From Maribacter sp. MMG018 (GTDB lineage Bacteria; Bacteroidota; Bacteroidia; Flavobacteriales; Flavobacteriaceae), in contig NZ_JAGJEC010000002.1 of the NCBI RefSeq assembly GCF_018100785.1, forward strand, positions 806,001-870,000: DNA of 64,000 nt. The letters are read 5' to 3'. A model generated the notes under the pieces. The model did no database searches. It was given only the letters and a program-made list of their open reading frames with translations, and was not told the DNA's origin. The number at the start of each line of letters is the position of its first letter. The first letter of the stretch is position 1. Positions 1-64,000 of the stretch are shown here, one piece after another. The position numbers and the translations under genes are program-made.

Positions 1-595
1 CTAGATCTTTGAGTACTTCGGCTGCATTATCCGTAATTTTCTTATAGCTTCTGTAGCCCCATCGAGTAATTACCGTTACGAACAAAAGCGCAATTATTAT
101 AGCAAACCATTGTATCGGTTCAGGTTTGACAAGAAAAACATTCTTATTGGATATAATTTTTGAAGATACGGGAACCACAATGAACATTAATAAAAAACTA
201 AAGGCTATGCCTATTTGCTGTAGTTTTAGAAGATGGTTTTTTTCTTTTGTATAGGTTATCAATGTTTCGCGATACGTACCTTTTAAAATATTAAGATTTT
301 TAATTTTTTTAAGGGACCGCAATACCAAGGTCGGCATTATTATAAGAAACCCTAAGGTAATGGCACCGCATAGCTGAAGATACCAGGTATCTAGCTTATA
401 AAAATTTAGGATAATAAAAAGGGCTATACTATAACAGACGATGGCGCCTATTGTTTCATAAGTGTTCAATGTTTTAAACTTGTTCCTGTACTTGTCCTGT
501 GTCATTTTAAGAATTATTTCGTTCGTTAGTTTTTCTTGTTTATTGAGCTGTTGGCTCAATTGGCTCCAAGCCGTTTGTAATTCGTTTAGTTCCAT
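1..595 (-). CDS. Membrane protein downstream of ECF sigma factor, partial (possible anti-sigma partner)
   Basis: The gene runs off the left edge; 198 codons are visible from an ATG at 595-593 with no stop. The first 40 residues are soluble and charged (start MELNELQTAW). Four hydrophobic segments follow at about residues 45-63, 72-92, 127-145 and 162-177, joined by basic loops. It begins 6 bp after the stop of the ECF sigma gene, so the two are almost certainly cotranscribed. I do not recognise a named domain. In Bacteroidetes a membrane protein directly after an ECF sigma gene is often its regulator, so an anti-sigma role is a reasonable inference, but nothing in the visible sequence proves it. 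Confidence 0.75.
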   Translation of the reverse strand, partial: MELNELQTAWSQLSQQLNKQEKLTNEIILKMTQDKYRNKFKTLNTYETIGAIVCYSIALFIILNFYKLDTWYLQLCGAITLGFLIIMPTLVLRSLKKIKNLNILKGTYRETLITYTKEKNHLLKLQQIGIAFSFLLMFIVVPVSSKIISNKNVFLVKPEPIQWFAIIIALLFVTVITRWGYRSYKKITDNAAEVLKDL

Positions 596-601
596 GATAT
601 A

Positions 602-1087
602 TTATTTTGTCATGTTTTTCTTTAGTTTCGTTTTAATACGAGAAATTTTTGTGCCCACATTAGATTCCGAAAGTCCTGTTATCTCTGCCATTTCCTTATA
701 ACTTTTACCTTCTAGAAGCAATAACATCAGCCCTTTTTCTAATGGATTTAGATATTGTATTTGTTGGTACAATAGTTTTAAGCGCTCTTCTAAAACATCA
801 TTTTTGGTCTCCGTCCTATTTAAAATTACGTCGGTAATGGGCACGGAATTGGAGTTCTTTTTTGATTTTTTTAATTGCGTAATAGCGGTATTCATGGCCA
901 CGCGATACATCCAAGTACTGATCTTTGATTCGTTTCTGAACGTATCAAAATATTTCCATAATTGATAGACCACCTCTTGAAACAAATCTTCTTGGTCCTC
1001 TTTGTTGTTCGTATAAATAGAGGTAACCTTGAACAACAATCCTTGGTGTTCCCTTATCAAATTAGCAAAAACCGTTTCTTTGCCCAT
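602..1087 (-). CDS. RNA polymerase ECF-type sigma factor (sigma-70 family)
   Basis: This 161-residue protein has the two-domain layout of ECF sigma factors. Region 2 lies at about residues 10-75 and includes DQEDLFQEVVYQLW (31-44) and STWMYRVAMNTA (57-68), the core-binding and -10 recognition helices. Region 4 lies at about 112-156 with the helix-turn-helix YKEMAEITGLSESNVGTKIS. There is no region 1 or 3. It would redirect RNA polymerase to a small regulon. The membrane protein 6 bp downstream is its likely cotranscribed partner. Length and motifs fit the family well; the regulon and inducing signal cannot be read from the sequence. Confidence 0.93.
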   Translation of the reverse strand: MGKETVFANLIREHQGLLFKVTSIYTNNKEDQEDLFQEVVYQLWKYFDTFRNESKISTWMYRVAMNTAITQLKKSKKNSNSVPITDVILNRTETKNDVLEERLKLLYQQIQYLNPLEKGLMLLLLEGKSYKEMAEITGLSESNVGTKISRIKTKLKKNMTK

Positions 1088-1223
1088 CTAGTAATATTCT
1101 TTTATAGGTAAGTATGACCAAGCTTGAAAAAATCACATGATTATAGATTTTTTTTCTTGAACGATTAAAAGATATGGCAAGACAACAAAATACTTGTGCT
1201 GCCGTTATTCATAAAAATAGTAC

Positions 1224-1361
1224 ATGCAGTTTTTAAATAAAGAGATAGAACAACTTACCAAGAAAAAAAAGTCTCCTTCTTTGGTGAAAAAAGAAATTTC
1301 CTGTGGCATTTTTCAAGATGTAGAAAATCTTCCTAAAAAAGAAACAGAGGCAGAAAGGTAA
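1224..1361 (+). CDS. Small hypothetical ORF, 45 residues
   Basis: An ATG-initiated ORF of 45 codons fills the gap between the sigma factor gene (divergent) and the amidohydrolase (convergent, 4 bp between stops). The product begins MQFLNKEIEQLTKKKK and ends KKETEAER; it is highly charged, lacks a signal sequence or membrane segment and has one Cys in an SCGIF stretch. An A-rich stretch precedes the start, as usual in this phylum. I recognise no family. Its snug fit into the gap favours a real gene, but chance cannot be excluded for an ORF this short. Confidence 0.4.
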   Translation: MQFLNKEIEQLTKKKKSPSLVKKEISCGIFQDVENLPKKETEAER

Positions 1362-1365
1362 TCGT

Positions 1366-2466
1366 TTATTCGAACAAAGACCTATCTAAACCGGGAACTA
1401 TATTCAAAGCATTTTTATAATAAACCTTTTTGAGTACCTCGTCTGGCAGGTTTAGACCATACATTGCCCAAAATGCATGGTACTTTTTATAGTAGGGAAA
1501 GTACTCATCATTGCTTTCCAAAACCCTAAAATAGGTAGGAAACTCTTCGGGTTTCCAACTGTCTTTTCCAAAAAGGATCCTGTCTTGGTATTTAATGAAA
1601 AATGCCCTTGCATTTTGTGGTTGCCTACCCAATTCCGCTATCACGGCGGCTATGCCAACATACATATTCGGCATCTCGTCTAAAAGTGTACCCAATTTGG
1701 CCAAATTATTGGCATACCATCCCATATGGGCATTTATAAACTTGGTCTTTGGATGTTTTTTAAAAACGTTGTGTTGTTCTTTTATAATCTGTTCCCAAGG
1801 TGCAGGGTCTGTATCGGTACGTTTTCTTCTTGGATGCGTTTTTAACTCTAACCACCTTTCATTGTCACTGTTCATATCTTCCCAAAAAGGCTTTGGATCT
1901 GCCGCATGTATAAGTACAGGAATTCCCAGTTCACCACATTTTGCCCATATAGGGTCTAAACGTGGGTCGTCTATGGCCAATCTATTGCCATTTATATCTT
2001 TGTTCCGTAACCCCAAACTTTTAAAAACTTTAAGCCCTTTAGCCCCGTTTTTAACATCTTCTTCTAGTTGAGCCGCCGCTTTTTTGCCCCAATCTGCCCC
2101 GTCGGCCCCTTCAAAATCTACATTGGCAAAAACGGCAAACCGGTTTGGGTAGCTCTTATTTATATTTTCTATCTTTTTTTTAAGACTGGCACCGGAACCT
2201 CCACTAAGATTGATCATAATGCCTTCGTTCAGGTTATCCATGTCGGCCAACAAACTTGTGAGCTTTTTCACGGACATATCCCTTTGATGGCTGTGTACAT
2301 CTATAAAAGGAAATTTAGCCCGTTTTATCTCTTTTCCCGGTACTACAAGGGTAGATTTAGGGTTGTATTCCTCAAAACTCATTTCTTGTGCACTCATAGC
2401 GAGCGATTGAAATAGGGTAATTACAATAAAGAAATAAATTTCTTTGGTAAAGTTTGTTTTAGTCAT
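1366..2466 (-). CDS. Secreted amidohydrolase family (amidohydrolase_2-type) metal-dependent hydrolase
   Basis: The 366-residue product starts at the ATG at 2466, which overlaps the end of the upstream gene by 8 bp and gives a clear signal peptide (hydrophobic 10-22, ending near SAQ). A longer reading from 2547 would run deep into the upstream gene and is unlikely. The mature part is a TIM-barrel amidohydrolase: HxH at H58/H60 (FIDVHSH), a Lys-rich strand at 145-149 (LKVFK), H187 (VLIHAAD), H247 (INAHMGW) and D302 (FGKDSW) are the expected metal and catalytic ligands. The substrate is unknown. Last gene of an operon with xdhC and mocA-like genes, but its export suggests a separate periplasmic role. 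Confidence 0.85.
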   Translation of the reverse strand: MTKTNFTKEIYFFIVITLFQSLAMSAQEMSFEEYNPKSTLVVPGKEIKRAKFPFIDVHSHQRDMSVKKLTSLLADMDNLNEGIMINLSGGSGASLKKKIENINKSYPNRFAVFANVDFEGADGADWGKKAAAQLEEDVKNGAKGLKVFKSLGLRNKDINGNRLAIDDPRLDPIWAKCGELGIPVLIHAADPKPFWEDMNSDNERWLELKTHPRRKRTDTDPAPWEQIIKEQHNVFKKHPKTKFINAHMGWYANNLAKLGTLLDEMPNMYVGIAAVIAELGRQPQNARAFFIKYQDRILFGKDSWKPEEFPTYFRVLESNDEYFPYYKKYHAFWAMYGLNLPDEVLKKVYYKNALNIVPGLDRSLFE

Positions 2467-3088
2467 GCAGTGGTTTGTTATGGTTTTGTTTATATATGGT
2501 TTTATATTCCTCAAAGGTGTCAATGTCCGCGACCATGTTACCCGCATCCAATGTTAATACCTCTTTTTTGTATTTAACAAGTACATTTCTTGCTCCGAAA
2601 TCTGATTCTAATTTACACAATTCTTTAAGTATGGACCGATGGAAAATTGCAGGTACTCCGGCTTTGTTTTCGTATGCACTGGCAACTATCAAATTATTGC
2701 CCAGGTTAAATTCATCAATTAACTTGTTATAATAATTTACGGTAAACAGCGGTTGATCGGCCAAACAGATCAAAACACCCTCTATTTGTATATTCAAGTT
2801 CAAAATATAGCGTACTCCAAAAGCGATACTACTGCCCAATCCGCTCGCCCAATCAGGATTCTCTATAACATCGCACTCAAGGGCCTTAAAGCCGATTTTA
2901 TCGATAATAGTGGAAGCATTACCGCCCAACACTGCAACAGAAATACCTCCGGCACTTTGTTTAACCGTACTAATTGTATGTTCCAATAAAGTTTTTCCTT
3001 TCCAGGGCAATAGTTGTTTTATCCCATTCATTCTTCGGGATTCGCCTGCGGCCATTATTAAAACAGCTATGTTTTTAGACCTGTTCAA
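2459..3088 (-). CDS. MocA-like nucleotidyltransferase (probable molybdenum cofactor cytidylyltransferase)
   Basis: This 209-residue protein has the nucleotide-binding signature MAAGESRRM at residues 12-20 with K24 in the following GIKQLLPW, typical of the MobA/MocA nucleotidyltransferase fold; CLADQPL near 108 matches the metal-binding DxP-type motif of this family. MocA enzymes attach CMP to molybdopterin for molybdenum hydroxylases. The reading uses a TTG start at 3088-3086 that overlaps the xdhC stop (TTGA). The next ATG would begin at residue 12 and delete the first beta strand, so TTG is preferred. Translational coupling to XdhC fits a shared role in maturing a molybdo-enzyme. MobA-like GTP use cannot be excluded. 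Confidence 0.82.
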   Translation of the reverse strand: MNRSKNIAVLIMAAGESRRMNGIKQLLPWKGKTLLEHTISTVKQSAGGISVAVLGGNASTIIDKIGFKALECDVIENPDWASGLGSSIAFGVRYILNLNIQIEGVLICLADQPLFTVNYYNKLIDEFNLGNNLIVASAYENKAGVPAIFHRSILKELCKLESDFGARNVLVKYKKEVLTLDAGNMVADIDTFEEYKTIYKQNHNKPLHD

Positions 3089-4095
3089 TTATGTATGCCC
3101 TCTTTTTTGTCTTTCAACATCATGGGTTGTTGTTTGCGAATTACGGCCAATATTTCAGAAAGTATGGCTATAGCGATTTCTTCAGGGGCTTCCGCACCGA
3201 TATTTAATCCTGCCGGACCGTTTATTCTATCAAAAAAATCGAAATCATCTTCTGGATACAGCTCAATATATTCCCCGAACAATTTCTCTCTTCTGTTTAC
3301 GGGCCCCAACAGGCCAAAATACATGGGATTACAATTTTTAAGGATACGCAGGTATTTTAGGTCTTTTACATAACTATGGGTCATCAAAATCAATGCCGTT
3401 TGGTCATCAATTTCAGCAATAGGCAGGTCATTTGGTTCTACGTTCCAAAATTCGTCCACTCCCTCAAAATCATCTATTGTTTTACCTTCGGCGGGCACCG
3501 TGCTCACCATTACCTCCCAGCCCATTTCAAGTGCTAGTTTAGATAGTTTTACAGCATCGTGTTCCCCTCCTATTATAACCAATCTATAACAAGGTTGCAA
3601 TACTTGTTCAAAAACAGGAGTAGCTTCTTTTTTGGGTAGATTACCGTTTAGTGAAATCCATTCTTTATCAAAAAGAAAACGGGAGCCAATCCCCTCATGT
3701 TCTCCGTATTCCTTATGAAACCCCGATGCTATTTTAAAGGGTTTTCTTTGGTCTATGCATTTTTCGAAACCGTTTAGTATATCGGTATTGGGGAAAAAGG
3801 GCTCTATAAGAATGTAAAGGATACCCTCGCAGCCTAACCTAAACCGTCCATCGTATGTCATAATTTTAGGCTTGCCAGTTTTAAAAACACTAGATGCCTG
3901 AAATAGAATTTCTTTTTCTACACACCCCCCACTGACGGCGCCTATCATTTCACCATTTTCCGATATCAACATGCGAACCCCTGGTCTCCTATAAGAAGAT
4001 CCGTCCAAGGCAACTACTGTGGCCAGAACCGTTTTAATACCATTTTCCCTAAAGAAAAAATAGGTTTTAAATATTTTTTTTAACTCATGCGTCAT
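3085..4095 (-). CDS. XdhC/CoxI family molybdenum hydroxylase maturation factor
   Basis: The product has two XdhC parts: an N-terminal domain with DGSSYRRPGVRM and SGGCVEKEI, and a C-terminal Rossmann domain beginning LVIIGGEHDAVKL, ending in the GAEAPEEIAIAILSEI helix. XdhC binds and protects the molybdenum cofactor and helps sulfurate it before insertion into xanthine dehydrogenase-like enzymes. I chose the ATG at 4095 (MTHELKK), which gives 336 residues and matches where the conserved region begins; an in-frame start at 4155 would add 20 unconserved-looking residues. No catalytic molybdo-enzyme subunit is present in the window, so the client must be encoded elsewhere. Confidence 0.9.
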   Translation of the reverse strand: MTHELKKIFKTYFFFRENGIKTVLATVVALDGSSYRRPGVRMLISENGEMIGAVSGGCVEKEILFQASSVFKTGKPKIMTYDGRFRLGCEGILYILIEPFFPNTDILNGFEKCIDQRKPFKIASGFHKEYGEHEGIGSRFLFDKEWISLNGNLPKKEATPVFEQVLQPCYRLVIIGGEHDAVKLSKLALEMGWEVMVSTVPAEGKTIDDFEGVDEFWNVEPNDLPIAEIDDQTALILMTHSYVKDLKYLRILKNCNPMYFGLLGPVNRREKLFGEYIELYPEDDFDFFDRINGPAGLNIGAEAPEEIAIAILSEILAVIRKQQPMMLKDKKEGIHN

Positions 4096-4260
4096 TAAGT
4101 GCGAATGATGTGTAATTTTGTTTTCCGAATATTGGAAATTACCTATTCCAACCAATTTTATAAAGGGATTTCCTGTTCTTTAACATTGTTTAACATATTT
4201 TTTTTAATTACTAATAATTTCTAAGCAGAAAGTCCGTTTTGCTTGTTGAACTCAAATTGT

Positions 4261-5358
4261 ATGATTATGAAATTGTTCTTTAAAACCTTTGGTTTTCTTT
4301 TGTTTATCTCTTTATTCGTTTCTTGCGGAAATGCGGACGACGATGTTGATTTTGACCTAAATTTCGGAGATGGTCTTGGCAAGGGAACGGAGGTTGATGA
4401 CTGCCTGGGATTGGAAGAAGGTGAATTGGTACTTTCTATACAAGAGCAGTACACCACATTACCAGGAAAAGTATCTATATTCTTTAAAGTATCGGACACA
4501 AACGGGAATCCTGTACCCGGATTAACCGCAGACCAGTTTACGATTTATGAGCAAGGTAGAAACGATGAATGTTTCAATACTATTTCTACTTCTGAATCTT
4601 ACGCCCGTATATCTCCCAATTCACAAATATTCAACAACAACACCCTTTTGGTATTGGATTTAAGTAATAGTGTGTTGGAAAGCGGTTTGGACGAACTAAA
4701 ACTGGCAAGTACAAGTTTTGTGAACAACGTGATGCCCGCTACATCGCAAGATTCTTTTCAAATGGCCATTTATTGGTTCGACGGAGAAGATGAACTTCAC
4801 CTTTTAAACGAATTAACTTCTTCAAAAGAAGAATTAATCGCTTCTATTGATGGAATTACCGATGATATTAGTACCGATTTGTCTACCGATTTATATGGTG
4901 CGGTCATTAAGTCTACCGACATTGCTACCGATTTAATAAAAGAGACTACGTCGGGTGGTAATATCGGAGCCGCTTCGGTCGTAATTTTTACGGACGGTAC
5001 CGATCAGGCATCTAGGTATACGAAAGATGCGGCACTGAAAAAGGTAAACGAGGCCAATGCGAATATTTCATTCTTTAGTATAGGTCTTGGTAGTGAAATT
5101 GATACGGAAGTGTTGACAGAAATAGGAAAAACCTCAAGTGTATTCGCTACCAATAAAGATGAATTGGAGGATACCTTTAACGAGATATCGGAAAAAGTAT
5201 CTGAGCGAGCCAACAGTTTTTACCTTTTTGAATACTGTAGTCCAAAACGTGACGGAAGTGGAGAGAACAATCTTGCCATAGAGGTAAACACCGGCACCAA
5301 ACAAGGGGCTGTGCAAACCAAATTTAATGCGGACGGATTTACCGGCGGTTGCGAGTAA
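4261..5358 (+). CDS. VWA-domain lipoprotein
   Basis: From the ATG at 4261 the product is 365 residues with a hydrophobic signal and a lipobox ending SLFVSC (C22). An upstream in-frame TTG (4243) and a second ATG (4267) are possible starts; both keep the lipobox. After an acidic linker (25-55) comes a small beta-rich region and then a von Willebrand factor A domain from about 127 to 325. The MIDAS motif DLSNS is complete at D133/S135/S137, and FTDGTD at 243-248 supplies the later metal ligand. VWA domains bind protein partners through a metal ion. Monocistronic, with its own terminator; partner unknown. Confidence 0.85.
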   Translation: MIMKLFFKTFGFLLFISLFVSCGNADDDVDFDLNFGDGLGKGTEVDDCLGLEEGELVLSIQEQYTTLPGKVSIFFKVSDTNGNPVPGLTADQFTIYEQGRNDECFNTISTSESYARISPNSQIFNNNTLLVLDLSNSVLESGLDELKLASTSFVNNVMPATSQDSFQMAIYWFDGEDELHLLNELTSSKEELIASIDGITDDISTDLSTDLYGAVIKSTDIATDLIKETTSGGNIGAASVVIFTDGTDQASRYTKDAALKKVNEANANISFFSIGLGSEIDTEVLTEIGKTSSVFATNKDELEDTFNEISEKVSERANSFYLFEYCSPKRDGSGENNLAIEVNTGTKQGAVQTKFNADGFTGGCE

Positions 5359-5377
5359 TTATAGTTTAAAGATTAGG

Positions 5378-5405
5378 AAGGGCGGTTTTAACCGCCCTTT
5401 TTTTA
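5378..5405 (+). terminator. Rho-independent terminator after the VWA lipoprotein gene
   Basis: A near-perfect GC-rich hairpin, AAGGGCGGTT / AACCGCCCTT with a 2-nt spacer (or 8-bp stem with TTTTAA loop), is followed by a run of T. It lies 20 bp after the stop codon. Confidence 0.9.
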
Positions 5406-5558
5406 TGTCTTTTTTTTAAATATAAAAAACTGAAAAACAACTTTTTAAGAGGCTTTTACTTACTAATTGGGCAATCCCCTCATTTAGAAAACATCTATAT
5501 TTTAGTTTATTCCGTAAATGTTACTGTAACACTAATATAAATTTTAAAGAATATTCAA

Positions 5559-6386
5559 ATGAGAAAATTATCAGTAGTTGGTGTACTTTCTTTGGCACTT
5601 TTAACCTCTTGCGTTTCTAAAAAGAAATATGTCGCTTTAGAAGACAGCCTTTCTCAAACCCAGAGTAGGTTAACAAAAACCCAAGTGGAAAAAGAAGAAT
5701 TAGAAGCTAAATTTGCCAAGATAGAAGCTCGGGTGCAAGAGTATAATTCGAAGATAAATTCGCTTAAAGAAATGAACGATAGCCAATTTACATCTGTAGA
5801 CGATGTTGCGGTCATGAGCAATAATACCAAGGCAAAAATGAGAAAGACCTTGCAAAATGTTGATCCCGCTAAATTGGCAGGCGCAAAAACGTTGCAAGAT
5901 TCAATGAACTTGGCCGTTTCCTATAAATTAAAACAATCCATATCGGATGATAACGAAGATGTAGATGTTAGCATAGACAAAACGGTAGTTATGATCAATA
6001 TTTCAGATGAGCTATTGTTCAATACCGCTAGTTACAGGGTTAGTAGTAAAGCAGAGAATATTCTAAAAAAGCTGGCAGAAGTGATAAAATCAGAACCTAG
6101 TATGGAAGTTATGGTAGAGGGCCATACAGATTCTAGAACTATTAATACACCCGTGATTGCCGATAACTGGGACCTAAGTGTAAAAAGAGCCACTTCTATA
6201 GTAAGGGAATTGCAAAATAAGTATGGAGTTGATCCAAAACAATTGATCGCTGCCGGTAGAAGTAGCTACCTTCCATTGGTAGAAAACGACACGAAAGAGA
6301 ATATGGCCAAGAATAGAAGAACAAGAATTGTTATTCTTCCGAATTTAGATAAATTCTTTGCCTTATTGGATGCAGAGAGCCTATAA
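5559..6386 (+). CDS. OmpA-family peptidoglycan-binding lipoprotein
   Basis: This 275-residue protein has a signal and lipobox (LLTSC, C18), a coiled-coil-like stretch rich in Glu, Lys and Gln at about 25-72, and a C-terminal OmpA domain at about 145-262. The OmpA motifs are readable: VEGHTDSRT (186-194), NWDLSVKRA (203-211) and NRRTRIVI (252-259), which include the residues that bind diaminopimelate in peptidoglycan. It probably tethers the outer membrane to the cell wall. It stands alone between two terminators, so it is likely expressed as a single-gene unit. Confidence 0.93.
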   Translation: MRKLSVVGVLSLALLTSCVSKKKYVALEDSLSQTQSRLTKTQVEKEELEAKFAKIEARVQEYNSKINSLKEMNDSQFTSVDDVAVMSNNTKAKMRKTLQNVDPAKLAGAKTLQDSMNLAVSYKLKQSISDDNEDVDVSIDKTVVMINISDELLFNTASYRVSSKAENILKKLAEVIKSEPSMEVMVEGHTDSRTINTPVIADNWDLSVKRATSIVRELQNKYGVDPKQLIAAGRSSYLPLVENDTKENMAKNRRTRIVILPNLDKFFALLDAESL

Positions 6387-6409
6387 AGGATAAATCCATT
6401 ATAAAATTA

Positions 6410-6439
6410 AAAAGGGAAGCTAAAATGCTTCCCTTTTTT
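6410..6439 (+). terminator. Rho-independent terminator after the OmpA lipoprotein gene
   Basis: The stem AAAAGGGAAGC / GCTTCCCTTTT encloses a 6-nt loop (TAAAAT) and runs into TTTTTT. It lies 23 bp after the stop codon. Confidence 0.88.
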
Positions 6440-6466
6440 GTTTTCGTTCAAAAAGTAGGGTTTTTG

Positions 6467-6478
6467 CAACTATAGTTG
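6467..6478. promoter_or_regulatory. Perfect 12-bp palindrome CAACTATAGTTG
   Basis: A complete palindrome sits about 90 bp upstream of the 55-residue membrane protein gene and just after the OmpA terminator. The location is right for an operator, but no regulator is implied by neighbours and there is only one copy noticed in the window. Confidence 0.25.
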
Positions 6479-6564
6479 TTCTATAAGTATAATACCCTCA
6501 AAACCTTACTTAACTAACCACATCCTAAAAGCTATGAAGATGTTTAATGTAGAAAGAAAAAATC

Positions 6565-6732
6565 ATGGATGTATACAAAGAAATCCTTCAAAAAAGTGCC
6601 CTTGGCCTATTGGCCCCGCCGATTAAAAGTTTGGTGTTACTCCTATTCATAGGTATTGTAACCATGCTTATGACTATGCTTGTTCTATTATTGAAATATG
6701 GCCTTTATGCCAATATTAGATTCGGGTATTAA
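6565..6732 (+). CDS. Small single-pass membrane protein, 55 residues
   Basis: An ATG ORF encodes 55 residues starting MDVYKEILQKSALGLL. A strongly hydrophobic segment of about 24 residues (about 21-43, with IVTMLMTMLVLLLK) is followed by a short tail KYGLYANIRFGY. The amphipathic start plus one transmembrane helix is typical of genuine small membrane proteins rather than random ORFs. It occupies the gap between the OmpA terminator and the convergent carboxypeptidase gene, ending 7 bp from that gene's stop. I recognise no family. Confidence 0.6.
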   Translation: MDVYKEILQKSALGLLAPPIKSLVLLLFIGIVTMLMTMLVLLLKYGLYANIRFGY

Positions 6733-6739
6733 AATGGGA

Positions 6740-8206
6740 TTACCTGTAGATCATCGCATTTGGAACACTTATTATTTCTGAATTTAAATCGACAAGAAAT
6801 CCATTAATAACGGCATACCTAACTCCTTCTTTGTTCTCCAAGAAAAAAGTGGGGTTGATACCTGGTTGTAACCTAAGTTCTGGAACCTCGTATTTTTGGC
6901 TGATTACATGCAAAGGAAACGGGGCGTTCAAAGCCTTTCTGGGAATAGATGCCACCCTTATATAGCCATACCCTTCCTTAAGAAGTTTCTTTGCATCCAG
7001 TTGTTTTGCTTCTTCTAGGTTTTTTATAACCGTAGGATATACTTTTGCAGCTTTAATCGTATAATCTTTGGCATCCAATGTTTTGTATCCGTAATATGTG
7101 GATAGGTCTCCTTGGTCCCATATGCGGCTACTGTACCAAAAACTCTTATGGTCTTCGTAATCCACCTCTACCTGATTTATACCAAGGTCTATAATATATT
7201 TTTTACCTAACAGGTCATAGTTGGCCCCGGTAATCTTTAGATCGAAAAGCATTCGGTTGTTCTCAGGAATTTTGTCGTACTCAGAAATGTCTATTTCTTT
7301 ATAGTTCTGTTTTGCTATGGTATAGATAGCAGACAAGATAGAAACATAGTTGAGCTTTCTTATTTCTTGTTTCTCAATATCATCCGGGTATCCTCCAGAT
7401 TCTATAAGTATGGCACTGGTACCCCATTTTTGAATATTGTCGCCAAAGGCCCTAGGCTCAAAGTCATCATTGTACCTTCCTACTTGGCCAGGTGCATATT
7501 TTTGAATAATATTATTCATGAACACAATTATCTTCATGGCATTGCCACGAACTTCGTTGATCTCTTTTTCGTAATTATAAGCGGGTGCCAAATACGAAAT
7601 AGTCGCAGGTTTTTCTGTACGTTCGGCATTGTAATACGTACTTTGATCATGCAGGTTAAACCCAAAATCAGCTTCAAGGCTATCACGAACTCGCTTTAAT
7701 GTTTGCCCTTCGGGAGATTGTAAACGTAAGGCATCCCTATTAATATCAATACCAAGAATATTGCGTCTTTGATATAGTTCTGCCCCATCCGGATTTAACA
7801 TAGGAAGAAAATGAATGGTCAAGTTTTTAAGGATAGCCTCTTTTTCTTCTGTAAAATCAGGACTATCCAAAAAATTAAGAATATCAAAAATGGCCTGTGT
7901 GGCAGTAGGCTCGTCTCCGTGCATCTGAGACCATAAAAAAACATCGGTATCACCAGAGCCAATACTTATAAGATTCAAGCTTCTGCCCTCTATAGAAGTT
8001 CCCACCTTATTTACCTTAAACTTGGCATTATTTTTATATGATGCTATCAACGGTTCAATATCCGCATGTTTTATACGCCTTTTGTTCAATGTTGGCTCTT
8101 TATATGATTCATAAGTTTCATATAATTGCGTGGTAATATTCGTTTCTTGTCCGTTTGCTATGAACAGAGAACAACATGTTATCAGTGCTATGTAGATATT
8201 TTTCAT
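6740..8206 (-). CDS. M14 family zinc carboxypeptidase, secreted
   Basis: The 488-residue product has a signal peptide (cleavage near NGQ, residue 20) and an M14 peptidase domain at about 60-290. Zinc ligands H96 and E99 lie in MHGDEPT, the third His is H186 in NLHDQ, the substrate-binding NPDG is at 138-141 with INRD at 155-158, and the catalytic Glu is E269 in ILIESGG. A C-terminal region of about 190 residues may be beta-rich and substrate-selecting. Its start overlaps the amidase gene stop by 4 bp (ATGA), and the third gene upstream is also envelope-related, so the target could be cell-wall peptides; general peptide scavenging is the alternative. Confidence 0.92.
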   Translation of the reverse strand: MKNIYIALITCCSLFIANGQETNITTQLYETYESYKEPTLNKRRIKHADIEPLIASYKNNAKFKVNKVGTSIEGRSLNLISIGSGDTDVFLWSQMHGDEPTATQAIFDILNFLDSPDFTEEKEAILKNLTIHFLPMLNPDGAELYQRRNILGIDINRDALRLQSPEGQTLKRVRDSLEADFGFNLHDQSTYYNAERTEKPATISYLAPAYNYEKEINEVRGNAMKIIVFMNNIIQKYAPGQVGRYNDDFEPRAFGDNIQKWGTSAILIESGGYPDDIEKQEIRKLNYVSILSAIYTIAKQNYKEIDISEYDKIPENNRMLFDLKITGANYDLLGKKYIIDLGINQVEVDYEDHKSFWYSSRIWDQGDLSTYYGYKTLDAKDYTIKAAKVYPTVIKNLEEAKQLDAKKLLKEGYGYIRVASIPRKALNAPFPLHVISQKYEVPELRLQPGINPTFFLENKEGVRYAVINGFLVDLNSEIISVPNAMIYR

Positions 8207-8856
8207 TCTGGTAACGGTTTAAAATTTAAGTCTTTGACAGCTTTTCTAATTTTTCTCATAAAATCTTCTCCTGGGTCCGTTTTTTTTGTTCGGTAGCCTT
8301 TATCTCTTTCAAGCCACAACGGATGATTTTCGAATCGGGTATATTCATAATGCCCTATCAGGTAATCGATATCATACTTTTCGGCAAGGTAGCGTACCAG
8401 CCATATATTGGACTTTAATTGTGCCCTGGTCAAAGGTTGGCCCGTATCGCCACCCACGTTTTCAACCCCTATGGCACAATGGTTCAGACCAATTACGTGT
8501 CTTGCCATGGTGGTCTCGGGCATTAATCTATAAATGGTGCCATCTCTATCTACCATAAATTGTGATGAAACATTTAACCCGCTTACATCTTTAATGTCGG
8601 GGCGCCAATTGGGTAAAGAGGGATTGTTGAAGGCTTCAAAAGACTTTTCAAAGGTTGGAATTACCGTCCAATGCAGCACAATCATTTTTGGTTCTATTTC
8701 TGGAGTGTCCTTCTCTAATCCATATCTTTTAGAGAGATATTCCAGCGTCAATATTTTCCTTTCCTCGTTAAAGATGATGGGTTTGTCCACAATATTATTG
8801 GTGGTCTTGCAAGCGGTAAGCAATAATAGCAGGGCAATGGTAATGGGTATTCTCAT
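8203..8856 (-). CDS. N-acetylmuramoyl-L-alanine amidase (amidase_2/PGRP type) lipoprotein
   Basis: This 217-residue lipoprotein (lipobox LLLTAC, C16) cleaves between muramic acid and the stem peptide of peptidoglycan. The amidase_2 domain runs from about 55 to 200: H62 in VLHWT, CAIGVENVGG at 127-136, H169 in LIGHYEYT, and KTDPGEDF at 192-199 supplying the last metal ligand (D194). The lipid anchor puts it at the inner face of the outer membrane or in the periplasm. It overlaps both neighbours by 4 bp, making a strictly coupled three-gene envelope operon. Confidence 0.93.
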   Translation of the reverse strand: MRIPITIALLLLLTACKTTNNIVDKPIIFNEERKILTLEYLSKRYGLEKDTPEIEPKMIVLHWTVIPTFEKSFEAFNNPSLPNWRPDIKDVSGLNVSSQFMVDRDGTIYRLMPETTMARHVIGLNHCAIGVENVGGDTGQPLTRAQLKSNIWLVRYLAEKYDIDYLIGHYEYTRFENHPLWLERDKGYRTKKTDPGEDFMRKIRKAVKDLNFKPLPE

Positions 8857-9278
8857 TGATCGTTTTTATTTATTGAATCCTTTTTTTTAACGGCATATTG
8901 GATCTGAATTTTTCTTCTGCCCCATTCTTTGGCTTTCTTTATATTTTCGCCCATATATATATCTATACGGTTTCTCCATCTGGGGTGCATCTTGTCCTTC
9001 ACCAAATATATCCCTTCAAAAGTATCAATTTTAACCATGGTATTATGCTTAAGTCCTTTTCTGATTAGATCTCTTGAAACGGCGATCCACTTCATACCGG
9101 GTTTAATGGAATCTCCCCAGGCCGTAATGGTAGGGTGTTCATGTGAAGTTTGGCCGGGAACGGAATTATATGCCGTGGCGGTAACCTGCAATGGAATCCA
9201 ATCATAATTAGGTTTCAATGGCTCGCTTTCTCGACACCCGGTAAAAAATAACCCTAAAACCATCAAGTATCTATACAT
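8853..9278 (-). CDS. 3D-domain (double-psi beta barrel) lipoprotein
   Basis: The 141-residue product has a very short signal with lipobox FFTGC (C15). The rest matches a 3D domain, the double-psi barrel found in lytic transglycosylase MltA and related wall proteins: VTATAYNS at 32-39, IKPGMKWIAVSRDLI in the middle, and the Asp-containing VKDKM and IDIYMG near 93-110. It opens the operon with the amidase and the M14 peptidase (4-bp overlap), which supports a role in peptidoglycan binding or cleavage. Catalytic activity is not certain from the sequence. Confidence 0.8.
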   Translation of the reverse strand: MYRYLMVLGLFFTGCRESEPLKPNYDWIPLQVTATAYNSVPGQTSHEHPTITAWGDSIKPGMKWIAVSRDLIRKGLKHNTMVKIDTFEGIYLVKDKMHPRWRNRIDIYMGENIKKAKEWGRRKIQIQYAVKKKDSINKNDQ

Positions 9279-9407
9279 AGTGGAGCAATTGGGGTATTAA
9301 TATAAGTAATATCAAAATTATATTCCTGTTTACCCTTTTCTAAAAAGTCCCCTTATGTAATTTCTTTCTTTTTTGATAAATTTACGTTCATACAAAAATC
9401 CTCTACA

Positions 9408-10742
9408 TTGAAAAAAATAAAATGGCTATTGGGATTCCTTCTAATAGGAATTCTTGTTTTCGCATATCTAAACTATCCTAAACTTAATTTAATATCTGGT
9501 TACGCATCTAAAAATATGGCCTCTAGTGTGTACATAGCACATAGAGATGCCCAGGAGGTAGAGAAAGTGGACCACGATATGCCTTTGATCAAACTGGCAG
9601 GATCTAAGGTGGAACCCAGCGACCAATCTGCTACCGCGAGTGTTTTTGGGTTAATGAAAAGAAAAGCGGTATATAAGGAAGGTGTTGGGGCTGTCTTGAC
9701 CAATGGCGAGTACAAGAAACATAATTTTGACTTAGTGCCCCACCGATCAAAAAAAATGGACACGTTACCTTTTCCGTATGGTAATAACGGGGTCATAGAT
9801 ACTATTCTAGAAAATGTAGATTACAAGAAATTGGAGAATGTACTTAACGAGGCTATGGCAGATTCGCTTCAAAGAACACGTAGTCTGTTGGTAGTTTACA
9901 AAGATCAGATTGTTGGTGAAAAATATATAGACGGTTTTTCTAAAGACACCCCTATTCTAGGTTGGTCTATGACAAAAAGTATATTGGCCACATGTTATGG
10001 TATTCTTGAATACCAAGGCAAAATAAATATGGATTATCTTCCTTTTAAAGGAGAGGTTTCGGAGAAAGACCCAAAAATGAACATTACCTTAAACCATTTG
10101 TTGCGGATGCAAAGTGGTCTGGCTTGGGAAGAAGATTATTTTAAGATATCGGATGTTACCCAGATGTTGTTTTTAGACTCCGATATGACCAAGGCACAAG
10201 CCGATAATGAAGTAATAGCCGCCCCTACCGAAATTTGGAACTATTCATCAGGTACCAGTAACCTACTTTCAGGAATATTAAGAAAACAGTTTAGCTCGCA
10301 CCAAGAATATTTAGATTTTCCGTACCGACAGTTCATAGATCGTATCGGAATGTACTCTATGCTAATAGAAACCGATTTGGAAGGAAATTTTGTGGGTTCT
10401 TCCTATGGATGGGCCAATACCCGCGACTGGGCAAAATTTGGTCTACTGTACCTTCATAAAGGAGATTGGAACGGAGACCGTTTGTTTTCTGAGGAATGGG
10501 TCGATTATATAACCAAACCAACGGTACATTCCAACGGAACCTACGGAGCCCATTTCTGGTTGAACGCAGAAGGTAAATATCCTGATCTACCAAAAGACAT
10601 ATATTCCGCAAATGGTTTTCAAGGGCAACGCGTATTCATTATACCTTCTAAGGACATGGTCGTCGTACGTACCGGATTAAAGGAGCAATCCGACGAACAG
10701 TTCAACTCACTTTTAAAGAAAATATTGGAAACCGTGCACTAA
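9408..10742 (+). CDS. Serine hydrolase of the beta-lactamase / class C family, membrane-anchored
   Basis: A TTG start at 9408 gives 444 residues beginning MKKIKWLLGF; the nearby ATG at 9422 is out of frame, so TTG is the best start. Residues 5-23 form one membrane anchor. The catalytic domain spans about 140-440: S187-M-T-K190 (nucleophile and general base), Y279-S-S in WNYSSGTSN, and HSNGTYG near 367 standing in for the KTG box. Such proteins act as esterases, amidases or D-Ala peptidases; real beta-lactam resistance is not implied. Single gene, divergent from the wall-hydrolase operon. Confidence 0.9.
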   Translation: MKKIKWLLGFLLIGILVFAYLNYPKLNLISGYASKNMASSVYIAHRDAQEVEKVDHDMPLIKLAGSKVEPSDQSATASVFGLMKRKAVYKEGVGAVLTNGEYKKHNFDLVPHRSKKMDTLPFPYGNNGVIDTILENVDYKKLENVLNEAMADSLQRTRSLLVVYKDQIVGEKYIDGFSKDTPILGWSMTKSILATCYGILEYQGKINMDYLPFKGEVSEKDPKMNITLNHLLRMQSGLAWEEDYFKISDVTQMLFLDSDMTKAQADNEVIAAPTEIWNYSSGTSNLLSGILRKQFSSHQEYLDFPYRQFIDRIGMYSMLIETDLEGNFVGSSYGWANTRDWAKFGLLYLHKGDWNGDRLFSEEWVDYITKPTVHSNGTYGAHFWLNAEGKYPDLPKDIYSANGFQGQRVFIIPSKDMVVVRTGLKEQSDEQFNSLLKKILETVH

Positions 10743-10765
10743 GTACGATTTAAAACAAGGATTTT

Positions 10766-10794
10766 AAGGATGTAGTTTTCTTAAACTACATCTT
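10766..10794 (+). terminator. Hairpin after the serine hydrolase gene, possible terminator
   Basis: GATGTAGTTT and AAACTACATC form a perfect 10-bp stem with a TCTT loop, extendable by two pairs. No clear T run follows, so termination is uncertain. The rest of the 255-bp convergent gap to menB holds a second AT-rich inverted pair (10949-10988) and no gene. Confidence 0.4.
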
Positions 10795-10997
10795 GCCTTG
10801 CGTTTACCACAAATCCGTCTTAAGTGACAACAATAGTTTCGATAAACTGTACATCCTACCTACTTTTACAGTGTAATAAAAACGAATAAATTTTTTTCAT
10901 TTTCATATAGTGTTCTCGTAAAAGAGTCTGGTCTTAGTTGATCGGGCTCTTTTTGGTTTAAAGCACTTTGGCCCTAAAAACCAAAAAGAAACAAGAT

Positions 10998-11840
10998 TTA
11001 AGGAATCCAGTTGTCTTTACCGAAATTCGGCTTGCGTTTTTCTAAAAATGCATTTCTTCCTTCTTTGGCCTCCTCTGTCATATAGGCCAATCGGGTAGCC
11101 TCCCCGGCAAAGACCTGTTGCCCTACCATACCGTCATCGGTAAGGTTCATGGCAAATTTCAGCATTTTGATGGACGTTGGTGATTTTTCCAATATCTCTT
11201 GAGCCCACTGAAAGGCCGTATCTTCTAGCTCAGCATGTGGTATAACGGCATTTACCATACCCATTTCAAAAGCTTCTTGGGCCGAATAATTGCGGCCTAA
11301 GAAAAAGATTTCCCTTGCTTTTTTCTGACCTACCATCTTTGCCAAATAGGCAGAACCATAACCACCATCAAAGCTAGTGACATCGGCATCGGTCTGCTTA
11401 AAAATAGCATGTTCTTTACTGGCCAAGGTCATATCGCAAACAACGTGTAAACTATGGCCGCCACCTACTGCCCAGCCCGGTACAACGGCAATAACGACTT
11501 TTGGCATAAAACGTATCATACGCTGTACCTCTAAAATATTAAGCCGGTGCTGACCATCTTCGCCTACATAACCTTTATGTCCCCTAGCCTTTTGGTCTCC
11601 TCCACTGCAGAACGACCAAATACCATCTTTGGTAGAAGGCCCTTCGGCAGAAAGCAAGACAACACCGATAGAAGTGTCCTCTTGCGCATCATAAAATGCC
11701 TTTATAAGTTCACTTGTGGTATTGGGCCTAAAAGCATTACGAACATTAGGACGGTTAAAGGCAATGCGGGCCACACCATCGCATTTTTTATAGGTTATAT
11801 CTTCAAATTCGATGGCAGTTTGCCAGTTAGGTGATTTCAT
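10998..11840 (-). CDS. menB: 1,4-dihydroxy-2-naphthoyl-CoA synthase
   Basis: The ATG at 11840 (MKSPNWQTAI) gives 280 residues, the usual length; a longer frame to 11891 adds an unconserved hydrophobic stretch. MenB closes the second ring of menaquinone by Dieckmann condensation of o-succinylbenzoyl-CoA. Crotonase-fold motifs are clear: FNRPNVRNAFRP at 28-39, the oxyanion SGGDQKARG at 79-87 with W76/F77 typical of MenB, GWAVGGGH at 122-129, and DADVTSFDGGYGS at 151-163. Menaquinone is the main respiratory quinone in this phylum. No other men genes are beside it. Confidence 0.95.
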   Translation of the reverse strand: MKSPNWQTAIEFEDITYKKCDGVARIAFNRPNVRNAFRPNTTSELIKAFYDAQEDTSIGVVLLSAEGPSTKDGIWSFCSGGDQKARGHKGYVGEDGQHRLNILEVQRMIRFMPKVVIAVVPGWAVGGGHSLHVVCDMTLASKEHAIFKQTDADVTSFDGGYGSAYLAKMVGQKKAREIFFLGRNYSAQEAFEMGMVNAVIPHAELEDTAFQWAQEILEKSPTSIKMLKFAMNLTDDGMVGQQVFAGEATRLAYMTEEAKEGRNAFLEKRKPNFGKDNWIP

Positions 11841-12065
11841 TTGCTTAAATTTTACGCTATAAAGATAGAAGTTACATAGCAAGACTACCAAATGCTATTT
11901 TAAAAGTATTGAATTAAAAAATATCTTTTTAACGAGTTTCAAAGTAAGTCCTACCCCTTTATTAAAGTCAAAAACCAACGATAAAACAAGCCTTTACAGA
12001 GGGTCACTTTTTTATATTTTAAATAAATTAAGCTCTTTAGTAATGTATCTTTTTTCGTTAAAAAA

Positions 12066-12073
12066 TACATTTG
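12066..12073 (+). promoter_or_regulatory. Candidate Bacteroidetes -7 promoter element for the ars operon
   Basis: TACATTTG matches the Bacteroidetes -7 consensus TAnnTTTG exactly, 53 bp before the arsR start. It sits in the right arm of an inverted pair (AATGTAT at 12042-12048, ATACATT at 12065-12071). A -33 TTG is not obvious. The adjacent downstream operator supports this as the regulated promoter. Confidence 0.5.
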
Positions 12074-12094
12074 TCTTGCGGGGAAAAACTATTC

Positions 12095-12110
12095 ATCGTA
12101 ATATTGCAAT
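12095..12110. promoter_or_regulatory. Candidate ArsR operator, copy 1
   Basis: ATCGTAATATTGCAAT is an imperfect palindrome (12 of 16 positions symmetric) located between the -7 element and the arsR start. A second copy with 13 of 16 matches lies at 12476-12491. ArsR repressors bind such dyads; binding here is inferred. Confidence 0.55.
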
Positions 12111-12125
12111 GAAACAATTAATGAT

Positions 12126-12458
12126 ATGGGTTTAGCTAAAACGGAAATGTTTACCGACGATCAAAATGAGATAGCTCTTTTTGCAAAGGCATTTGGCCAT
12201 CCGGCCAGAGTTGCGATTTTGCAGCACTTGTTTAAGATAAATAGTTGTGTATGTGGTGATCTGGTAAATGAAATAGGATTGGCACAACCTACCATTTCTC
12301 AACATTTAAAAGAGTTGAAAAATTTAGGTCTTATTAAAGGAGATGTTGAGGGTACCAGTGTTTGTTATTGTATAGATAACGAAAGTTGGTCTAAAATGAA
12401 AAAAGTGATGTCCGCATTTCTTGATCAAGACCTTACAAAAACCGGGGATTGTTGTTAA
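12126..12458 (+). CDS. arsR: ArsR family arsenite-responsive repressor
   Basis: This 110-residue winged-helix protein has the ArsR helix-turn-helix AQPTISQHLKELKNLGLI at 53-70. C41 and C43 in SCVCGDLV match the As(III)-binding CVCDL motif of classical ArsR; C80 and C82, and a terminal vicinal pair C109-C110, are additional thiols. Arsenite or antimonite binding would release it from DNA. It heads an operon with DUF6428, an arsenate reductase and Acr3, and has dyad sites both before it and between it and the next gene. Confidence 0.93.
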   Translation: MGLAKTEMFTDDQNEIALFAKAFGHPARVAILQHLFKINSCVCGDLVNEIGLAQPTISQHLKELKNLGLIKGDVEGTSVCYCIDNESWSKMKKVMSAFLDQDLTKTGDCC

Positions 12459-12475
12459 AAAATTTGAATTTATTA

Positions 12476-12491
12476 ATCGTATAATCGCAAT
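12476..12491. promoter_or_regulatory. Candidate ArsR operator, copy 2, inside the ars operon
   Basis: ATCGTATAATCGCAAT lies in the 47-bp gap between arsR and the DUF6428 gene. It keeps the outer arms of copy 1 (ATCGTA and GCAAT) but has a less symmetric centre. A site here suggests an internal promoter or roadblock control of the resistance genes. Confidence 0.45.
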
Positions 12492-12505
12492 AAACTAATA
12501 TAAGT

Positions 12506-12973
12506 ATGAAATTATCTGAAGTAAAATCAGTTTTGGGAAAATTGGAAACAATAGCATTTCAATTACCAAATGGCGAATTGGTACCAAATCACTTCCATGT
12601 AACGGAGGTTGGTAAAATAACAAAACATTTTATCGATTGTGGAGGAACAGTTAGAAATGAGGAAGTGGTTAATTTTCAGTTGTGGAATGCCAATGACTAT
12701 GACCACAGGTTACATCCCGAAAAACTATTGAACATTATAGAGCTCTCTGAAAACACCTTGGGAATTGGGGATTTAGAGGTAGAAGTGGAATATCAAGGTA
12801 TTACCATTCAGAAATTCGGAATTGATTTTGACGGTAAAAACTTCTTGTTGACCACAAAACAAACCGATTGCTTGGCGAAAGACAAATGTAATATTCCAGA
12901 AGAAAAACCAAAACTGAATTTAGTGGATTTGAACAGTGGGTCTTGTTGTTCGCCAGATAGTAACTGTTGTTAA
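12506..12973 (+). CDS. DUF6428 family protein with Cys-pair tail, arsenic operon
   Basis: The 155-residue soluble product resembles the DUF6428 family seen in Bacteroidetes arsenic operons; its function is not established. Most of it (1-120) looks like a compact alpha/beta domain with H29/H31 (NHFHVTEVG) and C45 in FIDCGG. The tail contains C122, C128 and ends SGSCCSPDSNCC, giving vicinal pairs C147-C148 and C154-C155. Such pairs are good soft-metal ligands, as in the ArsD arsenite chaperone. Position between arsR and the reductase supports a role in arsenite handling, but this is inference. Confidence 0.75.
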   Translation: MKLSEVKSVLGKLETIAFQLPNGELVPNHFHVTEVGKITKHFIDCGGTVRNEEVVNFQLWNANDYDHRLHPEKLLNIIELSENTLGIGDLEVEVEYQGITIQKFGIDFDGKNFLLTTKQTDCLAKDKCNIPEEKPKLNLVDLNSGSCCSPDSNCC

Positions 12974-12985
12974 CAATATAGAAAA

Positions 12986-13618
12986 ATGACCACAACGACA
13001 TCTACCTTATTTACCGGTATACAGGATTTTATAACAGACCTGAATGCTGATACAATTACAGATGAACGAAAGGCCGTTCTTGACCCGTTAGCAAACTTTA
13101 TTCAAGATAAGGTGAGCAACGATCAAGCAGTGCGTATCAATTTTATCTGTACCCATAACTCTAGAAGAAGCCACTTATCTCAGGTCTGGGCACAGACCAT
13201 GGCATATTATTTTAATTTAAAAAATGTATCATGCTACTCTGGCGGTACAGAGGCTACGGCCCTGTTTCCAATGGTTGCGGAAACTTTGAAAAATACGGGC
13301 TTCGAAATTAAAACTATTTCAAAGGGCGAAAACCCGGTATATAGTATTAAGTATGCGGCAAACGAACATCCGATCATAGGATTTTCAAAAAAATTAGATG
13401 ATGATTTTAACCCAAAATCATTATTTGCAGCTATTATGACCTGTGATTCGGCCAATGAGGCGTGCCCGTTTGTACCGGGTGCAGAAAAACGGATTCCTAT
13501 TACTTTCGAAGACCCAAAAGTATTTGACAACACACCACAACAGGCAGAAAAATATTTTGAGAGGAGCACACAGATAGCTACAGAACTGTGGTATATTTTT
13601 TCTAAGATCAAATCATAA
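12986..13618 (+). CDS. arsC: Arsenate reductase, low-molecular-weight phosphatase type
   Basis: The 210-residue protein has the LMW tyrosine phosphatase P-loop C55-T-H-N-S-R-R61-S62 (C-x5-R-S) in FICTHNSRRS, and the later acidic FEDPKVF near 174-180 supplies the general acid (D176). C153 and C160 in MTCDSANEACPF could act as the redox pair that recycles the enzyme. It has about 45 extra N-terminal residues compared with a minimal LMW phosphatase. It would reduce arsenate to arsenite for export by the next gene, which starts 3 bp after its stop. Confidence 0.88.
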   Translation: MTTTTSTLFTGIQDFITDLNADTITDERKAVLDPLANFIQDKVSNDQAVRINFICTHNSRRSHLSQVWAQTMAYYFNLKNVSCYSGGTEATALFPMVAETLKNTGFEIKTISKGENPVYSIKYAANEHPIIGFSKKLDDDFNPKSLFAAIMTCDSANEACPFVPGAEKRIPITFEDPKVFDNTPQQAEKYFERSTQIATELWYIFSKIKS

Positions 13619-13621
13619 ATA

Positions 13622-14671
13622 ATGGCTACAAAAAAATTAAGTTTTCTCGACAGAAATTTAACATTATGGATTTTTGTTGCAATGGCTATAGGTGTAGGTA
13701 TTGGTTATTTTGTACCTACTTTTCCAGATTTTATAAACTCCTTTAGTAGTGGGGCTACCAATATACCTATAGCAATAGGGCTCATATTAATGATGTATCC
13801 TCCTTTGGCAAAGGTTAATTATGCCTTATTGCCAAAGGTGTTTACCAATACCAAAATTTTGTCCATATCATTGATTCTAAATTGGGTCGTAGGACCTGTT
13901 TTGATGTTCATATTGGCCATTACGTTTTTACGTGATTACCCAGAATATATGGTAGGGCTTATATTAATAGGCTTGGCGCGTTGTATTGCCATGGTCTTGG
14001 TATGGAACGACTTGGCCGACGGCAGTAGTGAATACGGTGCCGGTTTGGTGGCTTTGAATAGTATTTTTCAAGTATTTGCATATAGTTTTTATGCATGGAT
14101 CTTTATCACCGTGCTTCCGCCCTATTTTGGTTTTGAAGGGGCCATTGTAGATATTTCTATAGGCACCATTGCCGAAAGTGTGGCAATTTATCTGGGGATT
14201 CCTTTTTTAATGGGAATACTAAGCAGGGTAATTTTGGTAAAATTAAAAGGGGAAGAATGGTATACAAAGAAATTTATACCCACTATTTCTCCTTTGACCT
14301 TAATAGCTCTTTTGTTCACCATTGTGGTTATGTTCTCATTAAAGGGAGAATTGATCGTACAAATACCTATGGATGTATTGATCATTGCAGTGCCATTATT
14401 AGTGTATTTCACTTTAATGTTCATTATTGGCTTTTTCTTTACGAAGGCCATGGGAGCTGAATATGATAAAACGGCCTCTGTTGCCTTTACGGCGGCGGGT
14501 AACAATTTTGAATTGGCCATTGCCGTTGCCATAGCAGTTTTTGGTCTTAACTCGGGGCAGGCCTTTGCCGGGGTTATTGGTCCGTTGGTAGAAGTACCGG
14601 CATTGATTTTGCTGGTACGAGTTTCTTTTTGGTTAAAGAAAAAGTATTACGATACCCCCAAATTAACATAA
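13622..14671 (+). CDS. acr3: Arsenite efflux permease, Acr3 family
   Basis: The 349-residue protein has about ten transmembrane helices, in line with Acr3. The family hallmark [16 protein letters not shown] at 119-134 contains the essential Cys (C121) in the fourth helix. A second conserved stretch, [18 protein letters not shown], lies near 290-307. It exports arsenite from the cytoplasm using the membrane potential. It is last in the ars operon and is followed by a terminator. Confidence 0.94.
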
Positions 14672-14694
14672 ACAGTTAGGTAATTGATCATATT

Positions 14695-14727
14695 AAAACG
14701 GTGTGGGGAAACTCATACCGTTTTTTT
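14695..14727. terminator. Terminator at the end of the ars operon, probably bidirectional
   Basis: AAAACGGTGTG pairs with CATACCGTTTT (one G-T pair) around an 8-nt loop and runs into seven T. The convergent glycosyltransferase gene stops inside the hairpin (14713), so the last codons of that gene form part of it. Confidence 0.8.
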
Positions 14728-15942
14728 ATTCTTTTCTTCGATCCACTTCGACATATATTTGGTACTCGCCATGGTCTGCTGTTGTAGCATGGCCCCGATA
14801 AAATTCTGTATACGATGTTTTTTTAGATTTTCTCTTAAATATTCTATTCTATCTAAAAAGCGAGTGGCCAATGTTTCTTTCTCGTATAGCCGGTTTATAA
14901 TGGCAACTCCATTATTCTGTGCCTTTTTCCATCTTTCTTTATCGGAATATAAAGTAATGGCCGATCGGGCAAAATCTTCCGCATTTAGGGCTATGCCCCC
15001 GTTCCATTCCATAGAATCATGCATGCCCTCTGCCCCTATTGGTGTTGTCACACTGGGGGTTCCGGTCTGCATGGCATCTATAAGTTTTCCCTTTATTCCT
15101 GCCCCAAATCGTAATGGCGCCAAATTTATCTTGGCGTTTTTAAAGATCTCTTCTTTATTCTCGACCCATCCATGTACAAAAAAGCCTTGCTGTGGTTGGT
15201 GCATTTGTTTTATATGTCCTGGTAAATAGGCACCGTAAATGTGTAAATTGGCTTGAGGGGTTTCTTTTCGAATCAAGGGCCATATTTCTTTTTTTAACCA
15301 AACTACGGCGTCAATATTGGGAGAATGCATGCCATTACCTATACAGATATAATCTTTGCGGTCCTCAAAACGTGTCCATGATCCAATATCATCTTCCGTT
15401 ATTTTATCCATCAAAAACGGTAAGTGCAATACCAAGCTTATATCAATACCGATAGTATTTTGTAACAATTCGGCTTCGTAACTAGAAATCAACAGAGAAA
15501 GATCAGATCTGTACAAACTTGCAATCTCGCGTTTTGTCTTATCGTTTTGCAACCATGCATCTGTTGAAAAGGGAACCCCCTTTTTAAAACACTGTTCCCG
15601 CACATGACGAAGAGAGTGTAGATCTTCGGTATCCAAGACCCGTATAGCATCGGGACATTGTTCTGCAACACGCCAACCAAACTGCTCTTCGGTGAGGTAA
15701 CGATCAAAAAGGACTATATCCGGTTTCAAGGTCTTGACAAAAACATCAAAAGAAGCGCTATTAAGCTCTATAAATTGCATAGCTATATTCCTCCTCTTCA
15801 AGTCTGCCGAATGTTCTGAAAACGCTGCCGATGAAGCAAATGTGATATCATAATTGGCCTTATGGAATATCTCCAATAGTTGCATCATACGTGCCCCAGC
15901 CGCCGTGGTGTCCGGTTCTGGCCATACAAAACCGATAACCAA
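14713..15942 (-). CDS. GT-B fold glycosyltransferase
   Basis: This 409-residue protein begins with the Rossmann-like IGFVWPEPDTTAAGARM and has the GT4-type C-terminal nucleotide-sugar half: DYICIGNGMHSPNID, LHIYGAYLP, FVHGWVENKEEIFKNAKINL and the acidic/Gly-rich FGAGIKGKLIDAMQTGTPSV, all typical of GT-B enzymes. The start is uncertain: the only standard start after an in-frame stop is TTG at 15942, which leaves the first strand short; coding sense continues about 13 codons upstream (HKTLLVIGF). The sugar and acceptor cannot be told. Single gene. Confidence 0.85.
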   Translation of the reverse strand: MVIGFVWPEPDTTAAGARMMQLLEIFHKANYDITFASSAAFSEHSADLKRRNIAMQFIELNSASFDVFVKTLKPDIVLFDRYLTEEQFGWRVAEQCPDAIRVLDTEDLHSLRHVREQCFKKGVPFSTDAWLQNDKTKREIASLYRSDLSLLISSYEAELLQNTIGIDISLVLHLPFLMDKITEDDIGSWTRFEDRKDYICIGNGMHSPNIDAVVWLKKEIWPLIRKETPQANLHIYGAYLPGHIKQMHQPQQGFFVHGWVENKEEIFKNAKINLAPLRFGAGIKGKLIDAMQTGTPSVTTPIGAEGMHDSMEWNGGIALNAEDFARSAITLYSDKERWKKAQNNGVAIINRLYEKETLATRFLDRIEYLRENLKKHRIQNFIGAMLQQQTMASTKYMSKWIEEKNKKTV

Positions 15943-16062
15943 TAAGGTTTTATGTGATTTTTGATGGTCGATGAGTAGTTCTTATTTAAGATCCATTAAA
16001 ATTACAAAGTACGGGTATTTTTAAGAATCAGGAATAGATCCATTTGTCATTGTCCATTTTAT

Positions 16063-18255
16063 TTAGTCGCTCACCCCTATATCGTCCAAAACAATGACTC
16101 CCATATTGGTTTGGTCAAAAACCAATGAGATTTTAGTAACTTTTGCCGCATCAAATTCGTTCTCTTTTTCTGTAAAGTCATACAACGGAAAGTGAAAAGT
16201 CTGCAATTGTACCTCCCATGCACTACCGATCATACTTTTGTCGAGAAAATTGAATTTGGTAAACTTCGATTTCAGGGGTTTTGTAATCCTTTTTACATCG
16301 CTAACCATAATACTGGCGGTATTGCCTTCAACATCGGTAAGCACTACGGTAAAATCTAATGGACTTGGCTCTTTTTTATCCGTATCTTTTTTGTTTTCTG
16401 TTCCCTTTACATTGGTGAGCCAAGTAAGGTCACCTGCGCCAATGGTCATTTGTAATTGTAGGGAATCATTTTTCCAAAGCTCTTTGTTTCCTATAACCTC
16501 ATAGACCGGCAACGAATCTTTTTTCAAATCCTCTTTATAGTTCCATCCCAGAACTACGGCCGTATTATCTTGTTTTCCCCCATCACGGGTGGTAAGGGGC
16601 TGCTCTTTCCATAAACTCATGTTTTTGGCTGCAACAACAATACTGTCAGGGGCTGTGGTAATATTTATATCTTCCTCGAAATTAGCGATCGTTTTAAATT
16701 TTGAAGAAGTATAATTGGTCAGGAAATACTCGTTTGGAAGCCAATCTTTGGCATAGGCAACATTTTTAAAAATGGGCAAATAAGAGTTGTTTCCTTTAAG
16801 GGAGGCTTCAGCAAAGGCACTTATAAACACCTTGGCCACCTCTTGTTGTTGTTCTTCGGATAAAAGTGGTTCTAGATTTAACAACCACTTTGAAGGAGCG
16901 CCAAAATCAGAGTTCCCCCATGTAGAATTAAATTGTCCGTGATTGGCATGATGCACATATACACCGGCCTTAAATCGGTTTATACTATCCGTAAATTGAA
17001 GCCTGCGATACGGGCGCATACCCCAAAAACTAACTTCATCGGAATCATAAGAACCCTGTAAACTCAAATAGTTGACATTTTCCAATACAATTTTACGATC
17101 ATACCTATAATCGGTCGGGGCAATGGATACAATACCTTTGATATTAAAGTTAAAATCGAAATTTTCTTTAGCCGTATCGGGTAAATATGGAAGCTTGTTA
17201 AAAGCACCCGCTATGGATACCGCTTCTCCCCCTCTAGAGTGCCCCATGAGCAATATGTTGTTCATATCAACTTTATTTGCCAACTCATGATCTGCATCGT
17301 TGTTCCATGTTTGCCACTGTTCTATATGTTTTAAAAGCAACCATGCCCTTACCGGCATTTCTTTACCCCTAAAATCGCCGGACCAGTGACCATTGACAAA
17401 ATTTTCATCGACGGAAACCGTAATAATTCCTCTACTGGCCAATAAGGCGCCCAAATAACCATAGCCATCATCTGAATAATCGATCATGCTATGATTACCA
17501 TGTACCACGACGGCCAAAGGAAAGGGCCCTGTACCTTCTGGCATATACACACGGCCGTTCAGAGGAAAATTATCCACTCCGAAACCCCAAAATCGTTCGC
17601 GCCACTTTTTTTTCTTACCCTTCCAATCTGGTAGCAGATTCGTAGCATCAACGGTAGGGGTCTTATATTTGACCCCTTCTGCATATTCAGGTCTTTTTAT
17701 GTCCGTGCCACTACCATAGGTAAAGGTTTTGACCGTAAATTCGCCTGGAGTAGCGGGATTTTCAATTCCCTGTGCCTCTAAACTTGTTTGGTTCTTACCT
17801 AGGGCCATGGTCGATTTTTCTTTTTCATAAGGATCATTGCCCAAATCGGCCAATAAACTGAATATATACCCAAAACCAATGATTGAAAGAAGCAAAAACA
17901 AACCGGTCAACACCGACTTTTTTTGAGTAAAAGCATTTAATAATAGCATCACCAATATGGCTAAAATACCTATCGGATAATAAATGGTATCTGGCCATCC
18001 GAATCCGTACATTTTTAAGGCAATAAGACTGGCAAGACCACTAAGGCCTACCAATACATAGGAAGATTTAAAATTTTTAAATAGAATTCTTAGCAGTTTA
18101 AAGAAAAGATAAAAGAGTAGTTGAACGGCTACACCTACGATTATCGCAAAACTCATCATTAAAAGTGGCGGTAAACCCGTTAGAAAATGATAGCCATAAA
18201 TGCCAAACAAAATAATGGTAGGTACAATGGAGAATAAAAAGAGCCTGTTTTTCAT
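16063..18255 (-). CDS. Large membrane-anchored alpha/beta hydrolase
   Basis: The 730-residue product has about five N-terminal membrane helices (near 5-25, 30-53, 66-82, 93-110, 115-136), then an alpha/beta hydrolase domain at about 225-530. The oxyanion strand AVVVHGNH is at 248-255 and the nucleophile elbow GHSRGGEA has S340; HHANHGQF near 460 probably supplies the catalytic His. A C-terminal beta-sandwich-like region of about 180 residues ends in a VIVLDDIGVSD strand. It resembles dienelactone or PAF-acetylhydrolase-type enzymes, but the fused membrane domain is unusual and no substrate is implied. Single gene. Confidence 0.8.
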   Translation of the reverse strand: MKNRLFLFSIVPTIILFGIYGYHFLTGLPPLLMMSFAIIVGVAVQLLFYLFFKLLRILFKNFKSSYVLVGLSGLASLIALKMYGFGWPDTIYYPIGILAILVMLLLNAFTQKKSVLTGLFLLLSIIGFGYIFSLLADLGNDPYEKEKSTMALGKNQTSLEAQGIENPATPGEFTVKTFTYGSGTDIKRPEYAEGVKYKTPTVDATNLLPDWKGKKKKWRERFWGFGVDNFPLNGRVYMPEGTGPFPLAVVVHGNHSMIDYSDDGYGYLGALLASRGIITVSVDENFVNGHWSGDFRGKEMPVRAWLLLKHIEQWQTWNNDADHELANKVDMNNILLMGHSRGGEAVSIAGAFNKLPYLPDTAKENFDFNFNIKGIVSIAPTDYRYDRKIVLENVNYLSLQGSYDSDEVSFWGMRPYRRLQFTDSINRFKAGVYVHHANHGQFNSTWGNSDFGAPSKWLLNLEPLLSEEQQQEVAKVFISAFAEASLKGNNSYLPIFKNVAYAKDWLPNEYFLTNYTSSKFKTIANFEEDINITTAPDSIVVAAKNMSLWKEQPLTTRDGGKQDNTAVVLGWNYKEDLKKDSLPVYEVIGNKELWKNDSLQLQMTIGAGDLTWLTNVKGTENKKDTDKKEPSPLDFTVVLTDVEGNTASIMVSDVKRITKPLKSKFTKFNFLDKSMIGSAWEVQLQTFHFPLYDFTEKENEFDAAKVTKISLVFDQTNMGVIVLDDIGVSD

Positions 18256-18303
18256 TTAAAATAGAGGTAGTTGGTTAATTAGTCTCTTAAATTAACCATC
18301 TTT

Positions 18304-18386
18304 AGGCTAAAAAGACACATTAACCGTAATTTTTGGCAATCACTTAAAAAAACAATGTTATTTAAAGGAAAGTTCATTTTTAGCCT
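18304..18386. repeat. Perfect 10-bp inverted repeat in a 197-bp intergenic region
   Basis: AGGCTAAAAA at 18304-18313 and TTTTTAGCCT at 18377-18386 are perfect inverted copies 63 bp apart. They lie upstream of the hydrolase gene (start 18255) and after the helicase gene, so they could pair in its 5-prime leader RNA. Nothing else was recognised in this gap. Confidence 0.45.
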
Positions 18387-18452
18387 CTAGAAACCGCTAT
18401 AAGATTATTTTCGTTTCGCAGTAAAGAAAAATCGGATTTCGTAAGGCGGGAA

Positions 18453-19964
18453 CTACATTTTTTCCGCAAACATTTTAGAGATCTTTGATCTAAGCTTACG
18501 TTCATAATCCTCCTCTAGCCATTCTTTATAATTCTTGGTATTGTTCATGATGCAATAAGAATATTGTCGTACACGATAGGCTATTTCTTCTTTTAGCTTT
18601 TTGGCCAATATTCGAGCTTCAAAGACATCTTCAGAGTTTTCTACACAAATTTTCGCATGTTGCTCTATACTCTTTTCCAACACCATTTTTGATTTTTCAC
18701 CGTTGGCAAAGCTTTTCTTATACTCGGCCTTTATATCAAATTCAATAGTATCGGATTTAGAAAATTGGTCTCTAAGTTCTTGGGGCATTTCATAGACGAA
18801 CTCCCGTTCGATCTCTTCATCATTTTTAATGTTCTCCAAATAGAAATCGGGAAAATGAAAAATTTCTTGCCAATCAATTTTAGCGTCCCACATGCCAAAA
18901 CGGGCAATATTGTTCCCCATATCTATAACGGTGAACTCTTCTTTGTGGGGAAGGTACCTAGAACCCCGGCCTATCATTTGAAAATACAGTGTAAGAGAAC
19001 GTGTGGCACGGTTTAAAATTATGGTCTCTACCGAAGGTTCGTCGAACCCAGTAGTTAAAATACTCACCGATGTTAGTATGGCATCTGGTGTAACCTTAAA
19101 CCATTCTAAAATCTCTTTACGTTCAGATGCCGTGTTTTTATTGTCTAAGTGCCGAATGTTGTACCCTGCCTTCTTAAAGGTTTCGTATACATATCTAGAG
19201 GTGTTGATCCCATTGTTAAAGATAAGGGTCTTGGTGCCTTTGGCAATTTCGTTATAAGCATTCACAAGTTTACCTAGCATACTGTGGTTGCTGTATAGCT
19301 CGTCGGAAGACTTTACCGTGTAATCGCCGTTAATACCAAGTTTTAAACTTTGTAGGCTCACATCATAATTATACATGTTCGCCTTTGCCAAAAACTTTTT
19401 CTCAATTAAAGAACTAATAGATTCACCAATGATCAACTTCTGGTAGTTGTCTTTCATCGGAAGTTTTATATTGGAACTTAAAGGAGTAGCGGTTACCCCA
19501 AGAATCACCGCATTTTCAAAATATTTAAAAAGCTTTCTGAAAGAATTATAATGGGCCTCATCTATAATTACAAGCCCAATATTTTTAATTTCGACCTTAT
19601 CTTCCTGTAACCTGTTATTTAAGGTCTCTACCATGGCTACGAAGCATTTGAACTCATTTTGGTCATAAAGTTCCTTTACTTCGCTATTAATGATCTTGTT
19701 TTTAACCCCGAAGCCGTGCAGCATTTTCGAGGTCTGTATACTTAATTCTATCCGATGGGTAAGAACTACTACTTTTTTTTGTGTCTTTTCGATATATCTT
19801 CTTGCTATTTCAGAAAAAACCACGGTTTTGCCTCCACCGGTAGGTAGTTGATATAACAAATTTGAATTATCGGGGTTCTCTTCTAAATACTTAAAAATAT
19901 TCTTGAGGTCCTCCTCCTGATAATCATATAATTTCTTTTCGACAATTTCTTCTGTAGATTTCAA
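18453..19964 (-). CDS. DEAD/DEAH-box (superfamily 2) helicase
   Basis: This 503-residue protein is a compact SF2 helicase. Motif I is LPTGGGKT at 40-47 (K46), motif II DEAH at 135-138, motif III-like GVTATP at 156-161, motif V SILTTGFDEP at 301-310 and motif VI QMIGRGSR at 329-336. The N-terminal YQEEDLKNIF is the Q-motif-like region of type III restriction/UvrB-like helicases. There is no nuclease domain or restriction neighbour, so it is best read as a stand-alone DNA helicase of unknown pathway. A charged C-terminal region of about 120 residues is unassigned. Confidence 0.88.
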   Translation of the reverse strand: MKSTEEIVEKKLYDYQEEDLKNIFKYLEENPDNSNLLYQLPTGGGKTVVFSEIARRYIEKTQKKVVVLTHRIELSIQTSKMLHGFGVKNKIINSEVKELYDQNEFKCFVAMVETLNNRLQEDKVEIKNIGLVIIDEAHYNSFRKLFKYFENAVILGVTATPLSSNIKLPMKDNYQKLIIGESISSLIEKKFLAKANMYNYDVSLQSLKLGINGDYTVKSSDELYSNHSMLGKLVNAYNEIAKGTKTLIFNNGINTSRYVYETFKKAGYNIRHLDNKNTASERKEILEWFKVTPDAILTSVSILTTGFDEPSVETIILNRATRSLTLYFQMIGRGSRYLPHKEEFTVIDMGNNIARFGMWDAKIDWQEIFHFPDFYLENIKNDEEIEREFVYEMPQELRDQFSKSDTIEFDIKAEYKKSFANGEKSKMVLEKSIEQHAKICVENSEDVFEARILAKKLKEEIAYRVRQYSYCIMNNTKNYKEWLEEDYERKLRSKISKMFAEKM

Positions 19965-20079
19965 AGGGGCAAGAAAATTTTAATTTAGTAAAAAGCAAGA
20001 CCTTAAATTTAGAAGATTTTTATGGGTTAAGAAAATATAAAGCCATTAATGCCCAAAATTGAATCAAAAGATGAAAATA

Positions 20080-21009
20080 TCAATATCTTTTTTTACGGTC
20101 CACTTGATTTAACAGACCTTCTCCCTTTTGAAGCCTCCGATAGTTTTCTAAAATTTGTGGTACTACAGAAGTTGTATCGGAAACACTGGCATAATGAGGT
20201 GTCATGAATATTTTTGGATGCCTCCAAAAAGGATGCTCTTTTGGTAAAGGTTCTTGGTGGTATACATCTAAACAGGCACCGGATAACAGATTTTTGTCCA
20301 AAGCTTCTATTAAATCGTTATCTACCATATGCCCGCCTCTGGCCACATTTATTACATAGGCTCCCTTGGGCAATTGCAGAAAAAGATCTTTGTTTAAAAT
20401 ACCTTCGGTTTCTGGTGTTAAGGGTAATAAACATACCAGTATTTGAGAAGTATTTAAAAAAGGTTTCAACCCTTCTTTTCCAGAAAAGGTGCTTACATTT
20501 TTTAAGTTCTTTTTTGTTTTTGACCAGCCTTGTACAGAGAACCCAACTTTTTCCAAATCCAAGGCCGTTAGTGAACCCAACTCCCCTAGCCCCATAATGC
20601 CTACTCTTACATCTTTTATACGTTTATAATTCTTAGGGTTCCATTCTCTGGATACTTGCTGAATCTTATACGCGTTAAAATTCTTTATTTCCGCAAGTAT
20701 AACGGCCAATACATGTTCAGACATGTCACTTGCCAAAAAAGGGTCTACCACACGTGTAATGGGAACATTTTGAGGGGCCTCTTGATCCTCAAAAATATAA
20801 TCCACCCCGGCACCGGCAGAAGCGATACACTTTAAATTAGGATATTTTCCCAAGCTCCCTTTTGGATGTTTCCATATTAGGGCCATGGTAATTTCCTCTT
20901 TTGGGTGTTCCTCCAAATAACTGAACACTTTTAGATTTGGAGCCTTACTCAAAAGTGCTTGTTTCCACACATCTATTTTATCATCTTGTCGTATAATAAC
21001 TATTGCCAT
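20080..21009 (-). CDS. D-2-hydroxyacid dehydrogenase, GhrA-like (glyoxylate/hydroxypyruvate reductase)
   Basis: The 309-residue protein has the NAD(P)-binding motif G140-L-G-E-L-G145 in IMGLGELG and the catalytic triad of the family: R224 in NVARGG, E253 in YHQEPLP and H272 in MTPHYAS. Length and the ARGG...HQEPLP...TPHYAS pattern match GhrA, which reduces glyoxylate and hydroxypyruvate. It starts 12 bp after the DUF6155 gene stop, so they form a two-gene unit. The exact 2-keto acid substrate is inferred. Confidence 0.88.
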   Translation of the reverse strand: MAIVIIRQDDKIDVWKQALLSKAPNLKVFSYLEEHPKEEITMALIWKHPKGSLGKYPNLKCIASAGAGVDYIFEDQEAPQNVPITRVVDPFLASDMSEHVLAVILAEIKNFNAYKIQQVSREWNPKNYKRIKDVRVGIMGLGELGSLTALDLEKVGFSVQGWSKTKKNLKNVSTFSGKEGLKPFLNTSQILVCLLPLTPETEGILNKDLFLQLPKGAYVINVARGGHMVDNDLIEALDKNLLSGACLDVYHQEPLPKEHPFWRHPKIFMTPHYASVSDTTSVVPQILENYRRLQKGEGLLNQVDRKKRY

Positions 21010-21021
21010 ACTTTCATCGTA

Positions 21022-21531
21022 TTAATCCAATATATCCAAAGCTCTGGAAAAATCTTCCATATATAGCCAATTATCGGATTGTGTTCGGTCATAAATCTTT
21101 AGTAACCGCTCTTTATACTCCGACAACAAATTGTTTTGCGATATAAAGGTGGTCATCTCCACAAAAGAGTTCAACATGCTTTTGTAGAAAGCATCGGGTA
21201 CATTGCGTTCGGAGGCGAAGGCCTGGGCAATTTCTAGATTATATAGCATAACATCGGCCACCAAATATGGGTCTACCCCTAACTTTATAAAATGTTTGAT
21301 GTATTTCTGGGCCACCGAACGCCTGGCTTTAGGCCTTTTTCGTTTCAACGGAAAATACTCATTGGAAATTTTCGTCTTGGCCTCCTGTACCAGCTTATCC
21401 TCTTTTGGATTGAAGGCAAAGTCGTAATACGTTTTTACTGCCGGAAATTTGTCGTATAGTTCTATAATTTGTTCTTGCAATTCCGATTTTCCTAATTCCG
21501 ACAAGTATGATTTGAGTGCTCTTTTGCTCAT
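21022..21531 (-). CDS. DUF6155 family protein
   Basis: This 169-residue, mostly helical soluble protein begins MSKRALKSYLSELGKSEL, contains a basic stretch (PLKRKRPKARRSVAQKYIKH) and a conserved-looking YDRTQSDNWLYMEDF near the C-terminus. It resembles the DUF6155 family of Bacteroidetes; no activity is known. It is immediately upstream of the GhrA-like gene and divergent from the primary sigma factor gene. Confidence 0.7.
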   Translation of the reverse strand: MSKRALKSYLSELGKSELQEQIIELYDKFPAVKTYYDFAFNPKEDKLVQEAKTKISNEYFPLKRKRPKARRSVAQKYIKHFIKLGVDPYLVADVMLYNLEIAQAFASERNVPDAFYKSMLNSFVEMTTFISQNNLLSEYKERLLKIYDRTQSDNWLYMEDFSRALDILD

Positions 21532-21584
21532 ATTAATAACGATTGTGTCAAAAATAAGCCATGAAACTCCAATAGCCTAAAAGG

Positions 21585-21616
21585 TTGAAATATTATACAA
21601 TAGGTTATAATTTTTG
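21585..21616 (+). promoter_or_regulatory. Candidate promoter of the primary sigma factor gene
   Basis: TTG at 21585-21587 and TAATTTTTG at 21608-21616, 20 bp apart, resemble the Bacteroidetes -33/-7 promoter (TTG, TAnnTTTG) with one extra T. It would give a leader of about 80 nt before the ATG at 21702. Confidence 0.35.
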
Positions 21617-21701
21617 TAAAACATTATGTGTTTCTCTTTGGAAAAGACATAATAAAAATGTATAATGTAAACTTGTACAATAACTAAACACAAAATTATA
21701 T

Positions 21702-22565
21702 ATGAGGCAACTAAAGATTATCAAGCAGGTAACCAATAGGGAATCAAAATCTTTGGACAAATACTTGCAAGATATCAGCAAAATAGACTTAATAACGGCG
21801 AACGAAGAAGTTGAACTGGCCCAAAGAATCCGCGAAGGTGATCAAGTTGCTTTGGAAAAATTGACAACTGCAAACTTAAGGTTTGTTGTTTCTGTAGCTA
21901 AACAATATCAAAATCAGGGATTAAAATTACCCGATTTAATAAATGAAGGAAATTTAGGATTGGTAAAAGCGGCCAAGCGTTTTGATGAAACGCGTGGTTT
22001 TAAATTTATATCATATGCCGTTTGGTGGATCAGACAATCGATTTTACAGGCTTTGGCCGAACAGTCCAGGGTGGTAAGACTTCCTTTGAACAAAATTGGA
22101 TCTATCAACAAAATAAAAAAGACTTTTTCTTATCTAGAACAAACACATGAGCGTCCGCCTTCTGCCGAAGAAATTGCCAAAGAGTTGGAAATGACCGTAA
22201 GTGAGGTAAAACAGTCATTAAAAAACTCGGGCAGACATGTATCTATGGATGCACCGCTTCGTGAAGGTGAAGACTCTAATTTATATGATGTGTTACGGTC
22301 TGGGGAATCTCCAAAACCGGATAACCATTTGTTGCAACAATCATTGAACACTGAAATAAACAGGGCGTTGGAAACATTGTCTCCCAGAGAGGCGGATGTA
22401 GTTAAATTATATTACGGAATAGGTGATCAGCAATCTATGACCTTGGCAGAGATCGGACATACTTTTGATCTTACCAGGGAAAGAGTAAGACAAATTCGTG
22501 AAAAAGCAATACGTAAACTTCGCCACAATTCCAGAAGCAAATTATTAAAGACTTATTTAGGATAA
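21702..22565 (+). CDS. rpoD: RNA polymerase primary sigma factor (RpoD/SigA), compact Bacteroidetes form
   Basis: The 287-residue protein is the short primary sigma typical of Bacteroidetes, lacking most of region 1.1. Region 1.2 is [19 protein letters not shown], region 2 includes [13 protein letters not shown] and [14 protein letters not shown] (-10 recognition and melting, with paired Trp), region 3 begins [12 protein letters not shown], and region 4 has [14 protein letters not shown] and the helix-turn-helix [18 protein letters not shown]. It directs housekeeping transcription from the TTG/TAnnTTTG promoters of this phylum. It is followed by a strong terminator. Confidence 0.96.
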
Positions 22566-22588
22566 TCTCCTAGACTAAAAGCCTCATA

Positions 22589-22624
22589 AAAAAGCGCCCC
22601 TATTTTTTAATAGGGGCGCTTTTT
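22589..22624 (+). terminator. Strong terminator after rpoD, probably bidirectional
   Basis: AAAAAGCGCCCCTATT and AATAGGGGCGCTTTTT form a 16-bp perfect stem with a TTTT loop. A and T runs on both sides allow it to serve the convergent microprotein genes as well. Confidence 0.93.
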
Positions 22625-22642
22625 CAATAATGAACACTAAAA

Positions 22643-22744
22643 TTATGAATGAGATAGTTTGTTGATATTGAAATCAACAAGAATGTTATTCAAATCCTGA
22701 ATGAAATTCTGATAAGAGGTATTTTCTTGATTTTGATGTGCCAT
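22643..22744 (-). CDS. Twin microprotein A, 33 residues
   Basis: An ATG at 22744 opens a 33-residue ORF ending TAA, 18 bp before the rpoD terminator. Its middle, YQNFIQDLNNIL (residues 11-22), aligns with YLVFLQDLNEIL of the ORF just upstream: Y, F, Q, D, L, N, I and L are identical in register. The start is preceded by an A-rich stretch (TTTAAAAAATTAG), the usual translation signal here. There is no signal peptide, Cys or strong hydrophobic helix; the core could be a short amphipathic helix. I recognise no family. Similarity of neighbouring tiny ORFs is the main argument that both are real. Confidence 0.6.
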   Translation of the reverse strand: MAHQNQENTSYQNFIQDLNNILVDFNINKLSHS

Positions 22745-22779
22745 GATCTAATTTTTTAAAGGTTTACTACCAGGCTAGG

Positions 22780-22878
22780 CTACATATAGTCTAGTTCCGA
22801 TAATTCGTTTAAGCTTAAAATTTCGTTTAAATCTTGAAGGAACACTAAGTACTCTTCGCCGTAGGTATCGTAAAGCAT
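22780..22878 (-). CDS. Twin microprotein B, 32 residues
   Basis: An ATG at 22878 opens a 32-residue ORF ending TAG, 35 bp before microprotein A. It starts MLYDTYGEEY and ends SLNELSELDYM, and is strongly acidic. Its core YLVFLQDLNEIL (10-21) matches that of microprotein A in eight of twelve positions. The start follows an A-rich leader (TTATTAAAATAAATTAACC). Upstream lies a 296-bp region with several short repeats and then the 3-prime end of a hybrid histidine kinase gene on the same strand. Function unknown; a regulatory peptide is one possibility. Confidence 0.6.
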   Translation of the reverse strand: MLYDTYGEEYLVFLQDLNEILSLNELSELDYM

Positions 22879-23174
22879 ATGGTTAATTTATTTTAATAAT
22901 CGATCTGGGTTAATCACTAATTAAATACAAGATAAATGTAACGATGTAATGCTATAGACACAATAAATTGTGGTGTAGCTGTCAAAATATGTTGTAAAAA
23001 ATATGATTGTTATAGGTGAACGTGTAAAAAGTGTAAAACCTTAGGTTTTAACAGGGTTTCGAGGGGTTTCCGTTCGTCGATATTACCTGTGTTTTATCGA
23101 TATTAGCCCTTTCGCCTTAAACATATGGTTATTATATACACCTATAATCCGTCTAAAATACGGCTTGGTTATGC
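22879..23174. promoter_or_regulatory. Repeat-rich intergenic region upstream of the twin microproteins
   Basis: No gene was found here. It contains TCGATATTA twice (23077-23085 and 23097-23105, exactly 20 bp apart), GTGTAAAA twice (23022-23029 and 23031-23038, 9 bp apart) and the dyad AAAACC-TTA-GGTTTT (23035-23049). The 20-bp period equals about two helical turns, as expected for cooperative regulator binding. I did not find a convincing TAnnTTTG element. Confidence 0.4.
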
Positions 23175-24926
23175 TCATCTGCTTTTGATATCCTCTAGTG
23201 CGCTATTGATCAATTTTTCACTACGAGGATAGTTTTTAAGAAAATTGTCGAAGAGATTAGCAACCTCTTCCTTATTGTCTTTTTTACAGTTTTCTTGCAT
23301 ATCCACCATCATTTGGGTAAGGTCGTTTAACCTTAGCATGGCAAGCCCAGCTTTCAATTTATGTGCGGACAACCCTATTTCCTCTAAATTGTTATGACTT
23401 AAACCGATTTTGACCGTACCGATAAACTCGTAAACATTTTGTTTAAAAAGCCTGATCAATTCCTCTAGTACACTAATTTCTCCACAACAATCCTTTAGTA
23501 CCTTACTAAGGTCCAATGTGTTTTCTGACTTGGTAATGGGTTCTTTTTTCAATAATGCAATGCTGTCCTTTGAAAGAGACCTCTCGTTTTTCCCTTTCAG
23601 CATTTTTACAAGTAATTCGTTCAAAGTATATGGTTTTAATAGAAAGTCGTTAATTCCGGACGAGATGCAGTTTTCCTCATCTTGTGCTGTAAAATCTGCA
23701 CTAATTGCAATTATGGGTACTTGATCAATAGTTTTGTCGGACCTGATTTTTTGTGAAACCTCAAATCCGCTCATATTGGGCATCTTTAGGTCCATTAATA
23801 TTAAATCTACCGATTGTGTCTTTAGAATTCCTATGCCATTATCGGCTTCTGACGTAACAAATACCTTACAGCCCCATCGTTTTAATTGTTCTTTGATCAA
23901 ATGTTGGTTCATCTGGTTATCTTCAAAAACCAATATATTGGTACCGTTCAAAAGCTCTTTGCCCTTCTTTACATTAATATTGTAGCGGTGTGTCTTAGGT
24001 ATGTTTTTAAAATTTCCTTTAGCAAACGGAATGGTGAATTTAAATGAAGTGCCTTCGCCTAGTTTACTGTTAACATTTATGTTGCCCCCTTGTTTCTCTA
24101 CTAGTTCTTTTACAATACTTAGTCCTAGACCGGTACCTCCATATTTGTAATATGTATTTCTATCGGCCTGTTTAAAGCTCTGAAAGATATTTGCCAATTG
24201 TTCTTCTGAAATACCTATACCGGTATCTTCTATATTGAATAGCAGCACGTAATTGGCTTTACTTTGCTCGAGTACTTCAACCTTTAGTTTAATGTATCCC
24301 TTTTCAACGAATTTTACGGAATTACCCAAAAGGTTCAATAAGATCTGTGAAAGTTTAGAAGGGTCACCGACCAACGTTGTGGGAATCTTTTTGTCCACTT
24401 CCAATATTAGATCCACGTTTTTTTCCAAGATCAACGTTTGGCATAGAAAAACGACATCATTGATCAACCCGTGAAAATTGAAATCAATGATATTAAAATC
24501 ACCGATCCCAGATGTAAGCTTAGAATATTCCAAGACCTCGTTTATAATCTCCAAGAGGTTCTGTGAGGCAGAGTGTATGGCTTCTACTTTTTTCTGTTGT
24601 CCAGAAGTAAGTTTTTCTTCCCTCAGTAGATTGGTAAAACCGATGATTCCGTTAAGGGGTGTTCTAATTTCATGGCTTACATGCGCAATAAAGTTCTTGT
24701 CATTACCAACATCCTCTTGTTTTTTGATAATAGACAATGGTTTAGCTTCGGGTTTCTTCTCAACCACGGTTCTATTGTCAAATATTTTGTTCTCCAATTT
24801 ACTTTTAAAATCGGAAAAAGAAGCCTTTAGCGCCGCCGCTTCTTCTGTGCTCAACGATTCGAACGCGAAGTGGGTCAGGTTAGACTCTAAATTATTTACT
24901 TGACTAAGTATATCTTGTGTTTTCAA
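23175..24926 (-). CDS. Soluble hybrid histidine kinase with receiver and HPt domains
   Basis: The 583-residue protein has no membrane segment and no recognisable sensor domain. Order: short helical N-terminus (1-70), HisKA with H85 in HVSHEIRTPL, HATPase with N box near N202, DTGIGIS (234-240) and GGTGLGLSIVK (263-273), receiver at about 328-445 with phospho-acceptor D379 in LILMDLKMP, and a C-terminal HPt domain with H522 in SAHKLKAG. All relay residues are present, so a full His-Asp-His relay inside one protein is expected, ending on an unlinked response regulator. The input may come through a partner protein binding the N-terminus. Confidence 0.93.
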   Translation of the reverse strand: MKTQDILSQVNNLESNLTHFAFESLSTEEAAALKASFSDFKSKLENKIFDNRTVVEKKPEAKPLSIIKKQEDVGNDKNFIAHVSHEIRTPLNGIIGFTNLLREEKLTSGQQKKVEAIHSASQNLLEIINEVLEYSKLTSGIGDFNIIDFNFHGLINDVVFLCQTLILEKNVDLILEVDKKIPTTLVGDPSKLSQILLNLLGNSVKFVEKGYIKLKVEVLEQSKANYVLLFNIEDTGIGISEEQLANIFQSFKQADRNTYYKYGGTGLGLSIVKELVEKQGGNINVNSKLGEGTSFKFTIPFAKGNFKNIPKTHRYNINVKKGKELLNGTNILVFEDNQMNQHLIKEQLKRWGCKVFVTSEADNGIGILKTQSVDLILMDLKMPNMSGFEVSQKIRSDKTIDQVPIIAISADFTAQDEENCISSGINDFLLKPYTLNELLVKMLKGKNERSLSKDSIALLKKEPITKSENTLDLSKVLKDCCGEISVLEELIRLFKQNVYEFIGTVKIGLSHNNLEEIGLSAHKLKAGLAMLRLNDLTQMMVDMQENCKKDNKEEVANLFDNFLKNYPRSEKLINSALEDIKSR

Positions 24927-25081
24927 AATAGAAATTGGTTAAGGATAACTTTATAAAGCGTATTTAAATATGAATGATAATTTAAAAGTCCTCCTTTCCT
25001 ACCCTTACGGCAATTAAATGTTCCCTAGGCTTCCTTTTTTGTTGTGAATTGGCTTTATTTGTAGGTATAAATCCAACCACC

Positions 25082-26365
25082 ATGAAACAAGTCGTTTATT
25101 TATTTAGCATTTTAACATTATTTGCGTGTAAACAAAAAGAGGTAACTCCAAAAGAGAGTATGGAGGAAATGGCCAGACAAATACATGATAGTATAATAAC
25201 CATAGACACCCATAACGATATCAATGTTGCCAATTTTACGGATAGTATTAACTACACCCAACGGTTAAATACGCAGATAAATCTTCCTAAAATGAAGGAA
25301 GGCGGTTTAGATGTCACTTGGTTGATCGTTTATACCGGGCAAGATACTTTAACGGCGGAAGGTTATGCGAAAGGAAGAGAGAATGCTATGGCCAAATTTG
25401 AGGCCATTCATAAATTATGTGAAGAGATAGCACCAGATGAGATAGAATTGGCCCTTACTTCAGCTGATGTAAAAAGTATAAGCGCATCGGGTAAAAAAGT
25501 TGCGATGATCGGTGTTGAAAATGCTTATCCCATGGGTGAGGATTTGGCCGAATTTGAAAATTATTACAATCTTGGGGCAAGATATATTTCATTGGCCCAC
25601 AATGGCCATAGTCAATTCAGTGACTCCAACACGGGTGAAAAAGACTCCGTATGGCTTCACAACGGTTTAAGTGAACTCGGAAAAAAGGCTGTAGCGGAAA
25701 TGAACCGACTCGGAATTATGATCGATGTTTCACATCCTTCCGAAGAAGCTATGAAACAAATGATAGCATTATCGAAAGCTCCGATAATTGCATCTCATTC
25801 TTCGGCCAGGGCTTTATGTGACCACAGTAGAAACCTGACCGATGAGCAATTAAAACTGATGAAAGAAAACGGTGGGGTTGTGCAAACCGTGGCTTTTAGT
25901 TCTTATTTGAACACTAAAAAACATGAAGCACGAGCAGCTTACATGAAAGAAGTTTACAAAGAGGTGGCCGATTCTTTGGGTGTGGAGTGGTTTGAGCGTT
26001 CTCAGTTTAAGACGCTGACCGATGTCCAAAGAAAAACATTTATGGAAAATTACCCTAAAATAAAGGAGATAGGTGAACAGTTGGTATCAAGTAGAACAGA
26101 TGCCCCAGAGCCCGTGAATGTTTCCGATTTTGTGGACCATATAGACTACATGGTAAACCTGATAGGTATAGACCACGTGGGCATAAGTTCTGATTTTGAT
26201 GGTGGTGGTGGAATAAGCGGTTGGTCAGATGCCTCTGAAACCTTTAACGTTACGTTGGAATTGGTTAAGCGTGGATACTCCGAAGAAGATATCGCCAAGT
26301 TATGGGGCGGTAACCTCCTTCGGGTATTGGATGAAGTTCAGAAAGTGGCCGAAACCCTTTCTTAA
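25082..26365 (+). CDS. Membrane dipeptidase family (M19) lipoprotein
   Basis: The ATG at 25082 gives 427 residues with a lipobox LTLFAC (C16); an in-frame TTG at 25049 would add 11 residues before the signal and is unlikely. The M19 dipeptidase fold is shown by H44-N-D46 (IDTHNDI), the metal-bridging Glu in GVENAYPM, MIDVSHPSEEAM, the His motif ASHSSARALCDHSRN, and GISSDFDGGGG near the end. It hydrolyses dipeptides with a binuclear zinc site, anchored outside the cytoplasm. Single gene; divergent from the hybrid kinase. Confidence 0.93.
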   Translation: MKQVVYLFSILTLFACKQKEVTPKESMEEMARQIHDSIITIDTHNDINVANFTDSINYTQRLNTQINLPKMKEGGLDVTWLIVYTGQDTLTAEGYAKGRENAMAKFEAIHKLCEEIAPDEIELALTSADVKSISASGKKVAMIGVENAYPMGEDLAEFENYYNLGARYISLAHNGHSQFSDSNTGEKDSVWLHNGLSELGKKAVAEMNRLGIMIDVSHPSEEAMKQMIALSKAPIIASHSSARALCDHSRNLTDEQLKLMKENGGVVQTVAFSSYLNTKKHEARAAYMKEVYKEVADSLGVEWFERSQFKTLTDVQRKTFMENYPKIKEIGEQLVSSRTDAPEPVNVSDFVDHIDYMVNLIGIDHVGISSDFDGGGGISGWSDASETFNVTLELVKRGYSEEDIAKLWGGNLLRVLDEVQKVAETLS

Positions 26366-26382
26366 CTTCTCTTATTTAAGTT

Positions 26383-26784
26383 TTACTTTTCGCTGGCTGC
26401 GGCCAAACGATCCTTAACGAACTCGACTTTAGTTTTTCCGTGTGGTGCCGGTTTACCGTTTTCCCCAAGGTTGACCATAATAATATTGTCAACGGTTACA
26501 ATGGTTTCATGGTTCATTTTATTTCTTACCTCACAATTTAAGGTCAAAGAAGTTTTTCCGAATTTAACTACCTGAATACCAATTTCAACAATATCGCCTT
26601 GTACCGCGGCACTCATGAAATTGATTTCGGACATAAATTTGGTTACTATTTTACTGTTTTCTAACTGAATAATACTATATAGGGCGGCTTCTTCATCTAT
26701 CCAAGCCAATACTTTTCCTCCAAATAAAGTTCCGTTAGAATTTAAATCTTCTGGTTTTACTAATTTTCTTGTGTGAAATCTCAT
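26383..26784 (-). CDS. Acyl-CoA thioesterase, hotdog fold
   Basis: This 133-residue protein is the length of a single hotdog domain. The signature NSNGTLFGGKVLAWIDEEAA (16-35) contains the Asp of the YciA/cytosolic thioesterase active site, and EINFMSAAVQGDIVEIG is the second conserved strand. It would hydrolyse acyl-CoA esters in the cytoplasm. It converges with the dipeptidase gene (17 bp between stops). Confidence 0.88.
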   Translation of the reverse strand: MRFHTRKLVKPEDLNSNGTLFGGKVLAWIDEEAALYSIIQLENSKIVTKFMSEINFMSAAVQGDIVEIGIQVVKFGKTSLTLNCEVRNKMNHETIVTVDNIIMVNLGENGKPAPHGKTKVEFVKDRLAAASEK

Positions 26785-26911
26785 ATTGCAAAAATTTATG
26801 GTCCAAAATTAAAACGAAAACACCAACCCTACCCTACTCATATTCGTTTTAACATGCAGAATTGTGAACATCTAAAATCTAATATACCGGTAATGTACAT
26901 TTGATAAATTA

Positions 26912-26963
26912 TGAGCTCAAAAAATCACATAATCAAAGTTTACGTACCATGTTTTTGAGTTCA
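26912..26963. repeat. Inverted repeat between the DUF72 and thioesterase genes
   Basis: TGAGCTCAAAAA (26912-26923) and TTTTTGAGTTCA (26952-26963) pair at 11 of 12 positions around a 28-nt loop, in the 226-bp gap. No T run follows on either strand, so it is not a standard terminator. Nothing else was recognised in the gap. Confidence 0.35.
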
Positions 26964-27010
26964 TTAACATTTGTTTAAAAAACACTGAAAATAAGACACT
27001 TACATCTTAA

Positions 27011-27904
27011 TTAGAATAAAGAAGGTGGTGCCGTTAACGTAGTTGGAACAGTTAAATTACAAATAAACCTATGGTTTAGTTTCTTTATGAGATAGCTAGC
27101 CAATAAAGGTGACTCGACCTCCATATTCTGGTGCACAAAAAAATTAATGTTCGTTAGCCCATTTTCTTTCCATTGACTTAGTTTTTCTACCCAATCGTCC
27201 AACCTTTCATAATCGCTTTTATGATTGGCGCCGACAAACCTTATAAAGGCTTCATTATTTGTTAAACGCATGTGCATTATATCTCTTCTGCCAGCAGTAT
27301 CCACCAAAATGTTGGTAACATTGTTCTCTTCCAATAAATGGTAGAGCTCTTCGGCAACAACAGTGTCGTTGAACCAATCTGTATGTCTAAATTCTATGGC
27401 CAAACGAAACTCTTTGGGCCAATTTTCTATAAATCTTACTACCCTGTCCCAATCTTTAGGACTAAAATTATTGTGCATCTGTAAAAAAATGGTTCCCAAT
27501 TTGTGTTCTAAATTAGAGGTAACCGTCAAGTAAGACTCCAAAATAGGATATGCTTGGTCGTTCAACCTTCTTAAATGACTCACATTTTGAACAATTTTTG
27601 GAAAGAACGTAAAATTGTCCGGAGTTTTCTCTCTCCATTTTTGATACGTTTCAACCGGAAAAATACGATAGAAAGTTGCATTCAGCTCTATACAATTAAA
27701 CTGTGTTGAATAGTATCTCAATTCATCTCGAGTACCTTTGGGATAAAAGTTTTTAAGGTCTTGTTTGTTCCACTTGGCACAGCCCACATGAACCCTTAAG
27801 GGCGCATCGGACTTTATTTTATCAAGAACCATTTTGGTCTCCTTATGATCGTTAGGCAATGAAAAATCAATAAGTTCCGGTCTCTCTACCTTTCCAAACT
27901 TCAT
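27011..27904 (-). CDS. DUF72 domain protein
   Basis: The 297-residue protein matches the DUF72 (YecE-like) TIM-barrel family: VHVGCAKW near residue 38, NCIELNATFYRI near 69, FTFFPKIVQNVSHLRRL, and FRLAIEFRHTDWF near 165 with the conserved Glu-Arg-His cluster. The biochemical role of the family is not established. It is a single gene with a long 3-prime gap that contains an inverted repeat. Confidence 0.9.
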   Translation of the reverse strand: MKFGKVERPELIDFSLPNDHKETKMVLDKIKSDAPLRVHVGCAKWNKQDLKNFYPKGTRDELRYYSTQFNCIELNATFYRIFPVETYQKWREKTPDNFTFFPKIVQNVSHLRRLNDQAYPILESYLTVTSNLEHKLGTIFLQMHNNFSPKDWDRVVRFIENWPKEFRLAIEFRHTDWFNDTVVAEELYHLLEENNVTNILVDTAGRRDIMHMRLTNNEAFIRFVGANHKSDYERLDDWVEKLSQWKENGLTNINFFVHQNMEVESPLLASYLIKKLNHRFICNLTVPTTLTAPPSLF

Positions 27905-28050
27905 ATTTTGGTGTAAAAATTATCTAAAAATAGCTAAACTTTATGAAGTGCCACGGAATTTCTATTTGTTTATAACACCGTTAAAAACTAATATTTTTAT
28001 TGAAAAGTAAAGGGATTTTATAGTATATCTTTATAGAAAACAAGATTAAA

Positions 28051-28461
28051 ATGAACGACAGATCTCAAAAGTTGGTTCAAATTCGTCCTGACGTTTCTTC
28101 CGCGAAAATTCTTCCTAATATGAGTTCTGACGAACGTTTTCAGAACGAAACCTTGCGGCCCATTTTAAAATTACAGAACGATTTGCTTCTTGCTTCCTTT
28201 CAAAATTATATCGTTAAGGGTAAAAACTACTTTTATAACCTAGATATAGAAAACAGGCTAAACTATATTACGAACGCTATACAAAAAGATATAAAATATA
28301 GAAACTCCTTAAAGGGTATCATCATAGGGCAATTTACTTTGGAGGAATATGAATCTTATATAAAAAATTCCTCTTCCCTTAATAAGAGAATGATGAATAT
28401 GGTCATTAAAAGACTACAGGATCAAATTCAATATTTTGATCAGGCCGCTGTCTTAGTCTAA
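28051..28461 (+). CDS. Conserved hypothetical protein of Flavobacteriaceae, 136 residues
   Basis: The product is soluble and mostly helical, starting MNDRSQKLVQIRPDVSS, with RPILKLQNDLLLASFQNYI, a lysine-rich KGKNYFYNL and GIIIGQFTLEEYESYI. It looks like a family common in Flavobacteriaceae that is sometimes labelled glyoxalase in databases; I see no glyoxalase metal ligands, so that label should not be trusted. Its last 9 bp overlap the end of the convergent DUF2461 gene. Confidence 0.75.
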   Translation: MNDRSQKLVQIRPDVSSAKILPNMSSDERFQNETLRPILKLQNDLLLASFQNYIVKGKNYFYNLDIENRLNYITNAIQKDIKYRNSLKGIIIGQFTLEEYESYIKNSSSLNKRMMNMVIKRLQDQIQYFDQAAVLV

Positions 28462-29133
28462 CAACGATTCACCATTTAGATTGGTGGTAAGTATTTGGCT
28501 CATAAGATCAAAGTAAGGTCGAATAACCTTAAAGGCTTCCGATATTTTCGCTGAAAAAGTAGGACTTAGGACTTCTTTATCCGTGAATTTCTTGACAAAA
28601 ATGAATTGTTTATTTCTGATCAAGTCGATATTCGGGTGTTCTTTGTCAAATCCTTTGGGAGCTGTTTTCAATTCTTCTCCCGCCAATGTGCCCCAGACCG
28701 ACTTAAATTTTTTATCGTCCATTAGTTCCCGTAGCTCAGAGGCATCTATTTCCCATTCTTTACGAATACGAAAAAGATCTTCTTTTTCAGGCTTCCAGAA
28801 GCCTGTTGCTATAAAACTACCTCCTGGTTGTATATGTACATAGTAGCCTCCCCTTCGCTGTGCGCCGGATCGTGCATAAGAAGCCGAAAAATTATATTTA
28901 TAAGGAGTTTTGTCCTTAGAAAAACGTACATCCCTATAAATACGGAACACTTTCATTTTTTCTATATCATCATGGGTTTCTAATTGTCCCAGAATACCTT
29001 TAAAGAATTCCTTTGATTCGTTTTGGTGGGTCGTAAACCGTTTTTTGTGGTCAGCGAACCATTCTCTATTGTTATTCTTTTTTAACTCATTTAAAAATTC
29101 TAGGGTTTCTTTGGTAATTATAGGATATAACAT
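28453..29133 (-). CDS. DUF2461 domain protein
   Basis: From the ATG at 29133 (MLYPIITKETLEFL) the protein has 226 residues; an upstream in-frame ATG at 29172 is possible but adds unconserved residues. The DUF2461 pattern is clear: NNNREWFADHKKRF near 19-32, FRIYRDVRFSKDKTPYK near 65-81, and GGYYVHIQPGGSFIATGFWKPE. Function is unknown. The gene converges on the small hypothetical gene with a 9-bp overlap of coding ends. Confidence 0.88.
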   Translation of the reverse strand: MLYPIITKETLEFLNELKKNNNREWFADHKKRFTTHQNESKEFFKGILGQLETHDDIEKMKVFRIYRDVRFSKDKTPYKYNFSASYARSGAQRRGGYYVHIQPGGSFIATGFWKPEKEDLFRIRKEWEIDASELRELMDDKKFKSVWGTLAGEELKTAPKGFDKEHPNIDLIRNKQFIFVKKFTDKEVLSPTFSAKISEAFKVIRPYFDLMSQILTTNLNGESLLD

Positions 29134-29226
29134 ACGACCTAAGCGTTGTGATTTTAAGCTAAAGTTAACCATTTGCAAGAAAGCACTTTTAAATTAATGG
29201 TTAATTTTGAAATATAAACGAAGAGA

Positions 29227-30018
29227 ATGAACCATCAGTCCATTGTTGATAAGATTAACATTCATAAAAAACAACCTAACCTTAGATATCGATTAAAGGA
29301 AGAGGTTGAAGTTTTTACAAATTTATTGTTCTATACACTGTTCGATATTGAAACTCCGGTACAACAAAATTTAGAGAAACTAGAGGAACAATTTGATAGT
29401 TTAGTGGACCTTGCCTGTTGGCAAAGTGAAAAGCCGTGCAAAAAGGTTTGGACCAATTACGTGCAAAAATTACCCACGATATTAGAGAATTTGAATATGG
29501 ATGCAGAGGCAACGGTAAATTGTGATCCGGCATCCCTTTCTATAGAAGAAGTATATATGGCTTACCCCGGTTTTTATGCCATTGCCATATACAGGCTTGC
29601 CCATGAACTATACAAAATAGGTTTCCCTTTGGTGCCAAGGTTAATGACAGAGTATGCACATCGCCAAACGGGAGTGGATATAAACCCTGGGGCCCAAATT
29701 GGTAATTACTTTCATATAGACCATGGTACAGGGGTTGTTATAGGAGAGACGGCCATTATTAAAAACCATGTAAAAATTTACCAGGGAGTAACATTAGGTG
29801 GTTTATATGTAGCAAAACATTTGCAGCAAACAAAAAGACACCCGACAATAGAGGATAATGTAACCATATATGCCAATGCTACCATTCTAGGAGGTAAAAC
29901 TGTTATTGGCGCCAATAGTATTATAGGGGGCAACTCATGGCTGACGGCCTCTGTGCCTCCTAATTCTACTGTATATCATTCTCCTGAAATTAAAATAAAA
30001 ACACAGACAGATGTCTAA
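29227..30018 (+). CDS. cysE: Serine O-acetyltransferase
   Basis: The 263-residue protein has a helical N-terminal half and a C-terminal left-handed beta-helix with hexapeptide repeats. Catalytic-site motifs are GIDINPGAQIGNYFHIDHGTGV-like: VDINPGAQIG, FHIDHGTGVVIGETA (catalytic Asp-His) and YQGVTLGGLY. It acetylates serine with acetyl-CoA to give O-acetylserine. The gene overlaps the cysteine synthase gene by 8 bp, so the two steps of cysteine synthesis are coupled. Confidence 0.94.
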   Translation: MNHQSIVDKINIHKKQPNLRYRLKEEVEVFTNLLFYTLFDIETPVQQNLEKLEEQFDSLVDLACWQSEKPCKKVWTNYVQKLPTILENLNMDAEATVNCDPASLSIEEVYMAYPGFYAIAIYRLAHELYKIGFPLVPRLMTEYAHRQTGVDINPGAQIGNYFHIDHGTGVVIGETAIIKNHVKIYQGVTLGGLYVAKHLQQTKRHPTIEDNVTIYANATILGGKTVIGANSIIGGNSWLTASVPPNSTVYHSPEIKIKTQTDV

Positions 30019-30895
30019 GAATATTATAGATCTTATAGGAAATACGCCCTTGGTGGAATCTAGGGTTTTGAACACCAACCCTAATGTGAAATTGTTTTTT
30101 AAGATGGAAGGTCATAACCCAGGTGGTAGCGTAAAGGACCGTGCCGCTTATAACATGATCAAAAACGGACTGGCTACAGGTCGTTTTAAACCATCGGATA
30201 AATTAATAGAGGCCACCAGCGGCAATACGGGCATAGCCTTGGCAATGATCGCAGGCTTTTACAATCTTGATATAGAATTGGTAATGCCGGAAAATTCTAC
30301 AAAAGAAAGAGTACAAACCATGCGTGCCTACGGAGCCAAGGTAACGCTTACCCCTTCTGATGTAGGTATTGAAGGAGCTCGCGACTATGCAGAAAATAAA
30401 GTTAAAAACGAAGGGTTTGTAATGCTCAACCAATTTGCAAATGATGACAATTGGAAAGCACACTACCAAACTACAGGCCCCGAGATCTGGAAAGATACGG
30501 AAGGATCGGTAACCCATTTTGTTTCTGCCATGGGTACTACAGGTACGATTATGGGCACATCTACCTTTTTAAAAGAACAGAATAAAGGCATAAACATTGT
30601 TGGAGTACAGCCTACCGATAATTCAAAAATACCCGGTATACGTAAATGGCCTCAAGAGTATCTACCAAAAATATTCGACCCCAACAAGGTAGATACTATT
30701 ATGGAAGTTAGTACAGAAGAAGCAAAGGCAATGGCCAAAAGACTTGCAAAAGAAGAGGGTATCTTTTCGGGCATGAGTTCTGGTGGTGCCGCTACGGTTG
30801 CATTAAGGCTTGCCGAACAACTGGATGAGGGCGTAATCGTCTCTATCGTTTGCGACCGAGGAGATCGTTATTTGTCTTCAGACCTATTCGAATGA
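30011..30895 (+). CDS. cysM: Cysteine synthase, CysM-like
   Basis: This 294-residue PLP enzyme has the lysine in GGSVKDRAAYNM (K near residue 42), the substrate loop EATSGNTGIALAM, the phosphate-binding AMGTTGTIMGTS and the late SSGGAATVALRLA. The short length and RWPQEYLP-type loop (KWPQEYLPKIF) resemble CysM (cysteine synthase B). It converts O-acetylserine and sulfide (or thiosulfate) to cysteine. Downstream lies a strong terminator. Confidence 0.92.
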   Translation: MSKNIIDLIGNTPLVESRVLNTNPNVKLFFKMEGHNPGGSVKDRAAYNMIKNGLATGRFKPSDKLIEATSGNTGIALAMIAGFYNLDIELVMPENSTKERVQTMRAYGAKVTLTPSDVGIEGARDYAENKVKNEGFVMLNQFANDDNWKAHYQTTGPEIWKDTEGSVTHFVSAMGTTGTIMGTSTFLKEQNKGINIVGVQPTDNSKIPGIRKWPQEYLPKIFDPNKVDTIMEVSTEEAKAMAKRLAKEEGIFSGMSSGGAATVALRLAEQLDEGVIVSIVCDRGDRYLSSDLFE

Positions 30896-30917
30896 TACTA
30901 GTGTAAAATATTTAGTA

Positions 30918-30952
30918 AAAAAAAAGGAGCTAGAACAAAGCTCCTTTTTTAT
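30918..30952 (+). terminator. Terminator after cysE-cysM
   Basis: AAAAAAGGAGCT pairs with AGCTCCTTTTTT around a 7-nt loop, with T-rich flank on the plus strand and A-rich flank that could also serve the minus strand. Confidence 0.9.
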
Positions 30953-31020
30953 TGGAGTTTTATATAATAATTGCTCTTTCAAAAAAAGATTTCGATTTCA
31001 TGTTTTAAGATAGAAACATG

Positions 31021-32115
31021 TTATAACCAATCTTTCTTTTTGAAATAAATAAGCAATCCGATAGAAATTACGACCATTACTGCCCAAACGGAGATATATC
31101 CATATTTATAGTGTAGTTCTGGCATATTTTCAAAATTCATACCATATACACCGGCAATAAACGTTAAAGGAATAAATATCGAAGCCATAATGGTCAGTAC
31201 TTTCATTACCTCGTTCATCTTATTGCTCATGTTGCTCATGTACATCTCCATAAGACTCATGCTCATTTCCCTATAAATTTGTAGGCTTTCGTTAATTTCC
31301 AGTGAATGGTCCAAGGCATCCCTCAAAAAAAGTTTAGTGTCCTTTTTTATCAATGGACTTTCAGAATCTATTAATCTATTAATAAGTTCTTTTACAGGGT
31401 AGATCCATCTTCTCACCTTCATCACCTCTTTTTTTAGAAGTTGAATGTTTTGGGCAACGACCGGTTTCGGATTTAAATAAACTTCGTCTTCTAAAGTTTC
31501 TATTCTATTGTTTATTTGCTCCAAGACCAAAAAATAATGATCTATGATTCCGTCTAAAAGGGCAAAGAACAGATAGTCTGCCCCCCTAGCCCTAATTCTG
31601 CTCATCGGAGATATGACCCTATTTCTTACCCCATCAAAGACATCCTCTTTTACTTCTTGAAAAACCAATAGTGTATTCTCCATAAGCACAAAAGCCATAT
31701 GTTCGGGTACAATCTCGTCTTCAGAATTTAAATACAACATTCTAAAGACCCCAAAAATATAATCATCATACTCATCTATTTTGGGTCTTTGGTCGGTATT
31801 TACGGCATCTTCCAACAGTAATGGGTTTAACCCGAAGCCCTTACCGAGCCCTTCTATGAACTTTTCGTCGGTGATACCAACTACATTTATCCAGGTCGTC
31901 TTTTTCGCAGATCTATATTTTAAGACTTCTTCTAGTTTGGTTGTTTCTTTGGTTTCAAAAGAGTCTTCGTTATACTGGGTAATGGTGACAACACTTTGCG
32001 TTTTTTCCTTACTTCCTAAATAACTGACCGTTCCTGGAGCGGTTCCCATTTTACCATGGACCCTAGAAACTTTTTTCTTTTGTTTTGGTACAACTGCCTT
32101 CCTCCTTGCGGCCAT
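31021..32115 (-). CDS. corA: Magnesium/cobalt transporter CorA
   Basis: The 364-residue protein has a long cytoplasmic domain, then two C-terminal membrane helices with the signature G-M-N in AGVYGMNFENMPE (about 325-327) at the end of the first. It ends in a basic tail (YFKKKDWL). CorA is a pentameric channel for Mg2+. Residues 1-18 are unusually Lys-rich. It begins 34 bp after the truA stop on the same strand, so cotranscription with truA is possible. Confidence 0.94.
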   Translation of the reverse strand: MAARRKAVVPKQKKKVSRVHGKMGTAPGTVSYLGSKEKTQSVVTITQYNEDSFETKETTKLEEVLKYRSAKKTTWINVVGITDEKFIEGLGKGFGLNPLLLEDAVNTDQRPKIDEYDDYIFGVFRMLYLNSEDEIVPEHMAFVLMENTLLVFQEVKEDVFDGVRNRVISPMSRIRARGADYLFFALLDGIIDHYFLVLEQINNRIETLEDEVYLNPKPVVAQNIQLLKKEVMKVRRWIYPVKELINRLIDSESPLIKKDTKLFLRDALDHSLEINESLQIYREMSMSLMEMYMSNMSNKMNEVMKVLTIMASIFIPLTFIAGVYGMNFENMPELHYKYGYISVWAVMVVISIGLLIYFKKKDWL

Positions 32116-32149
32116 ATTTGCTTGCGTTTTTTTTAAGATAAATAAAACC

Positions 32150-32935
32150 TTACCCGAAATTCACTTCATTTAACAACAATCCTGATCCGGGAGCAATGGT
32201 TGTCATTTTAATATTATTTTCAGGTATTAATGATGCCTTGATATCCTCTATACATAAATTTCCCATTCCTACTTGTAACAGGGCCCCCATGATCATCCGT
32301 ATTTGATACCTCATAAAACCTTGCCCCCTTACGGTTAACGCATAGCTTGTATTCGGAAAAAAACTGGCCTTGATCAGTGTATTTGGGCCAATTCCACAAA
32401 AATCTATTGTTCTGACCACTTTGGCATTCGGTCGTAATCTAGCGGTATACGATGAAAAATCATGAGTGCCTTCATATAATTTGGCCGCATTGATCATTAA
32501 TTCAATATCCAACTCTTCCATTACATTGGTCAGGTACGGTGCACAAAAGGGATGGTTTTTTTCGCCATATGAAAATAGATAAACGTATTCTTTTGATTTA
32601 CTGTGTTGAATTATATTAAAATCGGCAGTGGTCGGGGTTATTTCGGTAACCTTAATATCTTGGGGTAGATTTTTGTTGAAAAGTAATAAAAACCCATTCA
32701 AATCCGTGAGTTCTTTTTCTTCTACAAAAAGTTCAAAAACTCCATCTAGTGCAGAAACTTTGGCATCTGTACGCCCAGCCCCCAACAGTTTAAACTTGGT
32801 ATCCTTTAGAATAAATTTCAAGGTTTTGACCAACATTCCCTCTATGGTCAACCGATCCGGTTGCTGTTGCCATCCACTGTACCTAAAGCCCAAATATTGT
32901 ATGCGTACCAAGTAATAAAATCTAGAGCGTCTCAT
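32150..32935 (-). CDS. truA: tRNA pseudouridine(38-40) synthase TruA
   Basis: The ATG at 32935 (MRRSRFYYLV) gives 261 residues, normal for TruA; the frame extends 27 residues upstream without conservation. Catalytic Asp is D57 in GAGRTDAKVSA. IQYLGFRYSGWQQQP, the LYEGTHDFSSYTA motif and GFMRYQIRMIMGALLQVG are family hallmarks. It isomerises uridines 38-40 in the tRNA anticodon arm. Confidence 0.93.
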   Translation of the reverse strand: MRRSRFYYLVRIQYLGFRYSGWQQQPDRLTIEGMLVKTLKFILKDTKFKLLGAGRTDAKVSALDGVFELFVEEKELTDLNGFLLLFNKNLPQDIKVTEITPTTADFNIIQHSKSKEYVYLFSYGEKNHPFCAPYLTNVMEELDIELMINAAKLYEGTHDFSSYTARLRPNAKVVRTIDFCGIGPNTLIKASFFPNTSYALTVRGQGFMRYQIRMIMGALLQVGMGNLCIEDIKASLIPENNIKMTTIAPGSGLLLNEVNFG

Positions 32936-33052
32936 GGTGAAATCTAATATTTTCTGTAACTTATTAAAGTTTAATAAGATATAATAAACCAGTTTATCTT
33001 TCTCGTAAAATAACAATTACTAATCTAAACCAAACATTTAAACCAATACATT

Positions 33053-33490
33053 ATGAACACAGAAACTAAAGTAAAACCACCTATGTGGTTTTGGATCGTA
33101 AGTATTCTAGCATTATTATGGAACCTTATCGGCGTAATTTCCTATTTGGGGCAAGCATTTATGACCGATGATGACCTTGCCCTACTTAGAGAGGCAGAAC
33201 GACAACTTATCGAAACACAACCCTCATGGGTCACCGCAGCTTTTGCAATAGCAGTTTGGGGCGGAACCTTGGGGTGCATATTTCTTTTGTTGAGAAAAAA
33301 ATGGGCAAAACCCATTTTTATTATTTCTTTGATAGGGGTTTTGGCACAGTTCGGATACTCACTTCTTTTAAGTGATACTATGGATGTATATGGTGCCAGT
33401 GCAGTAATTTTTCCTGTAATAATAATTATCGTGGGTATTTTATTATTGTTCTTCGCAAACTCTTCTATACATAAAAAATGGCTCACGTAG
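33053..33490 (+). CDS. Four-helix membrane protein, hypothetical
   Basis: The 145-residue protein has four membrane segments near 11-31, 60-80, 88-106 and 115-135, with a charged loop (DDDLALLREAERQ) between the first two. Homologues in Flavobacteriaceae are sometimes called sugar transporters; four helices and no transport motif make this name doubtful. It is divergent from truA and followed by a hairpin. Confidence 0.75.
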   Translation: MNTETKVKPPMWFWIVSILALLWNLIGVISYLGQAFMTDDDLALLREAERQLIETQPSWVTAAFAIAVWGGTLGCIFLLLRKKWAKPIFIISLIGVLAQFGYSLLLSDTMDVYGASAVIFPVIIIIVGILLLFFANSSIHKKWLT

Positions 33491-33554
33491 AAAGGCCAGA
33501 AAAAGAGGATGTTACATAGGTAAATTATCAATTTTATAGATAGAGTTGGCCTTT
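33491..33554 (+). repeat. Inverted repeat after the four-helix membrane protein gene
   Basis: AAAGGCCA (33491-33498) and TGGCCTTT (33547-33554) are perfect inverted copies 48 bp apart, directly after the stop codon. A weak T run follows. It may be a long-loop terminator; evidence is modest. Confidence 0.3.
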
Positions 33555-33615
33555 TATCGAATTTTTAGGGCAAAAAAAATCTATGCGCATTTTTAGTACT
33601 ATTTTTTGACTCTAA

Positions 33616-34119
33616 ATGAACCCGAAACCAAATATTATGAAATTTATTAAAGGTATTTTTCCATGGAAACGAACCCTGATAACATCATTAATAGTTATAC
33701 TGTTATTGACCGTTTTTAATTTCTATGGCCTTTACACCAATAAGTTTTATTTTTTTAAAATAGGCAACTATATATTTCCTTTACTCGCTCTAGGGCATCT
33801 ACTTTTTTTGTATGTTATGTGGTTTAAGATCAAGGAAGATGAATTGAGCGACCCTCCCATGCGAAACTTAGAATATGTGCTGTATTTTATAAGTTTGGTG
33901 TATATCTATAAACTAATAGAAACGGTAACAACCTTGTTTTCTTACGGTCAGTATGACAACCACCTTATTCCTGCAACTTTTTTACCTATAGGCATACTTA
34001 TTCTGCTTCTATATATATTATTATTGGTACTTACCTTTTTAACGTTTAGCTATAGAAGAGAAATTGTAGGAACCTACACTTTTGATGAAATGAACCAGCA
34101 TGTAGACAACTGGAATTAA
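33616..34119 (+). CDS. Membrane protein, hypothetical, four helices
   Basis: The frame from ATG 33616 has 167 residues; ATG 33637 (MKFIKGIFPW) is an equally good start, preceded by AAATATT. Membrane segments lie near 20-40, 48-68, 88-108 and 122-148 (numbering from 33616). The cytoplasmic tail is REIVGTYTFDEMNQHVDNWN. I recognise no family. It is followed by a perfect terminator hairpin. Confidence 0.7.
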   Translation: MNPKPNIMKFIKGIFPWKRTLITSLIVILLLTVFNFYGLYTNKFYFFKIGNYIFPLLALGHLLFLYVMWFKIKEDELSDPPMRNLEYVLYFISLVYIYKLIETVTTLFSYGQYDNHLIPATFLPIGILILLLYILLLVLTFLTFSYRREIVGTYTFDEMNQHVDNWN

Positions 34120-34137
34120 TAAAAGACTGTTCTTTTT

Positions 34138-34168
34138 AAAAAACCTCCCTTTTATAGGGAGGTTTTTT
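34138..34168. terminator. Bidirectional terminator, copy 1 of an inverted pair
   Basis: AAACCTCCCT and AGGGAGGTTT form a 10-bp stem around TTTAT, flanked by A and T runs. It separates the convergent membrane protein and lipoprotein genes. A 26-nt segment (34140-34165) is the exact reverse complement of 37576-37601. Confidence 0.92.
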
Positions 34169-34182
34169 ATTAATGTGAAAAT

Positions 34183-35064
34183 TTATCTTGTGACCGTGCC
34201 CGTTGGGAAACTGCCGGATACATTACTTCCTATTTCTTGTACGCCCATCGCATCTGCTGGAATCATGCCGGCCAGTGGTTTTAATACAAACGGGGCGGCA
34301 CTGTTATCAGGATAAGGTTCTACGCTTACTACTGCTATTTTACCCCTTATATCGGTAGGGAACATTAGTCCGTCGGGGGCATTTACCAAAAAGTCTTCAC
34401 CTGGGAACGGAGGGCCAGGGTTTGTTCCGCTGAACGGACTCGTTTCATCACTTTCGGAGACAGACGTAAAAGTACCCGTTGTAACCGGAATACCGTCCAT
34501 AACCACCCATCCTTCATATTTCCATCCTGGTTCAAGGGCTGGTAGTTCCAATCCATTAACAGCACTTCCGCTGCTATTGTCCAAAAACCATAGTCCGCTG
34601 TATTTTTCCTCCTCGGCCCCAGTACCTGTTGGTGCGGCAACAATGAATTTGCCTTCGACCGTATCAAATGAAGGGGCTACTGTACCAGTACCCAATATAG
34701 CTGAAGCACCATTAAAATCACCTATGAACAGTTTTGTGTCCGCTGGGGCGGTCGAAGGATCCGGATTTGGTTCAATTGAAAGTACAAAACTCGTGGCACT
34801 GGCCAAAGTCGTAGCATCCAACTCAAAGGAGGTTTGCGAAAGATCTCCATTTGAGTTTACAGAAAAAGTTCCTGTACTTACCGGTGCGCCATCAACGATT
34901 ATCCATCCTTCATAAAGAAAATCTGCGCCTAAATCCTCTAATCCATCTATATTCAATGAAATAAATGAGTTTTGCGGTATATCGGCATCATCGTTTACAC
35001 TACATGATGAAATCAACAATACCGATACCAGAATCATCGCATACTTAAAGTTTAATTTTTTCAT
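34183..35064 (-). CDS. Lipoprotein with two RskA-like repeats
   Basis: The 293-residue protein has a lipobox LLISSC (C21) and then two copies of a beta-rich unit. The first carries FLYEGWIIVDGAPVSTGTF near 49-67 and the second KYEGWVVMDGIPVTTGTF near 183-200; each is followed by a Ser/Asn-rich strand and a V(L/V)S(I/V)EP strand ending in PDNSAAP/PDPSTAP. The unit recalls the C-terminal extracellular domain of RskA-type anti-sigma factors, here without a sigma-binding part. It is acidic, Gly-rich and exported. It is divergent from a two-component system that may control it. Confidence 0.75.
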   Translation of the reverse strand: MKKLNFKYAMILVSVLLISSCSVNDDADIPQNSFISLNIDGLEDLGADFLYEGWIIVDGAPVSTGTFSVNSNGDLSQTSFELDATTLASATSFVLSIEPNPDPSTAPADTKLFIGDFNGASAILGTGTVAPSFDTVEGKFIVAAPTGTGAEEEKYSGLWFLDNSSGSAVNGLELPALEPGWKYEGWVVMDGIPVTTGTFTSVSESDETSPFSGTNPGPPFPGEDFLVNAPDGLMFPTDIRGKIAVVSVEPYPDNSAAPFVLKPLAGMIPADAMGVQEIGSNVSGSFPTGTVTR

Positions 35065-35310
35065 ATCTATTGTTTTTTAGTTATGGAACAAACTAACACA
35101 GAGCAAGTTGCAGAAGGGTCACAAAACAGTAAACTTTTCATACAGAATAATCACAAAAGAATCACGGGACATAGCTTTACAATGGAAATAAAGCCAAGTT
35201 TCGGTCTATTGCTGTAAGGAATCCCATTTTAATTCAACTATTTACAGAATCAAGCCATTGTTTAATGGCCATATTCACACGCTAACCAAGGGTCTTTACA
35301 TTAAATAATA

Positions 35311-35339
35311 TTGCTGTGATATTTATGTGATAACTTTTG
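35311..35339 (+). promoter_or_regulatory. Candidate promoter of the two-component operon
   Basis: TTG at 35311-35313 and TAACTTTTG at 35331-35339 are 17 bp apart and resemble the Bacteroidetes -33/-7 promoter. It lies 22 bp before the response regulator ATG. The remaining part of the 296-bp divergent region holds no supported gene. Confidence 0.4.
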
Positions 35340-35360
35340 ATTTTATTCGTAGATACGATT

Positions 35361-36059
35361 ATGAAAAATATCTTGATAATAGAAGATGACCCCGAGATAA
35401 TTAAATTATTGGAGATTCATCTAACAGATTTAATTTATAAAACATCCAAAGCAATGGATGGGGAAATAGGACTACAAATGGCACTTGAGAACGACTATGA
35501 TATGATTCTCTTGGATTTGACCCTGCCCACCATGGACGGTGTTGAAATATGTAAAAAACTTAGGGCCGTTAAAAATACGCCCATAATTATGTTAACGGCA
35601 AAATCTGAAGAGATAGATCGGGTTCTTGGATTGGAAATTGGTGCTGATGATTATATTACCAAACCTTTCAGTATTCGTGAACTACTTGCCAGGATCAAGG
35701 CCGTATTACGAAGAGCGGACATAAAGGAAATTAAGGAGAAAGATACTTCTAGCATAATTGCAGAAGGCTTACAAATAGATATTGATAAGCGAAAGGTCAA
35801 TCTAAACGGACAAAAAATAGAGCTTAGCCCAAAGGAGTTTGAGCTATTGATATTAATGGCTTCCAACCCAGGACGTAATTATACACGTTCAGAGTTATTA
35901 AATATGATTTGGGGCTATAATTTCGAAGGTTACGAGCATACCGTTAATTCGCATATAAATCGATTAAGGGCCAAAATTGAATCCGATATGGCAAATCCTA
36001 CCTTTATTCTAACCACTTGGGGTGTGGGCTATAAATTTAACGAAGAAATCTTAGAATGA
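35361..36059 (+). CDS. OmpR/PhoB family response regulator
   Basis: The ATG at 35361 (MKNILIIEDD) gives 232 residues. The receiver domain (1-118) has acidic D9/D10 pair, phospho-acceptor Asp in ILLDLTLPTMDG (near 52), Thr in MLTAKSEE and Lys in YITKPFS. The winged-helix domain (about 135-230) has KEFELLILMASNPGRNYTRSEL and YEHTVNSHINRLRAKIE. It overlaps the sensor kinase gene by 4 bp (ATGA). Likely targets include its own divergent region. Confidence 0.95.
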   Translation: MKNILIIEDDPEIIKLLEIHLTDLIYKTSKAMDGEIGLQMALENDYDMILLDLTLPTMDGVEICKKLRAVKNTPIIMLTAKSEEIDRVLGLEIGADDYITKPFSIRELLARIKAVLRRADIKEIKEKDTSSIIAEGLQIDIDKRKVNLNGQKIELSPKEFELLILMASNPGRNYTRSELLNMIWGYNFEGYEHTVNSHINRLRAKIESDMANPTFILTTWGVGYKFNEEILE

Positions 36060-37546
36060 GCACCGATAAAACTTTAACACCTAGACTGGTCAAGAAATTA
36101 TGGTTTGCCTTTATTGTATTAATTGCAATAATTGGTGCTTCGTATATTTTTATAACCGGTTATTTTAGTAACAGGCATAGCGAAGCTACCATTCAAAAGA
36201 TAAACGCGAGTTTAGCCGAACACCTTATCGAGGAGAAATTTCAGAACGCCTCTCCTTTTTTGGAAGATGGCAGTGTAAACAAAGCATTGTTCGGAGATTT
36301 AATGCATGATATGATGGCAGTAAACCGAAGTATAGAGGTTTATTTGTTGGATAAACAAGGAGACATTCTGTACTCGGTGGTATTGGACCATGGGGATGGT
36401 TCTAAAACCAAACAAGTATCCCTAGATCCTATAAAGTCTTTTATAGCCTCTCATGGGCAAGAGTATATTCTTGGGGATAACCCTAGAAACCCAGAGGAAC
36501 AAAAGATATTTTCGGCGGCACCTTATAATGTAAACGGAAAAGAAGGTTTTGTTTATATCATCTTGACAGGTCAAGAACTACAATTGGTCAGTGATACGCT
36601 ACTGGGTAGTTACTATTCGAACATAGGTATTGGTGGTTTTTTACTTGCTATCCTATTTGCCGGACTTATAGGTTTTTTAAGTATATGGTTTCTCACTAAA
36701 AACCTGAGATTGATGACAGGGACGGTCAAAAAATTTCAGGAGGGTGACCTTGACGCTAGAATTGAAAACCCCAAAGGGAGCGATATAGAGGTTTTTGCAA
36801 ACGCTTTCAATGAAATGGCCGACTCTATTGTAAAGAATATGGATAAGATGAAATCGGTCGATTTATTGCGGCGAGAGCTTATCGCCAATGTATCCCATGA
36901 CCTTAGAACACCCTTGGCCGTTTTAAAAGGGTATATTGAAACCATGCAAATGAAGAAGGATTCCTTAACGGAAGAGCAAAAGCAGGAATATCTTCAAATT
37001 ACCTATGATAATGTAGATAAACTTTCAAAATTGATTAATCAATTGTTCGAATACTCCAAGTTGGAAGCAGAACAGACCACTCCCATTAAAGAACCATTTT
37101 CCATCACCGAACTATCACATGATCTTATTGCAAAATTCAAGGTTTTGGCAGAAAAGAAACAAATTGACCTTCAATTGAACAATGACCAGAAAAATGCTAT
37201 GGTCTTTGCCGATGTTGGTCTTGTTGAGAGAGCATTACAGAACCTTTTGGAAAATGCCATAAAGTATACGCCATCGGGTGGTCGAGTGATACTTTCATTA
37301 TGCCCTAAGGGCAATAAGGTAGAAATCAGTATACGAGATACGGGTACAGGTATTCCTATTAACGACCAACCTTTTATTTTTGATCGTTATAAGCAGGTGG
37401 CCACAAATTCAAAAAAACAAGGTCATGGTCTTGGGTTGGCCATTGTGAAGAAAATAATGGAATTACACGATACAACAATTACTGTATTGAGCAAACCTAA
37501 AGAGGGAAGCTCTTTTATATTTCAATTACCCGCATATCAAGTATAA
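36056..37546 (+). CDS. Membrane sensor histidine kinase
   Basis: The 496-residue kinase has TM1 at 15-35, an extracytoplasmic domain at about 36-188, TM2 at 190-213, HAMP at about 214-265, HisKA with H281 in ANVSHDLRTPLAV, and HATPase with N box ALQNLLENAIKYTPSG, DTGTGIP and GHGLGLAIVKKI. It is the partner of the response regulator just upstream (ATGA overlap). The sensed signal is unknown. A terminator follows. Confidence 0.95.
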   Translation: MSTDKTLTPRLVKKLWFAFIVLIAIIGASYIFITGYFSNRHSEATIQKINASLAEHLIEEKFQNASPFLEDGSVNKALFGDLMHDMMAVNRSIEVYLLDKQGDILYSVVLDHGDGSKTKQVSLDPIKSFIASHGQEYILGDNPRNPEEQKIFSAAPYNVNGKEGFVYIILTGQELQLVSDTLLGSYYSNIGIGGFLLAILFAGLIGFLSIWFLTKNLRLMTGTVKKFQEGDLDARIENPKGSDIEVFANAFNEMADSIVKNMDKMKSVDLLRRELIANVSHDLRTPLAVLKGYIETMQMKKDSLTEEQKQEYLQITYDNVDKLSKLINQLFEYSKLEAEQTTPIKEPFSITELSHDLIAKFKVLAEKKQIDLQLNNDQKNAMVFADVGLVERALQNLLENAIKYTPSGGRVILSLCPKGNKVEISIRDTGTGIPINDQPFIFDRYKQVATNSKKQGHGLGLAIVKKIMELHDTTITVLSKPKEGSSFIFQLPAYQV

Positions 37547-37572
37547 AAAATAGTATACCGTTAAGAGCAAAA

Positions 37573-37603
37573 AAGAAACCTCCCTATAAAAGGGAGGTTT
37601 TGT
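37573..37603. terminator. Bidirectional terminator, copy 2 of an inverted pair
   Basis: AAACCTCCCT-ATAAA-AGGGAGGTTT lies between the convergent kinase and AAA+ genes. On the minus strand the stem is followed by TTTCTTTTTT. It is the exact inverted copy, including the loop, of the hairpin at 34140-34165. Confidence 0.9.
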
Positions 37604-37605
37604 AT

Positions 37606-39075
37606 TTAGATATCATTTAAAAAACTACTATATAGGTCTTTAAAATGGTATCCTTCTGAAAAACGTTGTTTGTTCAATTTTTTATACGATACCAATCCCC
37701 ATAACAACAGTTCCTTTAAGAAATAAAGGTCTTTTTTTGGATACTCGGGTTGATGTTCCTTCACAAGTTGATTTAATGCCGGAATACTATCAAGGGCACG
37801 TTTATATTCCTCATCTGTAAAATCATCTAAAAGTTCAAAACCTTCTCCTTGAAAAAACCAATGCAATAGCTCATCGTACACGGTTTCCTCATCTTTACGT
37901 TCCAATTTATTAATTTTCGGAAAGTACTGTGGAAACAGTGATTTTACGGCATCGTCTATCAATATTTCGGCGACACCGTCCGCACCTTCTTGTTCCCCTT
38001 CATACACCAATTCTATTTTTCCTGTAATGGCAGGTATAATACCTATAAAATCGCTTAGGCGTACTACGGTGTTATCGGCATCGGTCAGTAAAGCCCTTCT
38101 TTCTGCCGTACTCAACAAATTTTCAAAAGCGGTAATACTCGTACGGGCACTTACACCACTTTTGGCATCCACATATTCGCTGTTACGAGCTTCAAAAATA
38201 ACCTGTTCCAACAAGTCTTTTGCAATATCCGGAACATAGACCGAGTTGGTTTGACGTTCGTCCAAATCAGCTTCTTGTTCAGTAATTTTTCTAGCTGTTT
38301 CAATATCGTCCGGATAATGGGTAAGAATTTGAGAGCCTATCCTATCCTTTAAAGGGGTAACAATGCTTCCCCTATTGGTGTAGTCTTCAGGGTTCGCAGT
38401 AAAGACAAATTGAATATCGAGGGGTAATCGAAGTTTAAACCCCCGTATCTGTATATCTCCTTCCTCTAAAATATTAAACAATGAAACTTGAATACGTGCC
38501 TGAAGATCGGGCAACTCGTTGATAACAAAAATACAACGATTGGCTCTTGGGATCATTCCAAAATGAATAACCCTGTCATCTGCATAGGACAATTTAAGGT
38601 TGGCCGCCTTTATAGGATCTACATCGCCAATTAAATCTGCCACGGTAACATCGGGTGTAGCAAGCTTTTCTGCAAAACGTTCATCTCTGTGCAACCATGA
38701 AATTGGGGTCTCGTCCCCTTTTTGTTTTATAAGTTCCATGGCGAACCTAGACATTGGTTTTAATGGGTCATCATTAATTTCTGAACCTTCCACTACGGGA
38801 ATATTTTCATCTAAAAGATTCACCATTAGGTGGGCCAAACGTGTTTTTGCCTGTCCGCGCAACCCCAATAGGTTAATATTATGGCGAGATAATATGGCCC
38901 TTTCCAATTCAGGAATTACAGAATCTTCATAACCCCAAACCCCTGTAAATGTTTCTTCTCCATTTTTTATTTTTTTTATAAGGTTGTCACGGAGTTCGTC
39001 TTTAATGCTCTTGGTTTTATATCCGAGTGCTTTTAGCTCACCAAGGGTATTTATTTTTTTATAGTCTATTTTCAT
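37606..39075 (-). CDS. MoxR/magnesium-chelatase-like AAA+ ATPase
   Basis: The 489-residue protein has an AAA+ core of the chelatase I/MoxR group. Walker A is GLRGQAKT at 71-78 (K77). The Walker B strand reads CIFVINELPDL (181-191), with Asn186 where Asp is usual before Glu187. Sensor 1 Asn is N228 in FTANPEDY. Chelatase hallmarks such as LLEEGDIQIRG-like ILEEGDIQIRGF are present. A C-terminal region of about 150 residues is unassigned. It lies 18 bp after a VWA protein gene, the classic MoxR-VWA pair that remodels or matures a protein partner. Confidence 0.88.
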   Translation of the reverse strand: MKIDYKKINTLGELKALGYKTKSIKDELRDNLIKKIKNGEETFTGVWGYEDSVIPELERAILSRHNINLLGLRGQAKTRLAHLMVNLLDENIPVVEGSEINDDPLKPMSRFAMELIKQKGDETPISWLHRDERFAEKLATPDVTVADLIGDVDPIKAANLKLSYADDRVIHFGMIPRANRCIFVINELPDLQARIQVSLFNILEEGDIQIRGFKLRLPLDIQFVFTANPEDYTNRGSIVTPLKDRIGSQILTHYPDDIETARKITEQEADLDERQTNSVYVPDIAKDLLEQVIFEARNSEYVDAKSGVSARTSITAFENLLSTAERRALLTDADNTVVRLSDFIGIIPAITGKIELVYEGEQEGADGVAEILIDDAVKSLFPQYFPKINKLERKDEETVYDELLHWFFQGEGFELLDDFTDEEYKRALDSIPALNQLVKEHQPEYPKKDLYFLKELLLWGLVSYKKLNKQRFSEGYHFKDLYSSFLNDI

Positions 39076-39093
39076 ATATAATATGCTCTTTTC

Positions 39094-40248
39094 TTATTTC
39101 AATCTTTTTCGCCTGTTGGTCTCGTAATCCTCAAAAATCATTTCTCCCAAACCTTTTAACCCGGTAAAGAAGGCCTTGCCTTTATTGGCTTCTGTAAAAT
39201 GACGGATAAACTGCATTAAATACGGGTCTTGGGCGATCATAAAAGTGGTAATGGGAATATGTAATTTTCTGGCCTGTCTTGCCATATTGTAACACTTCTC
39301 TACAATATAATCATCGAGTCCCACACTATTTTTATAATAGGTGCCATCAGGAAGTCGCAGGCAACTGGGCTTTCCGTCCGTTATCATAAATATTTGTTTG
39401 TTGGTATTACGCTTTCGTCGCAATATATCCATGGCCAATTGTAGTCCGGCCACAGTATTGGTATGGTATGGCCCTACTTTTAAATACGGAAGGTCTTTTA
39501 TAGGAATGGGCCAGGCATCGTTGCCAAAAACAAGAATGTCAAGGGTGTCTTTTGGGTAACGGGTTGTTATTAGCTCCGCCAAGGCCATTGCCACTTTTTT
39601 GGCCGGTGTAATACGGTCTTCTCCATACAAGATCATACTGTGGCTAATATCTATCATTAATACAGTACTCATCTGGGCCTTATGTTGTGTGTCTTCTACG
39701 ACCAAATCTTCTTCGTTCAGCTGAAAACTACCTATACCGTGATTTATCTGTGCGTTTTTTAGACTTTCTGTCATTGAAATATGCTCTAGGCCATCTCCAT
39801 AACGGTATTCGCGAAAATCACCTGTATGCTCGTCTCCCTGACCGGATTTACCTGTTTTATGGTTGCCAGAACCACTTCTTTTTATCTTTCCGAAAATCTG
39901 ATCCAAAGCCCTTTGTCTGATCAGGCGCTCCATTTTGGCCGTAATGGAAATATTTCCTTTTCCTCCATTTTCTTCACCTTCGTCCCCTTCTCCACCTACA
40001 CCATCCTCAAATTCCTCTCTAATGTATCCCTTTGCCTTTAGCTCTTCTATAAAATCATCGATGGTGTAGTCTTCTGTAGTAAGCTCATATTCCTTGTCCA
40101 ATTCCCTTAACCAATCAATAGCCTCGTCAAAATCACCCGAAGTATGGGTAATCAATTCCTGGAAAATTTCGAACAGTTTATCAAAAATCGATTGTTCAGG
40201 TGCCTCATAGGTCTGAAAGCGGTATCCTTTTCTTACATTCATAGCCAT
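39094..40248 (-). CDS. Cytoplasmic VWA-domain protein paired with AAA+ ATPase
   Basis: The 384-residue protein has no signal peptide. Residues 1-80 are acidic and helical, 82-145 is a flexible Gly/Lys-rich linker (GGEGDEGEENGGKG), and a VWA domain covers about 193-375. MIDAS is complete as D200-I-S202-H-S204 in MIDISHSM; MITDGKPSC near 290 gives the later Asp. It is first in a two-gene operon with the AAA+ ATPase. Such pairs work like the BchI/BchD or MoxR/VWA chaperones; the client is unknown. Confidence 0.88.
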   Translation of the reverse strand: MAMNVRKGYRFQTYEAPEQSIFDKLFEIFQELITHTSGDFDEAIDWLRELDKEYELTTEDYTIDDFIEELKAKGYIREEFEDGVGGEGDEGEENGGKGNISITAKMERLIRQRALDQIFGKIKRSGSGNHKTGKSGQGDEHTGDFREYRYGDGLEHISMTESLKNAQINHGIGSFQLNEEDLVVEDTQHKAQMSTVLMIDISHSMILYGEDRITPAKKVAMALAELITTRYPKDTLDILVFGNDAWPIPIKDLPYLKVGPYHTNTVAGLQLAMDILRRKRNTNKQIFMITDGKPSCLRLPDGTYYKNSVGLDDYIVEKCYNMARQARKLHIPITTFMIAQDPYLMQFIRHFTEANKGKAFFTGLKGLGEMIFEDYETNRRKRLK

Positions 40249-40416
40249 ATTATAAAATTAACACATTTAGGTTGGATGCCCTCTGTATTTAAGAAATGTT
40301 AACGTTGTTGGCCATGACTCCCTTTCATTTGCCATAAACATATAATATATTGGACGTTGTAAGGTATTTAAGCTGTAAGTGACAAAACATGCCGGCCTTT
40401 TATAATTAAAGAATCA

Positions 40417-41226
40417 ATGTATTTATCAAACCAAATCAAAGGCTTTGTAAACACTCCCCCTTTGTGGTCTAAATCCGAATTTGGAATTCAACAATTCGAA
40501 TTCCCTTATATAGACCTTAGCTTTTATAATGCCGTCGCAATCCCTCAAAAAATAAGACTGGGACACCAAATGGAATTTATATTTAAACAATTACTGGATT
40601 ATTGCCCGGCTTATGAGGTGTTGGCCCATAACATACCCATAAGGCAAGAGAAACATACTATCGGCGAAATAGATTTTATCTTAAAAAAAATTGATGACCA
40701 ACAATTGTTACATATAGAACTTACCTATAAATTTTATGTTGTAACCATCGAAGTTTCCGATCCCATACACCAACTAATAGGCCCCAATAAAAGAGATAGT
40801 TTTTTTTCTAAAATGAAAAAGATAAAAGACAATCAATTTCCCCTTCTTCATACAAAAGCTGGTACTGCCAGTCTAAAAAAAATAGGCATAGATCCTTCGA
40901 TTGTTTCCCATCAAGCCTGTTTTAAGGCCCAATTATTTTTGCCTTTTAATTGTAAAAGTATTGACCTGTATCCTTTTGACCCCAATTGCATTGTAGGTTA
41001 TTGGTTACGGCCAAACGATTTTCGACCAGAAACTTATGATCGTTATGAATTCTACCTTCCCTTTAAGAGCCAATGGGTCGTTGAACCTAATGACAATGTA
41101 CAGTGGTTATCTTTCAATAAAATCTTACCAGAAATAAACCTTTGTTTGATAAAACAAAATGCACCTTTGATCTGGATGAAAAAAAACAACAATACATTCG
41201 AAAAGTTTTTCATAGTATGGTGGTAA
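40417..41226 (+). CDS. DUF1853 family protein
   Basis: The 269-residue soluble protein resembles DUF1853. The motif spacing GEIDFIL (about 79-85) followed by LLHIELTYKFYV (about 93-104) fits a PD-(D/E)XK-like nuclease core: Glu/Asp, then E-x-K-like ELTYK. The family has no settled function. The single gene is divergent from the VWA/AAA+ operon. Confidence 0.78.
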   Translation: MYLSNQIKGFVNTPPLWSKSEFGIQQFEFPYIDLSFYNAVAIPQKIRLGHQMEFIFKQLLDYCPAYEVLAHNIPIRQEKHTIGEIDFILKKIDDQQLLHIELTYKFYVVTIEVSDPIHQLIGPNKRDSFFSKMKKIKDNQFPLLHTKAGTASLKKIGIDPSIVSHQACFKAQLFLPFNCKSIDLYPFDPNCIVGYWLRPNDFRPETYDRYEFYLPFKSQWVVEPNDNVQWLSFNKILPEINLCLIKQNAPLIWMKKNNNTFEKFFIVWW

Positions 41227-41388
41227 TATTATGCGAACATAATTTTGTCATCTTACTGATTACCAAGAATACATAAAACCATCATAAAAACCGGACAAAA
41301 ACTTTCTGTGTTAAGATAATCCAATGCCCTTTTTGTTTTAGATTAAATAGGTAAATTCCACTTTTAATTCATAAACAACTCAACTTAA

Positions 41389-43188
41389 ATGAAAATAACA
41401 AAAATCTTATTAGCCACATTTTTCTTATTATTTGGAGCGATGTTGAATGCGCAAGAAGATGGCTATGCCGACCTATTGCAAAACATAGACTCTAGACAAA
41501 AAATTTCTTTGAACGGCAAATGGGACATTATAGTAGATCCATTAGAAAATGGATTCTATAATCATAGGCTTCAAGAATACGACGGAGGTTATTTTAACAA
41601 TGCAAAAATGAAAACGCCCTCTGATCTTATCGAGTATAATTTTGATACCAGTGCTCAATTAAACGTGCCCGGCGATTGGAACACCCAAATGGATAAGCTT
41701 TATTATTATGAAGGTACGGTCTGGTATAAAAAAGATTTCAACTATTCTAAAAATCAGAACGAACTGGCTTTTTTATATTTTGAAGCTGTTAACTATGAGG
41801 CAATCGTATATTTAAATGGCGAAAAAATTGGCTCGCACGTAGGTGGTTATACCCCTTTTCAATTTAATGTGACCGATAAATTAAAAGATGGGAACAATTT
41901 TGTTGTTGTTAAAGTCGACAACAAACGTAAAAAGGAAAATGTACCCACAATTAACCAAGATTGGTGGAATTATGGAGGAATTACACGTTCGGTACACTTG
42001 ATCAATGTACCAAAAACACATATCGCCGACTATTATCTTCAATTAGAAAAAGACAAATCCAATGTTTTGGAAGGGTGGGTGACCGTTGAAAATGGAAATG
42101 ATGGTGATGAAGTTAAATTACAGATACCTGAATTAAAAAAATCGTTGACATCCAAGCTTAAAAACGGGAAAGCTTCTTTCTCGTTTAAAGCAAAACCAAC
42201 TTTATGGGATACTTTCAATCCAAAACTATATGAGGTTATTATTGAAACCGATTCGGATAAGGTCGTGGACCATATTGGGTTCAGAACCATTACTACCGAT
42301 GGCTCAAAAATTCTATTGAATGGCAAACCTATATTTCTAAAGGGTATAAGTGTACATGAGGAAGCGCCTTTTAAGACCGGTAGGGTCACTTCGGTCGAAG
42401 AGTGTAAAATATTATTGCAATGGGCAAAAGAACTTGGCAGTAACTTTATTAGGTTGGCACATTATCCACACAGTGAAGCCATGGTAAAAGAAGCTGAAAA
42501 AATGGGCTTTTTGCTTTGGTCGGAAATTCCCGTTTACTGGACCATTCAGTTTGATAACGAGGATACATATGCCAATGCGCAAAACCAATTGAAAGAAATG
42601 ATTTCACGGGATAAAAACCGGGCTGCGGTAATATTGTGGTCTATGGCCAATGAAACCCCGGAAAGCGAAGCCCGTTTGTCCTTTATTGGCAATCTGGAAA
42701 AAAAAGCACGTACACTTGATGATACCAGATTAATTACGGCAGCATTGGATACCCAGAGTAAAGGGGATGAAGGCAATCTAATTAAAGATCCTTTGGCAGA
42801 TGTAGTAGATGTAATAGGAATAAATAACTATTGTGGTTGGTATTATGGCGAACTAGAATCTTGTAGAGATCTAAAATGGGCAAGTACCTACAATAAACCT
42901 ATGATAATGAGCGAGGTTGGCGGCGGCGCCCTATACGGTCTTCATGGTAAAGCAAATGAAATATGGACAGAAGAATATCAAGAGGCACTTTTTGAATCGA
43001 ACATAGAGATGATGGAAAATATTGATTTTATGGCAGGTCTCTCACCTTGGATTCTAATGGATTTTCGCTCGGCAAGACGCCCTCTCAAAAGAATTCAAGA
43101 TGATTTTAACAGGAAGGGACTCATCTCTGAGCAAGGCATGAAAAAGAAAGCCTTTTACACCCTTCAGAAATATTACGCTAAAAAATAA
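41389..43188 (+). CDS. Glycoside hydrolase family 2 enzyme (beta-glucuronidase/beta-galactosidase type), secreted
   Basis: The 599-residue protein has a signal peptide (cleavage near LNAQ, 22), an N-terminal jelly-roll sugar-binding domain (about 40-205), an immunoglobulin-like domain (210-300) and a TIM barrel (301-598). The acid/base is E422 in SMANETPE and the nucleophile E509 in MIMSEVGGGA; NFIRLAHYPHSEA at 352-364 is the family signature. Size and the NYCGWYYG motif near 480 resemble beta-glucuronidases. Periplasmic polysaccharide degradation is likely. No SusC/SusD pair or other PUL gene is adjacent. Confidence 0.92.
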   Translation: MKITKILLATFFLLFGAMLNAQEDGYADLLQNIDSRQKISLNGKWDIIVDPLENGFYNHRLQEYDGGYFNNAKMKTPSDLIEYNFDTSAQLNVPGDWNTQMDKLYYYEGTVWYKKDFNYSKNQNELAFLYFEAVNYEAIVYLNGEKIGSHVGGYTPFQFNVTDKLKDGNNFVVVKVDNKRKKENVPTINQDWWNYGGITRSVHLINVPKTHIADYYLQLEKDKSNVLEGWVTVENGNDGDEVKLQIPELKKSLTSKLKNGKASFSFKAKPTLWDTFNPKLYEVIIETDSDKVVDHIGFRTITTDGSKILLNGKPIFLKGISVHEEAPFKTGRVTSVEECKILLQWAKELGSNFIRLAHYPHSEAMVKEAEKMGFLLWSEIPVYWTIQFDNEDTYANAQNQLKEMISRDKNRAAVILWSMANETPESEARLSFIGNLEKKARTLDDTRLITAALDTQSKGDEGNLIKDPLADVVDVIGINNYCGWYYGELESCRDLKWASTYNKPMIMSEVGGGALYGLHGKANEIWTEEYQEALFESNIEMMENIDFMAGLSPWILMDFRSARRPLKRIQDDFNRKGLISEQGMKKKAFYTLQKYYAKK

Positions 43189-43228
43189 GAAAGGCAAACA
43201 CCTTTTCTATTGTTTTAGACAAAAAAAT

Positions 43229-43263
43229 AAGGTTGGTCATTTTAATATATGGCCAACCTTTTT
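43229..43263. terminator. Terminator between the GH2 gene and the his operon
   Basis: AAGGTTGGTCAT pairs with ATGGCCAACCTT (one T-G pair) around an AT-rich loop, with flanking A and T runs, so it can end both the GH2 gene and the convergent his operon. Confidence 0.85.
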
Positions 43264-43289
43264 CTTTAAGTAATAATATACTACCAGGT

Positions 43290-43898
43290 TTATTTTTTTC
43301 GTTTCATCAATTCTGTTTCGATATCTTTTAAAGTAAACCCTTTTGCTTGTAAAAGCATAAGATAATGAAACATCAGGTCGGCACTTTCATAGATGAACAG
43401 TTCATCATTGTCATCCATAGCTTCAATAACCGTTTCTACAGCCTCTTCCCCAACTTTCTGGGCCACTTTATTGATACCTTTTTTAAACAATGACGCTACG
43501 TAAGACTTACTTCCGTCTGCAGATGTTCGCCGTTGTTCTATAGTAGCTTCCAATTCTGAGAAAAAACCAAAATTCGAACTATTTTCTTGTCCCCAACATG
43601 TAGCTGTTCCCGTATGGCAGGTAGGACCCACAGGATTTACCATAATTAAGAGCGAATCATTGTCACAGTCGTTCTTAATATCCACCAGATTCAAAAAGTT
43701 ACCGCTCTCTTCTCCTTTGGTCCATAACCTTTTTTTAGAACGGCTGTAGAAGGTAACCTTACCCGATTCTTGGGTCTTCTTTAATGCTTCGGCATTCATA
43801 TAGCCTAGCATTAATACATTTTTAGTACGTGCATCTTGAATAATTGCAGGTACCAAACCATCGCTCATTTTCTCCCAATTAGGCGTATTAAAATTCAT
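43290..43898 (-). CDS. hisIE: Bifunctional phosphoribosyl-AMP cyclohydrolase / phosphoribosyl-ATP pyrophosphatase
   Basis: The 202-residue fusion performs steps 2 and 3 of histidine synthesis. HisI part (about 1-110): metal motifs DCDNDSLL and CHTGTATCW. HisE part (about 115-202): SKSYVASLF and GEEAVETVIEA, with ESADLMFHYLMLL. It is the last gene of the his operon and is followed by a terminator. Confidence 0.96.
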   Translation of the reverse strand: MNFNTPNWEKMSDGLVPAIIQDARTKNVLMLGYMNAEALKKTQESGKVTFYSRSKKRLWTKGEESGNFLNLVDIKNDCDNDSLLIMVNPVGPTCHTGTATCWGQENSSNFGFFSELEATIEQRRTSADGSKSYVASLFKKGINKVAQKVGEEAVETVIEAMDDNDELFIYESADLMFHYLMLLQAKGFTLKDIETELMKRKK

Positions 43899-43962
43899 AG
43901 TACTATTTTTTTAATGTGCTCTTAGCACGAATTTTGAAGGCATTCCTATATCAAAACAAGCC

Positions 43963-44718
43963 TTACAACCTGACCGGAATACCGTTTTCCTTTAATGTTT
44001 CTTTTAATTCTCTTATTCCTATTTCCTTAAAGTGAAATACACTTGCCGCTAAAGCAGCATCCGCTTTTCCTTTAATAAAAGTGTCGGTAAAATGTTTCTT
44101 TTTTCCAGCACCGCCAGAGGCAATAATGGGAATATTCAATTCAGAGGATAACTTTGCCAAAGCTTCATTGGCAAAGCCATCTTTGGTACCGTCGTGATCC
44201 ATAGAGGTAAATAGTATTTCTCCTGCCCCCCTTTCCTCAACTTCTTTGGCCCATTCAAACAGCTTACGTTCCGTAGGAACTTTACCCCCTACCAAGTGAA
44301 CGATCCATTCCCCTTTAATCATTTTCGCGTCTATGGCGACCACAATACATTGCGAACCAAATTTGGAAACAAGATCATTGATCAACTGTGGGTTTTTAAC
44401 GGCCGATGAATTTATAGACACCTTATCCGCTCCATTTTTAAGCAATATGTCTACATCCTCTATTGAAGAGATTCCTCCCCCAACGGTAAAAGGAATATTT
44501 ACCTTTTCTGCCACATGGTAGACCAAATCCGCTAAGGTTTTCCGTTTTTGTTCCGTAGCCGAAATATCCAAAAACACTAACTCGTCGGCCCCTTCTTTAC
44601 TATATATTTCTGCTAACTCCACTGGGTCTCCGGCATCCCGTAAATCCACAAAATTAACTCCTTTTACGGTTCTCCCGTCTTTAATATCTAAACAGGGAAT
44701 GATTCTTTTTGCTAACAT
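43963..44718 (-). CDS. hisF: Imidazole glycerol phosphate synthase cyclase subunit
   Basis: The 251-residue TIM barrel has catalytic D11 ([10 protein letters not shown]) and the second Asp in CIVVAIDAK near 130. Phosphate-binding VGGGISS and IIASGGAG are readable. With HisH it makes imidazole glycerol phosphate and AICAR. It lies 94 bp after the DinB gene and 64 bp before hisIE in the operon. Confidence 0.97.
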
Positions 44719-44812
44719 AATTTTTTATAATCGATAGAAAACCCGAACTGTTCTGTACTTATTTAATGAGACATCAAAACTTAATGTCAAATAATTACGT
44801 CGTATGGTTAAT

Positions 44813-45337
44813 CTATTGGCTTTTCTTATTCTTAATGTTCAGGTCAATGTCACTATAAAACCCTAAATCCTTATTTTTCAGCTGTTTTACCCAAAAGGCA
44901 ATTTGCCCTGTATGGTATGAATAATGTTCTACTGCATGGAGAATGACCCCTACACCAGAGAAGGTAAATCCTTGAACCGATCTAACTTTCAACAGTTGAT
45001 CGGTATTAGCATCAAAAATAATGCGTTTTGCCGTATCTACCGTTTCTACCAACTTATCTAAAACTTCTGTTTTAGTAAGACCGCCCGTTGCCGAAAATTC
45101 CGCATCCCGTTGTCTGACATCTTCATTTTCACCTAAGGACGATATGATATATTGCGAAATATTTCCACATAAATGCAATATCAGATTGGCGATACTATTC
45201 AGGGATTCGTTCGGTTTTAACCAAAGTTCCTCTTCAGAAACATCCACCAAACTTTTCTGTATCATACGCGTACTTTCATCCATTCGATACAGCGCATTTT
45301 TCACTAACTCTTCAATTAATTGAGCCTCTTTATCCAT
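44813..45337 (-). CDS. DinB-like four-helix protein inside the his operon
   Basis: The 174-residue helical protein matches the DinB/DUF1572 metal-binding fold: [13 protein letters not shown] supplies the first His, and [14 protein letters not shown] near 134-147 the other two. DinB proteins often act as thiol S-transferases or related enzymes; the activity here is unknown. It starts within the last 8 bp of hisA, so it is part of the operon although it has no known histidine role. Confidence 0.85.
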
Positions 45338-46058
45338 GGCTTAAAATATATGTCTCCAGCTGTTTTAAACTGATTCTGTTTTCATAAATGGCTTTTCCTA
45401 TGATGGTAGCTTCACAACCAAGATCTGCCAACTTTGGTAATTCGTCAAAAATGGATATACCTCCGGATGCTATTAATTTTAGGTTTTCCGTTTGATCCAA
45501 TATTCTTTGGTACAGCTCAAAGGAAGGTCCTTCTAACATACCGTCTTTACTAATATCGGTACAAATAACATATTGTATGCCCTTGGCCTGGTAAGCCTTG
45601 ATAAAAGGAATTAATTCTTCTTTTGATTCCTCTTGCCAACCAGAGACGGCTACCTTTTCATCTAAGGCATCGGCCCCCAATATTATTTTGTCCGCACCAT
45701 GTTTTTCTATCCAACCAATAAAAGTTTCTTTGTCTTTTACGGCAATACTTCCGCCGGTAATCTGTTCGGCCCCACTCTCAAAGGCAATTCTTAAATCCTC
45801 ATCCGTTTTTAATCCTCCTCCAAAATCAATTTTCAAGTTGGTTCGAGAAGCTATTTGTTCTAAAATTTTATGGTTAACAATATGTTTGGATTTTGCCCCA
45901 TCTAAATCTACCAAATGTAAATATTGAATACCATGCGCCTCATATTCCTTGGCTACTTCTAAAGGGTTTTCATTGTATATTTTTTTGGTATCATAATCCC
46001 CTTTTGAAAGGCGTACGCACTTACCGTCTATGATATCTATGGCTGGTATAATTCTCAT
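45330..46058 (-). CDS. hisA: Phosphoribosylformimino-AICAR ribotide isomerase
   Basis: The 242-residue TIM barrel has catalytic D8 ([15 protein letters not shown]) and the second Asp in [22 protein letters not shown] and LIASGGIS are the phosphate sites. It converts ProFAR to PRFAR. Its start is one base after the GNAT gene stop, and it overlaps the DinB gene. Confidence 0.97.
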
Positions 46059-46481
46059 TTATTCTAAAATTTGCTTATCAATTGACATCCATAATGCTGA
46101 ATCTCCTATTTTATTAAATCCGTACCGCTCATACAGTTTGTGGGCATCTTTGGTTTTTAATGCTATCGTTTTCAGATTTCTTATAATAGGGTCATCTAAC
46201 ATAAATGTTACAATTTTTTTACCGAAACCCTGACCTTGAAATTTATCGAGGATAATAACATCCATAATATATCCAAAGTAGACGTAGTCGGTTACTACCC
46301 TAGCGAAACCAATTTGTTCATTGTCTGTGGTGTATATACCAAAACAGTACGAATGTTCAATGGTTGTTTTGACATCTTCGATAGTTCTATTATTTCCCCA
46401 ATAAGAATTTGCGATAAACCCCTGTATGGCTCCAACATTTAATAAACTTTTATCTTTTGATATAAAGTAATTTGGCTTCAT
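46059..46481 (-). CDS. GNAT acetyltransferase inside the his operon
   Basis: The 140-residue protein is a single GNAT domain: IGFARVVTDYVYFGYIMDVI is strands 3-4, and FQGQGFGKKIVTFML is the acetyl-CoA loop (Q/RxxGxG/A). KLYERYGFNKIG ends the fold. The gene overlaps the hisH stop by one base (TAATG) and ends directly before hisA. The substrate is unknown; cotranscription with his genes may be incidental. Confidence 0.9.
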   Translation of the reverse strand: MKPNYFISKDKSLLNVGAIQGFIANSYWGNNRTIEDVKTTIEHSYCFGIYTTDNEQIGFARVVTDYVYFGYIMDVIILDKFQGQGFGKKIVTFMLDDPIIRNLKTIALKTKDAHKLYERYGFNKIGDSALWMSIDKQILE

Positions 46482-47062
46482 TACATTTTTAAAAAAATTT
46501 CTAAAATCTTTTCACCAACATCACTAGATTTCTCTGGGTGAAATTGCGTGCCATAAAAATTATCTTTTTGTAGTGCCGCGCTATAGTTTAGTCCGTATGA
46601 ACACTCAGCTATTGTTTCGGCACATAATGGCGCGTAAAAACTATGCACCAGGTAGATATGTTCGTTCTCAGCAACCCCCTTGAACAAATCTGACCTAAGG
46701 TTCGTAATTTGATTCCAACCTATTTGCGGTACTTTAACCTGGTCACTAAATTTTATTACATCCACATTAAAAATCCCCAGTCCTTTTGTATCACCTTCTT
46801 CAGACGAATTACACATTAATTGCATACCAAGGCAAATGCCCAAAACTGGTTGTTTTAGCGTTGGTATAATCTTGTCCAGACCAGTGTCCCTCAATTTTTT
46901 CATGGCGCTGCTGGCCTCGCCTACCCCTGGGAATATGACTTTATCCGCAGTTTGTATCTCTTGTATATCATTACTTAACTCCGCATCAAAACCCAAACGT
47001 TTTATGGCGAACTTAATGCTCTGAATATTGCCAGCACCGTAATCTATTATTACTATTTTCAT
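46481..47062 (-). CDS. hisH: Imidazole glycerol phosphate synthase glutaminase subunit
   Basis: From the ATG at 47062 (MKIVIIDYGAGN) the protein has 193 residues; the frame extends upstream to 47125 into hisB without conservation. The nucleophile is C77 in GICLGMQLM, and the triad His and Glu are in QFHPEKSS. It supplies ammonia to HisF. Confidence 0.96.
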   Translation of the reverse strand: MKIVIIDYGAGNIQSIKFAIKRLGFDAELSNDIQEIQTADKVIFPGVGEASSAMKKLRDTGLDKIIPTLKQPVLGICLGMQLMCNSSEEGDTKGLGIFNVDVIKFSDQVKVPQIGWNQITNLRSDLFKGVAENEHIYLVHSFYAPLCAETIAECSYGLNYSAALQKDNFYGTQFHPEKSSDVGEKILEIFLKM

Positions 47063-47081
47063 TGAACTTTTCTCTATAACA

Positions 47082-48224
47082 CTAAAGCATTCCTTTGGTA
47101 CTTGGTAATACCATTTTTTCCACATCTCTTTTTACCGCCATTTTTATACTTTTTGCAAAAGCTTTGAAAATAGCCTCTATTTTATGATGTTCGTTAGTAC
47201 CTTCCGCCTTAACGTTCAAATTTGCTTTGGCACCATCGGTAAACGATTTAAAAAAATGATGAAACATCTCGGTGGGCATATCCCCTACTTTTTCTCTTTT
47301 AAATTCTGCGTCCCAAACCAGCCAGTTTCGCCCTCCAAAATCGATGGCTACCTGTGCCAAACAGTCATCCATGGGCAAACAGAAACCATAGCGCTCTATT
47401 CCAAGTTTATTACCCAAGGCGTTATTGAACACTTCTCCTAGGGCAATACCGGTATCTTCTATTGTATGATGTTCATCTACTTCTAGATCACCATTCACCT
47501 TAATTGTAAGGTCCATTTGACCATGACGGGCCAATTGATCCAACATATGATCAAAAAATGCCAGTCCGGTATTAATCTCACTTTTTCCCGTACCATCAAG
47601 GTTCAGTTTTATGAAAATATCCGTCTCATTTGTTTTTCTATGGTACTCCGCCGTTCTATCATTCAGTTTTAAAAACTCATAGATTTTTTCCCAGTCATTG
47701 TTTTCCAAGGCGATAACATCGACCAGTTCCGTTCTCTTTACCGTAATTTCATCGGTCCCCAAATTGGTGTTGTCGTTTATAAAAATACCTTTGGACCCAA
47801 GATTTTTGGCCAACTCCATATCCGTTAAACGGTCTCCGATTACGAATGAATTTTTCAGGTCATAGTCATCAGAAAAGTATTCGGTCAACAATCCTGTTCC
47901 AGGTTTTCTGGTGTTGGCATTTTCATGAGGAAAAGTACGATCAAGAAAAACCTTGTTGAACACTACGCCTTCGTTCTCAAAAGATTTTAGAATAAAATTA
48001 TGTACCGGCCAAAAGGTATCTTCAGGAAAAACATCGGTGCCCAAACCATCTTGGTTAGTGATCATAACAAGTTCATAATCCAACTCCTTAGCTATTTTAC
48101 CTAAATATGTAAAGGCCTTCGGGTAGAAGATCATTTTCTCGAAAGCATCTATTTGCTCATCAACTGTTTCTTTGATTATGGTACCGTCCCGGTCTATAAA
48201 CAATACACGTTTTTTGTTTTTCAT
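47082..48224 (-). CDS. hisB: Bifunctional histidinol-phosphatase / imidazoleglycerol-phosphate dehydratase
   Basis: The 380-residue fusion has an N-terminal HAD phosphatase (about 1-170; LFIDRDGTI with both Asp, later [12 protein letters not shown]) and a C-terminal IGPD domain (about 190-380; [27 protein letters not shown], and [17 protein letters not shown] with the manganese histidines). It performs steps 6 and 8 of histidine synthesis. It begins 4 bp after hisC. Confidence 0.97.
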
Positions 48225-48228
48225 GCTT

Positions 48229-49272
48229 TTATGATAATGCTTTTAAAGCCTTGATTAATTTTTCGTTTTCATTGGATGTACCCACGGTAAACCGCAAGGT
48301 GTTTTTACATAAAGGTTGCGTGGTCCTATTTCTCACTACAATACCTTTTTCCAACAACTGGTTGTACCGTTTAGTGGCATCATCGACCTTCGCCAGTATA
48401 AAATTAGCATCTGTCGGAAAAATATCGGTCACAAAGGAAACTTGCGATAAAGCTTTGTTCAGTTTCTCTCGTTCATGTAAAATATTGGCAACTTCTTGCT
48501 GTACCCCTTTTTGATCTACAACTCTAGAAATAGCCTTTTGCTGCGTTAATTCGTTTACGTTATAAGGTGGTTTTATCTTATTTAAGATCGCAATAATTTC
48601 TTTGGAGGCCATACAGATTCCTAAGCGTATACCAGCCATACCGTATGCTTTGGACAAGGTTTGTGTAACAACAAGATTGGGGTATTCCGTTAATTTTGAA
48701 GCCCAACTATCCTGTGATGAAAAATCTATATAAGCTTCGTCTATTATTACTAGCCCTTTAAATGATTCTAAGAGCTGTTGGATTCTATATGCCGAAAAAC
48801 TGTTTCCCGTTGGGTTATTTGGGGAACATAAAAACAGTAATTTGGTGCGATCGTCTGTACTTTCTAAAATTTTGGAAGTATTGGGCTGAAAATCATTATC
48901 CAACAGCACTTCCTTATTTTCTATTAAGTTGATACCGGACAACACCTTGTACATACCATATGTTGGCGGTAAAGTAATAATATTGTCTTCTTTAGGTTCA
49001 CAGAAAGCCCTAAACAACAAGTCTAACACCTCGTCGCTACCATTGCCCAAAAGAATATTTTCTTCCTTAACGCCTTTCTGATCCGCCAATATAGATTTTA
49101 AGCCTCTTTGCTGGGGATCTGGATAACGGTTAACCCCATTATCATACGGGTTTTCGTTGGCATCCAAAAAAACCATGGTAGAACCGTCAGATACATACTC
49201 ATCTCTTGCCGACGAATACGGACTAAGTCCTTTTACGTTCTCTCTTGTTATTTTATCTAGGTCAAAACTCAT
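48229..49272 (-). CDS. hisC: Histidinol-phosphate aminotransferase
   Basis: The 347-residue fold-type I PLP enzyme has [19 protein letters not shown] and the Schiff-base lysine in [16 protein letters not shown]. It starts 27 bp after hisD. It transaminates imidazole acetol phosphate. Confidence 0.96.
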
Positions 49273-49299
49273 TACTTCTATACTGCTATCTAACCATTT

Positions 49300-50583
49300 C
49301 TATTTTATACTTTTCAGCCTAAGTGTTACCGCATTTTTATGCGCCTGTAAACCTTCAGCTTCCGCCATTGTTTCTATTGCTTTCCCAATAGCGGATATAC
49401 CTTCTTTGGAGATTTTTTGAAATGTCATGCTTTTCATGAAACTATCTAGGTTTACTCCACTGTATTGCTTTGCATACCCATTGGTCGGCAATGTATGGTT
49501 CGTTCCCGAAGCATAGTCGCCGGCACTTTCCGGTGTATAGTTACCTATAAAAACAGATCCCGCATTTTGAGTGTTCTCTACATAAAAATCTTCATTGGCC
49601 ACACAGACAATATAATGCTCCGGACCATATTCATTGATCAAGTCTATTGCCGTACGGTCATTTTCTACATATATAAGCTTACTGTTGGCAATGGCCTGTT
49701 GGGCAATTTCCTTTCGCGGTAGATCATCTAACTGTAACGCCACCTCTTTTTCTACGGCATCTATCATAATTTTTGAAGTGGAAACCAAAATAACTTGACT
49801 ATCGATGCCATGTTCCGCTTGACTCAATAGATCAGAAGCCACAAAAGCCGCATTCGCAGTGTCATCGGCAACAACCAATAACTCTGAAGGTCCGGCTGGC
49901 ATATCTATGGCCACCCCGTACTTGGTAGACAGTTGTTTTGCCACCGTAACATACTGATTACCGGGACCGAAAATTTTATAAACTTTTGGAATGGACTCCG
50001 TACCAAATGTCATACCGGCAATGGCCTGTATACCACCGACTTTCACAATTTTGGTAACACCGCATAAATTTGCCGTGTATAGAATAGCGGGATTCAATTT
50101 CCCTTTTTTATCTGGAGGAGAACATAGTACAATTTCTGAACAACCGGCTATAGTGGCTGGTATGGCCAACATTAAAATGGTAGAAAACAAAGGTGCCGTA
50201 CCACCAGGAATATACAGCCCTATTTTTTGAATAGGCCGTTTTTCTTGCCAGCAAGAAACCCCTTTGGTCGTTTCTACTTCAACACGATCTGTCTTTTGTG
50301 CTTTATGAAACTTTTCAATATTGCTTTTGGCCAATTCAATAGCCACTTTTAACTCATTGGAAACCAAATCTGTAGCCTCTTGTATTTCATCGTTAGAAAC
50401 CAAGATGTTCTCCAAGGTGACTTTATCAAATTGTTCGGTATATTTTTGTAATATACTATCCCCATTTGCTTTAACTTCCTCAAAAATACCGGTTACCAAT
50501 TCTTCAATATCGGCCACAGTTTGTGTGGGACGTTTAAGAACGTCTTTCCAATCCTCTCTATTTGGATTATATATTTTATTCAT
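49300..50583 (-). CDS. hisD: Histidinol dehydrogenase
   Basis: The ATG at 50583 (MNKIYNPNREDW) gives 427 residues. Hallmarks are WQEKRPIQKIGLYIPGGTAP, the zinc and active-site region SQAEHGIDSQVILV, and GPEHYIV with SGTNHTLPT, which include the catalytic Glu-His pair. It oxidises histidinol to histidine with two NAD+. It begins 20 bp after hisG. Confidence 0.97.
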   Translation of the reverse strand: MNKIYNPNREDWKDVLKRPTQTVADIEELVTGIFEEVKANGDSILQKYTEQFDKVTLENILVSNDEIQEATDLVSNELKVAIELAKSNIEKFHKAQKTDRVEVETTKGVSCWQEKRPIQKIGLYIPGGTAPLFSTILMLAIPATIAGCSEIVLCSPPDKKGKLNPAILYTANLCGVTKIVKVGGIQAIAGMTFGTESIPKVYKIFGPGNQYVTVAKQLSTKYGVAIDMPAGPSELLVVADDTANAAFVASDLLSQAEHGIDSQVILVSTSKIMIDAVEKEVALQLDDLPRKEIAQQAIANSKLIYVENDRTAIDLINEYGPEHYIVCVANEDFYVENTQNAGSVFIGNYTPESAGDYASGTNHTLPTNGYAKQYSGVNLDSFMKSMTFQKISKEGISAIGKAIETMAEAEGLQAHKNAVTLRLKSIK

Positions 50584-50603
50584 CTCTTTTCCTATAAAGC
50601 CAA

Positions 50604-51461
50604 TTACAGCACCATTTTCTCTATCGGGCACACTAAAATACCTTCTGCACCAGCGCTTTTTAACTCATCAATGACCTCCCAGAATTTATCTTTGTTTATT
50701 ACCGTATGTACCGAGCTCCATCCCTCATCGGCCAAAGGTAATACCGTAGGGCTACGCATACCGGGCAATAATTTTAAGATTCCATCCAACTTTTCATTAG
50801 GAGCGTTTAACAACACATACTTAGAACTTCTGGCCCTCAGTACAGATTGAATCCTAAACTGTAATTTTTGCAACAAATCTCTTCTTTCAATAGATATTTT
50901 TGGGGATACGGCCAATACAGCCTCACTGGTGAGCATTACTTCCACTTCTTTTAAATTATTTTTAAAAAGTGTACTTCCACTACTGACAATGTCACAAATC
51001 GCATCGGCCAAACCAATATTGGGTGCAATCTCTACAGAACCGTTGATTATATGCAAATCTGCATTTACCCCTTTTTCTTTCAGATATGTAAGAACTGTAT
51101 TCGGATAAGAAGTTGCTATTCTTTTGCCTTCCAAATCTTTTACCGAATTATATTGTACAGATTTGGGGACCGCCAATGATACCTTACATTTAGAAAACCC
51201 AAGTTTTTCGGCTATCGATATATCCTCGCCTTTTTCTATCAATACATTTTCGCCAATAATGGCAATATCGACTACGCCATCTCTTAAATACTGGGGAATA
51301 TCCCCATTTCTAAGGTAAAACACCTCTATCGGAAAATTTCTGGACGAAGCTTTTAACTGATCCTTTCCATTATCAATAGAAATTCCGCAGTCTTTAAGAA
51401 TTTGAAGGGACTCTTCGTTTAACCTTCCTGATTTTTGAATAGCAATCCTAATTTTTGTCAT
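50604..51461 (-). CDS. hisG: ATP phosphoribosyltransferase, long form
   Basis: From the ATG at 51461 (MTKIRIAIQKSGRL) the enzyme has 285 residues, so it is the long form with the C-terminal ACT-like regulatory domain (PGMRSPTVLPL, SAGAEGILVCPIEKMV) for histidine feedback inhibition. The catalytic part contains RLNEESLQILK, DVAIIGENVL-like VDIAIIGENVL and ICDIVSSGSTLFKNNL. It commits ATP and PRPP to the pathway and is first in the operon, 157 nt after an attenuator leader ORF start. Confidence 0.97.
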   Translation of the reverse strand: MTKIRIAIQKSGRLNEESLQILKDCGISIDNGKDQLKASSRNFPIEVFYLRNGDIPQYLRDGVVDIAIIGENVLIEKGEDISIAEKLGFSKCKVSLAVPKSVQYNSVKDLEGKRIATSYPNTVLTYLKEKGVNADLHIINGSVEIAPNIGLADAICDIVSSGSTLFKNNLKEVEVMLTSEAVLAVSPKISIERRDLLQKLQFRIQSVLRARSSKYVLLNAPNEKLDGILKLLPGMRSPTVLPLADEGWSSVHTVINKDKFWEVIDELKSAGAEGILVCPIEKMVL

Positions 51462-51499
51462 TGTCTTTTTGTTGTGCTTAAACAATCAAACCGAAGTTT

Positions 51500-51536
51500 A
51501 AAAAGAAAACCCGTTTGATTGCTCAAACGGGTTTTT
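51500..51536 (-). terminator. Attenuator terminator of the his operon
   Basis: On the minus-strand transcript AAAACCCGTTTGA pairs with TCAAACGGGTTTT (13 bp, GCAA loop) and runs into CTTTTT. It lies between the leader peptide gene and hisG. Its left arm can instead pair with leader RNA (see the attenuation finding). Confidence 0.9.
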
Positions 51537-51564
51537 AAATATGTTGCACTACTACAATACATTC

Positions 51565-51618
51565 CTACCTCGCCTGAGCGTGTGTATGGAAATGATGATG
51601 TGTAGTTCTGTTTCTCAT
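51565..51618 (-). CDS. hisL: His operon leader peptide, 17 residues
   Basis: The minus strand from 51618 reads MRNRTTHHHFHTHAQAR followed by TAG. Five of seven residues from 7 to 13 are His, so ribosomes would stall there when charged tRNA-His is scarce. The ORF is followed by the terminator hairpin and then hisG. It is too short to be found by length alone but the His run placed before a his operon makes it convincing. Confidence 0.92.
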   Translation of the reverse strand: MRNRTTHHHFHTHAQAR

Positions 51619-51697
51619 TATGTGGTAAATGTAAAAGGTATTTTTGATATCACAAAACAAAAGTTAAAAATGAAACAAAAAGTTTTTACTGCGTGTT

Positions 51698-52513
51698 TTA
51701 GTTGTTTCCTAATATCAATGGTAGACCAGAGTCACCACTACCCACCACAACTACTTTTGCATTGGGCGATTTGGCAAGTTCTAGAGTAGCGTCAATACCT
51801 TTGTCCTGCAATATTTTATCTGTTAACGAAGCACTTAGTATTTTGTTCGCATCGGCCTTACCCTGCGCTTCTATACGTACCTTTTCTGCTTCTTTTGAGG
51901 CCGTTACCAGTCTAAATTCATACTCTAAAGACTCCTGTTCTTGCTTTAGCTTTCTTTCTATAGCCTCTTTTATGGTATTTGGCAAGGTAACGTCACGTAC
52001 CAATATTTCATTTAATTGAATGTACTGGCCGTCAACAATCTTTTTTGTTTCCTCATAGATCTCTGCCTGAATAGCATCTCTTTTACTGGAATACAATTGC
52101 TCAGGTGTATATCTACCTACAACGCTTCTTGCTGCACTACGAATGGCAGGTAACAAAATACGTTCTTTGTACATTTCACTTTTTTCTTTGTGTAATTTGC
52201 CAAGGTCTTCATATTTGGGCTGAAACCAAGTAGAAGCCTCTAATTGAATGTCTAGACCATTGCTAGAAAGTACTTTCATTTTTTCGTAAACTTCTTGCTG
52301 GCGAACCTCATATACGAATACCTTGTTCCAAGGTGCAACAATATGAAAACCTTCTCCCAATGGTGGCTCGTCGGTTACGACTCCTCCACCAAAAGTCTTA
52401 TATAGCACTCCCGCTTCTCCCGAACCTATGGTTACGGCAGATTTTGAAATTAAAATAATGACGAGAACTAATGCGAAGATTACTGGTAATGCGATTTTTG
52501 GTAATTTGTCCAT
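51698..52513 (-). CDS. Prohibitin/SPFH domain membrane protein
   Basis: The 271-residue protein has one N-terminal membrane helix (6-27), an SPFH/band 7 domain (about 28-190; GEGFHIVAPWNKVFVYEVRQ, RDVTLPNTIKEAIERKL) and a coiled-coil-rich segment (190-235; KLKQEQESLEYEF). Prohibitins form large ring assemblies that stabilise membrane proteins. It begins 10 bp after the large VWA membrane protein gene. Its 3-prime end lies 79 bp before the his leader peptide start. Confidence 0.93.
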   Translation of the reverse strand: MDKLPKIALPVIFALVLVIILISKSAVTIGSGEAGVLYKTFGGGVVTDEPPLGEGFHIVAPWNKVFVYEVRQQEVYEKMKVLSSNGLDIQLEASTWFQPKYEDLGKLHKEKSEMYKERILLPAIRSAARSVVGRYTPEQLYSSKRDAIQAEIYEETKKIVDGQYIQLNEILVRDVTLPNTIKEAIERKLKQEQESLEYEFRLVTASKEAEKVRIEAQGKADANKILSASLTDKILQDKGIDATLELAKSPNAKVVVVGSGDSGLPLILGNN

Positions 52514-52523
52514 ATATTTTTGT

Positions 52524-54551
52524 TTAAGTTAATCCGTTATATTTTCTAATAAACCACTCTATAGTGAAGGATGACATAATCAATGCCAAGAGTATTCTGA
52601 AATCTATCAAAGATACAATATTTTCAGAGCTCTTTTGGATTGGTACAAAAACATCACTAGCAGAAAGCTCTTCGGGCAAATTAACATGATTGGCCGTAAA
52701 ATAATTTTTGCCCCCGGTATTTTGTGCCAAGGTGGCCATCTTACGGTAATCACTGGAAATAAACTGTTTTTCCAAGTCAAAATCAGATATTACAAAATTA
52801 CCTGTTTTAGAAACGTTTTCCTCACCTACATACACTTTAAAAGTATATGCGCCGGGTAATAAATTGGTTAAATCTACCTCATAGTATCCATTCTTTAATA
52901 TCATGGGCAACGTTAGTTCCTTATCGGTTTCTTTATTTCTTACGTCAATGTTTATACTCGCATTTGGATCAAAAACAAACGTTTCATCAAAATAGGTTGC
53001 CGAGATCAAAGCGGTACTGCTTCCTTCGTACAAAGGACTATATTGTAAATTAAGTCTGTCTCTTTTTGAATTACCGGACATGTACCTCATTAACTTACCA
53101 AAGAACTTATCGAAATTTTGGAAATCGCCCCCATTTCTATACGATTGCATTCTCCATTTCCAAATACCAGAACCCGTCCATATAGCTTTTTTCCATGTAT
53201 TATCATCAATAACGGTCAACATCGGAGAGTTGATATCCACTCCTCTAATTTCTGTATTTATGAGAATTTCATTAGACGTATTTATTGTCAATGGTCCGGC
53301 ATCACTATATAAAGGAGGAAAATCGGTAATATCAAAATCGGTAATATCAAATTTGGAAAAAACGGTGTTCACCGTACCAAAAACTTCTTGAACGGGATAC
53401 CCTATTTCTATATTAAAATCATTTTGAACCTTGTTCAGATAGTTATAATCGGTATTTACACCCGTAAAAACAATGTAATTACTTTGCCTGTTGGAAATAA
53501 ATTCGAATATGTTATTGAAGGTGCTAGTAGGCTCGTATAACAAGAACAGATCCACTTCCTCTAACTGCTTTAATGTAGCGGTAGGCTTTAAAATTGTGAC
53601 TTCTCGTTGCTCGTTGCTCTCAATTGCCTTTTTAAGGGTGCCTAAATCTGGGTGTAGAACATTAGAAATTAAGGCAATACTCGTTTTTTCGTCAATTACC
53701 TCTACCGTGGCCTCCCTTGTATTGTTTATGAGGTTTTTTTCATTCGCCAGGGCCTCGACACTGACTACAATACTCTTTATACCCACACTATTGGCATCGA
53801 TGGTGGTTTCAATTGTTTTAAGATTATTGGATTTTGACAAATTTACCTTTTCGGTAAAAACATTTTTACCGTTCACACGAATGCTTACGTTCGTAGAAAC
53901 ACTACCTTCCCCTTGATAGGTAACATAGGTTTCTAAAGGATATTTATTTTTTAAGAAAGCAAATTTGTTCGTATTTATGTTACCGATACCTACGTCTTCA
54001 TATCTCGTAGTATCGCCCACCGTAATAGTATATACGGGATTTTTACTGTTGTCAGGATTAAAGGTGTAATCGCGGCCAATAGTTTGATTACCGTCCGATA
54101 TAAGGACAAAGGCCGTTTTTTTCCTTTTATATACTTCTTGTAGGGCACTAAGCGACCTGTTTATATCAGTAAATTTCTCTTTATAATCTAAGCTATCACC
54201 GGACTTTAAATTCTCACCAAAGGTGTAGGTCTCTACATTGAACCTGTCCATGATGTTTTCTGAACTTTTAAAGGTTGAAAGTATGGCCTGTAACTCATCA
54301 TCATTTTGTTTTACGGAGGATGAATTATCGACCAATAAAACCAAATTTGGTTTTTCTATTGAATAGGTAGTTTTTGAAAATTTGGGGTTAATAATCAATA
54401 ATAAAATCGAAAAAACACCCAAAAATCTTAGAAAGGATAATACATAAATGAGTTTACCTTTCTTTTTTTTCTTAAAAACATATTGAAACAGCGACACCCC
54501 TATAGCTACTAGTGCAGCCAGTATAATAAGCAATACTGTTTCAGTTTGCAT
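52524..54551 (-). CDS. Large VWA-domain membrane protein
   Basis: The 675-residue protein has two N-terminal membrane helices (5-25 and 34-53), then a VWA domain from about 70 with a complete MIDAS D75-N-S77-S-S79 and FVLISDGNQT near 147. The middle (about 270-480) has a region that looks like a class I glutamine-amidotransferase fold without a clear catalytic Cys, followed by beta-sandwich domains; a last membrane helix is at about 650-668. This layout matches BatA-like or YegL-like membrane VWA proteins of Bacteroidetes. Function unknown. Confidence 0.8.
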   Translation of the reverse strand: MQTETVLLIILAALVAIGVSLFQYVFKKKKKGKLIYVLSFLRFLGVFSILLLIINPKFSKTTYSIEKPNLVLLVDNSSSVKQNDDELQAILSTFKSSENIMDRFNVETYTFGENLKSGDSLDYKEKFTDINRSLSALQEVYKRKKTAFVLISDGNQTIGRDYTFNPDNSKNPVYTITVGDTTRYEDVGIGNINTNKFAFLKNKYPLETYVTYQGEGSVSTNVSIRVNGKNVFTEKVNLSKSNNLKTIETTIDANSVGIKSIVVSVEALANEKNLINNTREATVEVIDEKTSIALISNVLHPDLGTLKKAIESNEQREVTILKPTATLKQLEEVDLFLLYEPTSTFNNIFEFISNRQSNYIVFTGVNTDYNYLNKVQNDFNIEIGYPVQEVFGTVNTVFSKFDITDFDITDFPPLYSDAGPLTINTSNEILINTEIRGVDINSPMLTVIDDNTWKKAIWTGSGIWKWRMQSYRNGGDFQNFDKFFGKLMRYMSGNSKRDRLNLQYSPLYEGSSTALISATYFDETFVFDPNASINIDVRNKETDKELTLPMILKNGYYEVDLTNLLPGAYTFKVYVGEENVSKTGNFVISDFDLEKQFISSDYRKMATLAQNTGGKNYFTANHVNLPEELSASDVFVPIQKSSENIVSLIDFRILLALIMSSFTIEWFIRKYNGLT

Positions 54552-54624
54552 TTAAAAGCTTATTCAGAATTAGTAATTATCACCATAGTAAATAGCATAT
54601 GCCCTACCCTAGAACCGATAAAGG

Positions 54625-55374
54625 CTAGGTAAGCATTCCACCGTCTACATTTAATACCTGCCCAGTCACATAAGATGACAGATCAGAAGCAAAAAATAGG
54701 CAAGCATTGGCAATATCCTCGGTAGAACCACCTCTTTTTAACGGTATGCCATCTCTCCAGCCCTGTACTGTCTTTTCATCTAACTTAGCGGTCATTTCCG
54801 TTTCTATAAATCCAGGGGCTATTGCGTTGCAACGAATGTTTCTAGATCCTAATTCCAGGGCAATTGATTTAGTAAAACCGATCATACCCGCTTTTGAAGC
54901 CGCATAATTGGCTTGGCCGGCATTTCCTTTTACCCCTACCACACTGCTCATATTTATAATAGAACCTTTACGTTGTTTCAGAAAAGTTCTCTGGGCAGCT
55001 TTTGTCATGTTAAAAACCGACTTAAGGTTAATATCTATAACCTGATCAAAATCGGCCTCTGACATTCGCATAAGAAGATTGTCCTTAGTGATACCTGCAT
55101 TATTGATCAAAACATCTATGGTGCCGTCAAAATCGTTTAGTACATCGGCAATTAATTTTTCGGCCTCTTCATAACTGGCAGCATTGCTTTTATATGCTTT
55201 TGCTTTTACCCCCATACCTTTTAGCTCTTCCTCCAGCTCTAAAGCAGGGGCTTCGCTGGCACTATAAGTAAATGCTATATTGGCACCATGTTGAGCAAAA
55301 ACTTTGGCAATACCTTTTCCGATTCCACGACTGGCACCTGTAATAATTACGTTTTTTCCTTCTAACAATTTCAT
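54625..55374 (-). CDS. fabG: 3-oxoacyl-[acyl-carrier-protein] reductase
   Basis: The 249-residue SDR enzyme has the TGASRGIGKGIA cofactor loop at 12-23, NNAGIT, and the Ser-Tyr-Lys triad in NMSSVVGVKG and QANYAASKAG. ETEMTAKL and YVTGQVLNVDGGM are typical of FabG. It reduces beta-ketoacyl-ACP in fatty acid elongation. It follows the sucD terminator, so it likely has its own promoter. Confidence 0.95.
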   Translation of the reverse strand: MKLLEGKNVIITGASRGIGKGIAKVFAQHGANIAFTYSASEAPALELEEELKGMGVKAKAYKSNAASYEEAEKLIADVLNDFDGTIDVLINNAGITKDNLLMRMSEADFDQVIDINLKSVFNMTKAAQRTFLKQRKGSIINMSSVVGVKGNAGQANYAASKAGMIGFTKSIALELGSRNIRCNAIAPGFIETEMTAKLDEKTVQGWRDGIPLKRGGSTEDIANACLFFASDLSSYVTGQVLNVDGGMLT

Positions 55375-55431
55375 CTGATCACTATTTGTAAGGTCTTATG
55401 TCAAATATAAGTTTTGTTTGATATATAGGCG

Positions 55432-55459
55432 AAAAAAAATCCCGTAAGAACGGGATTTT
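55432..55459 (-). terminator. Terminator after sucD
   Basis: On the minus strand AAAATCCCGT pairs with ACGGGATTTT around a 4-nt loop and runs into eight T. It separates sucD from fabG. Confidence 0.9.
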
Positions 55460-55478
55460 AGTATATTTTTATAGGATA

Positions 55479-56351
55479 CTATCCCATTACTTCTTTTACT
55501 TTAGCTCCGATTTCGGCAGGAGAATCAACTACATGAATACCATGTTCTCTCATGATTTTCTTTTTAGCTTGTGCCGTATCGTCACTACCCCCTACGATAG
55601 CTCCGGCGTGTCCCATAGTTCTACCTGCAGGTGCGGTTTCACCGGCGATAAATCCTACGACCGGTTTTTTACTTCCGCTTTCTTTGTACCATTTTGCGGC
55701 ATCGGCTTCTAACTGACCACCTATTTCACCGATCATAACCACACATTCCGTTTCTGGATCATTGATCAAAAGCTCAACAGCTTCTTTTGTAGTGGTGCCA
55801 ATAATAGGGTCACCACCAATACCAATGGCCGTTGTAATACCCAACCCTTGTCTAACCACTTGATCGGCAGCCTCATAAGTTAAAGTACCCGATTTAGAAA
55901 CGATTCCTATATTTCCTTTCTTAAAAACAAACCCTGGCATAATACCTACTTTTGCCTCACCTGGAGTAATTACTCCTGGACAGTTAGGGCCTATCAATCT
56001 ACAATCCTTATCTTTTAAGTAATTGGCAACCATTACCATATCGGCAACAGGTATACCTTCTGTAATAGTAATAATAACTTTGATTCCCGCATTGGCGGCT
56101 TCCATGATAGCATCTGCAGCAAATGCAGGCGGTACAAATATAATGGTCGTATCCGCTCCTACTTTTTCAACAGCTTCGCTAACCGTATTAAAAACAGGCT
56201 TCCCTAAATGTTCTTGTCCACCTTTACCAGGTGTTACACCACCAACAATGTTAGTTCCGTACTCGATCATCTGTTCGGCATGAAAAGTACCTTCACTTCC
56301 TGTAAATCCTTGTACAATTATTTTGGAATCCTTATTTACTAAAACGCTCAT
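55479..56351 (-). CDS. sucD: Succinyl-CoA synthetase alpha subunit
   Basis: The 290-residue protein has the CoA-binding Rossmann half ([26 protein letters not shown]) and the ligase half with the phosphorylated His in GHAGAIVGG (H near 247). [13 protein letters not shown] is the CoA loop. It works with SucC in the citric acid cycle. sucC is not in the window. It closes the lpx/efp operon before a terminator. Confidence 0.97.
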
Positions 56352-56420
56352 ACTTCTGTTTGGTTTTTATTTCTACGCAAAAATATATGTTTGTCAATGA
56401 ATACTAAAGAATTCTTCTTC

Positions 56421-57356
56421 TTATTTATTCTCTAGTTTTTTAATTATATCCGGAATTTTCTTGATATATGCCAATTGTTTTAATTTTTCCCTGGACTCTT
56501 CTATGGGAGTGCCAAAATAACTTTTACCACCAGCTACGGATTTTGTGACTCCCGTTTGTCCCATAACCACAGACTTTTTACCGATCGTAATTCCGCTGTT
56601 GGTACCTACTTGGCCCCAAAGGGTAACCTCGTCCTCTATAATGACGCAGCCTGCAATGCCGGTCTGTGAAGCAATAAGGCATTTTTTACCAATAACCGTG
56701 TCATGACCCACATGCACTTGATTATCGATCTTTGTGCCCTCACCAATAGTAGTATCTCCGGTAACACCACGGTCTATGGTACATAATGCACCAAGGTCTA
56801 CATTGTCTTTTATGACGACCCTACCGCCCGATAATAATTTATCGAAACCTTCTGGTCTGTTCTTGTAATAGAAAGCATCGGCCCCAAGCACACTTCCGGC
56901 ATGTATGGTGACGTTGTCTCCTATAATACAATTGTCATATATGGATACATTGGAATGAATTTTACAATTATCACCTATAACAACATTGTTCCCTATGAAT
57001 ACATTGGGTTGTATTACGGTATTCTTGCCAATTTTAGCCGAATCTGAAATAGCACTGCTAGATGAGACAAAAGGACTAAAATAACGGGTTAACTTATTAA
57101 AATCACGAAACGGGTCTTCCGAAATTAAAAGCGCCTTACCTTCAGGGCAATCTACCTTTTTGTTTATTAAAACAATGGTAGCCTTTGAGGTCAGGGCCTT
57201 ATCATAATATTTTGGGTGGTCTACAAAAACTATATCGCCTTCTTCCACCACATGAATTTCATTCATTCCCAGAACTGGAAAATCATGAGGCCCCACGTAC
57301 TCTGAATTTATAATTTCAGCTATCTGGTTCAGCGTAAATGTCGTCGGAAATCTCAA
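56421..57356 (-). CDS. Second LpxD-like UDP-3-O-acylglucosamine N-acyltransferase paralogue
   Basis: The 311-residue protein has an LpxD N-terminal domain (about 1-100) and a left-handed beta-helix with hexapeptide repeats. The His of LpxD is kept in QVHVGHDTVIG (near 215), but where LpxD1 has [10 protein letters not shown] this protein has VGTNSGITIG, lacking the second His. Between efp and sucD this paralogue is a common Flavobacteriaceae arrangement. It may acylate a different substrate or be non-catalytic. Confidence 0.85.
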   Translation of the reverse strand: MRFPTTFTLNQIAEIINSEYVGPHDFPVLGMNEIHVVEEGDIVFVDHPKYYDKALTSKATIVLINKKVDCPEGKALLISEDPFRDFNKLTRYFSPFVSSSSAISDSAKIGKNTVIQPNVFIGNNVVIGDNCKIHSNVSIYDNCIIGDNVTIHAGSVLGADAFYYKNRPEGFDKLLSGGRVVIKDNVDLGALCTIDRGVTGDTTIGEGTKIDNQVHVGHDTVIGKKCLIASQTGIAGCVIIEDEVTLWGQVGTNSGITIGKKSVVMGQTGVTKSVAGGKSYFGTPIEESREKLKQLAYIKKIPDIIKKLENK

Positions 57357-57367
57357 AGAACGAAATT

Positions 57368-57934
57368 TTATTCTTTAACCCTTTCCATATAGGAACTGGT
57401 CGAAGTGTCTATTTTAATTTTATCGCCCTCATTAATAAATAATGGAACATTTACTTCCGCTCCCGTTTCCACTTTTGCAGGTTTGGTAGCGTTGGTGGCA
57501 GTATTACCCTTAACACCAGGCTCTGTGTAAGTTACCTCTAAGACAACACTGGCTGGCATATCTACGGATAAAGGCATACTGTCTTCGGTATTGAACATAA
57601 TTTTAACCACTTCTCCTTCTTTTAATAGCCCAGGAGCATCCAAGGCACTTTCTTGAAGGGTGATTTGGTTATAATCGTCCGTATTCATAAAATGATACGT
57701 TTCTCCTTCGGCATATAAAAATTGATACGATCTTGTCTCTACACGTACGTCATCAATTTTATGACCTGCAGAAAACGTGTTGTCCAAAACTTTACCGGTA
57801 GACACACTTTTTAACTTTGTTCGTACAAAAGCCGGACCTTTACCCGGTTTTACGTGTAAGAACTCTATAATTTTATAAATGTCATTATTATATCTAATGC
57901 ACAATCCTTTTCTAATATCTGATGTAGATGCCAT
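57368..57934 (-). CDS. efp: Elongation factor P
   Basis: The 188-residue protein has three beta-barrel domains: KOW-like N-terminal domain with the tip lysine K32 in HVKPGKGPAF, the OB middle domain and the C-terminal domain ending KIDTSTSSYMERVKE. EF-P rescues ribosomes stalled at polyproline. It is embedded in the lpx operon, which is common in Bacteroidetes. Confidence 0.97.
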   Translation of the reverse strand: MASTSDIRKGLCIRYNNDIYKIIEFLHVKPGKGPAFVRTKLKSVSTGKVLDNTFSAGHKIDDVRVETRSYQFLYAEGETYHFMNTDDYNQITLQESALDAPGLLKEGEVVKIMFNTEDSMPLSVDMPASVVLEVTYTEPGVKGNTATNATKPAKVETGAEVNVPLFINEGDKIKIDTSTSSYMERVKE

Positions 57935-57997
57935 TTTGCTTAAAACTTAATTATTAAAATAGTCGCCATAACCATGGCTTACATTTTTTGTTTATCC

Positions 57998-58783
57998 TTA
58001 ATTATTACTAAAATATCCTTTCATAATACCCCTTTGCGAGTCTCTTATGAACTGAAGAATTTCATCCCTTTCTGGGGTGGCCTCCATTTCGGCCTCTATT
58101 ATTTGTGCCGCTTGGGTATTATTATAACTCTTTTGATATAAGATACGATAGATATTTTGTATTTCGCGTATTTTTTCTGATTGAAAGCCCCTTCGTCTAA
58201 GACCTACGGAATTAATACCTACATATGACAAAGGTTCCCTTGCCGCCTTTACATACGGGGGCACATCTTTTCTTACCAAAGAACCTCCCGTAACAAAAGC
58301 ATGCTGGCCAATAGATACAAATTGATGTACGGCCACTAAACCTGCTAAAATTACATTGTCGCCAATGGTAACATGCCCGGCCAATGTAGAATTATTTGAA
58401 AATATACAATTATCACCTACTACACAGTCATGTGCTACATGGCAATAGGCCATTATCAAACAGTTTTTTCCTATAACCGTTTTCATCCTATCAGAAGTAC
58501 CTTTGTGTATGGTAGCACATTCGCGAATGGTGGTTCCATCTCCAATGATTACCGTAGTCTCCTCTCCTTCATATTTCAAATCTTGTGGAGAAGCGGAAAT
58601 AACCGCTCCGGGAAAGATATTACAGTTTTTGCCAATTCTAGCGCCTTCCATAATAGTAACATTAGAACCGATCCATGTGCCATCTCCAATGGTTACATTG
58701 TTATGGATGGTGGTAAAAGGCTCTATCACAACATTTTTTGCGATTTTAGCGCCTGGGTGAACATAGGCAAGAGGTTGATTCAT
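57998..58783 (-). CDS. lpxA: UDP-N-acetylglucosamine acyltransferase
   Basis: The 261-residue left-handed beta-helix protein has the catalytic His in CHVAHDCVVGD (near 122) and the family motifs YVHPGAKIAKNV and LVAVHQFVSIGQHAFV. It transfers a 3-hydroxyacyl chain from ACP to UDP-GlcNAc, the first step of lipid A. It starts 9 bp after lpxC-fabZ. Confidence 0.96.
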   Translation of the reverse strand: MNQPLAYVHPGAKIAKNVVIEPFTTIHNNVTIGDGTWIGSNVTIMEGARIGKNCNIFPGAVISASPQDLKYEGEETTVIIGDGTTIRECATIHKGTSDRMKTVIGKNCLIMAYCHVAHDCVVGDNCIFSNNSTLAGHVTIGDNVILAGLVAVHQFVSIGQHAFVTGGSLVRKDVPPYVKAAREPLSYVGINSVGLRRRGFQSEKIREIQNIYRILYQKSYNNTQAAQIIEAEMEATPERDEILQFIRDSQRGIMKGYFSNN

Positions 58784-58792
58784 GCTACTATT

Positions 58793-60190
58793 TTATTTTG
58801 ATTTAACTATTTGTGCCATTAGTTCCGCTTCTGAAACCAATTTATCATTGGCATAGGCATAGGCTTGCATATGACATATTCCTCTACGTATGGGAGATAT
58901 TAAATCACATTTAAAAATCAACGTATCGCCTGGAAGTACTTGTCTTTTAAATTTCACATTGTCCATTTTCATGAAAAATGTCAAATAATTTTCTGGATCT
59001 GGCACCGTGCTCAACACAAGAATTCCTCCTGTTTGGGCCATTGCCTCTACCTGTAGAACACCCGGCATTACCGGTGCCCCGGGGAAATGACCTACGAAAA
59101 AAGGCTCGTTCATGGTCACATTCTTAACCCCTACTACATGGGAGTCGGACAACTCAAGAATCTTATCCACCAATAAAAAGGGAGGTCTGTGGGGCAACAT
59201 GTTCATGATTTGAGTAACATCCATTAAAGGTTTTTGGGTCAAATCGTATTGAGGAACATTGTTGCGACGTTCCAATTTTATGATCTTAGATATTTTTTTC
59301 GCAAATTGTGTATTCACAAAATGCCCAGGTTTACTAGCTATAACCTTACCTCGTATTCTGGTTCCTATTAGGGCCAAATCACCTATTATATCCAACAACT
59401 TATGTCTTGCGGCTTCATTTGGGTGATGTAAAGTCAGGTTGTCTAAAATACCATTTGGCTTAACAGAAAGTTTCTTTTTGTTAAACGCTTTTTCTAACTT
59501 TTTCATAGTAGCTTCGGAAATTTCCTTATCTACATATACTATGGCATTATTTAGGTCCCCTCCTTTAATCAGTCCATTTTCCAAAAGCATTTCCAGCTCA
59601 TGTAAAAAACTAAAAGTACGGGCATCCGCTATTTCTTCTTTAAAATCTGATAATTTTTCCAGATTTGCATTTTGGGTACCAAGAACCTTGGTGCCAAAAT
59701 CTACCATTGTAGTAATCTGATATTCATGTGAAGGTATGATCGTAATCTCACTTCCGCTAGCTTCATCCCTATAAGAAATAACATCTTTTACAACATATTC
59801 TTCTCTATAAGCATCTTGTTCTACGATTCCCGCTTCTTCCAATGCTTCCACAAAAAACTTTGAGGATCCATCCATAATAGGAGGTTCTGGAGAATCCAAT
59901 TCTATAAGAACATTATCAATTTCCAAACCTACAAGTGCCGCCAAGACGTGCTCCGATGTTTGAATTTTGACGCCATTTTTCTCTAAATTGGTACCTCTTT
60001 GGGTGTTTACCACATAATTGGCATCGGCCTCGATTACGGGTGTACCCTCCAAATCTACACGCTTAAAAGCGTACCCATGATTTTCTGGAGCTGGCAAAAA
60101 TTTAACAGTAACATTGCCTCCTGTATGTAATCCAACTCCGGTCAATGAGACCTCTTTATTTATTGTTCGTTGTTTAAATGCTGTTTTCAT
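58793..60190 (-). CDS. lpxC: LpxC-FabZ bifunctional protein
   Basis: The 465-residue fusion has an LpxC deacetylase (about 1-300; zinc motif SEHVLAALVG, IMDGSSKFFVEAL, HPNEAARHKLLDIIGDLALIG) and a FabZ dehydratase (about 320-465; MLPHRPPFLLVDKI, GHFPGAPVMPGVLQVEAMAQ). The fusion is a hallmark of Bacteroidetes. It links lipid A deacetylation to 3-hydroxyacyl-ACP use. It overlaps the lpxD/lpxA block with 2- and 9-bp gaps. Confidence 0.97.
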   Translation of the reverse strand: MKTAFKQRTINKEVSLTGVGLHTGGNVTVKFLPAPENHGYAFKRVDLEGTPVIEADANYVVNTQRGTNLEKNGVKIQTSEHVLAALVGLEIDNVLIELDSPEPPIMDGSSKFFVEALEEAGIVEQDAYREEYVVKDVISYRDEASGSEITIIPSHEYQITTMVDFGTKVLGTQNANLEKLSDFKEEIADARTFSFLHELEMLLENGLIKGGDLNNAIVYVDKEISEATMKKLEKAFNKKKLSVKPNGILDNLTLHHPNEAARHKLLDIIGDLALIGTRIRGKVIASKPGHFVNTQFAKKISKIIKLERRNNVPQYDLTQKPLMDVTQIMNMLPHRPPFLLVDKILELSDSHVVGVKNVTMNEPFFVGHFPGAPVMPGVLQVEAMAQTGGILVLSTVPDPENYLTFFMKMDNVKFKRQVLPGDTLIFKCDLISPIRRGICHMQAYAYANDKLVSEAELMAQIVKSK

Positions 60191-60192
60191 CG

Positions 60193-61215
60193 TCAGTCCT
60201 TATTTTCCAAGTTGTCGATTCTACTAATAATTTTAGGTAAGTTTTTAAAGTGTACGTAAGATTTATTGTAATCTCCGTAATTAAGCGCCGGAGACCCCTG
60301 CAACACCTCGTTATCCTTAACATTTCTGCCAATTCCTGATTGGGCCTGTATTTTTACATTGTCCCCTATAACTATGTGGCCAACGATACCCACTTGACCA
60401 CCGATCATACAATGCTTTCCAATTTTAGCGGAACCCGCAATACCTGTTTGCGCAGCAATTACCGTATGTTCACCGATTTCTACATTGTGGGCGATCTGAA
60501 TTTGATTATCCAACTTCACCCCTTTTCTTAATATTGTAGAACCCAAGGTCGCCCTGTCTATCGTAGTTCCCGCTCCAACATCAACGTTGTCCTCAAGAAT
60601 TACATTACCGGTCTGGGGCACTTTTGTAAATTCACCTTGTTCATTGGGGGCGAAACCAAAGCCATCAGCACCAATGATAACTCCGCTATTAATAACACAA
60701 TTATTACCGATAACCGTTTCCGAGTAAATTTTTGCGCCCGCAAAAATAACCACATTATCACCGATGGTTACATTATCTCCAATATATACGTTAGGATATA
60801 TTTTAACATTGTCACCTATAACAACCTTGTTGCCTAGATATGCAAAGGCTCCTAAATACAGATTCTCTCCGTGTACTACCGAATCGGCTTTAAAAACGGG
60901 CTCCTCAATACCGACCTTATTATTCTTTACTTCATTATAATATTCCAAAAGTTTTGAAAAAGACTTATAGGCATCCTCTACCTTTATAAGGGTAGTGTTT
61001 AGTTCCTGATCGGGAACAAAGTCTTTGTTCACTATAGTGACCGAAGCTTTTGTCTTATATATAAAAGAAGTATATTTCGGATTTGCCAAAAAGGTCAAAG
61101 ACCCTTTTTCTCCTTCCTCAATCTTTGCAAGTTTATGAACGGCTATCTCTGGATTTCCATGTACTTCACCTTCTAAAATACCTGCAATTTGACCTGCTGT
61201 AAATACCATGGGCAC
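60193..61215 (-). CDS. lpxD: UDP-3-O-(3-hydroxymyristoyl)glucosamine N-acyltransferase
   Basis: The 340-residue protein has the LpxD N-terminal domain ([13 protein letters not shown]), hexapeptide beta-helix, and both His: [13 protein letters not shown] (near 250) and [12 protein letters not shown]. It adds the second acyl chain of lipid A. It lies between the HD gene (17-bp gap) and lpxC-fabZ (2-bp gap). Confidence 0.96.
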
Positions 61216-61232
61216 AAATGTAAGAAAAATTG

Positions 61233-62462
61233 TTAAACGGCTTCTTTTGGGTAACAGATATAATATTTGGTAACGGTATTGGAAAGGGCATTTAAATTTA
61301 AATGATCTGATAATTTTGCCACATCCACAATTTTACCGTTTTTTCTAAGAATGTTAATATTCTGATGCTTACGGTTGTAAGCCCTGTTTTCCAGTTTTCC
61401 CGTAAACACAAAATAAGATATTTCATCCTCGTTTTTTAAACCAAACCTTTGTTGCACCTTTTTCTTTTTGCTTTCCAACTTTTTCTTGGTTATCGGCTCT
61501 TTACGAACTTTAATATGTAATAATTTGCGGTCTATTAACATTTGACATAACGTGGACAACACAAAATCATCTGAGTTTTGCCACTCTTTAACAGCGGACA
61601 AAATATCTATATCGTCCAATTTCGAAAATTGGTCTAGTACTTGACAGTCAAAATTATCCACACGAACCTCGTTCAACAAAAAATACATCAATGCACTACT
61701 GGCATTTAATCGATGGTTTTTATCCAACAAAAACCTGGCCCTCTTTAAAATACTGATCAAAATCTGTTCGGCCACTACCGAGGTCTTATGTAAATAGACT
61801 TGCCAATACATAAATCTACGGGCCATCAAGAATTTTTCTACCGAATAAATTCCTTTTTCTTCAAGTACCAAATTTCCGTCCACTACATTTAACATCGTAA
61901 TTAAACGATCTGCATTGGTATTGCCCTCGGCAACCCCTGTATAAAAACTATCTCGTTTAAGATAGTCTAAACGGTCCATATCCAATTGACTGGATACTAA
62001 CTGGTTTAAAAATCTTTTAGGGTGTTTTCCCGTAAATATTTCGATCGCCAGTGTTAATTTGCCATCGAACTTTCTATTCAGCTCGTGCATAAATTGAAGA
62101 GAAATATGCTCATGGCTTATATCTTTTACGATACTATGTTCCATAGCATGGGAAAAGGGACCATGCCCAATATCGTGCAGTAGAATGGCGCATAATAATC
62201 CTATTTCCTCTTCCTCGGAAATATCAACAGCCTTATAACGTAAGGCCAAAATTGCTTTTTGCATCAAGTACATACACCCCAATGCATGGTGAAACCTTGT
62301 ATGATGAGCCCCTGGATAGACCAAATAGGAAAGCCCCATTTGAGATATTCGTCGTAACCGTTGAAAATAAGGATCAGCGATCAAATCGAAAATCAAATCA
62401 TTAGGGATTCTAATAAATCCGTAAATTGGATCATTAAATATTTTTAGCTTGTTGTATTTCAT
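61233..62462 (-). CDS. HD-domain phosphohydrolase (dNTPase-like)
   Basis: The ATG at 62462 ([16 protein letters not shown]) is preferred; one at 62471 adds three residues. The 409-residue protein has the HD metal site R-x-H-H-A-L (HTRFHHALG), [16 protein letters not shown] and [13 protein letters not shown], typical of SAMHD1/dGTPase-like enzymes (HD). It is the first gene of the lpx operon and divergent from porX. Confidence 0.92.
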
Positions 62463-62591
62463 TAAAAACACAGTAGTTATTCAGAAAGTCCCCAAAGTTA
62501 TGCAATTGTAATTACTCATACAGGGCCTTTAAGAATAGTTTTTACCAATGATACCATATTAATACAAGCTTATAGACAATAAATTTCTTAA

Positions 62592-64000
62592 ATGAACAAG
62601 ATAAAAATACTTTGGGTAGATGATGAAGTGGACCTTTTAAAACCACACATCTTATTTTTAGAGAACAAGAACTATGAGGTTATTACCTCGAAAAGCGGCC
62701 AAGAAGCTTTAGAGGAATTGAGGAGAACTCAGGTAGACATAGTCTTTTTAGATGAGAACATGCCAGGTATTTCCGGATTGGAAACCTTAAGCGAAATTAA
62801 ACTCATAGACTCGTCTTTACCGGTGATTATGATAACTAAAAGTGAGGAAGAGTTTATCATGGAAGAAGCCATCGGTTCTAAAATAGCGGACTATTTAATT
62901 AAACCCGTAAACCCGAACCAGATATTGCTTGCCCTTAAAAAAAGTTTGGACCACTCTAGATTGGTGTCGGAAAAAACTACCAGTAACTACCAACAAGAAT
63001 TTAGAAAGATAGCCATGGACATGTCTATGGTGAACACTTATGAAGAATGGGAAGAACTATATAAAAAGCTTATTTATTGGGAGCTACAACTTGAAGAGAT
63101 AGAAGACAGCGGAATGTTCGAAATTCTTGAATCCCAAAAAGTGGAGGCCAACAATCAATTTGGTAAATTCATAGACCAGAATTACGCCGATTGGTTTACA
63201 GATCCAGGCGCGCCGGTTATGTCACACACCCTTTTCAAAAAGTGGATAGCCCCCGAAATAAAGGATCAAAAAACATTGTTGGTGGTAGTGGACAATCTTC
63301 GCTACGACCAGTGGTATGCTTTTGAAGAGACGGTAGGTTCCTTTTATAAAAAGAACAAAGAAAAGTCATATTGCAGTATTTTGCCTACAGCCACCCAATA
63401 TGCTAGAAATGCCATATTTTCTGGACTCACACCGCTGGATATGGAAAAAAAATATCCGGATTGGTGGAAAAACGATACCGAAGAAGGAGGCAAAAACTTA
63501 TATGAGGATAAATTTTTAGAAGAACAACTTCGCCGTCTTGGGTGCGACATAAAATGGGACTATCACAAAATCAGCAGCTTAAAACAAGGGAAACATCTTT
63601 CACAAAATTTTAAATCGCAAAAAGATAACGACCTCACGGTAATTGTATATAATTTTGTGGACATGTTATCACATTCCAAAACGGAAATGGAGGTAATAAA
63701 AGAATTGGCATCCAATGATAAGGCTTATAGGTCCCTTACCCAAAGCTGGTTCAAGAATTCGCCCTTATTAGAAATAATCCAGCAGGCCCAAGCCATGGGA
63801 CTAAAGCTTATAATAACGACCGATCATGGCACCATTAACGTAAAATCCCCCTCAAAAGTGGTAGGTGACAGAGACACAAGCTTAAATTTAAGATATAAGA
63901 CCGGTCGAAGCTTAAGTTATGAAGAGAAGGATGTAATGGCCGCCAAAGATCCAAAATCTATTTTTCTTCCAAGTATAAACGTTAGCAGTTCTTTTATTTT
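62592..64000 (+). CDS. porX: PorX-type response regulator with PglZ domain, partial (right edge)
   Basis: The gene starts at ATG 62592 and runs off the window after 469 codons; PorX is about 515 residues. The receiver domain (1-120) has D10/D11 and phospho-acceptor D54 in VFLDENMPG, with the Lys in YLIKPVN. An alpha-helical linker leads to a PglZ domain of the alkaline phosphatase superfamily, with LLVVVDNLRYDQW near 237-249 and the metal-site TDHGTIN near 412. PorX regulates the type IX secretion system with the PorY kinase and hydrolyses signalling nucleotides. The visible part fits well. Confidence 0.95.
   Translation, partial: MNKIKILWVDDEVDLLKPHILFLENKNYEVITSKSGQEALEELRRTQVDIVFLDENMPGISGLETLSEIKLIDSSLPVIMITKSEEEFIMEEAIGSKIADYLIKPVNPNQILLALKKSLDHSRLVSEKTTSNYQQEFRKIAMDMSMVNTYEEWEELYKKLIYWELQLEEIEDSGMFEILESQKVEANNQFGKFIDQNYADWFTDPGAPVMSHTLFKKWIAPEIKDQKTLLVVVDNLRYDQWYAFEETVGSFYKKNKEKSYCSILPTATQYARNAIFSGLTPLDMEKKYPDWWKNDTEEGGKNLYEDKFLEEQLRRLGCDIKWDYHKISSLKQGKHLSQNFKSQKDNDLTVIVYNFVDMLSHSKTEMEVIKELASNDKAYRSLTQSWFKNSPLLEIIQQAQAMGLKLIITTDHGTINVKSPSKVVGDRDTSLNLRYKTGRSLSYEEKDVMAAKDPKSIFLPSINVSSSFI

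Follow-up and report, generated by a model that had tools for sequence, protein, structure and literature searches.

A Probable Ribosome-Mediated Attenuator of the his Operon in Maribacter and Related Leaders Across the Bacteroidota

Organization of the his Leader Region

The window analysed here, the whole 64,000-nucleotide stretch of Maribacter sp. MMG018 DNA, contains a complete his operon in the order hisG-D-C-B-H-(GNAT)-A-(DinB-like)-F-IE (Table 1). Its HisG protein is 98% identical to that of Maribacter thermophilus, the closest named one. Two further genes reside within the operon: a GNAT gene (46059-46481) between hisH and hisA, and a DinB-like (DUF1572) gene (44813-45337) between hisA and hisF. 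The upstream neighbour is a Band-7 gene (51698-52513), located on the same strand as the leader.

The leader is a short open reading frame (ORF) for the peptide MRNRTTHHHFHTHAQAR, in which His codons are clustered, occupying residues 7, 8, 9, 11 and 13 (five of 17). A conserved intrinsic terminator (51535-51506) lies between this ORF and the first gene of the operon. A preliminary description, made from the sequence alone, had placed a minus-strand leader and a 13-bp terminator before hisG, and translation and the terminator scan confirmed all of its coordinates. Shuffles yielded 1.1 sites on average (sd 1.0) in the scan of 51000-52500, so the single site detected there is not significant on its own. 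Folding of the leader RNA, a check proposed in that description, gave a z-score of -5.2 for leader and terminator together, with none of 200 shuffles as good; the terminator contributes much of this.

Upstream of the leader, the motif TTTG is found 19 nt before a -7-like box and is what we take to be a -33 box. The consensus at the -7-like box is TTTTAnTTTTAC in 78 aligned relatives, and transcription from it would begin a few nucleotides upstream of the leader ATG. The -7 consensus TAnnTTTG is the one given in PMC9723704. A scan for sigma-70 promoters found sites that were not more numerous than in shuffles.

Table 1. Features of the his leader region and operon (positions are those of the window).
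Feature	Position	Strand	Basis or remarks
Candidate -33-like box TTTG, Bacteroidetes-type promoter	51653..51656	-	By eye; putative
Candidate -7-like box TACATTTA, TAnnTTTG type	51626..51633	-	By eye; putative
Leader ORF MRNRTTHHHFHTHAQAR, then stop	51565..51618	-	17 codons, translated from sequence; no Shine–Dalgarno-like 4-mer
Possible leader hairpin P1, 5′ strand	51599..51606	-	Fold, moderate covariation; His codons enclosed
Sensing codons His7-His9 and His11 (CAT CAT CAT TTC CAT)	51586..51600	-	Read from sequence
Antiterminator 5′ strand GCTCAGGCG(A)GGT	51567..51579	-	Within last leader codons and stop
Linker hairpin P3	51537..51564	-	Leader stop to terminator; stacked within antiterminator
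Possible leader hairpin P1, 3′ strand	51548..51556	-	Overlaps P3
Antiterminator 3′ strand ACCCGTTTGAGC	51521..51532	-	Terminator left arm and two loop bases
Intrinsic terminator stem-loop	51506..51535	-	Perfect 13-bp stem, 4-nt loop
U-rich terminator tail CTTTTT	51500..51505	-	Sequence, terminator scan
hisG	50604..51461	-	TIGR00070; first gene of the operon
hisD, hisC, hisB, hisH, GNAT, hisA, DinB-like, hisF, hisIE	43290..50631	-	Other his operon genes

Terminator and Antiterminator Pairing

An antiterminator of 9 bp with two G-U pairs had been proposed. This pairing exists as 9 contiguous pairs between GCTCAGGCG (51579-51571) and CGTTTGAGC (51529-51521), but it is incomplete: past a bulged A (51570), GGU at 51569-51567 continues on ACC at 51532-51530, which results in a total of 12 pairs. 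As these pairs occupy the terminator left arm, the two structures are mutually exclusive. The duplex has an energy of -18.9 kcal/mol, compared with a shuffled-leader mean of -8.4, and none of 200 shuffles was as good.

A further refinement is that the antiterminator also holds the linker hairpin, P3. In the alignment of 78 relatives, 79.4% of the P3 cells are paired and its covariation score exceeds that of all 500 shuffles. Partner swaps gave no clear result (10/73), and single folds favoured the hairpin in 18/75 loci, and in 6/77 outside the family. P1, a candidate protecting hairpin that was persuasive on visual inspection, is possibly a weaker competing leader hairpin, with support that is moderate at best: 76.4% of its cells are paired in the alignment, a value equalled by 1/500 shuffles, and single-sequence tests were passed by 15/76 loci with shuffles and 10/76 with swapped partners (14/77 and 13/77, respectively, outside the family). 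Support is weak for P2, a small inner hairpin, with 81.5% of cells paired, a level reached by 12/500 shuffles, and fewer pair types than in shuffles. The consensus fold of the alignment predicted the terminator alone.

Distribution of the Leader and Terminator

The comparison covered 229 hisG upstream regions drawn at the level of genus, family, order, class and phylum, part of them best matches and part hand-picked from match tables. The sample is weighted towards the family of the window (101 loci). The loci are related, so the counts below are not independent events. A leader was scored when at least three His fell within seven residues no more than 400 nt upstream of hisG.

Such a leader precedes hisG in 206 of the 229 Bacteroidota loci, with at least four His in 158, and at least one locus has it in 40/54 family labels. 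Twenty of the 23 leader-less loci are spread across 14 labels without any leader, including f84 (0/3) and f87 (0/2); the remaining three are one each in f1, f21 and f91. The leaders of L042 and L044 were found once the 400-nt limit was applied. The same scan returned 35/1120 shuffles and 8/224 reverse complements; the five loci without a placed hisG were omitted from this control and count as misses in the 206/229. An intrinsic terminator follows 182 of the 206 leaders and none was detected for the other 24. In a set of 80 named relatives, which partially overlaps with the earlier genomes, the leader is present in 79, with YHH replacing HHH in the single exception, and the terminator motif CCCG(T/C)TTGA in all 80. 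The pattern, seen across much of the phylum, suggests that most relatives in the comparison have similar switches ahead of their own his genes.

A genome search with a model of the element, with 150 of 2989 candidates scored, gave one strong match (E 1.6e-29). Of the 18 others, the best (0.001) was the antisense of the element itself, and none of the remainder had an E-value better than 0.012; many of the weaker matches span the terminator end only.

Conservation and Covariation of the Antiterminator

The pairing test took the leader segment that starts at the first His codon and ends 15 nt beyond the stop, and matched it to the terminator's left arm and loop. The background was 200 dinucleotide-shuffled versions of each leader, with a cut-off of p ≤ 0.05. 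The antiterminator was better than shuffled leaders in 155 of the 182 loci with both leader and terminator. Within the family this was the case for 98/100 loci, and outside it for 57/82 despite the unlike sequences there; the pairing was non-significant in the other 25. Taken by family label, the median locus was significant in 20/36. In a stricter test, whereby terminators were swapped in from other families with one locus per label, the native pairing ranked in the best 5% for 8/36 labels and in the best 10% for 15/36.

The alignment consisted of 78 Flavobacteriaceae, obtained from the 100 loci with leader and terminator by a filter at 93% identity. In it, 92.4% of the antiterminator cells are paired, compared with at most 51.4% when the strands are slid. 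Cells changed on both sides number 24 against 10.5 in shuffles, and 21 of these 24 belong to the outermost pair. The number of pair types shows no excess (10 compared with 9.5 in shuffles; 247/500). The terminator arm is near-invariant in the Flavobacteriaceae and most antiterminator pairs hardly vary.

The outermost pair is the exception to this. Its 3′ base resides in the terminator loop and is unused by the terminator, yet covaries with the leader base. The two bases match (GC, UA, AU or GU) in 49 of the 78 sequences and are unpaired in 29, while shuffles gave a mean of 34.9 and a maximum of 47, with 49 reached in 0/2000. This covariation is the strongest single item for the antiterminator, and it is strong but short of formal proof because sequences of common descent can outscore shuffles even in the absence of structure. 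A covariation analysis that broke the 9-bp pairing had been named beforehand as the result that would count against it; the analysis upholds the pairing instead.

Shine–Dalgarno Absence and Variant Architectures

The 4-mers GGAG, GAGG, AGGA and GGGG are absent at -18 to -5 from the predicted starts of all 206 leaders. They occur in 169/4120 (4.1%) shuffled upstream sequences, and in the same interval before the aligned hisG start, also as predicted, in 22/206 loci.

A distinct arrangement is seen in the 17 loci labelled f93 (L145, L150, L153, L155-L158, L162-L165, L167 and L180-L184). Their leaders before hisG contain a mean of 9.1 His, and up to 12, with an intrinsic terminator in only one of the 17. 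The f93 linker is C-rich and G-poor, with a C/G ratio of 2.74 compared with 0.80 in f1 linkers; upstream of the f93 leaders the ratio is 1.19 over the nearest 100 nt and 0.92 at greater distance. Rho-dependent attenuation is a possible candidate mechanism for these loci. It can be proposed tentatively, and with appreciable doubt, that ribosome-mediated his attenuation is ancient and widely distributed among histidine-making Bacteroidota, with leaders that are free of Shine–Dalgarno sequences, and that in f93 a C-rich, G-poor tract replaces the terminator as a candidate Rho-dependent attenuator. If true, such leaders would demand close coupling of transcription and translation in Bacteroidota.

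Other variants were noted. Within the family of the window, one genome (L071) has a leader, MINSSAHHRFYTIAQAR, with two adjacent His only, below the cut-off, which suggests a weaker or decaying switch. Six leaders (L127, L142, L144, L168, L212 and L213) end in HSS or HHSS and carry a hairpin over the stop codon, e.g., TTCCTC/GAGGAA. The terminator was not found in L127, L168 and L213, and those called in L142, L144 and L212 pair non-significantly with the leader; these loci perhaps have another architecture. The N-terminal part of HisG in L197 (f108) and L203 (f104) is 61 and 66% identical to that of the window, while four further f104 loci give 46-49%. The leader ends of L197 and L203 (SCTQTS and TCSQARW) are flavobacterial-looking, and the genomes are placed in other classes. 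These two cases look like an operon transferred together with its switch, or contamination.

Alternative Explanations

The leader ORF may code for a functional His-rich peptide, e.g., a metal-binding one, with the terminator being a separate element. The pattern HHHFYTC(S/A)QAR is indeed common in the family. However, a CAG codon has become TAG in 8/101 family loci, which cuts the peptide to ...HHHFHIHA or similar. Although these loci thereby lose the last three residues, the subsequent bases, GGCGAGGTA, stay the same; these bases pair with the terminator, and the C-to-U change itself forms a U-G pair within the antiterminator segment. Since the early-stop loci retain the GGCGAGGTA bases, this argues that the leader end is conserved for its RNA. 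Other families retain the His codons and mostly not the remaining peptide, and a functional peptide is thus very unlikely as the explanation.

A directly sensing RNA, such as a T-box or riboswitch, could also control the terminator, with the ORF being incidental. The leader is structured and has alternative folds, as would be expected of such an RNA. Nonetheless, no T-box or riboswitch was among the Rfam matches, either in the window at gathering score or in 51450-51700 at E ≤ 10, and clustered His codons recur in families of unlike sequence. This reading is highly improbable. Rfam as a whole gave 0 gathering-score matches in the window, and the His_leader model, which we take to be RF00514 for the enterobacterial his attenuators, is missing from the 20 sub-threshold hits (E ≤ 10) for 51450-51700.

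It is extremely unlikely that the leader acts chiefly through translation, by reinitiation or coupling into hisG, and not through the terminator. The 24 leaders for which no intrinsic terminator was detected would fit such a role, but the terminator is perfect at this locus and is retained after the great majority of leaders (182/206), and the covariation of the antiterminator points to the terminator as the target.

That a random His-rich ORF happens to lie beside an ordinary terminator of the Band-7 gene has a practically negligible probability. The Band-7 gene is on the same strand, and the one terminator-like site in this region matches the shuffle expectation, but position, sequence and pairing are conserved across the family and beyond; on the sequences compared, the antiterminator and the His-rich leader are not chance. 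The chance, functional-peptide and T-box/riboswitch readings were set aside after the conservation, early-stop and Rfam tests.

Proposed Mechanism

The element is very probably a ribosome-mediated transcription attenuator of the his operon, which would respond to histidine. The attenuation logic of the preliminary description is supported by the pairing compared with shuffles, by the alignment and by the covariation of the outermost pair. A short RNA would be translated from an ATG near its 5′ end, without a Shine–Dalgarno sequence. A shortage of charged His-tRNA would stall the ribosome at His7-His9, leaving the segment 51579-51567 free. This segment would capture the terminator's left arm and loop bases, with P3 stacked inside, before the right arm exists. 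Once the antiterminator has formed, RNA polymerase would continue into hisG. With ample histidine, the ribosome would instead reach the stop codon and cover 51579-51567, allowing the terminator to form.

The geometry agrees with this scheme. If the ribosome edge is assumed to lie 12 nt beyond the A-site codon, a ribosome on the sensing codons His7 and His9 would leave the antiterminator strand exposed. At His13 most of that strand would lie under the ribosome, and at the stop the strand would be covered.

Predicted folds give further detail. When the ribosome is stalled at His7 or His9 and transcription has advanced as far as the terminator loop, the antiterminator and linker hairpin are predicted (-23.3 kcal/mol); for a ribosome on the stop codon, the terminator alone remains (-18.2 kcal/mol). 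For the complete leader with a stall at His7, the lowest-energy prediction is the terminator and linker hairpin (-28.2 kcal/mol). As this combination is the more stable one, antitermination must be kinetic, and a kinetic decision is usual for attenuators. Without a ribosome, RNA that extends to the terminator loop is also predicted to favour the antiterminator (-24.0 kcal/mol), and thus termination without translation is not clearly predicted; the full ribosome-free RNA favours P1 and the terminator (-34.6 kcal/mol).

Relation to Known Attenuators

The mechanism of enterobacterial-type his attenuation by a stalled ribosome is set out in PMC9413887. The Maribacter element is alike in its His-codon leader ORF, antiterminator, terminator and stalled-ribosome logic. 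It differs in the absence of a His_leader match, in having five His codons in 17 residues, in an antiterminator strand that lies in the last leader codons and in the lack of a Shine–Dalgarno-like site. Leader peptides with three to five consecutive His codons are described in the same source for Firmicutes (Bacillus cereus group, Eubacteriales and Erysipelotrichales), likewise with a terminator and antiterminator before his operons, in another phylum.

The preliminary description had been unsure whether such attenuation had been described in Bacteroidetes. A 2021 transcriptome study of Flavobacterium psychrophilum (PMC9723704) reports strong clues that leader peptides ahead of amino-acid operons act by attenuation. 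It also names a 5′ element before hisG that is conserved, including in other Flavobacteriaceae genera, and lacks an Rfam match. The F. psychrophilum element shares position before hisG, family, conservation and the lack of an Rfam hit with that of Maribacter, and is probably the same element. The available text of PMC9723704 gives no sequence, pairing or distribution for it and does not tie attenuation to it by name; base-level pairing was not found there.

In Bacteroides thetaiotaomicron, some long 5′ UTRs contain short ORFs that recall attenuation leader peptides (PMC7366714), and the Bacteroid-trp motif (RF01692) is a table entry as cis-regulatory in PMC2864571; his is unmentioned in the accessible parts of both sources. 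A 2010 paper (PMC2965389) states that, to its knowledge, leader-peptide systems had not been shown outside Proteobacteria and Actinobacteria, with two exceptions: the atypical ermC and the Firmicutes case that the paper itself reports.

The literature search, which covered listings and main-text passages of open papers on attenuators in Bacteroidetes, Bacteroides, Bacteroidota and Flavobacteria, found no base-level description of this switch. Vitreschak et al. in 2004 reportedly predicted some attenuator candidates in Bacteroidetes/Chlorobi. The probable Maribacter his attenuator is of a classic kind that is already known, and the element is not wholly new because PMC9723704 reports a hisG 5′ element and attenuation clues. 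Not seen in the literature searched were the base-level pairing, the phylum-wide spread, the leaders free of Shine–Dalgarno sequences and the possible Rho-type variant.

Biological Significance

The element provides a base-level, testable attenuator for a phylum in which such regulation is little described in the literature searched. It could form an Rfam family and aid the annotation of his operons. A working switch free of a Shine–Dalgarno sequence would show that, in Bacteroidota, ribosome loading occurs early enough for the ribosome to follow RNA polymerase.
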